From the NCBI GenBank assembly GCA_007116135.1, contig SKIZ01000106.1, positions 1-37,789 on the forward strand: DNA of 37,789 nucleotides, written 5' to 3'. Positions within the stretch are counted from its first letter, which is position 1. Each line of letters opens with the position of its first letter. The notes below the pieces were generated by a model. It was not told the origin of the DNA. It did not search any database and was given only the letters and a program-made list of their open reading frames with translations. This document shows, in pieces, positions 1 through 37,789 of the stretch. The stretch comes from Burkholderiaceae bacterium. Its GTDB lineage: Bacteria > Pseudomonadota > Gammaproteobacteria > Burkholderiales > Burkholderiaceae_B. The position numbers and the translations under genes are program-made.

Positions 1-818
1 AGCGCCACACGAATGCCGTGCAACCAGTCGTGTCCAGCCGATACCGCCGCCTCGGTTTGTTGTGCCTTGGGCACCGTTTGCCAGGCTTTGGTCATTTGAT
101 CGATCAGCTTGCTGCCAATCACAACCGCATCGGCGACCTGCGCCACCCGACTAGCGCTATCGGCGTCACTGATACCGAACCCAACCCCAACCGGGATTGA
201 GACATGCTTTCTGATTCGAGTCAGTTGTTCGGCGACCTCATCGGTATTGATGTGTGCTGCGCCGGTCACGCCACGCAATGAAACGTAGTAGACGTAGCCC
301 TTGGCCAGTTGGCCCACTGCCGCTATGCGTTGATCAGTCGAGGTGGGCGCGACCAAAAAGATGGGCGCCATGTCATGCGCGACGAGTAAGGCCGCAAAAT
401 CGCCGGCTTCTTCAGGCGGATAATCGACCACCAACACGCCATCAACACCTGCTTTGGCAGCACGGCTGACGAACTCGGCTTGGCCCATGCGTTCGATCGG
501 ATTGGCGTACCCCATCAAAACAATCGGTGTCTGCTCATCGCCTTGGCGAAACTCGCGCACCATCTCAAGCACATCCTTCAAACCAATGCCCTGTGCAATG
601 GCATGTTCGGCTGCACGCTGAATAATCGGGCCATCGGCCATCGGATCAGAAAACGGCACGCCGAGTTCGATCACATCAGCGCCGGCCTTGACCAATGCAT
701 GCATCAGCGGCACGGTCGAGTCAGGCAACGGATTGCCCGCAGCGATATAAGGAATCAGTGCCGCACGCCCTTGGGCAGCCGTGTTGGCAAACGCAGTTGA
801 TATCTTATCTATGCTCAC
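1..818 (-). CDS. trpA: Tryptophan synthase alpha subunit, truncated at window edge
   Basis: Reverse strand reads [37 protein letters not shown]...[26 protein letters not shown], typical TrpA. It follows trpB by about 11 nt. GTG start at 818; no stop reached inside the window. Confidence 0.93.
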
Positions 819-829
819 AGCGACTCACT

Positions 830-2110
830 CTAAAGTTGCATGCCCGCTTGGGTGGCGACCGTGTTGATATCTTTATCACCGCGCCCAGACAGATTGACCA
901 AGATGATCTGGTCTTTGGCCAATGTCGGCGCCAGTTGCGCGGCATGCGCTAACGCATGCGCGGTCTCAAGCGCAGGAATAATGCCTTCGACACGGCAGCA
1001 GTGGTGAAATGCGGCGAGGGCTTGCTCATCGGTCACGCCCACATAAGTGGCACGACCGGAATCCTTTAACCACGCGTGTTCCGGACCCACACCCGGATAG
1101 TCCAAACCCGCTGACACGGAGTGGGTCTCTTGCACCTGACCATCTTCATTTTGAATCACATAGGTTCGGTTACCGTGCAAGACACCGACCTGACCCGCTG
1201 ACAAGGACGCCGCGTGCTGGCCTGATGCAATGCCGTGGCCGGCCGCCTCAACGCCAACCAACTTCACGTTCTCGTAATCGATGTAAGGGTAGAAAATCCC
1301 CAGGGCGTTAGAGCCACCACCGACGCAAGCCAAGACGTAATCCGGTTGTTTGCCGGCATACTTTTGCATCTGCTCGATGCTTTCCTCACCAATGACGCAA
1401 TGGAAATTGCGCACCATCATCGGATACGGGTGCGGTCCGGCGACCGTACCAATGATGTAGAACGTGTCTTCCACATTGGTTACCCAGTCGCGCAGGGCTT
1501 CGTTCAGAGCGTCTTTCAGTGTCTTTGACCCTGACTCAACCGGCACCACAGTGGCACCAAGCAGTTTCATGCGGTAGACGTTGGGCGCTTGGCGCTTGAC
1601 ATCTTCACTACCCATGTAGACGATGCATTCCATGCCGTAGCGGGCACAAACGGTGGCCGTAGCCACGCCATGTTGACCTGCGCCAGTTTCGGCAATGATG
1701 CGCTTCTTGCCCATGCGACGCGCAAGCAATGCCTGACCCAGACTATTGTTGATCTTGTGAGCGCCGGTGTGGTTTAAGTCTTCGCGTTTGAACCAAATCT
1801 GGGCACCACCGAGCTCTTCGGACCAGCGCCGAGCATGATAGACCGGCGTTGGGCGACCTACAAAATGATGTAACTCGCCATGAAACTCGGCCAAAAACGC
1901 TGGATCATGCTGGTAGTGCGCATAGGCTTGGCGCAGCTGATCGAGCGCGTGCATAAGCGTTTCAGCAACAAAGACGCCACCGTAGGGCCCGAAATGCCCT
2001 GTTGCGTCTGGAAAATCGTAAGGTTTCACGAACCCTGCCCCCTGTTTTGGTCTTGCAAACGACACTGCAGCCACGCCCGAGCTGACGCTTGTCGCTTTAC
2101 TCGGTAACAA
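830..2110 (-). CDS. trpB: Tryptophan synthase beta subunit (an alternative GTG start near 2029 may be the real one, giving [18 protein letters not shown]...)
   Basis: [30 protein letters not shown] (PLP lysine context), [10 protein letters not shown]. Confidence 0.96.
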
Positions 2111-2199
2111 CAGACGCGTAAAGCGAACGTTAAGCGAGCATTGAGACTAAAAACAAACAATACTCAGCCTTTTTATGCGAGTGCCCAAGATTGAATCTC

Positions 2200-2226
2200 A
2201 TTATACGCACGAATAATCAAGCCCAA
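2200..2226 (-). promoter_or_regulatory. Putative sigma70-type promoter for trpB (TATAAT -10; weak TTGGGC -35 with 15-nt spacing)
   Basis: Perfect TATAAT on the minus strand at 2205-2200 in the relA-trpB gap. The -35 spacing is short. Confidence 0.35.
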
Positions 2227-2243
2227 TCGCAATGCCCCTGCTG

Positions 2244-4433
2244 CTAGCGACGCTGTGCGGCAAAGACCCCCTTGACCTCGGATAAGGCTGTGAGCGCACG
2301 CTGCAAAACGTCAGCGCCGCTGACTTCAACGGTAAAAACCATGTGCGCCAGAGAAGATTTGCTTTGCGTATTGACGCCGATGACGTTTAGGCGCAAACGA
2401 GCAAAGACCTCGGATAAATCACGCAACAGTCCGGAACGATCTTGTGCCCTGATCGAGACATCGACCGGGTAAAGCGACTCTTGCGTATCGCCCCACGACA
2501 CCTCGATCACGCGCTGCGACTCGCGCCGAGCGAGCTGCAAAAAACTCGGGCAATCCGAGCGGTGAATCGACACACCTCGCCCGCGGGTGACAAACCCGGC
2601 AATGGGGTCTGGTGGTGCGGCACGGCAACAACGCGCTAGCTGCGTCAACAGCGACCCCACGCCTTGGACCAATACGCCACTGCCCAAGGCATGGGTCGGT
2701 GCGCGCCCAGGGTGAACGATCGACTCTGGCGTCAGAGGCGCGGGCTGCGCTTGCGGCTGAAATAACGCATCGAGATGCCGCAGGCTGAAGTCCTCTTTGG
2801 CCACCGCGACGTACAGATCGTCAGCCTGCGCAAAACCGAGCTGATGCGCCAACTGCTCATGATTGACCGCGGTTTTACCTAGACGGCCCAACTCTTTATC
2901 GACCAGTGTTTGCCCCTGCGTGATGCGTTGCTGCAACTCAACGGCATTGAACCAAGCGCGAACTTTGGCGCGCGCACGCGGGCTCGCCAGGTAACCGAGC
3001 TGGGTATTGAGCCAATCACGCGATGGCCCACCGGCCTTGGTCGTGATGATCTCGACGGTCTGACCCGTCTGCAGCGGTGTTTGCAGGGGCACCATTTGGC
3101 CATTGACTCGCGCGCCTCGGCAGCGATGCCCCAGATCCGTGTGAAGGTGGTAGGCAAAGTCAACCGGCGTAGAACCACGCGGCAACTCAATGACGCGCGC
3201 CTGTGGCGACAGGACATAGATTCGCTCATCGGCCGCTTTAGACGCTTGCGCCTGGGGTGGCTCTACCTGCTTGCCGGCCTGAGTCTGCCAGGCCAGTAGT
3301 TCGCGCATCCAGACCAACTGACGATCCTGTGCGGTGCCGTCAGCTCTCTGCGAGCCACCAGACTCCTTATAGCGCCAATGGGCCGCCATGCCGTGCTCGG
3401 CAAAATCATGCATGGCTTGGGTACGGATTTGCACCTCAAATGGCAAGCCATGCTCATCAGCCACCACCGTATGCAGTGAGCGATAACCGTTGGGTTTGGG
3501 TCGCGAGATATAGTCATCAAACTCTTTGGCAATCGGCGACCAGTGCGCGTGCACAATGCCGAGCACGTTGTAGCAGGCTCGCTCATCGGCCACGATCACA
3601 CGCAAGGCACGCAAATCGTAGAGCTGGTTAAAGTCGACCTCTTTGCGCTGCATCTTGTTCCAGATGCTGTAGATATGCTTGGGTCGCCCGGAAATATCGG
3701 CCTCGATCCCAGCCTCACGCACAAGCTCTCGCAAGGCACTGACCGTCTGGGCGATGAACTGCTCGCGTTCGGCACGCTTTTGCTCAAGCTGCGTGGCGAT
3801 TTCCCGGTACTGCTGCGGGTGTTCAAACCGAAACGCCAGATCCTCCATTTCCCACTTGATTTGCCAAATACCGAGCCGATTGGCAAGCGGTGCGTACAAG
3901 TCGAGTGTCTCTTGGGCAAACTCGAGACCACAGGTAACCTTCGATCTTGCGTGCCAGCGCAACGTCTGTAGCCTTGATGCCAATCGGATAAGCACAATGC
4001 GCAAATCAGCGGCCATGGCCAGGAGCATCTTGCGCAAGTTTTCCTTCTGCGTCGCGGTGTCAGAAGCCGCCCCCGTGCCCGCTTCGCGCGTGACCTCGCC
4101 TAAGCGCAATAGCGCTCGTGTGCCTCGCACGAGCTGGCTGACCTGCGTGCCGAACTGCTTGGCAACCGGATCCGTGGCACCTCCCTCATGCGCGGGCAAC
4201 GCCAACAAGATCGCTGCCGCACGCGTGGCCACATCGGTTTGCAACGCAGCCAGAATCTCAGCAGTGGCGATGCAATGGTCCCAAAGGGGCTGACCACTCG
4301 CTAAAGCAGTAGGCTCCAAACGCTCGGCAGTCCAGTTAGCGACCTCGCACAGCAAATCGGCCTCGTCAGCGGGCAGGCCCTGCGACAGACAGGCTAATTG
4401 TTCTGGGCTCAAGCAACGGGTCTGTTCAGGCAT
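2244..4433 (-). CDS. relA: RelA-type (p)ppGpp synthetase (HD-like, synthetase, TGS, ACT domains)
   Basis: RPKHIYSIWNKMQRK, EFDDYISRPKPNGYRSLHT (EXDD type of monofunctional RelA), TGS region RVIELPRGSTPVDFAYHLHTDLGHRCRGARVNG, C-terminal ACT-like region. The N-terminal HD region lacks a clear HD motif. Confidence 0.93.
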   Translation of the reverse strand: MPEQTRCLSPEQLACLSQGLPADEADLLCEVANWTAERLEPTALASGQPLWDHCIATAEILAALQTDVATRAAAILLALPAHEGGATDPVAKQFGTQVSQLVRGTRALLRLGEVTREAGTGAASDTATQKENLRKMLLAMAADLRIVLIRLASRLQTLRWHARSKVTCGLEFAQETLDLYAPLANRLGIWQIKWEMEDLAFRFEHPQQYREIATQLEQKRAEREQFIAQTVSALRELVREAGIEADISGRPKHIYSIWNKMQRKEVDFNQLYDLRALRVIVADERACYNVLGIVHAHWSPIAKEFDDYISRPKPNGYRSLHTVVADEHGLPFEVQIRTQAMHDFAEHGMAAHWRYKESGGSQRADGTAQDRQLVWMRELLAWQTQAGKQVEPPQAQASKAADERIYVLSPQARVIELPRGSTPVDFAYHLHTDLGHRCRGARVNGQMVPLQTPLQTGQTVEIITTKAGGPSRDWLNTQLGYLASPRARAKVRAWFNAVELQQRITQGQTLVDKELGRLGKTAVNHEQLAHQLGFAQADDLYVAVAKEDFSLRHLDALFQPQAQPAPLTPESIVHPGRAPTHALGSGVLVQGVGSLLTQLARCCRAAPPDPIAGFVTRGRGVSIHRSDCPSFLQLARRESQRVIEVSWGDTQESLYPVDVSIRAQDRSGLLRDLSEVFARLRLNVIGVNTQSKSSLAHMVFTVEVSGADVLQRALTALSEVKGVFAAQRR

Positions 4434-4463
4434 GAGCGTACATACCCAGGCAGTCGGTGCCGA

Positions 4464-4814
4464 CTAAACGGCCGCCATCACCACAATCTCGACCTTAAAG
4501 TTCGGATTTGCCAAGCGGGCCTCAACAGTGGCGCGCGGCGGCGCATTGCCATCGGCTACCCAAGCATCCCAGGCCTTGTTCATGCCATCAAACTCAGCCA
4601 TGTTAGCTACAAAGATTTGCGCCATCAAAATGCGGGACTTATTCGTGCCGGCTTGCTCAAGTAGGCCATCAATGATGCCAAGCACTTGCTCGGTTTGCCC
4701 CGTGATATCGAGCGAAGCATCCTCAGGTACCTGTCCGGCGAGGTAGGCCACGCCGTTGTAGACGGCCATATCGGACAGCCGTTTCTCAACATTGACACGT
4801 TGAATCGTTTGCAT
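4464..4814 (-). CDS. RidA/YjgF/Rid family protein
   Basis: MQTIQRVNVEKRLSDMAVYNGVAYLAGQVPED...PPRATVEARLANPNFKVEIVVMAAV. RBS AAGGAGGGTGTCACC precedes ATG at 4814, so the ORF-track start at 4856 is too early. Confidence 0.9.
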   Translation of the reverse strand: MQTIQRVNVEKRLSDMAVYNGVAYLAGQVPEDASLDITGQTEQVLGIIDGLLEQAGTNKSRILMAQIFVANMAEFDGMNKAWDAWVADGNAPPRATVEARLANPNFKVEIVVMAAV

Positions 4815-4852
4815 GGTGACACCCTCCTTGGTGTTTGCGATGTGGGCAAGAA

Positions 4853-6034
4853 TCAATTCTCTGGCGGCAGGTCAAACACCTGGCGCAAGTAAGCAAGGTA
4901 GGCCGGATCATCGCACATGGTCTTCTCCGGCGCATCCGACACCTTGGCGACCGGCTGATCGTTACAGCGAACCATCTTCATGACGATTTGCAGGGGTTGC
5001 AAACCAAGGTCATTGGTCAGATTGGTGCCAATGCCAAAAGACACCCGCGCGCGACCCTGGAAGCGCCGAGCAAGCTCAATGGCAAGCGGAAAGGTCAACG
5101 CATCAGAGAACACGAGCGTCTTGGTGCGCGGGTCGACCCGATTGTTCAGATAATGTCCAATGATCTTCTCACCCCAGATAAAGGGGTCACCAGAGTCATG
5201 GCGCGCGCCATCAAACAGCTTGCAAAAGTACATGTCAAAGTCGCGCAAGAATGCATCAAGACCATAGACGTCAGACAGCGCAATACCCAAATCGCCACGG
5301 TACTCTTTGGCCCAAGTCTCAAGGGCAAACACCTGCGAGTCACGCAAGCGCGGCCCCAAAGCCTGGCACGCCTGCAAGTACTCATGGCCCATGGTGCCAA
5401 TAGGCACCAAGCCATGGCGCATCGCCATATCCACATTGCTCGTACCCGCAAAGTGCTCGCCCATGGATGACTTCAAAACGGTCACGACCTCATCGTGCCA
5501 CTGGCGCGAGAATCGGCGGCGGGTGCCGTATTCAGCAACCCGAAACTTCGCTAAGTCTGGTTCGCTGCAGACCATATCGATCTTTTCACGCAAGCGCCGA
5601 CGACCTTCCTGGAGCTCAGGTGCGGGCATGGCATGGCGAAAGTAGACCTCATTGATGATGGCCAACACCGGGATTTCAAACAAAATGGTGTGCAGCCACG
5701 GGCCTTTGACCGATACCGAAATACCGCCAGGCTGATCCGGTGCCACGGTCAGTTCAATGCACTTGCGCGGCAAATGAAACAAACCCAAAAAGTCGACAAA
5801 ATCACTTTTAATAAAGCGCAGCGCGCCAATGTAATCGAGCTCTTCGGGCGTAAATCGCAGCGCGCATAACGCATCGATCTCCTCTTGAATCTCGGGCAGG
5901 TGCGCACTTAAATCCACACCCTGCGTGCGGCATTGAAACCGGTATTCCACTTGCGCGGCCGGGAAATGATGTAACACCACCTGCATCATGGAGAACTTAT
6001 ACAGGTCGGTATCTAGCAAAGAGTGGATGATCAT
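4853..6034 (-). CDS. pncB: Nicotinate phosphoribosyltransferase
   Basis: [73 protein letters not shown]. Confidence 0.95.
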
Positions 6035-6209
6035 GAGCGGTTAGCGCGCGATAAGGGATTTGCGCTGTGCACAGTAGCACACAGCATCACAGACATCAGG
6101 GGCATCGACGTAATCTTCTGGGCATTGGCTAAAATAACACCGAGCGAGCTTTTTTTGGCTCTTGTTTTTTAATGCTGTACCAACAGCCCTTTTGAGACTG
6201 CCCGACATC

Positions 6210-6533
6210 ATGACTCACGTTGTTACCGAAAATTGTATCAAGTGCAAATACACCGACTGTGTCGACGTTTGTCCGGTTGACTGTTTTAAGGAGGGGCCGA
6301 ACTTTCTGGTCATTGACCCGGATGAATGCATTGACTGTGCGGTCTGCATCCCCGAGTGCCCGGCCAACGCCATTTTTGCCGAAGAGGACGTCCCTGAGGA
6401 CCAAGTCGGTTTCATTGCGTTAAATGCAGAGCTCACACCCGTCTTTAAAACCATCACGCGCACCAAAGGCCCCTTGCCTGAGGCCGATGACTGGAACGGC
6501 ATGCCAGACAAACTCAAGCACCTTCAACGCTAA
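6210..6533 (+). CDS. fdxA: 7Fe ferredoxin (FdxA type)
   Basis: [62 protein letters not shown]. Start at internal Met. Confidence 0.95.
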
Positions 6534-6554
6534 GGCCGCACGCGAGGCGATTCA

Positions 6555-7337
6555 ATGACACAGGCTCAAAACAGTGAGAAATACACTTGTGAACGCGTGC
6601 TTGAAGTCAAACCATGGCACAGCCCTGGACTGGTGTCGGTCAAGCTCACGCGCAGCCCCGGGTTTGAGTTTATTGCTGGTCAATTTGCCCGTATTGGCTT
6701 ACCGAGCACGCCCGGGGCCGATGCACCAGACCTCTGGCGTGCCTACTCGATGGTGTCGCACCCTGAGGATGACTACCTCGAGTTTCTAAGCGTCACGGTG
6801 CCCGATGGCCAGTTCAGTCCGAAGCTTGCGCAACTAAGCGCTAACGACTGTCTCTGGGTTGAGAAAGCGCCCTTTGGTTTCTTAACCCTCGAGCGCTTCA
6901 CCGCAGCCCACACCTTGTGGTTAATCTGCACCGGCACGGGTTTGTCGGCCTACCTTCCCATGTTGCGCGACACCGCGACATGGACGCAATTTAAAAAAGT
7001 CGTGTTGGTCCACGGCGTGCGCACCGAAGACGAGTTAGCCTACCGTGACTGGCTGCAAAGCTTGGCGCAGTCCAACGAGCAATTCATCTATCTGCCCGTG
7101 ACTTCACGCCAGCGCTGGCCCGGCAGCGATTTGCCGGCCAGCAGAATAACGACAGCGTATAAAAATCAGCAATTGCAACATGTTGTCGGTGAGCCTTTTG
7201 AGCCTGAAAGCGCCCGTGTGATGCTTTGTGGCAATCCGGAAATGGTCACCGAGATGCGTGCGCTGCTCGCCGAAGTGGGGTTCGCCGCGGGCCGCCGAGG
7301 CAACCCTGGCAGCCTGGCCGTTGAGAATTACTGGTGA
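6555..7337 (+). CDS. fpr: Ferredoxin-NADP reductase
   Basis: FAD/NAD reductase layout: [59 protein letters not shown]-terminal VENYW. Confidence 0.93.
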
Positions 7338-7341
7338 ACCT

Positions 7342-7938
7342 GTGAGCGAGCCCGCGCCCGACTTGGTCGAGCAGATCAACCAGTTGCTGCCCCAGACACA
7401 GTGCACCAAGTGCGGGTTTGACGGCTGCCTGCCCTACGCGCAAGCCATCGCCGGCGGCCAAACCGACATCAACCGCTGCCCACCGGGTGGCCCAGACGGT
7501 GTCGTGAAGTTAAGCCAGCTTCTGAACCGACCGGTCAAACCGATTGACCCGAGCTGCGGGGCGCCTGGCCCGCTTCGAGTCGCAGTCATCGAAGAGGAAC
7601 ACTGCATTGGCTGCACGCTTTGTATCGAGGCCTGCCCGGTTGATGCCATCGTTGGCGCCAATAAACGCATGCACACGGTCTTGGCAGACTGGTGCACCGG
7701 TTGTGACTTGTGTCTGCCGCCCTGCCCGGTTGACTGCATTGTGATGATCGATGCAACCGAGAATCCGCACTGGACTGATACCCGAGCCCGTCAGGCACGC
7801 CAGCGCCACGAGGCTCGCAATCACCGACGCGCCCAAGCACCGACGAGCCTGGCGCAACCCAACCCCAGTGCCAGCCAAAAGCAGGCCGCCGTCTCCCAGG
7901 CCCTTTCACGCGCGCGCGCCAGACGAGAGCTCAAATGA
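7342..7938 (+). CDS. RnfB-like electron transport protein (Fe-S cluster domain plus 2x[4Fe-4S])
   Basis: GTG start; [21 protein letters not shown], then [16 protein letters not shown] and [16 protein letters not shown]. Confidence 0.9.
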
Positions 7939-8573
7939 ATCAACAAAAGCGCCAAGCCATCTTTGCCCGCTTCGAGCAAGCCAACCCCGCGCCCACGACC
8001 GAGCTTGAGTACGGCAGTCATTTTCAGCTGCTAATCGCCGTGATCCTGTCAGCCCAAGCCACCGACAAGTCGGTCAATCTCGCGACTCGGGAACTATTTA
8101 AAAAGCATGGCACGCCACAGAAGATGCTGCGCTTGGGGCTCGATGGGGTGACCAAACACATTCAATCCATTGGCCTGTATAAGACCAAAGCCAAGAACGT
8201 GATCGCCACCTGCCAGATTTTGCTCGAGCAATACGGCGGCGAAGTGCCCCGAGATCGCGAGCAGCTCCAAGCGCTGCCAGGCGTCGGTCGCAAGACTGCC
8301 AACGTGGTTTTAAACACCGCCTTTGGCGAGCCGACCATGGCCGTTGATACACACATCTTCCGTGTGGCCAACCGCACGGGCCTGGCCAAAGGCAAAACCG
8401 TACTGGCGGTAGAGAAAAACCTGCTCAAGTTCATCCCCAAGCCCTACTTGCTTAACGCCCATCACTGGCTCATTCTGCATGGGCGCTATGTCTGCGTGGC
8501 GCGCAGCCCCAAATGCAATGTCTGCGGGATCGCCGACCTTTGCGACTACAAACATAAACCCAAGCCGGCCTAG
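7935..8573 (+). CDS. nth: Endonuclease III
   Basis: [58 protein letters not shown]-terminal Fe-S cysteines [21 protein letters not shown] overlap with the upstream gene. Confidence 0.97.
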
Positions 8574-8658
8574 AAAAACCGCCCCAGACCGTCTTAGTTG
8601 ACGTGTCTTTTGGGCTTATTTGATACTAAATCGAAAAGATGAATGACTAAATTAACCA

Positions 8659-8687
8659 TTAATTTAAGTCTAATCTTGCCTTATATT
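8659..8687 (+). promoter_or_regulatory. Putative promoter for malate synthase (TTAATT-N17-TATATT)
   Basis: AT-rich gap; TATATT -10-like box with 17-nt spacing from a weak -35-like box. Confidence 0.3.
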
Positions 8688-8719
8688 GTGTTGATCTACT
8701 ATCGACACAGCCAAAGGAC

Positions 8720-10945
8720 ATGACAGCCATGAGCCAAATGATCACCATCGACCGCCTACGCGTGGCACCCGAATTAAAGGACTTCATCGACAATGAAGCG
8801 CTGCCGGGAACTGGGCTTGATGCGCAGGCGTTTTGGGCAGGCTTTAGTCAGCTCGTTGTGGATTTGTCGCCGCAAAACGAAGCGCTTCTGAAAAAGCGCG
8901 ATGAACTTCAAGTCGCGTTAGATCAGTGGCATCAAAAAAACCCGGGGCCGATTGCCGACATGGCAGCCTATCAATCGTTTCTGTCCTCGATTGGTTACTT
9001 GGTTGAGCCGCCCAAAGACTGCCAGGCAACCACCACCCATGTCGACGATGAGCTCGCCTTGCAGGCTGGCCCGCAACTGGTGGTGCCGATTCTCAATGCA
9101 CGCTACGCGCTTAACGCGGCCAATGCGCGCTGGGGCTCTCTGTATGACGCCCTCTACGGGACTGACGCCATCGCCACCGATGATGGGGCTAAACGCACCA
9201 GCCAATACAACCCCGTGCGTGGTGCCCGCGTGATTGCCTTTGCCCGCGAGTTTTTAGATGATGCCGCACCCTTGGCCAAAGGGTCTCATGCCCAAGCCCA
9301 GCTCTATCACATCGTCGATGGTGTGCTGCATGTCACGCTCGTTGACGGCCAGAGCGTCCAATTAGCCAACCCCCAGCAGTTTGTCGGCTGGCAAGGTGAT
9401 CGCGCAGCACCCACAAGCGTCTTGCTGGTTCACAACGGCTTACACATCGATATCATCATTGACCGTGCGACCGAAATTGGTCGCACCGATGACGCTGGCA
9501 TCAGTGACATCGTCATCGAGTCAGCACTGTCAACCATCCTGGACTTGGAAGATTCGGTGGCCGCGGTTGACGCCGCTGACAAAGTGGCGGGCTATCGCAA
9601 TTGGCTCGGTATCTTGAAAGGCACGCTCACCGAAACCTTCGACAAAGGTGGCAAGCAACTGACTCGCCGGTTAAATCCGGATCGCCAATACAACGGTGCC
9701 CATGGTCAACCCATCACATTGCATGGCCGCTCGCTCATGTTTTTGCGCAATGTCGGGCACCTGATGACTAACCCGGCCATCCAGTACGACGCCGGCGGTG
9801 GGCAATTCAAGGAGATCCCTGAAGGCATCTTAGATGCAGTCGTCACAACGCTGATTGCCATGCACGACCTCAAAGGTGGCGGCAAGGATCCTAGCGGCAA
9901 TGTCATCCGCAACAGTCGCCGTGGCAGTGTCTACATCGTCAAGCCGAAGATGCATGGCCCCGAGGAAGTCGCGTTTGCGGCCACACTCTTTAGCCGAGTC
10001 GAGCAACTGTTGGGGCTGGCCGCCGATACGGTCAAGCTTGGCATCATGGACGAGGAGCGACGCACCAGCGTGAACTTGAAAGCCTGCATCGCAGCAGCCT
10101 GCAGTCGCGTGGCGTTTATCAACACAGGCTTTCTGGATCGCACTGGCGACGAGATGCACACGGCCATGCACGCAGGTCCAATGATTCGCAAAGGCGACAT
10201 GAAGGCAAGTGCCTGGATTGGCGCTTACGAGCGCAACAACGTTTTGGTTGGTCTGAGTTGCGGGCTGCGCGGCAAGGCGCAAATTGGCAAAGGCATGTGG
10301 GCGATGCCTGACTTGATGGCCGAGATGCTCAAACAAAAAATCGCGCATCCCAAAGCCGGCGCCAACACCGCTTGGGTGCCAAGCCCCACGGCAGCCACCT
10401 TGCACGCCCTGCACTATCACCAAGTCAATGTGGCGCAAATTCAGCAATCACTCGAGCAAACCAATGCCGATGCCTTGCGTGACGAACTACTAACGGGGCT
10501 GCTAACCGTTCCAGTGGCCACTGACACCGGCTGGAGCGAACAAGACAAGCAGCTTGAGCTCGAGAACAACATTCAAGGCATCCTAGGCTATGTGGTTCGC
10601 TGGATTGATCAAGGCGTGGGTTGCTCCAAGGTGCCCGACATTCATGACGTTGGCCTGATGGAAGACCGCGCGACATTGCGTATCTCAAGTCAGCACGTGG
10701 CCAATTGGCTGCTGCACGGCGTGGTCTCTGAAGCGCAGGTGCGTGCGACCTTTGAGCGGATGGCTGCCGTGGTCGATCAGCAAAACGCTGGCGACCCGTT
10801 GTATCAACCGATGGCGGGCCACTTTGATACCTCAATGGCATATCAGGCCGCATGCGATCTGGTCTTCAAGGGCCTGGCGCAACCAAGCGGTTACACCGAG
10901 CCTCTACTACACGCCTGGCGTCTGAAAGTTAAAGCAGCAAGCTAA
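8720..10945 (+). CDS. glcB: Malate synthase G
   Basis: 741 aa; [80 protein letters not shown]-like block, [28 protein letters not shown]. Confidence 0.97.
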
Positions 10946-10983
10946 TCCGATTCGCTGCTGCCGTTTAGGCGCCCTGTCGCCCG

Positions 10984-11012
10984 AGCCCATGGCCACTGGC
11001 CTGGGCTTTTTT
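10984..11012 (+). terminator. Intrinsic terminator of glcB
   Basis: AGCCCA-t-GGCC-act-GGCC-TGGGCT followed by TTTTTT, about 40 nt after the glcB stop. Confidence 0.8.
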
Positions 11013-11151
11013 ATTTGGAGCCGAAATTTAAAATTACTTTTAGATATATATGTAGGACTTATTTGTAGTTCCAAGTTTTATAGAAACGGTACAAACTTGC
11101 CTCTCGGGTCAAATTCCCATTTCTAACTCTTGCGACTAGGTCAAACGCATC

Positions 11152-12090
11152 ATGAAAAAACTACTCGGCGCTATCGCATTTGCCAGCCTGACATCGGCGG
11201 CAATCGCAGCACAACCACTTGTAACTCCGGACGAGTTGGCAACACTGGCCAGCGCTGATCAGGCCCGTGTCATCGACATTCGCGCTGCGCAAGACTACGC
11301 CCAAGGCCACATCGCTGGCGCAGTCAGCGCACCCTACGGTCGCTGGCGTGGCCCGGCCAATAACCCAGGCGAGTTACCCGACTTGAACAAGTTGACCGAG
11401 TTGGTCCAAAGCCTTGGGTTAACCGAGCAGACCCACGCGATCGTTGTCTCCAGTGGCGCGAACGACACCGATTTTGGGGCCGCCGCCCGGGTCTACTGGA
11501 CATTGCGCGTGCTAGGTCTGGAAAATCTGTCGATCCTAAATGGTGGCGTCAAAGCATGGCAGGCTGCAGGCAAATCGCTAAGCACGACACCCACGACAGT
11601 GGCCAAAAGCGACTTTGAACCCGGCATCAATGACGCCTTGTTGGTCACCCAAGAACAACTGGTCCAGGCAACCCAAGCTCAACAATCCGTTTTGGTTGAC
11701 GCGCGCCCCAATGACTTTTTCACAGGTCGCACGCGCCACGTGGCTGCAAGAACCCCGGGGACTTTGCAAGGCGCTGTCAACGTGGAACACTCCATCTGGT
11801 TTAAGCCGGGCACAAGCGAAGTCATCAATGCCAACGAGGCTAAAACCATTGCCGCGCGCTACAACCTGGCTAATCAAAACCAGGAGATCGTATCGTTTTG
11901 CAATACCGGTCACTGGGCAGCCACGAACTGGTTCGTACTGTCGGAGCTCGTCGGTGATAAGAACGTCAAACTCTACGCCGGCTCAATGGTAGACTGGACT
12001 CAGGCTTCTTCGGCGTTGCCGATGGACAATGTGCCAGGCCGCTTTCGGCAGATCATGATCGACACCAAGATCTGGTTCGACAGCCTGTAA
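11152..12090 (+). CDS. Secreted two-domain rhodanese-like sulfurtransferase
   Basis: Signal peptide MKKLLGAIAFASLTSAAIAAQ; RVIDIRAAQDYAQGHIAGAV; second domain VLVDARPNDFF...EIVSFCNTGHWAATNWFVL (Cys in active-site-like CNTGHW loop). Confidence 0.9.
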   Translation: MKKLLGAIAFASLTSAAIAAQPLVTPDELATLASADQARVIDIRAAQDYAQGHIAGAVSAPYGRWRGPANNPGELPDLNKLTELVQSLGLTEQTHAIVVSSGANDTDFGAAARVYWTLRVLGLENLSILNGGVKAWQAAGKSLSTTPTTVAKSDFEPGINDALLVTQEQLVQATQAQQSVLVDARPNDFFTGRTRHVAARTPGTLQGAVNVEHSIWFKPGTSEVINANEAKTIAARYNLANQNQEIVSFCNTGHWAATNWFVLSELVGDKNVKLYAGSMVDWTQASSALPMDNVPGRFRQIMIDTKIWFDSL

Positions 12091-12135
12091 TTGCGCTGCG
12101 ATCGCGTGACAAACCATCGATAAGCCTTTGTTTTT

Positions 12136-12174
12136 GGCCGATTCAGTGTGTATCTAATACTCGCTGAATCGGCC
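12136..12174 (+). terminator. Perfect 11-bp inverted repeat downstream of the rhodanese gene, probable transcript-end hairpin
   Basis: GGCCGATTCAG-N17-CTGAATCGGCC, between the rhodanese stop (12090) and YedE start (12203). No strong T-tract directly after. Confidence 0.5.
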
Positions 12175-12202
12175 CGAATTTTATCTATAGCCGTCAAGAA
12201 CC

Positions 12203-13276
12203 ATGAAGCGCTTTCCTTTGGCAATGGTCATCGTTGCCTTCTTTATCCTGTTGCTTTGGGCCGTCTCGGTTCGTCAAGCGTTACTTTTTGTCATTGGGAT
12301 CGGCATGGGTGCCGCCTTAGCCGGTGCCCGGTTTGGTTTCACAACGGGCTGGCGTCAACTCATCGAGCACCGGGACCCGCGCGGGGTTACTGGACAAATC
12401 TTGCTCTTGGCGTTGGCTGCGGCCCTGGCCATGCCGCTGCTGGCCAATTACACCGAGCTGACCGCCGCCCTTGGTCCACCCTCCGTTAGTCTGATTCTAG
12501 GTGCCTTTGTATTTGGTCTGACCATGCAAATTGCCGATGGCTGCGGTTCAGGCACGCTTTACAAGGCCGGCTTGGGTGTGCCATTGAACATGGGAATCTT
12601 GCCACTGTTTGCCGTTGGCAGTTTCTTGGGCTCGGCCCACATCGGTGACTGGCTCTCGCTTGGCCAAACGCAACCGGTTGGATTGGTTCATACCTTGGGA
12701 CTTGAGCGGGCCCTCGCTGTGACCTTGGCGGGTTTACTTGTCACCCTGGTCGCAGTTCGGCTCTGGGTCGGCAAAGGCAAAGCCTGGTATGACTCACGCT
12801 GGATCTGGGGTGCGTTAGCGCTTGCACTGTTGGCCACTTTGAATCTAATTGTCGCAGGTCAGCCCTGGGGCGTGGTTTATGGGTTTGGTCTGTGGGCCGC
12901 AAAAGTCGCACAGTCACTACATTGGTTTGATCCGAGCACCAATTTTTTCTGGAGCCAGCCAGGCAACGCCCAAATTCTCGCGCAAACCGTGCTGCTTGAT
13001 GTCACCTCAATTACCAACATTGGCATCTTGGCCGGTGCGCTTTGGGTCTCAGCCAAAACGGCTGGCGAGTCGATGGCGCTTACACCTCGCCAGTGGGTCA
13101 TTGGGCTAATCGCTGGGTTCTTGATGGGCTACAGTTCACGCCTGGCCTTCGGATGCAACATTGGTGCCATGGTCAGTGGTGTCTCCACGGGTAGCCTGCA
13201 TGGCTGGATCTGGATTCCCCTGGCCTTTCTCGGTACGATGGCAGGCGTCAGAGTGCGTCGTCACTACGGCTTTTAA
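12203..13276 (+). CDS. YeeE/YedE family sulfur-compound transporter
   Basis: Multi-TM protein with two repeat motifs: MQIADGCGSGTLYKAGLG and SSRLAFGCNIGAMVSGVSTGSLHGWIWIPLAFLGTMAGVRVR. Confidence 0.9.
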   Translation: MKRFPLAMVIVAFFILLLWAVSVRQALLFVIGIGMGAALAGARFGFTTGWRQLIEHRDPRGVTGQILLLALAAALAMPLLANYTELTAALGPPSVSLILGAFVFGLTMQIADGCGSGTLYKAGLGVPLNMGILPLFAVGSFLGSAHIGDWLSLGQTQPVGLVHTLGLERALAVTLAGLLVTLVAVRLWVGKGKAWYDSRWIWGALALALLATLNLIVAGQPWGVVYGFGLWAAKVAQSLHWFDPSTNFFWSQPGNAQILAQTVLLDVTSITNIGILAGALWVSAKTAGESMALTPRQWVIGLIAGFLMGYSSRLAFGCNIGAMVSGVSTGSLHGWIWIPLAFLGTMAGVRVRRHYGF

Positions 13277-13290
13277 CGGCAGCAACCGTC

Positions 13291-13458
13291 ATGAAAACAC
13301 CACGTTTTACCAAATGGATTTTCTGGCTCGTCCTGGTGCTTTTTCTGAGCTGGGACTGGGTGGCTTCGCCTGCGATTGACATGCGACTTGAACCACCGGC
13401 AATTGCGTTAGGGTCAGGTAAAGCGCCTGTCGGTGGTCATTGCGCGATTGCCAACTAG
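13291..13458 (+). CDS. 55-aa single-TM/secreted small protein, unknown function
   Basis: Not in ORF track (<60 aa). MKTPRFTKWIFWLVLVLFLSWDWVASPAIDMRLEPPAIALGSGKAPVGGHCAIAN*; starts 14 nt after the YedE stop, same strand. Confidence 0.6.
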   Translation: MKTPRFTKWIFWLVLVLFLSWDWVASPAIDMRLEPPAIALGSGKAPVGGHCAIAN

Positions 13459-13461
13459 ACG

Positions 13462-13782
13462 CTAGGGTCGGCTGCGCTGCTGGAACTTATCTGGTCGCAG
13501 CACCTGCACTTCAGAGAAGTAAATGGTCAAGCCATAAAAAGCACCGTACTCGGCCAGTAGATGCTCGGCGATCGCATCGGCCACACCAAGCGCACAAATG
13601 ACTTCCATGCGAATCGAGCGGTCTGCCTCCCAGGTGCCCTCACGCACGCCGCTTGGGCCGCCACCACGAACATCGGTCACTGTGTAGCCGGCGGCTCCTA
13701 GTCGTTGCACATCCTCGATGAGCAGACGCTCCAAATTCGCTTCGGCAATAATGACCAGCAACGACCGTGAATGCTTTTGCAT
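13462..13782 (-). CDS. PII-like protein, SbtB-like
   Basis: SLLVIIAEANLERLLIEDVQRLGAAGYTVTDVRGGGPSGVREGTWEADRSIRMEVICA; 3 nt downstream of an SbtA-like gene. Confidence 0.82.
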   Translation of the reverse strand: MQKHSRSLLVIIAEANLERLLIEDVQRLGAAGYTVTDVRGGGPSGVREGTWEADRSIRMEVICALGVADAIAEHLLAEYGAFYGLTIYFSEVQVLRPDKFQQRSRP

Positions 13783-13785
13783 CGC

Positions 13786-14754
13786 TTACCCCCCAGTTAA
13801 CCACTGAGCCATTTTGATGTAGATCGGGATCCCGAGCACCACATTAAACGGGAACACGATACCAAGCGCAATCGTGATTGATAACCCGGCGTTGGCAGCC
13901 GGCACCGCAATTCGCATCGCCGTGGGTGCCGCAATGTAGCTTGCGCTGGCAACTAACGTGGCCATGATCGCCACCCCACCGGTAGATAACCCTAGCAAAA
14001 GGCCAAGCGCAGCACCGAGGACCGACAACCCCAGCGGGAAAACCACCCCCACGACAACCACCTGCCAGCCGTAGCGGCGCACCTGAGCCAAACGCCCGCC
14101 TGCAACCAGACCGAGCTCCAACAAAAACAACGCCAAAACACCCTTAAAGGGATCAATAAAGACAGCCTTAATGGGTTCGGTGCCTACCGGTCCAGCGACA
14201 GCACCAATAATCAATCCGCCAAGCAGTAACAGCACGCTTTTGCCAAAGACCACGTCATGCAGCAACTTGCCCCACTGACCGCTGCGCGCACCCGATTGCT
14301 GGTCAAACATTCGGGCCAGCAAGACCCCAGCGATGAGCCCCGGTGCCTCGAGCACAGCGACCCACAGCGGTGCATGGGCCTCGTAGGCGATCTCGTGCCG
14401 AACCAAGGCTGCCGTCACCACCGCAAAAGTCACCACGCTGACCGACCCAAAATGCGCACCTATGGATGCGCTGTCGGGGCCGTTAAATCGCAATGCCCGC
14501 AAAACCGGATAAAGCAACAACGGCACCACAAAACCGATGGCAGCCACCCCAATGACTTGGGGCAACACTGCCCCCATGGGTTGCTGGGCCAGTTCAATAC
14601 CACCTTTTAAGCCAATGGCCAGCAGCAGGTAAATTGAAAGGGTTTCATACAACGCCTCGGGCAAGCGTAAATCCGAGCCCACGAGCCTGGCAAAAACACC
14701 TAGCAGGAAGAAAAAGATAACGACGTCAAACATGGATGCGGTAGCTGCAATCAA
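13786..14754 (-). CDS. SbtA-like sodium-dependent bicarbonate transporter family permease
   Basis: FFFLLGVFARLVGSDLRLPEALYETLSIYLLLAIGLKGGIEL, GAHFGSVSVVTFAVVTAAL, ASASYIAAPTAMRIAVPAANAGLSITIALGIVFPFNVVLGIPIY. Confidence 0.88.
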   Translation of the reverse strand: MIAATASMFDVVIFFFLLGVFARLVGSDLRLPEALYETLSIYLLLAIGLKGGIELAQQPMGAVLPQVIGVAAIGFVVPLLLYPVLRALRFNGPDSASIGAHFGSVSVVTFAVVTAALVRHEIAYEAHAPLWVAVLEAPGLIAGVLLARMFDQQSGARSGQWGKLLHDVVFGKSVLLLLGGLIIGAVAGPVGTEPIKAVFIDPFKGVLALFLLELGLVAGGRLAQVRRYGWQVVVVGVVFPLGLSVLGAALGLLLGLSTGGVAIMATLVASASYIAAPTAMRIAVPAANAGLSITIALGIVFPFNVVLGIPIYIKMAQWLTGG

Positions 14755-14804
14755 AACAGCCAGAGGATAACCGTATTTTGTGGGGCACGTGAATTAAAAC
14801 AACC

Positions 14805-14819
14805 GCTAGCTTTGCTAGC
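14805..14819. promoter_or_regulatory. Inverted repeat GCTAGC-TTT-GCTAGC just upstream of the first photolyase gene
   Basis: Perfect symmetric element 8 nt upstream of ATG 14828, in the gap between divergent SbtA-like and photolyase genes. Confidence 0.4.
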
Positions 14820-14827
14820 ATAGACCC

Positions 14828-16369
14828 ATGACTCACACTGTTGTTTGGTTCAAGCGCGATTTGCGCGTGCATGACCACGCGCCACTGGCCCAAGCGACTC
14901 GCTTAGGGCCAGTCAGTTGCGTCTACTTTATTGAACCGGCAATCTGGCAAGCGCCCGATGCTGCCACCCAACACTACCATTTCATTGTCGAGAGCCTAAA
15001 GTCGCTTGAGCAGTCGCTCAAACAAATCGGGCTGCACCTGCAAGTGCTTGTGGGACCGGCGACCGATTGCCTGACACGTCTATGGCAGCACCAGCCCTTT
15101 GAGCAGCTTTGCTCGCACCAAGAGACCGGCAATGGCCTGACTTATGAGCGCGATCGTCAAGTCAGCCGCTGGTGTCGTGACCATGCAGTGACGTGGCAGC
15201 AATCCCAACAGTTTGGCGTTCATCGCGGCGCGCACGACCGAGATCACTGGAAACAAGCCTGGACGACGCACTGCCAGGCGCACATCATTGCAACACCGGG
15301 CCAAGCTCAGTCAGCAGGCATGGCACTTTGCGATGCGATACCGCCAGCAAGCGAACTAGGTCTAACCGAACCAGACCCACCCAAGCGCCAGCGCGGGGGC
15401 CGAGAGGTCGCGCTCGATACGTTCAATGATTTTTTACAGGTGCGCAGCCGCCAGTACCGTGGCGGCATCTCCTCGCCCCTATCGGCGCCAACAGCGTGCT
15501 CGCGCCTCTCACCCTATCTGAGTTACGGCTGCTTATCGATGCGCGAGGTCTTCCAAGGTACACAAGCGCAGCTGCACTGCATCGCGGCGCAACACTCACG
15601 CCAAGCTCTCGGTCTGCAATCGTTTATCAGCCGCCTATACTGGCACTGTCACTTCATACAAAAGCTAGAAGACGAACCTGAGCTTGAGTCGCGCAACCTG
15701 CACCGCGGCTATGACGGTTTGCGCGAACACCAATGGTGCGATGAGCGCTTTGGTCGGCTAACCGAAGGCAAGACCGGCTGGCCTTTGGTAGATGCCTGTG
15801 TGGCGATGTTAAAGCACACCGGTTGGCTCAATTTCCGGATGCGCGCCATGCTGGTGAGCGTTGCCGCTTATCCTTTGTGGCTACATTGGCAACCGGTGGG
15901 TCACTGGCTAGCCCGGCAGTTTCTGGATTACGAGCCCGGCATTCACTGGAGCCAGATGCAAATGCAATCAGGCACCACCGGCATCAACATCCCCCGGATA
16001 TACAACCCCATCAAGCAAGCACAGGACCATGATCCACAGGGGCAGTTCGTGCGCCGATGGCTTGAGCCGATGCGACGGGTCCCCGATTCGTGGTTACTGC
16101 AACCGTGGCTCATGCCGATTAATTTGCAGCGCCACCATGGTGTGATCGTGAGCCAAGATATTGCTCATCCAATGGTCGATCTGCAACAGGCCACACAACA
16201 GGCCAAAGCGCGCTTGTTCGCGTTGCGTCAGACACCCGAGGTCAAAGCCGCGCGCGCTGGCATCATAAAAAAACACGGTTCACGCAAACGCTTAGAGACA
16301 CCAAAACGCGCATTGCGCGATGCACGTAATCGGCAGGCCGAAAAAAACCAACTCAGTCTGGACTTCTAG
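14828..16369 (+). CDS. Cryptochrome/photolyase family protein (class I-like, FAD-binding)
   Basis: [125 protein letters not shown]. Confidence 0.93.
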
Positions 16370-16371
16370 CC

Positions 16372-16527
16372 ATGCGCGGCGTGAAAAAAGAGCACCTGCC
16401 TGAAAAAACCTGTCTGACCTGCAAGCGGCCATTTGCCTGGCGCAAAAAGTGGGAAAGCGTCTGGCAGGACGTCAAATATTGTTCTGAGCGCTGCCGCAGA
16501 CAGCGCGACAAATCACAAGGCTCATGA
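16372..16527 (+). CDS. DUF2256-like small zinc-finger protein
   Basis: Below ORF-track cutoff. [51 protein letters not shown]: CxxC...CxxxC pattern, lies between photolyase genes, overlaps the next start (ATGA). Confidence 0.88.
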
Positions 16528-17810
16528 TGACCGTTCTTTACTGGTTTCGCCAAGACCGACGCTTGGCAGACAATCCCGCCTTGTGCCAGGCCGCGGGCCT
16601 CGGACAACGGCTTTTGCCGGTGACCATGCGCCTTGAGCCCGAGCAAACCGTCTGGGGATTTGAGCGCCACGGCCCTCATCGACTGGGGTTTGAGGCGCAG
16701 GCGCTTAGCGGGTTGGCTCAAGCGCTAGAGAGCCTGGGCAGTGCGCTCTACCAACCCAAAACCCCCGGCGCAGCCGGGCTCATTGAACTGGCTCGCGACG
16801 TGGGTGCGACGCACGTGGTGTGCGAGGCGCTAAGCGCCCCCGAGGAACAAGCCCAAATCCAAGCGCTCAAGGGCGCAGGACTGAGCGTGCTCGCCATTGA
16901 ACAATCGGCGCTCATCGGCCACGACCGCCTGCCCTTTGCGCCACAAGACACGCCAGACGTCTTTAGCGAGTTTCGCCGCCAAATTGAGCGCACACCGATC
17001 AAGCCGCGCACACCATTGGCTGCGCCAGCTACACTGCCCAAGCCACCTGCGACGATTAACGCCGCAAGCCGCTGGTGCGCAAACGTGAGCCCGCGCGCGC
17101 TCGATCAGCGCAGCGCCTTTGCCTGGCAAACCGAGCCGTGGCAAGGCGATGAGCAATCGGCACAAGCGCATCTGGCACGATACTTCGAAGGCCATTGGCC
17201 ACAGCACTACAAGCAAACCCGCAATCGCTTAAGTGGCACCCATGACTCGACCAAGTTCTCGCCTTGGCTTGCTGTGGGCGCCTTGTCGGCTGCGCAAATC
17301 TGGAGCGCCTTGAAGGCGCACGAGGCTAAGTTTGGGGCCAACGACAGCACCTACTGGATTGGTTTTGAGCTTTTGTGGCGCGATCATTTCCGCCTGATCA
17401 TGCAGCGCTATGGCGCGCAGCTGTTTCGCACTCAGGGCATCACGGTGTCTCATTCGCGCAAGCATCAACCAAGCACTCAAGGCTTTGAGCGCTGGCGCTT
17501 GGGCCAGACCGGTCATCGTCTCATCGATGCAGGCATGCGTGAATTGGCTAGCACTGGTTACCTGTCAAACCGCATGCGCCAGATCGTTGCGAGTTACCTG
17601 ATTCATGAAATGCGTGGACACTGGTTAGCCGGTGCAGCCTGGTTTGAGCACTGCCTGATTGACTTTGATGTCCATAGCAACCAGGGCAATTGGGCCTACA
17701 TTGCCGGTGTGGGCACTGACCCACGCGCCGGACGTCAATTCAACCCCGATAAGCAAGCGCGCGAGCATGACCCCGATGAGCGTTACCGCAACCTTTGGAG
17801 CCAGCCATGA
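16524..17810 (+). CDS. DASH-type cryptochrome/photolyase
   Basis: [107 protein letters not shown]. Confidence 0.92.
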
Positions 17811-19333
17811 CGACCTTGCGGTTGATTTTGGGCGATCAGCTCAACACCCAACATAGTTGGTTTAGACAGACTGACCCAAGCATCCATTACGTTTTCATGG
17901 AGGTGCGGCAGGAGACGGACTACGTTTTGCATCACGCGCAAAAAGTGATCGCAATCTTTGCAGCCATGCGTCAGATGGCCAAAACGTTAACCGCCAGCGG
18001 CCATGTCGTGCATTACCTATCGATTGATGACCCGCACAACACCCACAGCATCACAGAGAACCTGCTCGCACTGGCTGCGCAAATCAATGCCAGCGCCATT
18101 CAATACCAAGCGCCTGACGAGTGGCGCCTTGAGCACGAGCTGCGGCTGTTTGCCAGCGACTGTCGCCTGACAGTTCAGCGTGTCGAGAGCGAGCACTTTT
18201 TAAGTGAACGCGAGATGGCGCCAGCCCTATTTGGCAAACGCAAACGGTGGTTAATGGAGCACTTCTATCGTGCCATGCGCCAGCGCCACGCGATACTGAT
18301 GGATGGTAACAAGCCCGTCGGTGGCCAGTGGAACTACGATGCCGAGAACCGCAAGGCTTGGTCAGGCACCCCGCGCCCGGCGCCTGATCAACGCACACGC
18401 CATGACCACTCGTCGCTGTGGCGAACCATCCAGGCCGCTGGCGTGCAAACCTTTGGTCACCCGGATGCGCAAGCCCTGGCGTGGCCAATTGATCGCACCG
18501 AGGCCTTAGCCCAGCTGACCCACTTCATTGATCACGTGCTGGCGCTCTTTGGTGACTACCAGGACGCCATGCATACCGAGGAGCCGTTCTTATTTCACAG
18601 CTTATTGTCATTTGCGCTCAATACCAAGATGTTGCACCCGCTTGAGGTTATCGAGGCCGCCCAGACCGCCTGGCGTGACGGCCGTGCGCCGCTGGCGGCC
18701 ACAGAAGGCTTTATTCGACAAATTCTGGGCTGGCGCGAATACGTGCGTGCAGTCTATTGGCACACCATGCCAGGCTACACCGAGCGCAATGGGCTTGGAC
18801 ATCAACGCGAGCTGCCAGCCTGGTTCTGGACTGGCCAAACGCGCATGCAGTGCCTGGCCAAATCGATTGGACAGTCACTAGAGAGCGCCTACGCCCATCA
18901 TATTCAGCGACTGATGGTCATTGGCAACTTTGCATTATTAGCCGGCCTATCGCCCCAAGCGGTTCATCGCTGGTACCTCGGTGTTTATATCGATGCATTT
19001 GAGTGGGTTGAGGCCCCCAATACGCTTGGCATGAGCCAGTACGCCGACCAAGGCTTGCTGGCGACCAAACCCTACGTCAGTAGCGCGGCATACATCAAGC
19101 GCATGAGCAACTACTGCAAAGGCTGCCATTACGATCACAAAGCCCGCATCGGAGCCAATGCATGCCCGTTCAATTCGCTTTACTGGGACTTCTACGCGCG
19201 TCATGCCGATACCTTCGCCAAAAACCCTCGAATTGGCATGGCGTATCGGCAACTGGCTAAAATGACCCAAGAGCAACGTCAGGACATTGGCGAACAAGCG
19301 ATGTTTTGGCGCGACAATTTAGACCATCTGTAA
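17807..19333 (+). CDS. Iron-sulfur bacterial cryptochrome/photolyase (FeS-BCP, PhrB/CryB-like)
   Basis: [93 protein letters not shown] (4 Fe-S cysteines). ATGA overlap with the upstream gene; ORF-track TTG start is 12 nt too early. Confidence 0.94.
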   Translation: MTTLRLILGDQLNTQHSWFRQTDPSIHYVFMEVRQETDYVLHHAQKVIAIFAAMRQMAKTLTASGHVVHYLSIDDPHNTHSITENLLALAAQINASAIQYQAPDEWRLEHELRLFASDCRLTVQRVESEHFLSEREMAPALFGKRKRWLMEHFYRAMRQRHAILMDGNKPVGGQWNYDAENRKAWSGTPRPAPDQRTRHDHSSLWRTIQAAGVQTFGHPDAQALAWPIDRTEALAQLTHFIDHVLALFGDYQDAMHTEEPFLFHSLLSFALNTKMLHPLEVIEAAQTAWRDGRAPLAATEGFIRQILGWREYVRAVYWHTMPGYTERNGLGHQRELPAWFWTGQTRMQCLAKSIGQSLESAYAHHIQRLMVIGNFALLAGLSPQAVHRWYLGVYIDAFEWVEAPNTLGMSQYADQGLLATKPYVSSAAYIKRMSNYCKGCHYDHKARIGANACPFNSLYWDFYARHADTFAKNPRIGMAYRQLAKMTQEQRQDIGEQAMFWRDNLDHL

Positions 19334-19353
19334 CCTTCTTTTTGCCTGGAGTG

Positions 19354-19737
19354 ATGATGCAAGAAGCCCTTAATGTCTTAGGCGAACCATTAGAGGCTTG
19401 TTCGTTTGACCCGCTAACCGGTTTTTTCCGTGATGGTTGCTGTCAAACCAATGAGCAAGACCACGGCACCCACGTTGTGTGCGCAAGGATGACTGAGGAG
19501 TTCCTGACCTTTTCGGCTGAGCGAGGCAACGACTTAATCACCCCTCGACCCGAATGGCGTTTCCCGGGACTAAAACCAGGCGATCGCTGGTGCCTTTGTG
19601 CCACCCGCTGGCGCGAGGCGATGCTCGCGGGACTAGCGCCCCCAGTGATCCTGGCGGCGACCCATCAAAAAGTGCTGATTTACGCCACGCTAGAAGAGCT
19701 AAAGGCGCATGAATATAAGGTTCAGCCCCGGGGCTGA
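19354..19737 (+). CDS. DUF2237 family protein
   Basis: [89 protein letters not shown]. Starts about 20 nt after the FeS-BCP gene. Confidence 0.9.
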
Positions 19738-20048
19738 TGAGCGCAAAGGCGGTCGATGGCCTTAGCCAACTCAATGTCTTTGACCGTCAACCCACCCGCA
19801 TCATGGGTGGTCAGATCGATATTGACCCGGTTATAGACATTGCGCCACTCGGGATGATGATCGGCTTTCTCGGCTAACAAGGCCACTTGTGTCATGAAAC
19901 CAAAAGCCTCGACAAAGCCGCCAAAGCTGATCTGACAACGGATTCGATCAGCTAGCTGCGTGTCTTGGGAAAGCTCAACTTGCCAGCGAGCGTCAAGCCC
20001 AAGGCATGCGTGCTGTAAGGCATCGCCCGTCAGTCTTGTCAGTGACAT
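19722..20048 (-). CDS. Pterin-4a-carbinolamine dehydratase (PCD/PhhB family)
   Basis: [25 protein letters not shown]...[51 protein letters not shown]; the ADHHPEW motif is diagnostic. Confidence 0.93.
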
Positions 20049-20066
20049 GATCAACCTCCATTAAAA

Positions 20067-21302
20067 CTAGCTTGGCTTTAATTCATTGGCCGGTTGATGC
20101 TCGATTGTGGCGTGCTTTTCACTGGGCAATAGCATGACAAAAAGTAGCGTGCCAACAGAGATGAGCGCCATGAACATAAACAACGAGTCAAACCCCGCTG
20201 TTTTGACAAAGGGCCCCAACAACCACACCGCCAAAGCGCTAAAACCGAGCGAAATCGCCAATCGAAAACCCGCCACACGCGAGCGCACCCGATCGTCTAC
20301 ATAGCGCACGAGCACGACATCAATAAACGGAATAGACCCAAAAATAAAGACCATGCAGCCAATTAAGGCCACGTAAAGCCACCATCCCTCGGTAAAGGAT
20401 GCCAGCATCAACAACGGCACCTGCGCGAGCACAATTGTCAAAAACAGCGGCTTGACTGCCACCCGGTCAAGCAGTCTCCCGACCACCACTTGCGCAAAAG
20501 CACCAATGGCATAGACGGCAGCGAGCAACATCCCAAGCGAAGCAGGATCCTCGATAATGCCCTTGAAACGCTCGACCATGAGTTGGCCATTGCCATTGGT
20601 CGTGAAGTTAAACAGTAAATTGGCTGAAGCCGAGGCAATGGTCAGAACCAACAAAGCCCGAACCAGCAATCGGCGCGGCAACTGCACCTTGGCTTTGGTT
20701 GTGCGCTTGGCAGGCGCCTCTGTTTCCTGTGCACAGTAATGCATAAACAACAAACCACAGACCAGTGCCAGTATGGATGGCACCGCAAACGCCGCGCGCC
20801 AGCCAAACCATTGAACCAGAAACCCCGTGATTAAGGCGGCCACTGCAACACCCATGTTGCCAGCTAGGCCGTTGATGCCGATGGCCATGCCCGGACGTGC
20901 TGAACGCTGCACCAGCATCGGGATGCCCACGGGATGGTAAATCGAAGCAAACGCCCCCATCACGGTCAAAGCCAACGCCAGTTGCCAGGCTGATTGCGCC
21001 AGCGCCGCGAGCAACATTGAGCCTGCCATGCCGAAGAAAAATACCAGCATCATCTTGCGTCGGCCCCACAAATCACCGAGCCGGCCCGCAGGCACTGCCC
21101 CAAGGCCAAACAAAATAAAGGCGCCCACGCCAAACGGCATGAGATCTTCCCAATGCGTAAAACCGAAGTCAACAGCGATGACAGCCACAGCGGCAGCAAA
21201 GACCAGCAAGAACATGTGGTCAATCGCGTGTCCGACGTTCAACAAAAGACGTACTGGCAAGGGCCAGTCCTGGCTTTGACTCAAAGACGGGTTTTGTGAC
21301 AT
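20067..21302 (-). CDS. MFS permease, Fsr-like topology, substrate unknown
   Basis: 12-TM-like hydrophobicity; GRLGDLWGRRKMML, YHPVGIPMLVQRSARPGMAIGINGLAGNMG. Confidence 0.85.
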   Translation of the reverse strand: MSQNPSLSQSQDWPLPVRLLLNVGHAIDHMFLLVFAAAVAVIAVDFGFTHWEDLMPFGVGAFILFGLGAVPAGRLGDLWGRRKMMLVFFFGMAGSMLLAALAQSAWQLALALTVMGAFASIYHPVGIPMLVQRSARPGMAIGINGLAGNMGVAVAALITGFLVQWFGWRAAFAVPSILALVCGLLFMHYCAQETEAPAKRTTKAKVQLPRRLLVRALLVLTIASASANLLFNFTTNGNGQLMVERFKGIIEDPASLGMLLAAVYAIGAFAQVVVGRLLDRVAVKPLFLTIVLAQVPLLMLASFTEGWWLYVALIGCMVFIFGSIPFIDVVLVRYVDDRVRSRVAGFRLAISLGFSALAVWLLGPFVKTAGFDSLFMFMALISVGTLLFVMLLPSEKHATIEHQPANELKPS

Positions 21303-21319
21303 GCGAACCTACAAAATGA

Positions 21320-21748
21320 TCAGGCGCGCCCGATCACCGATGCAGTCAACATCAATTCCTCAAGCAACGCCATCGAGACACGCCCCGACATTTGATAGGG
21401 ATCAAGTACGGGCTTCTCGGAATACTTTAACACCACGGATGTGTTCAGTTTGGCCAGATTGACGTGCCCCATCGTCCAGCCACCGAAACGGCGCTCTTGA
21501 ATCTCTTCGTAGTGCAGCAACACCACATCGCAGTGACGCGCGTCGCGCAAGATCATGCTGTAGAGACGATTGATCTCATGGCGCCCGCCCTCGATGGCTT
21601 GTAGAAAAATATCACCGCCATAGCACAACACACCCGTGACTCCATTGGCTGAGTTGTATTCGCGTGCAGAAGCCATAATCGAATCGGTCAGCTCCGGGGT
21701 GACTTTACCCTCGGCTGCTTTACTGACATATAAAAGGCGCACCAGCAT
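21320..21748 (-). CDS. Short BLUF-domain blue-light photoreceptor
   Basis: MLVRLLYVSKA...NSANGVTGVLCYGGDIFLQAIEGGRHEINRLYSMILRDARHCDVVLLHYEEIQERRFGGWTMGHV. Tyr7, Asn32, Gln50, Trp91 and Met93 match BLUF photocycle positions. No output domain; 142 aa. Confidence 0.92.
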   Translation of the reverse strand: MLVRLLYVSKAAEGKVTPELTDSIMASAREYNSANGVTGVLCYGGDIFLQAIEGGRHEINRLYSMILRDARHCDVVLLHYEEIQERRFGGWTMGHVNLAKLNTSVVLKYSEKPVLDPYQMSGRVSMALLEELMLTASVIGRA

Positions 21749-22446
21749 TATCGATCCTCCTTGGGAATGAGCGACAGAAACTCACGCCGCAGATTCGGGT
21801 CTTTTAAAAAACATCCACGCATGACCGAGTTGATCATCCGGCTGCCCATGTCGCGCACGCCACGCCACGCCATGCAGTAGTGCTTTGCGCTCATGACCAC
21901 CGCAAGCCCGTCAGGCTGAGTTTTCTCCTGAATCAGATCGGCGAGCTGAACAACGGCCTCTTCCTGGATCTGTGGCCGATTCATGATCCATTCAGCTAAT
22001 CGCACATATTTCGATAGGCCAATCACGTTGGTGTGCTCATTGGGCATCACCCCAATCCAGACATGCCCGATGACCGGGCAAAAGTGGTGGCTGCAGGCGC
22101 TTCGAACTGTAATTGGCCCAACGATCATGAGCTCATTTAGGTGTTCGGCATTGGGAAACTCTGTGGTTGGTGGCTGAACACGATAGCGACCACCAAAGAC
22201 CTCCATGAGGTACATCTTGGCAACACGACGCGCCGTATTGTTGGTGTTGTGATCACTGTCGGTATCGATGACCAGGCTATCGAGCACACCCTGCATTTTG
22301 TGCTCGACCTCATCGAGTAACTGCTCAAGCTCGCCGGGCTCAATGTAGTCAGCAATATTGTCATTGGCGTGAAAGCGGCGCTTGGCCGCTTGCAGCCGCT
22401 GCCGTATCACCACCGACATCGGTGTGCCTGTGTCTTCTTTTGCCAT
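21748..22446 (-). CDS. folE: GTP cyclohydrolase I (FolE family, variant CSHH motif)
   Basis: SACSHHFCPVIGHVWIGVMPNEHTNVIGLSKYVRLAEWIMNRPQIQEEAVVQLADLI...AKHYCMAWRGVRDMGSRMINSVMRGCFLKDPNLRREFLSLI. ATG at 22446 preferred over the TTG start at 22482. TAATG overlap with the BLUF gene. Confidence 0.9.
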   Translation of the reverse strand: MAKEDTGTPMSVVIRQRLQAAKRRFHANDNIADYIEPGELEQLLDEVEHKMQGVLDSLVIDTDSDHNTNNTARRVAKMYLMEVFGGRYRVQPPTTEFPNAEHLNELMIVGPITVRSACSHHFCPVIGHVWIGVMPNEHTNVIGLSKYVRLAEWIMNRPQIQEEAVVQLADLIQEKTQPDGLAVVMSAKHYCMAWRGVRDMGSRMINSVMRGCFLKDPNLRREFLSLIPKEDR

Positions 22447-22481
22447 ACGCACCACGCTTTTGTTTAAGATATTTTTAATCA

Positions 22482-22501
22482 ATTATCATCTGCTTGATAA
22501 T
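22482..22501. promoter_or_regulatory. Operator-like inverted repeat ATTATCA-N6-TGATAAT upstream of the folE-BLUF operon
   Basis: Perfect 7-bp arms, 36 nt upstream of folE ATG (22446), in the gap between divergent folE and SDR genes. Confidence 0.45.
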
Positions 22502-22655
22502 ACATCCTTACGTAGGCCGCTACGCAATTGCCCTCGAGAAATTGAGGCCAATCGGCACGGACCGTTCTGACTCGTTACCAATAAAAACGAGCAACAGAAG
22601 CTGGTCTGGCTCAAGGCCCACGCCATTGAACTGACTGACAAAACAAGGAAAGACG

Positions 22656-23450
22656 ATGGACTTACATTTAACCGGCAAGCACGTGCTCATTACTGGCGCA
22701 AGCAAAGGCATTGGTTTTGCCTGCGCACAGTCCTTTGTGCAAGAAGGCGCGATTGTCAGCTTAGTCGCGCGTGATTTGAGCACGCTGCAGGCGGCCCAAC
22801 AAAAGCTTTTGGCAGACCACCGAAGCGCAAAAGTCGGTATCTTCAGTGCAGACCTGACCGACGCACAAGCCGCGCAAACCGCCCTAGACCAAGCCCGCGA
22901 GCAATTCGGTGAAGTCGATGTGCTGGTCAATAGCGCCGGTGCTGCCAAACGCACACCGGCGGCCGATCTCAGGCCGCAGGACTGGCGCGAGGCGCTAGAC
23001 GCGAAGTTTTTCACCTACATCAATATGCTTAACCCCGTGGTGCAGCAAATGGCTGCACGCCGCAGCGGCGTGATTATCAATGTCATTGGCGCCGGTGGCA
23101 AAATCGGCTCACCGATTCACCTGCCAGGCGGCAGCGCCAACGCTGCACTGATGCTGGTGACCGCCGGCATGGCCACCGCGTTTGGCCCCCAAGGTGTCAG
23201 GGTCAATGCAGTCAACCCTGGCCAAACCCTAACTGAGCGCCTACAAGCGGGCTTGCAGGCGGTCTGCCGCCAAGAAGGCATCGACATGGACGAGGCCATG
23301 CGTCGCTCCACGGCCAAGGTGCCGCTCGGACGTCTGGCCACGGCCGCCGAAATCGCGCAAGCCGTTGTCTTTCTAGCCTCTGATCAAGCCAGCTACATCA
23401 CCGGGGTCAATATCAACATGGACGGCGGCACCGCTGGCACGGTCGTTTAA
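22656..23450 (+). CDS. Short-chain dehydrogenase/reductase
   Basis: HVLITGASKGIGFACAQSF, VDVLVNSAGAAKR, VNAVNPGQTLTERL, YITGVNINMDGGTAGTVV. The canonical Tyr-x-x-x-Lys region appears altered (LPGGSANAALMLV). Confidence 0.88.
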   Translation: MDLHLTGKHVLITGASKGIGFACAQSFVQEGAIVSLVARDLSTLQAAQQKLLADHRSAKVGIFSADLTDAQAAQTALDQAREQFGEVDVLVNSAGAAKRTPAADLRPQDWREALDAKFFTYINMLNPVVQQMAARRSGVIINVIGAGGKIGSPIHLPGGSANAALMLVTAGMATAFGPQGVRVNAVNPGQTLTERLQAGLQAVCRQEGIDMDEAMRRSTAKVPLGRLATAAEIAQAVVFLASDQASYITGVNINMDGGTAGTVV

Positions 23451-24142
23451 TCAGGCCAAACACAACCAAACCGCTCGCGTAACGCATCGAGTTGGCTGCG
23501 CGTGAGCGGCTGCACATTACGCTTGGCGTCGATCCAAAGCCGCGCCGTTTGCTCAAGCTCCTCAAGCGTGGCCAAAGCCGCAGGCAGGTCTTGATGCCAG
23601 ACTTGGGGCCCCAGTCGGTCGCACATGACGGCTCTGAGGGGGACCTCGCTTGCCGCCATTTGCTCGATTCGCTGCACCACCGCCTGGGCAACCGAATCAT
23701 GCCCTGGCAGCGCATAACCCACCAAGGGCACGGGTCCAACCTTCATGACTTGATAAGGCGTAATCGGTGGCAAGATGCTCGCTGCCTTCCAGACGCCCAA
23801 TAACGTCAGCAGCACCAGGTGATGCGAGTGCGTGTGCAACACGGCATTGGCTTGGGGTGCCGCGCCATAAATCGCGCGATGCAAAGCGATCGTTTTACTG
23901 GCGCGATCGCCATAGCGCTGTTGGCCTGAGAGATCAACGGCTGCGACCCGAGCCGGCTCAATGGCTGCCAAACTCGCATCCGTGGGCGTGATCAGATACC
24001 CTTGGAAACCAGCGGTTTGCACCCGGTGGCTGATATTGCCGGTGCTGCCGTGGACATAACCGCCACGGCTTAAACTTTCACCAGCCTTTGCAATGGCACA
24101 GGCCCAGGGCATCAAATCATCGGGCAAATCCGGATACGTCAT
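23447..24142 (-). CDS. Class II aldolase/adducin family protein, OtnC-like
   Basis: SRGGYVHGSTGNISHRV, GYLITPTDASLA, AVLHTHSHHLVLLTLLGV; next to an OtnK-like kinase with overlapping ends. Confidence 0.88.
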   Translation of the reverse strand: MTYPDLPDDLMPWACAIAKAGESLSRGGYVHGSTGNISHRVQTAGFQGYLITPTDASLAAIEPARVAAVDLSGQQRYGDRASKTIALHRAIYGAAPQANAVLHTHSHHLVLLTLLGVWKAASILPPITPYQVMKVGPVPLVGYALPGHDSVAQAVVQRIEQMAASEVPLRAVMCDRLGPQVWHQDLPAALATLEELEQTARLWIDAKRNVQPLTRSQLDALRERFGCVWPD

Positions 24143-25416
24143 GCAGACAACACCTCAAAGGCGCGGGTAAAAAAATCGACCCCACCAAAGTTGCCTGATT
24201 TCAGGCTGATATGCAAGGGCTGTGCTGAACTGGGCCGGCCCGCATGCCCGAAACACCAAGGCACACCGGCATCGATTTGAGCGCCGATGCGCAACTGGCT
24301 GATTTGTAATGCTTGCACGACCGCGCCTGAGGTCTCGCCGCCGGCCACAATCAACTGCCCCACCCCTGCTCGAACCAGTGCGCAGGCAACTTGCGCCAAG
24401 CTTTGCTCCATGAGCGCACCAGCCTGCTGCACGCCAAGCTGTTGTTGAACATCACTGAGTTGTTGCGGCGTGGTCGTTGAGTAGACCAGCACCAGGCCCC
24501 GTTTGGCGGCATCCACAGCCTGCGCTGTGATTTCGACCAACGCATTGGGATCATCATGCACGCTGAGAGGATCGATCGCAAAGGCCTGCCCGCCTTGCTC
24601 GATGAAGTGTTGTACTTGAGATTGAGTCGCCCGCGAGCAGCTGCCCGAGACCACGGCTCTCAGACCTTGCGCTAGCGGCAACTGCGCCGATTGATGGTTC
24701 GGTTCGATGCCAAAGTTTGCCGGCAACCCCAGCGCCAAGCCCGAACCGCCGGTCACAAGCGGCAAGGCTTGGCAGGCCTGGCCTAGGCGCAACAAATCGT
24801 CGTTATGCACCACATCGGCAATGGCAATGCCCACGCCTTGTTTGCGCAGCTGCGCAAAACGTGACTGTATCGCTTGGGCACTGTCGTTGACATCGCGGTA
24901 ACTCACCAATCCCACCGCTTGCCGGGTTTGTCGCTGCAACACACGAACCAGATTCGGGTCATGCATGGGTGTCAGCGGATGATCTTGCATACCGCTTTCG
25001 TTGAGCAACGCCTCGCCGACAAACAAGTGCCCCTGAAACACCGTGCGCGCGGCATCGGGAAACGCCGGCGCTGCAATGGTGAAGTCGCAATCAAGCGCAT
25101 CCATCAAGGCGTCTGTGACCGGACCAATATTGCCTTGATCAGTTGAATCAAAGGTCGAGCAGTACTTGAAGTAGATCTGGCGCGCCTGTTGAGCCTTTAA
25201 CCAGTTGAGCGCTTCTAGCGACTCGCGCACCGCCGCTTCAGGCGCGATGGTGCGCGACTTCAGGCTGACCACCACCGCATCAACCGATTCGTCAAGCGCC
25301 ACATCGGGTACGCCCACCGTCTGCACCACCCGCATGCCAGCGCGCACGAGATTGTTGGCCAAATCAGTGGCACCGGTGAAGTCATCAGCAATAGAACCGA
25401 GCAGTATTGAAGCCAC
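24139..25416 (-). CDS. Four-carbon acid sugar kinase family protein, OtnK-like
   Basis: LLGSIADDFTGATDLANNLVRAGMRVVQ, YFKYCSTFDSTDQGNIGPV, VVSGSCSRATQSQV, VAGGETSGAVV. GTG start at 25416 preferred; the ORF-track start at 25512 would run through a terminator. Confidence 0.88.
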   Translation of the reverse strand: MASILLGSIADDFTGATDLANNLVRAGMRVVQTVGVPDVALDESVDAVVVSLKSRTIAPEAAVRESLEALNWLKAQQARQIYFKYCSTFDSTDQGNIGPVTDALMDALDCDFTIAAPAFPDAARTVFQGHLFVGEALLNESGMQDHPLTPMHDPNLVRVLQRQTRQAVGLVSYRDVNDSAQAIQSRFAQLRKQGVGIAIADVVHNDDLLRLGQACQALPLVTGGSGLALGLPANFGIEPNHQSAQLPLAQGLRAVVSGSCSRATQSQVQHFIEQGGQAFAIDPLSVHDDPNALVEITAQAVDAAKRGLVLVYSTTTPQQLSDVQQQLGVQQAGALMEQSLAQVACALVRAGVGQLIVAGGETSGAVVQALQISQLRIGAQIDAGVPWCFGHAGRPSSAQPLHISLKSGNFGGVDFFTRAFEVLSA

Positions 25417-25498
25417 AGTTGCCAACCCTGTCAAAAGTGAATCGAGATCGGCACTAAGTATGCCTGACTTCGCGCAGGTTTGCTTTGTGGTGCACCTA

Positions 25499-25526
25499 AC
25501 AAAAAAGGCCAACCCGCAGGTTGGCC
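25499..25526 (-). terminator. Intrinsic terminator of the secreted-paralogue operon
   Basis: Minus strand: GGCCAACC-TGCG-GGTTGGCC followed by TTTTTTG, about 20 nt after the stop at 25547. Confidence 0.85.
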
Positions 25527-25546
25527 CGAAGCACTCTATAGGCGCC

Positions 25547-25999
25547 CTACTTCACGAAACGCACCGTCACGCCACTGGTACCGACATTGAACTGCAGTCC
25601 TTGAGTGGTGCCGTCAAGACGCATCATGACGCCATTTTGGTTTTGCAAAATCATGCCACCCTTGCCGCCGCCCAGGGTGACTGAACCAGTTGCCTTGGCA
25701 TAAATGCCTTCGAACTGCTCAAGCGAAGTCATGTCATAGACATCACCAGTTGCGGCAAACTTTGAGACACCGATGTTCGCACCCAAGCTGACCCCCTCAA
25801 GCTTGAAGGCGTGCTTTTGGCCATCAAATGTCAATTCGCCCTGCCCGACACTACCACCGACAATGAACCCAAATTGTGTCTCGTCAATCGACACTTGCCC
25901 GACCGGTTGTTTGGCGGTTTCGGCAAGCACTTGGCCACTGCCCATCATGAGTGTGGCGCTTGCGGCAAATGCGGCAAATACCCTGCTGTAGTGAGTCAC
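25547..25999 (-). CDS. Secreted protein of unknown function, paralogue A
   Basis: Signal peptide MTHYSRVFAAFAASATLMMGSGQVLAE; glycine-rich beta-type repeats; gap-free similarity to the next ORF. Confidence 0.75.
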   Translation of the reverse strand: MTHYSRVFAAFAASATLMMGSGQVLAETAKQPVGQVSIDETQFGFIVGGSVGQGELTFDGQKHAFKLEGVSLGANIGVSKFAATGDVYDMTSLEQFEGIYAKATGSVTLGGGKGGMILQNQNGVMMRLDGTTQGLQFNVGTSGVTVRFVK

Positions 26000-26029
26000 T
26001 GTTCTATCCTTAGAGTCATATTGTGGGAT

Positions 26030-26479
26030 TTACTTCGGGAAATAAATGTTCACGCCACCGGCGCCGACATTGAACTGCAAGCCTTGGGTGGTTGCATCTA
26101 AGCGCAACACCACGCCTTTGGCGTTTTGCAACTGCATGCCGCCAACGCCGCCACCTAAGGCGACTTGGCCACCGGTGCTGACGTAGTTGCCCTCAAAGTC
26201 TTCCAAGGCCTTGAGGTTATAGACTTCGCCGCGCGCCTCAAGTTGTGACACACCGATGTTGGCGCCCAAGCTCAGTCCACCGAGCTTGAATTCATGCGTC
26301 TTGCCGTCAAAGGTCAACTGCCCGCCACCGACGTTGCCACCAATGATGAGCCCAAACTGGGTCTGGTCAATGCTCACGGTGCCGCTGGGTTTTAACGGCG
26401 CATCGGCTAAGACCGGGGCGCCGGCCAAGAGTCCAATCGAGGTTAAGGCTGTAACTAAAACATACTTTATTTTGGTCAT
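26030..26479 (-). CDS. Secreted protein of unknown function, paralogue B
   Basis: Signal peptide MTKIKYVLVTALTSIGLLAGAPVLADA; shared blocks SLGANIGVS, LTFDG, TTQGLQFNVG with paralogue A. Confidence 0.75.
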   Translation of the reverse strand: MTKIKYVLVTALTSIGLLAGAPVLADAPLKPSGTVSIDQTQFGLIIGGNVGGGQLTFDGKTHEFKLGGLSLGANIGVSQLEARGEVYNLKALEDFEGNYVSTGGQVALGGGVGGMQLQNAKGVVLRLDATTQGLQFNVGAGGVNIYFPK

Positions 26480-26651
26480 ACTAGGCTCCCGCGCAAATTA
26501 AATGAGTCACGTCTCAGAGACTACGCTAAAGGGGGGTGCTGTCAATCCCCTCTGGTACACCTAGCGAGGCTTTTTTGTCTAAACAACAAGCTAGTCAGTA
26601 TCTACGCGGTTTGTTACAACCATCGTATCGACAACAAAAAGAGAGCCGCGC

Positions 26652-27764
26652 ATGAGCGAATTATTTAGTCCGATTCAATTGGGTCCCATTTCCCTGACAA
26701 ATCGGGTCATGGTGGCACCGATGTGCCAGTACTCCGCTGTCAACGGCAATGCCACAGACTGGCACGTGATGCACCTGGGCAATATGGCTATGTCGGGAGC
26801 TGCGCTGTTGGTGCTTGAGGCCAGTGCGGTGCAAGACGTCGGTCGAATCACACACGGCTGCTTGGGTCTTTGGTGCGATGACAACGAAGCCGCCTTAGCC
26901 AGAGTGCTTAAGGTCGTGCGTGGCGTGTCGCCCATCAAGATTTTTGTTCAGCTCGCGCACGCCGGGCGCAAAGCCGCAAGCGCGCGTCCTTGGGAAGGCG
27001 GCCAGCAGCTGCCCGAAGCCGCCGATGCTTGGCCAACCTATGCCCCGAGCCCGATTGCGCACAACGCCCACGAAATACCACCGATCGAAATCGATGCGCC
27101 CGGCTTGCAACAAATCAAACAAGCGTTTGTCGACAGCGCCCTGCGCGCTAGGCGCCTGGGTTTGGACGGCGTTGAACTGCACGCCGCCCACGGCTACTTG
27201 CTGCACGAATTTTTGTCGCCCATTGCCAACCAACGCAGCGACCAATACGGCGGCAGCCTTGAGAATCGGATGCGCTTTGTGCTGGAGGTCTTTGAAGACG
27301 TCTTTGCAGCCGTCGGACAAGACATGGCCGTTGGTGTTCGTATTTCGGCGACTGACTGGGTAGAAAACGGCTGGTCGCTCGATGACAGCATTACGCTGGC
27401 TAAGGCGCTAGAGGCCCGCGGCTGTCACTTTATTGACGTCTCAAGCGGTGGCGTCTCGTCAGCTCAAAAAATAGAGCTCAAAGCCGGCTATCAAGTGCCG
27501 CACGCCCGCGCCATCAAGAAGGCCTGTGGCATGCCAACCATTGCGGTGGGGTTAATTACCGAGCCCGAACATGCCCAACAGATTATCAAAGACGGCGATG
27601 CTGACATGGTGGCACTGGCACGCGGGCTGCTATATGACCCGCGCTGGGCTTGGCATGCTGCAGCCAAGCTCGGCGCTACCGTTCATGCACCACCTCAGTA
27701 CTGGCGCTGTCAGCCCGCCGGTTTGCGCGCGCTGTTTGATAGCGCCACCACAGGCGCACGCTAG
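26652..27764 (+). CDS. NADH:flavin oxidoreductase / Old Yellow Enzyme family (YqjM-like)
   Basis: FSPIQLGPISLTNRVMVAPMCQYSAVNG, QLAHAGRKAS-like block, GVELHAAHGYLLHEFLSPIANQRSDQYGGSLENRMRFVLEV. Confidence 0.95.
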   Translation: MSELFSPIQLGPISLTNRVMVAPMCQYSAVNGNATDWHVMHLGNMAMSGAALLVLEASAVQDVGRITHGCLGLWCDDNEAALARVLKVVRGVSPIKIFVQLAHAGRKAASARPWEGGQQLPEAADAWPTYAPSPIAHNAHEIPPIEIDAPGLQQIKQAFVDSALRARRLGLDGVELHAAHGYLLHEFLSPIANQRSDQYGGSLENRMRFVLEVFEDVFAAVGQDMAVGVRISATDWVENGWSLDDSITLAKALEARGCHFIDVSSGGVSSAQKIELKAGYQVPHARAIKKACGMPTIAVGLITEPEHAQQIIKDGDADMVALARGLLYDPRWAWHAAAKLGATVHAPPQYWRCQPAGLRALFDSATTGAR

Positions 27765-27777
27765 AACGTTCGAAGTG

Positions 27778-27812
27778 CCGATTCAGTCTCTGAAGTTGTC
27801 GAACTGAATCGG
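27778..27812. repeat. Perfect 10-bp inverted repeat at the 3' junction of the OYE and yajQ genes
   Basis: CCGATTCAGT-N15-ACTGAATCGG; covers the last codons and stop of yajQ and begins 14 nt after the OYE stop. Confidence 0.6.
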
Positions 27813-28265
27813 ATGATCAATATCAGTGGACTTTAACAACGCGATGGCCGCCTGCAGGTCATCGCGTTTTTTACCGGTCACACGCAACTTCTCGCCATTG
27901 ATCTGTGTATCGACTTTGAGCTTGGCTGCCTTGAGCGCGGCGACGAGCTTTTTGGCCGTTGGCTGATCAATGCCTTGGCGCACAGTTACCACCTGACGCG
28001 CACCACCTAGGTTCTCAATCGGGTCGGCGGCATCGAGGCAGCGCACATCGATGCCCCGGGCACTGATGCGAGCGCGCAGGATATCCATCATCTGACGCAA
28101 CTGGAAAGCACTCGGGGCATGTTGAGTCACAACCGACTCGTTGAGTTCGAACTTAGCGTCAGTGCCCTTGAAATCAAAACGGGTCGTCAACTCACGATTG
28201 GCCTGATCGACCGCGTTCATCAACTCATGCTTGTCCACTTCCGAGACCACATCAAACGAAGGCAT
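27783..28265 (-). CDS. yajQ: YajQ family nucleotide-binding protein
   Basis: MPSFDVVSEVDKHELMNAVDQANRELTTRFDFKGTDAKFEL...VTGKKRDDLQAAIALLKSTDIDHPIQFDNFRD. Confidence 0.95.
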   Translation of the reverse strand: MPSFDVVSEVDKHELMNAVDQANRELTTRFDFKGTDAKFELNESVVTQHAPSAFQLRQMMDILRARISARGIDVRCLDAADPIENLGGARQVVTVRQGIDQPTAKKLVAALKAAKLKVDTQINGEKLRVTGKKRDDLQAAIALLKSTDIDHPIQFDNFRD

Positions 28266-28345
28266 TACCCATCTCCCTGTCAGCACACAGCACAACCCAA
28301 AGCGTTTATGCTGTTCGTATTCTAATTTCGCACTGCATTGACATC

Positions 28346-29212
28346 ATGAGTGACGTTTCCGGCTGCATCACGCAACTATTTGTCTATCCTATCAAATCCT
28401 GCGCCGGTATGCCGGTGACACGATCGCTGGTGACCCCGGTGGGCCTAGAGCACGATCGCCAATGGTTAATCGTCGACGGCGATGGCACATTTCAGACTCA
28501 GCGTCAGATCCCGCATCTGGCCTGGATTGGCCCTACCCTTTTGGCCAACGGCATGCAGCTCGAGGCCCCGCAACACGACACCGTTGTGATCCCTTACCCC
28601 GAGAAGGACCAACCCCGTCTAAAGGTCAGCATCTGGCGTGACCAGGTTCAAGCCATTGACATGGGTGATACGGCAGCCCAATGGCTCAATGACTACCTTG
28701 AGGTGCCTGGCAGACGCTTTCGGTTGGTGCAATTCGATGGCGCGAGCCCGCGATGGTCGGATCCGCACTGGACTGGCTCGCAAGCCGCCGGCGTGCAATT
28801 TGCCGATGGATTTGCCGTCAATGTCTTGTCTGAAGCAAGCCTAGAACACTTTAACGAACGCTTGATGGCACTTGGCGGCGAGCCGGTCGATGCCATGCGG
28901 TTTCGACCCAATATCGTGCTCGATACGCTTGAGCCCAACGACGAGGACAACCTGTCGCGACTGCACATCGACTGCGATGGACAAACGCTTTGGCTTGACC
29001 TCGTTAAACCCTGCCCGCGCTGCCAGGTGCCTGAAATCAACCCGCAAACCACGGTTCGCGAGCCTGAGATCACCAGCGCATTGGCACAGTACCGCGCCCT
29101 AGCGAGCATGGACCAGGCGTTGTGCTTTGGCATCAACGCCGTGGTGCGCCAGGTGCCGGCCAAACCCATTTGCGTGGGTGCGCGCTATCAGGGCCACTAC
29201 CGATTCGGCTAA
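28346..29212 (+). CDS. MOSC domain-containing protein
   Basis: QLFVYPIKSCAGMPVTRSLVTPVGLEHDRQWLIVDGDG, RFRPNIVLDTLEPNDEDNL, KPCPRCQVPEINPQT. Confidence 0.93.
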   Translation: MSDVSGCITQLFVYPIKSCAGMPVTRSLVTPVGLEHDRQWLIVDGDGTFQTQRQIPHLAWIGPTLLANGMQLEAPQHDTVVIPYPEKDQPRLKVSIWRDQVQAIDMGDTAAQWLNDYLEVPGRRFRLVQFDGASPRWSDPHWTGSQAAGVQFADGFAVNVLSEASLEHFNERLMALGGEPVDAMRFRPNIVLDTLEPNDEDNLSRLHIDCDGQTLWLDLVKPCPRCQVPEINPQTTVREPEITSALAQYRALASMDQALCFGINAVVRQVPAKPICVGARYQGHYRFG

Positions 29213-29231
29213 CCACCGGCCAAAGGCGCCC

Positions 29232-29777
29232 TTACTCTTTGGGCGTAAAGGGAAATACGGGAAACATCGCGCGGGTTTGATCCTGCATCTGGTCTTGCAT
29301 TTGCACAAACATGTTTTTGCTTTGCTCGACATAATTATTCATCATGTTTTGCATCATGGGTGCCTGCATATTGACAAACTGCGACCACGCTTCAGGACCA
29401 AACTGGGTGCCGTAGAAGCTTTGGGACTGATCCGACATGCGATCCTGAATTTCCTTGAACACTTGCAGGTTCTTCTCAAGGTAGGCGCCCATCATGCCCT
29501 GCATGGCGTGACCGTAAAACCGGATGATCTGAGCCAACATCTCGGCTGAGAACATCGGCAAGCCGCCACTTTCTTCTTCTAAGATGATCTGCAACAAAAT
29601 GCTGCGAGTCAGCTCCTGGCCCGACTTGGCGTCAACGACCTTAAAGATCGTATTGTCCAAAACCAATTGCTTGACATCACTTAAGGTAATGTAGCTACTG
29701 GTTTGCGTATCGTAGAGTCTGCGATTGGGATACTTCTTGATGATCCGAACCACGTCGGTAGCACTTTGTTCTGTCAT
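29232..29777 (-). CDS. phaR: Polyhydroxyalkanoate synthesis repressor
   Basis: VRIIKKYPNRRLYDTQTSSYITLSDVKQLVLDN; downstream of phaC-phaB. Confidence 0.95.
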   Translation of the reverse strand: MTEQSATDVVRIIKKYPNRRLYDTQTSSYITLSDVKQLVLDNTIFKVVDAKSGQELTRSILLQIILEEESGGLPMFSAEMLAQIIRFYGHAMQGMMGAYLEKNLQVFKEIQDRMSDQSQSFYGTQFGPEAWSQFVNMQAPMMQNMMNNYVEQSKNMFVQMQDQMQDQTRAMFPVFPFTPKE

Positions 29778-29855
29778 GGCGTTAGTCCATTAAACAACCG
29801 CTTGTTTGGCAAGAGCCAAGAGCGCAAACTAAGCCGCTCTTGGCATGGTAGTAGA

Positions 29856-30593
29856 TTAACCCATGTGCAGACCGCCATTCAAAGAGAAGTCAGCGCCAGT
29901 AGCAAAACCAGCATCTTCTGATGCAATCCACGCCACGATGGAGGCGATTTCGGAAGGCTCACCGAGTCGCTTGACCGGTATGGTGGAGACAATTTTCTCG
30001 AGCACATCGGGACGAATCGCCCGCACCATGTCCGTGCCGATATAGCCTGGTGAGACCGTGTTGACCGTCACACCTTTGTTGGCAACCTCTTGAGCCAAGG
30101 ACATGCTAAATCCATGAATGGCGGCTTTGGCTGTGGCGTAGTTGGTTTGACCAAACTGGCCTTTTTGTCCGTTGACAGAACTGATGTTGATAATTCGGCC
30201 CCAGCCTTGCTCAACCATATCCTCAATGACCTGCTTGGTCACATTAAACAGACTGTTCAGATTGGTGTCCATCACTGCACGCCAATCGTCTTGAGACATC
30301 TTGCGGAAAACGCCATCGCGGGTAATCCCAGCATTGTTGACCAACACCGAAACGGGCCCATGCTCTTGCTTGACTTTCTTAAACGCATCGACAGTCGAGG
30401 TCCAATCGGACACATTACCAACGGACGCAAAAAACTCATAGCCCTGCTCAGCCTGCTCTTTTAACCAGCGGTCGTAATCACGACTCGGCCCGCAACCGGC
30501 CACAACTATTAAACCTTCTTTGGCCAGTCTTTGACAAATCGCTGTTCCAATACCACCCATACCGCCAGTTACATATGCAAGTTTTTTATCCAT
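29856..30593 (-). CDS. phaB: Acetoacetyl-CoA reductase
   Basis: KKLAYVTGGMGGIGTAICQRL, NNAGITRDGVFRKMSQDDWRAVMDTNLNSLFNVTKQVI, NISSVNGQKGQFGQTNYATAKAAIHGF. AGGAG supports the third ATG. Confidence 0.95.
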   Translation of the reverse strand: MDKKLAYVTGGMGGIGTAICQRLAKEGLIVVAGCGPSRDYDRWLKEQAEQGYEFFASVGNVSDWTSTVDAFKKVKQEHGPVSVLVNNAGITRDGVFRKMSQDDWRAVMDTNLNSLFNVTKQVIEDMVEQGWGRIINISSVNGQKGQFGQTNYATAKAAIHGFSMSLAQEVANKGVTVNTVSPGYIGTDMVRAIRPDVLEKIVSTIPVKRLGEPSEIASIVAWIASEDAGFATGADFSLNGGLHMG

Positions 30594-30668
30594 CATCATC
30601 TCCTGTCTTTTGCGCTTACAACACCCATACCTCAGCAACACACCAAGAAAAAATACCGAGCATGGAAC

Positions 30669-32288
30669 TCAGATAGCTCTAACTTTGACATAGCGACCCG
30701 GGGCGGGTTCACACACTGGATACTTTGCCGCGCCAAGTTTGTTTTTTGCTTTAACCCGTTTGCCCGACAAAGCGCTTAACCACTTCGAGTAGTCTAGCCA
30801 CCAGCTGCCCGGGTGTGAGTTCGCTGAATCAAACCATTGCTCGGGCGCGATATCGAGTCGCGCATCTGAGCTCCAGTAGTTGCGTTTGTTTTTCGATGGC
30901 GGATTAATCACGCCCGCAATGTGCCCTGAGGCACCGAGCACGAAGCGGCTCTGGCCGCTCAGCAACGCGGCCGAATGATAGGCCGTCTGCCAGGGTACGA
31001 TGTGATCCTCTTTGGAGGCCATCAGGTAGGTTGGCACATCAATGCGCGATAAATCGACTGATTGGCCGCAAACCTCAAGGCGATTGGGCACGGACAGATT
31101 ATTTTCAATGTACATGTTGCGGAAATACCAGGCAAAAAACGGTCCTGGCAAATTCGTACTGTCACTATTCCAATACAGCAAGTCAAACGGCATCGGTGTC
31201 TGACCCTTGAGGTAGTTCGACACCACATAATTCCAGACCAACTCATTGGGGCGCAAAAACGAAAAAGTGTTGGCAAGTTCCTTGGCCGTCATCAGGCCAC
31301 CACCACCGATGGTCTGGTCTCGCACCTTCGCATGCGACTCGTTGGCAAAAATACCGAGTGCGCCTGTATCGACGAAATCAAGCATGGTGGCAAGCAATGT
31401 GATGGAGTTGATTTTCTTTTGCTTGCGTGCCGCGAGCACCGCTGCTGCCGTAGCCAGCATCGTGCCACCCACACAAAAACCCAAAACATTTAGGGTCGGT
31501 TGCCGCGTGATCTCACGCACCACATCGATGGCACTAATCAAACCCTCGTCAATATAGTCATCCCAGCTTGCCTGCTCGATGCCATCGTCATCCGTTGGCA
31601 GCGGGTTGCGCCAAGACACCATGAATACCGTAAAACCTTGTTCAACCAAATAAGCCACCAGAGAGTTCTCTGGCTGCAAGTCCATGATGTAGTACTTGTT
31701 AATGCACGGCGGCACCATCAATAACGGCGTTTGATGCACCGTGCTCGTGGTTGGTTGGTATTGCAATACTTGCAGCAAGCGGTTCTCATAAACCACAGCA
31801 CCGGGTGTGATCGCCAGGTTACGGCCAACCTCAAACTGACTCTCATCGGTCTGCGTGATACGACCTTTTTGCAGGTCGTTTAAAAAATTCTCCATGCCAG
31901 CCTGCAAACTCTTACCGCCGGAGTCAACCAAGGCCTGCTGAGCCTCAGGGTTGGTGGCAAAAAAGTTTGCCGGCGACATCGCATCTAACCATTGTGAGAC
32001 CGAGAATCGCAATTGTCCGCGCGCGCGCTCATCGACCTGGGATGCATCCACCATTTGACGCATCGCGTCACTAGACAACAGATAAACATGGGCCATCAAC
32101 GCATGCATCGGGCTATTGCGCCAGGCATCACTTTTAAAGCGTCGATCCTTAATTTCAGGCAACTGGCCTTGGGCGGCGAGTTGCGCCAGTGCTTGCCACT
32201 GCTCAATGAAATTCTGTTGTATCTGACCTAGTTCGGACTGATCCACGCCAGGTGGCAGTCCCCATGACGTTGAAGACGGGGAATTCAC
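30669..32288 (-). CDS. phaC: Class I poly(R)-hydroxyalkanoate synthase
   Basis: GTG start after GGGAGG; lipase-like box GFCVGGTML, SWRNPLP, ASGHIAGVINPPSKNKRNYW. Confidence 0.96.
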   Translation of the reverse strand: MNSPSSTSWGLPPGVDQSELGQIQQNFIEQWQALAQLAAQGQLPEIKDRRFKSDAWRNSPMHALMAHVYLLSSDAMRQMVDASQVDERARGQLRFSVSQWLDAMSPANFFATNPEAQQALVDSGGKSLQAGMENFLNDLQKGRITQTDESQFEVGRNLAITPGAVVYENRLLQVLQYQPTTSTVHQTPLLMVPPCINKYYIMDLQPENSLVAYLVEQGFTVFMVSWRNPLPTDDDGIEQASWDDYIDEGLISAIDVVREITRQPTLNVLGFCVGGTMLATAAAVLAARKQKKINSITLLATMLDFVDTGALGIFANESHAKVRDQTIGGGGLMTAKELANTFSFLRPNELVWNYVVSNYLKGQTPMPFDLLYWNSDSTNLPGPFFAWYFRNMYIENNLSVPNRLEVCGQSVDLSRIDVPTYLMASKEDHIVPWQTAYHSAALLSGQSRFVLGASGHIAGVINPPSKNKRNYWSSDARLDIAPEQWFDSANSHPGSWWLDYSKWLSALSGKRVKAKNKLGAAKYPVCEPAPGRYVKVRAI

Positions 32289-32388
32289 GATGCGCTAACC
32301 TCCCAGAAAAAATTCATTGGCAGCAATCTGATCCTGCGCCCGCAAAGGACGCTTGTCAATGGTAGTAACCAAAAACGACAACCCGATG

Positions 32389-33159
32389 TCAGTCTGGCTT
32401 GAGCCAGGCCACCGTAGCCATGCGCCCTGTTCTACCCTCTCGACGGTAACTGAAAAACCGCTGTTGTTCATCAAGAACGGTGCAATGGCCGCACCACTGC
32501 ACCGAGCTCGCGCCAAGCGCCAGTAAAATGCGCGTGGCAATCGCTGGCATGTTGCAGTGCCACTTGTGCGGCGCAATACCGGCTGTAAAACAATCGATCA
32601 GACGCCGATCGATTGATAAAAAAGCCTCCCGCACTTCACTGCCCACCTCAAAAGCGTCTGGCCCAATGCAGGGACTAATCCATGCGCGCCATGGCCCCAT
32701 TTCACCGCTTTGACCGACTTGGCTGGTTGTATCTTGCATTGCCGCAATGGTGCTTTGCAACACCCCGCCGGCTAGGCCACGCCAACCCGCGTGGGCAAGG
32801 CCCAGCACGCGCGCCTGGTCATCGGCCAACACCACGGCCATGCAGTCTGCGGTCAATATGCCAAGCACTTGGCCAGGCACCGTCGTGACCAAGGCGTCGG
32901 CGCGCCGATCGGTGTTGGCGTCAAGCACACTGGCATCAAGCACGGCACAGCCGTGCACCTGATCGAGCCAAATCGGTTCGCTTGGCAAATGTTGTGTCAG
33001 GATCGCCCGATTGCGCTTGACGCAATCCAGATCATCACCGACATGCGCACCGAGATTCAGTGATGCATACGGCTCGACGCTCACACCATTGGCGCGCGTC
33101 GTACAAAACCCGCTGACCCCAGCCGATAGTCCATCAATCGCAATCGAGTCCACCATCAT
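32389..33159 (-). CDS. pgeF: Peptidoglycan editing factor / YfiH (laccase-domain) family
   Basis: FCTTRANGVSVEPYASLNLGAHVGDD, WLDQVHG, ILTADCMAVVLADD, LAHAGWRGLAGGVL, CIGPDAFEVG. Confidence 0.94.
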   Translation of the reverse strand: MMVDSIAIDGLSAGVSGFCTTRANGVSVEPYASLNLGAHVGDDLDCVKRNRAILTQHLPSEPIWLDQVHGCAVLDASVLDANTDRRADALVTTVPGQVLGILTADCMAVVLADDQARVLGLAHAGWRGLAGGVLQSTIAAMQDTTSQVGQSGEMGPWRAWISPCIGPDAFEVGSEVREAFLSIDRRLIDCFTAGIAPHKWHCNMPAIATRILLALGASSVQWCGHCTVLDEQQRFFSYRREGRTGRMATVAWLKPD

Positions 33160-34154
33160 GTCGCCCCCCGCCGTGGTTCATCTTGCAGTTGCTGCCAGAG
33201 CGCGGCCATGTCGGCTGGCAGCGCACTTTCAAAGTGCACGGGCGCCTCGGTCTGTGGATCAATAAAGGTCAATTTTTCAGCATGCAACATTTGACGCGAC
33301 ACCCCTGCGAGCAACTGGCCGCCATACAACACGTCACCTACCAAGGGGTGCTTGATGCTGGCCATGTGAACGCGAATCTGGTGCGTGCGCCCCGTATGCA
33401 ACTCACAACAAACCTCACTGACTGGCTGGCCTGCGAGCCTGGCATGGCGCACGCAGCTCACGTGGGTGAGCGCGGGCTTACTTGGGCCACGCGCAGTCAC
33501 CGACATGCGCACCGGCACTTTCGGGTCACGCCCGATGGGTCGATCGATGACGAGCGCGGACTTGGCTAACCAGCCATGCACCAGTGCCCGATACTGGCGC
33601 TTGACGGTGCGCTCTTGCAGCTGCCGCACCAAATGGGTTTGAGCCGTCTCGGTTTTAGCGACAACCATCAGGCCGCTGGTGTCCTTATCGAGGCGGTGCA
33701 CAATACCGGCGCGCGCCACGTGCGCAGCACCCGGATAACGCGCGAGTAACCCGTTCAACAGCGTTGCCTTCCAGTTGCCCGCACCCGGATGCACCACCAA
33801 ACCAGCTTGCTTATCAACGACTAGCCAATGGTCGGTCTGCTCGAGCACGACAAAATCAACCGGCTCAGGCTCATAGGCCCGCGATTTCTCATCGGGCTGC
33901 ATCTGAACCTCTAGCCAGTCACCGGGCAAGACCGCCTGGCGCACCCGCGTTTGAACCTGATCGTTGAGCTGGACGTGTCCTTGCTCAATCCAGCCCTGGA
34001 TTCGGGCTCGCGAATGCTCGGGCAACAACTGTGCCAAGGCCCGATCAAGGCGCATGCCCGCAAGCGTGGCATCAACTTGCACACGAGCCGTCTTGGCCTC
34101 GGATATCGCAGGCTCGCTGGCAGAATCAATAGAAGATGAAACGCGCTGTATCAT
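33156..34154 (-). CDS. rluD: Ribosomal large subunit pseudouridine synthase D
   Basis: MRLDRALAQLLPEHSRARIQGWI (S4), VVHPGAGNW, GIVHRLDKDTSGLMVVAKT, HTGRTHQIRVHMA. ATGA overlap with pgeF; divergent from bamD. Confidence 0.95.
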   Translation of the reverse strand: MIQRVSSSIDSASEPAISEAKTARVQVDATLAGMRLDRALAQLLPEHSRARIQGWIEQGHVQLNDQVQTRVRQAVLPGDWLEVQMQPDEKSRAYEPEPVDFVVLEQTDHWLVVDKQAGLVVHPGAGNWKATLLNGLLARYPGAAHVARAGIVHRLDKDTSGLMVVAKTETAQTHLVRQLQERTVKRQYRALVHGWLAKSALVIDRPIGRDPKVPVRMSVTARGPSKPALTHVSCVRHARLAGQPVSEVCCELHTGRTHQIRVHMASIKHPLVGDVLYGGQLLAGVSRQMLHAEKLTFIDPQTEAPVHFESALPADMAALWQQLQDEPRRGAT

Positions 34155-34212
34155 TGTCGACAAGGTTTTATAATGGTTCTAAATGCTAACACCCACGCTT
34201 GGCGCATCCTGA

Positions 34213-35058
34213 ATGTCAAAATCAATGAATTTACCGCTCGTTCATCAATCCAGAAGCTGGCTTGCCATCGCTGTCTTGGCGCTGTTTGTTGCGCTGACCG
34301 GCTGCAGCGGGTTCGGTGGCGATGAGTTTGACGAAACGGCAAACTGGTCAGTCGAACGTCTTTATGAGGACGGTCGGCGGGCCATGAATGCCAGCGACTG
34401 GCAAGTCGCTGCCGAACGTTTTACCGCCGTTGAGGCGCGCTTTCCATTTGGCCCGTACGCGCAACAGTCGCTCATGAACTTAGCCTACGTGCAGTGGCGC
34501 CGTGAGGAGCCGGAAATGGCGCTTGCGACCATCTCGCGGTTTCAGCGCCAGTACCCCAATCATCCAGGCAGCGACTACATGCTCTTTTTGCGTGGTCTGA
34601 TCCTGTTTACGCCGCCAAGCTCAAGACTGGCTTTTTTGACCCGACAAGACCCGGCCGAGCGCGATCCCCAGGCACTGCGTGAATCCTTTGCCGCGTTTGA
34701 ACAACTCATTACGCGCTACCCCGAGAGCCGCTACGCCGCAGACGCTAAAAAGCGCATGAGCTGGCTTGTCAACACCATGGCTGAGCATCAATTGCATGCA
34801 GCACGCTTCTACTACAAACGCTCGGCTTACGTGGCTGCCATCAACCGCGCACAATCGGTGATTACTGATTATGAGGGTGTACCCGCAACCGAACAGGCGC
34901 TCTACATCATCATGAGTTCTTACCAAAAGCTCGGGGTCACTGACCTCAGTGATGATGCTCGCCGGGTGTTACTTGAGAACTATCCGAACACCGAGCTCAT
35001 CGCCCGTGGCCTGCCCGAAACCGAATACAGCTGGTGGAATCCCTTGCGCCTGCTCTAG
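34213..35058 (+). CDS. bamD: Outer membrane protein assembly factor BamD (lipoprotein)
   Basis: Lipobox VALTGC; YEDGRRAMNASDWQVAAERFTAVEARFPFGPYAQQSLMNLAYVQWR, FYYKRSAYVAAINRAQSVITDYEG. Confidence 0.95.
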   Translation: MSKSMNLPLVHQSRSWLAIAVLALFVALTGCSGFGGDEFDETANWSVERLYEDGRRAMNASDWQVAAERFTAVEARFPFGPYAQQSLMNLAYVQWRREEPEMALATISRFQRQYPNHPGSDYMLFLRGLILFTPPSSRLAFLTRQDPAERDPQALRESFAAFEQLITRYPESRYAADAKKRMSWLVNTMAEHQLHAARFYYKRSAYVAAINRAQSVITDYEGVPATEQALYIIMSSYQKLGVTDLSDDARRVLLENYPNTELIARGLPETEYSWWNPLRLL

Positions 35059-37040
35059 TCGTCGCTCGAACTTGATGGGTCGCGCTTAGCTTCAATAAAC
35101 GCCAGCGCCTCTTGCTTGACCCGGGTGCGGGCAAACGGTGGCAAGCCCTGCCACAAGGTCCGCCCGTAGGCTTTGTCGACCAAGCGGCTATCGCCGACGA
35201 CCAGTACCCCCCAATCTTGCTCGCTGCGAATCAATCGACCCGCGCCTTGCTTGAGCGCGATGGCCGCCTGAGGCACTTGATACACCATGAACGGATTGCC
35301 ACCTTGCTCGCGACAGCGATCTAGGCGCGCTTGCAATATCGGATCGTCAGGCGGTGCAAATGGCAATTTGTCGATCACGAGCAACGACAAGCGTTGCCCA
35401 ACCACATCGACGCCCTCCCAAAAGCTGGCACTGCCGACTAAAACCGCGTGCTCTTGCTCGCGAAATGCCTGCAATAAAGTGCGCCTTGGTTGCAGACCCT
35501 GTTGCAAGATGGGCCATTGAACCCCGTGGGACAAGCACAAGTCTTGCAAAGCTTGAGCCGTTTGCTCAACTGAACGCAACGTGGTGCACAAAACCATCGC
35601 ATTGCCTTGAGCGGCCACTATCAATGGCCAAACCCACTCGATTAATGCCGCACTGTAGGCTGGATCATGGACTTGGGGCAGCCCCGTTGGCACACACAGC
35701 AACGCACAATTGCTGTAATCAAACGGCGAGGCTTGGCGCAAGGTCTTTGCCTGCTCAAGGCCAAGCTGCTCGAGAAAGTGGCTAAAGTCCGCCTTGACTG
35801 ACAAAGTGGCTGACACAAAGACCCAAGCTTGACCGGCTTGCCGCTCGGCACTGAATGCCGATGCCACCGAAAGTGGCGCAACATTCAAACGCACAGCCGA
35901 GGCGGTGGTTTCTAACCAGAACACCTCCTGAGCGAGCCCGTCACCGCTATCGAGCGCACAGGCCTGCGCCCAGTTCTCAAAACGCTCGCAAAGGCCCTGG
36001 GCAGTTCGAGCCAAAGCGGCTAGCTCAATATGTCGGGATGCATTGAGATCGAGCGCTTGGCACAGTGGCGTGAGCGCCTGACTGACAGCGCTCATGGCTG
36101 CCATGGTTGGCGCATCTTGCGCTACCTCGGGCGGTTGCACGCGGCGATTGGGCTTTTGTGCAGCCCACTGCAAAGACAAGCGCCAATCCTTTAAGGCCTG
36201 GGTCAATTGCGCGGCCAGCTCGCTCCAGCGCACCACCTCGCGGGCATGAGCCAAGCCCGCAGCCTCTGCCTGGCGCGCAAGCTCCAGCAGTTGCCCGCTC
36301 GTGACAGTTTGCCCCAGAAAACGCGTGGCAACCGCCGGCAACTGATGGGCCTCATCAAAGATCACCACGTCAGCGGCAGGCAGCAAATCCGAGATCCCTT
36401 GTTCGCGCAAAGCCGCATCGGCCATGTAAAGCGCGTGGTTCACTACCACCAGATCAGCGTCCTGCGCTTGCCGCCTAGCCTTGTAAACAAAACATGATTG
36501 AATTTTGGGGCAATCCTGTGCCAGGCAGTTTTCTCGGGTCGCCGTCACCCGATTCCAGATATCAGCGTCTTCGGGAACCGATGACAGCTCGGAGCGCTCG
36601 CCGGTGTCTGAGCTCTGGGCAAATTGCTTGATCTGACGCAACCAGATCACCTCACCACGTGAGGTCAGCGCCTGCGGATCATCTTGCAAGCGCTCTAGAT
36701 AGTAGTGACAGACATAATTGGCCCGGCCTTTTAGTAGCGCCCCCACCACGGGTGTGCGCAAGGCCTGCCGCACAGCGGGCAAGTCTTTATTAAACAGCTG
36801 ATCTTGAAGCGTCTTGGTTCCCGTTGAGACCAGGACCTTGGCGCCTGAAAGAATGGCAGGCACGAGGTAAGCCCAGGTTTTACCGATCCCTGTGCCAGCT
36901 TCTGCGACCAACACACCACGCTGAGCGATGGCTTGCTCGATAGCGACTGCCAAATCAACCTGACCTTGACGGTGCCGAAAGTTCGGCATCGCCTGAGCAA
37001 GCTCACCTTGGGCACCTAGCGCTTGGGACGCATCACTCAA
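35055..37040 (-). CDS. DinG/YoaA-type ATP-dependent DNA helicase
   Basis: Walker A VEAGTGIGKTWAYLVPAIL, DEAH box IFDEAHQLP, Fe-S cysteine region CHYYLERL...CLAQDCPKIQSC, GAGRLIRSEQDWGV. Likely TTG start at 37040 with AAAGGAA RBS, overlapping the trpS stop. Confidence 0.9.
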   Translation of the reverse strand: MSDASQALGAQGELAQAMPNFRHRQGQVDLAVAIEQAIAQRGVLVAEAGTGIGKTWAYLVPAILSGAKVLVSTGTKTLQDQLFNKDLPAVRQALRTPVVGALLKGRANYVCHYYLERLQDDPQALTSRGEVIWLRQIKQFAQSSDTGERSELSSVPEDADIWNRVTATRENCLAQDCPKIQSCFVYKARRQAQDADLVVVNHALYMADAALREQGISDLLPAADVVIFDEAHQLPAVATRFLGQTVTSGQLLELARQAEAAGLAHAREVVRWSELAAQLTQALKDWRLSLQWAAQKPNRRVQPPEVAQDAPTMAAMSAVSQALTPLCQALDLNASRHIELAALARTAQGLCERFENWAQACALDSGDGLAQEVFWLETTASAVRLNVAPLSVASAFSAERQAGQAWVFVSATLSVKADFSHFLEQLGLEQAKTLRQASPFDYSNCALLCVPTGLPQVHDPAYSAALIEWVWPLIVAAQGNAMVLCTTLRSVEQTAQALQDLCLSHGVQWPILQQGLQPRRTLLQAFREQEHAVLVGSASFWEGVDVVGQRLSLLVIDKLPFAPPDDPILQARLDRCREQGGNPFMVYQVPQAAIALKQGAGRLIRSEQDWGVLVVGDSRLVDKAYGRTLWQGLPPFARTRVKQEALAFIEAKRDPSSSSDD

Positions 37041-37789
37041 TCGGTCAATTCCTTTAGGGCTTGCGCTAGCAGGTCGTGCCACACTTGGCTCTCGGGTTGC
37101 GCGAGCTCATCGGGTGCCTGCGCGATGAGCTCGCCATCAAGCCAAAGCGCTTGAGTGCCACACGGCATCGCACCCATGGTCAACCCAGCATCGCCGGACT
37201 TGATTCGCCCGATCAATAAGCCCGCCTCTTTGGGGTCAGACTGCGGTGTGGAAATCAACAGGGTCTGCCCGTTAGCTGCAAGTACCCGAAACCGAAAGGT
37301 GCCGTCCGAGTCCTTGAACTGAACGACCCGGGCGCCTTTGCGCTTGGCGCCAACGGTTTTGGTCAACCGACCCGACTGGCTATTATTTAGACCGACCGCA
37401 TCGCGCAACTGCGCCATAAATGGCGTCGCTATTGCGCGTGCCTTGGACGCCCCGGCCTGCAAAACCTCTTCAATGTAGTCCGGCTGGGTCATGAGCTGCT
37501 CGTAGCGCTGGCGCAATGGCGCTAACTCGGCTTCGATGACGTCGACGAGTTCAGCCTTGGCCTGCCCCCAACCCATGCCTTGCTTGAGATTGTCGATAAA
37601 AGCGGCAGTTTGCTCAGGCTTTGCAAACGCTTGATAGATGGGCAGCAAATTCGAGGTATAGGGGTCTTTAGGTTGGCCTGGCTCAAGCGAATCAGTCACA
37701 ATTCGAGCCACTGCGCTCTTGATTGCAGCCGCGCCACCCTCAAACAGCGCAATGGTGTTGTTGTAGCTTTTGGACATTTTTCGGCCATC
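37037..37789 (-). CDS. trpS: Tryptophan-tRNA ligase, C-terminal part, with extra C-terminal domain; 5' part outside window
   Basis: GRKMSKSYNNTIALF (KMSKS), LPIYQAF, WGQAKAELVDVIEAELAPLRQRYEQL, then a C-terminal extension RVVQFKDSDGTFRFRVLAANGQTLLISTPQSDPKEAGLLIGRIKSG. Confidence 0.92.
   Translation of the reverse strand, partial: DGRKMSKSYNNTIALFEGGAAAIKSAVARIVTDSLEPGQPKDPYTSNLLPIYQAFAKPEQTAAFIDNLKQGMGWGQAKAELVDVIEAELAPLRQRYEQLMTQPDYIEEVLQAGASKARAIATPFMAQLRDAVGLNNSQSGRLTKTVGAKRKGARVVQFKDSDGTFRFRVLAANGQTLLISTPQSDPKEAGLLIGRIKSGDAGLTMGAMPCGTQALWLDGELIAQAPDELAQPESQVWHDLLAQALKELTD

Follow-up and report, generated by a model that had tools for sequence, protein, structure and literature searches.

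Short BLUF proteins without an effector domain are common and, to our knowledge, few of them have known partners. One such protein is encoded in the window (the whole analysed stretch of 37,789 nt, contig SKIZ01000106.1 of a Burkholderiaceae bacterium), directly behind folE. The folE product, GTP cyclohydrolase I, opens the route to folates and pterins by converting GTP to 7,8-dihydroneopterin triphosphate. Photolyase genes stand on the opposing strand. The locus raises the questions of what this photoreceptor acts on and whether the genes around it belong to one unit.

Layout of the locus

Reading of the open reading frames together with family profiles confirmed nine genes arranged in two convergent operons, at the positions that an earlier note on this DNA had given (Table 1). 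The 3' ends of the opposing operons overlap by 16 nt. The start of folE is most likely the ATG at 22446, matching the end coordinate in the earlier note, and the folE stop codon shares one nucleotide with the BLUF start (TAATG). The assembly behind the window measures 2.07 Mb, is 79% complete and belongs to the Burkholderiales; when genomes were scanned with the FolE protein, the nearest named relatives were Zwartia, alongside Burkholderiaceae MAGs. An SbtA-type transporter gene and a PII-like gene are kept beside the photolyase cassette in some members of the genus.

Table 1. Genes of the two convergent operons and the adjoining transporter locus, with the basis of each assignment
Feature	Position	Strand	Basis
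PII-like gene with SbtA-type transporter	13462-13782		
SbtA-type bicarbonate transporter	13786-14754	-	PF05982, 351 bits
Photolyase/cryptochrome-family protein, divergent	14828-16369	+	PF00875 and PF03441; fits no named NCBIfam class
DUF2256-type small Cys protein, 51 aa	16372-16527	+	Sequence reading; relative annotated DUF2256 in Burkholderia anthina
CRY-DASH photolyase/cryptochrome	16524-17810	+	TIGR02765, 394 bits, above cut-off of 317
FeS-BCP / (6-4) photolyase, CryB/PhrB type	17807-19333	+	PF04244; PDB matches
DUF2237 protein	19354-19737	+	PF09996, 185 bits
PCD, pterin-4a-carbinolamine dehydratase	19722-20054	-	PF01329; NCBIfam PRK00823.1-3 above cut-off
MFS transporter	20067-21302	-	PF07690, 125 bits; no NCBIfam family above cut-off
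BLUF photoreceptor, short PixD-type, 142 aa	21320-21748	-	PF04940, 98 bits
folE, GTP cyclohydrolase I, divergent subfamily, 232 aa from ATG	21748-22446	-	PF01227, 145 bits

Conservation of the folE-BLUF pair

The conserved core of the locus is folE with its PixD-type BLUF gene, and the nine-gene island is not one evolutionary unit. In the genome scan with the FolE protein, BLUF lay directly downstream of folE on the same strand at 79 of 80 loci. Across the wider set of 134 loci of the divergent FolE-I subfamily, drawn from the FolE scan, whole-genome searches and stretches taken from those genomes, 109 have a BLUF gene directly downstream. The gap between the two genes ranges from -1 to 277 nt with a median of 3, and is 20 nt or less at 98 of the 109 loci. 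The pair spans at least 14 named genera while all other neighbours vary, is carried on the megaplasmid of Cupriavidus metallidurans CH34 (L208), and occurs outside the class as well (G756, L190). Among 17 loci from deep lineages no families but folE and bluf are widely common, any third family being present at two loci at most. In a class-wide sample of genomes holding both genes, the two are adjacent in 5/5 cases for the divergent FolE subfamily vs 0/18 for other FolEs (Fisher p 3e-5, tallied by eye from two tables and with kinship ignored). On the FolE tree the presence of BLUF requires 7 changes, vs 24 with shuffled labels.

The pairing is thus far beyond chance, and the pair is a much older unit than the full island. 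The co-occurrence across genomes that the earlier note had set as its check was accordingly borne out for folE and BLUF, whereas the full island is confined to the genus of the window and its near relatives and is often incomplete. Members of the subfamily without BLUF account for 25 of the 134 loci, one of these, L166, only putatively so: it stops at a contig edge, and a pair-type BLUF (L167) lies at the edge of a different contig of that genome. The existence of these 25 members implies that FolE works in the absence of BLUF. No natural FolE-BLUF fusion was found among the loci examined.

All component families are known; what is new, as far as the open literature searched shows, is the folE-BLUF pairing. 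That literature (mostly open-access, so that an absence from it weighs little) yielded no description of a BLUF protein as dedicated partner of FolE, and the pair is undescribed in a paper on light and folE (PMC9758184) and one on BLUF genomic context (PMC9020721). Four papers mention both BLUF and GTP cyclohydrolase; judged by title, those besides the paper on light and folE deal with other matters. The statement in the earlier note that no function was described for the combined module was too strong as regards the general idea, since light or singlet-oxygen regulons joining GTP cyclohydrolase with photolyase have been described (PMC9758184, PMC7074977), yet it held insofar as no account of the BLUF partner was found.

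Operon surroundings

The company kept by the pair differs between lineages. In Comamonadaceae the pair ends the run nudB-EEP-clsB-folE-BLUF, a folate context without photolyases; NudB exceeds the cut-off of the equivalog family for dihydroneopterin triphosphate diphosphatase, which follows FolE in folate synthesis. In dozens of genomes folE-BLUF lies in a nudB operon with no relative of the window photolyases within 9 kb. The MFS gene is lineage-specific and accompanies folE-BLUF in the genus of the window and among its near relatives. By its position it is a candidate pterin or folate transporter; according to a review from 2026, efflux systems for pterins are not known (PMC13259868). PCD is present as a single copy in 9/9 genus genomes, always within the folE-BLUF operon, and phenylalanine hydroxylase (PhhA) is absent from 8/9, so that the earlier observation that no such enzyme explains the PCD extends from the window to most of the genus.

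The arrangement of folE-BLUF-(MFS)-PCD opposite a photolyase cassette recurs at several loci of the genus and its near relatives; at others some parts are absent, stand apart or are truncated where a contig ends. Two loci (L033 and L147) have folE-BLUF-MFS-PCD with no photolyase cassette in the stretch fetched. The photolyase genes are a local addition to folE-BLUF. Among the alignments listed, which covered the genus and near relatives, no promoter motif was common upstream of folE or of the photolyase operon.

The enzyme and the sensor

The window FolE contains the PF01227 domain (145 bits vs a cut-off of 27) at a score well below the roughly 250 bits of canonical FolEs, and it misses the NCBIfam TIGR00063 equivalog cut-off (144.6 vs 181.6 bits). 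Identity of the divergent subfamily to other FolEs of the class is roughly 28-45%. Judged from the alignment, its catalytic and Zn-binding residues (Zn ligands C/H/C and the catalytic His) are intact: C110, H112, H113, S135, K136, R139, Q151, E152, H179, C181 and R185 (E. coli numbering) are invariant in 109/109 paired relatives. The window assembly holds no second FolE-I, the divergent FolE is the sole FolE-I in 9/9 genus genomes (two of the nine being single-contig), and FolE2 is absent from all nine. With no other FolE-I in the genus and no FolE2, it probably serves the cell as its housekeeping enzyme for folate. On the same grounds, the idea of a second copy dedicated to light was rejected for folE in the genus. 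Certain FolE positions, H150 and N152 among others, are specific to BLUF-paired members; they suggestively mark a putative surface loop just before the GLSK motif.

The BLUF protein looks like a functional blue-light sensor of PixD type, as read from its residues and predicted fold. It is about 140 aa long, with C-terminal helices and no effector domain. The photocycle residue set (Tyr, Asn, Gln, Trp/Met) is complete in the window protein, and Y7, N32, Q50, W91 and M93 are invariant across 109/109 pairs. The predicted monomer model (pLDDT 87.6) finds its best PDB fold matches in the PixD proteins Tll0078 and Slr1694, end to end at a TM of about 0.86 and ahead of all other BLUF structures; by sequence, too, PixD matches best over the full length. 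On a profile built for pair-type BLUFs these score 215-255 and other BLUFs of the same order at most 108, so the sensor also forms a distinct subfamily.

The likeness to PixD in its system with PixE thus covers full-length fold, sequence and photochemical residues, and PixD acts through a light-dependent complex with its partner protein (PMC5899715). In contrast to PixD, the partner gene here is folE and not a response-regulator-like gene, no phototaxis genes lie nearby, and the C-terminal region of pair-type BLUFs has its own conserved motif. The neighbours of the window BLUF are folE and the MFS gene, with no adjacent pixE-like response regulator.

Relatives without BLUF and known light regulons

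Control of the GTP cyclohydrolase step by light or photo-oxidative stress is an established theme with various sensors, to which BLUF would add another. The Pseudomonas LitR/short-LOV light regulon includes phrB, cryB, folE and ufaM, and in P. mendocina light induces a folE operon that has a LOV receptor gene nearby (PMC9758184). This class II LitR system resembles the present locus in that the gene of a blue-light receptor lies near a folE operon and photolyases are included (PMC9758184); it differs in that control is transcriptional and runs through a LOV sensor and a MerR protein, whereas here the BLUF gene lies inside the folE operon. In Rhodobacter the RpoE-ChrR singlet-oxygen regulon comprises phrA, cfaS and folE2, so that a GTP cyclohydrolase and a photolyase are co-induced under photo-oxidative stress (PMC7074977), but there the enzyme is FolE2, control is by an ECF sigma factor and there is no BLUF partner.

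Members of the FolE subfamily that lack BLUF may echo this theme. A MerR or ECF-sigma gene occurs within 9 kb at 9/25 BLUF-less loci vs 0/109 BLUF-paired loci, a contrast set mostly by two FolE clades, so that independent events are few and its significance is overstated. By resemblance, these MerR and ECF proteins may respond to light. Some of the nine loci with such a gene hold a photo-oxidative-type cluster of a CFA-synthase-family protein, DUF1365, an FAD oxidoreductase, DUF2256 and FeS-BCP, as in Burkholderia anthina and L194. A MerR regulator of LitR type was found within 9 kb at none of the 109 BLUF-paired loci, and a LitR-like MerR is absent from 8/9 genus genomes, including that of the window (79% complete).

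Proposed working of the pair

Since the pair persists, we strongly infer that FolE is under light control. Direct contact between FolE and BLUF is proposed with moderate confidence and would be the simplest route, as the paired loci have no further gene in common. Taken as a whole, direct light-dependent regulation of FolE by the BLUF protein falls, in our judgement, a little short of probable. Translational coupling of folE and bluf would let the BLUF protein be made in step with FolE. A BLUF ring, pentameric or decameric by homology to PixD, would then bind the five-fold FolE decamer directly, and blue light would alter the activity or stability of FolE through the bound BLUF, as GFRP caps the mammalian enzyme. 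Folate and pterin output would in this way be matched to light, possibly to renew photolabile folates, to supply MTHF to photolyases or to curb photosensitising pterins. In the lineage of the window, MFS and PCD would have joined the operon and the photolyase cassette would have settled opposite.

The more specific form of this proposal, in which a BLUF ring docked on the five-fold face of FolE makes a light-gated GTP cyclohydrolase I under post-translational control, is offered tentatively. The PixD crystal contains two stacked pentameric rings, and the PixD-PixE complex disassembles in light (PMC5899715). In mammals, GFRP pentamers cap the D5 decamer of GTP cyclohydrolase I on its five-fold axis (PMC7750480). 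The symmetry match between the PixD ring and the FolE decamer may serve as an argument for docking, not as proof. GFRP offers the proposed likeness of a small ring-forming partner on a five-fold FolE decamer (PMC7750480), but here the partner belongs to the BLUF family, its input would be light rather than BH4 or phenylalanine, and binding is proposed only. An AlphaFold2 prediction from a FolE-BLUF read-through alignment (stop codons as residues, query L036, two rows from a plasmid record left out) gave a pTM of 0.37 and a mean pLDDT of 64. FolE and BLUF distances in a mirror-tree comparison of 109 pairs correlate at r 0.86, no better than with neighbour genes of the same locus.

If true, the proposal would mean direct blue-light control of the first folate and pterin step in many non-phototrophic Proteobacteria, with light setting how much folate and pterin is available to widespread bacteria of fresh water and soil, Acidovorax, Hydrogenophaga, Polaromonas and Cupriavidus among them. 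The recurrence of GTP cyclohydrolase in light and singlet-oxygen regulons would be explained in part, and a new light-switchable enzyme would be at hand, a natural optogenetic switch without a fusion. A concrete candidate partner is named for a whole BLUF subfamily, and two purified proteins suffice for a test.

Alternative explanations

Control could instead be indirect, with BLUF signalling to a regulator or c-di-GMP enzyme whose gene lies elsewhere and folE merely a co-transcribed light-responsive gene. E. coli BluF, which acts on BluR, is the model for such an arrangement. GTP cyclohydrolase genes do sit in transcriptional light and singlet-oxygen regulons (PMC9758184, PMC7074977), and MerR or ECF genes adjoin BLUF-less members. 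The paired loci, however, share no regulator gene, folE alone being constant, and the tested MerR and ECF families are missing within 9 kb from all 109; short BLUFs such as PixD work by protein contact (PMC5899715). Indirect control is therefore regarded as rather unlikely. It is improbable, too, that BLUF has some other partner, in motility or biofilm formation for example, and is placed behind folE for convenience of expression. Other short BLUFs act on unrelated proteins, and the FolE-BLUF co-evolution signal does not rise above that of neighbours; against this, the pair persists through at least 14 named genera and beyond the class with every other neighbour changing, and class-wide BLUF is linked to the divergent FolE subfamily only.

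The earlier note had tentatively assigned the minus-strand operon to making, moving or recycling a pterin under blue-light control in service of the photolyases, or to a light-dependent pterin signal. CRY-DASH binds MTHF, the opposed arrangement recurs in the genus of the window and in near relatives, and PCD is present without PhhA. Pterin signalling occurs in bacteria, with no pterin exporter known (PMC13259868). The link of folE to light in that claim gains from BLUF as a near-constant partner and from the MerR, ECF and photolyase clusters at BLUF-less loci. Service to the photolyases fares less well: the pair is mostly kept without photolyases nearby and with nudB, the only FolE-I of the genus leaves no dedicated copy and probably makes the folate of the cell, and L033 and L147 keep the whole operon without the cassette in the stretch fetched. 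A pterin supply meant chiefly for the antennae, or a pterin signal, is thus quite improbable, and direct regulation of FolE by BLUF is preferred.

The photolyase cassette

The CRY-DASH assignment passed the TIGR02765 cut-off (394 vs 317 bits). The antenna of FeS-BCP proteins is dimethyl-ribityllumazine, which comes from GTP cyclohydrolase II chemistry and not from FolE. The FeS-BCP of the window has the DPRP domain, and the Cys residues of the CxxC...C stretch are visible in its sequence. It matches 7ykn, 3zxs (CryB) and 4dja (PhrB) at E < 1e-136, the best being 7ykn ('FeS-BCP, CryPro') at E 4e-148. The DUF2237 family, whose member closes the cassette, has been tied to phototrophy and phototaxis (PMC5932025).

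Possible FolE fusion and further folE neighbourhoods

A single open reading frame of 805 aa at locus L171 (7876-10290, + strand) was found by domain search to hold both a GTP cyclohydrolase II domain and a relative of the window's FolE. The product is possibly a natural RibA-FolE fusion.

Genome G441 carries two copies of the window-type FolE subfamily (loci L160 and L159), one paired with BLUF and the other with an ECF sigma factor directly after it. In genome G693 (locus L195) a pair-type BLUF adjoins a FolE from the otherwise BLUF-less clade, perhaps reflecting a second, independent folE-BLUF pairing or an exchanged FolE copy. A gene for a cupredoxin of the plastocyanin/azurin family and an ECF sigma gene lie close to folE at three loci (L168, L173, and L209), which include an alphaproteobacterial plasmid (Roseibium).

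Features of the L171 reading frame and of the window
Feature	Position	Strand	Remark
GTP cyclohydrolase II domain	residues 361-514 of L171 frame		PF00925
FolE-type domain	residues 629-804 of L171 frame		PF01227
SbtA-type bicarbonate transporter and PII-like gene	window 13462-14754	-	adjoin photolyase cassette
First photolyase-like protein	window 14828-16369	+	below every NCBIfam photolyase class cut-off

Genes of the photolyase region and rhodopsins

In proteorhodopsin-bearing Flavobacteriia, sbtA, DUF2237, and a photolyase paralogue are all enriched (PMC5932025). Microbial rhodopsin (PF01036) is encoded in three of the nine genomes of the window's genus (G001, G002, and G005; loci L214 and L215); none was found in the window's own, incomplete assembly. 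Among solved structures, the best matches to the first photolyase-like protein score just ~125 bits.
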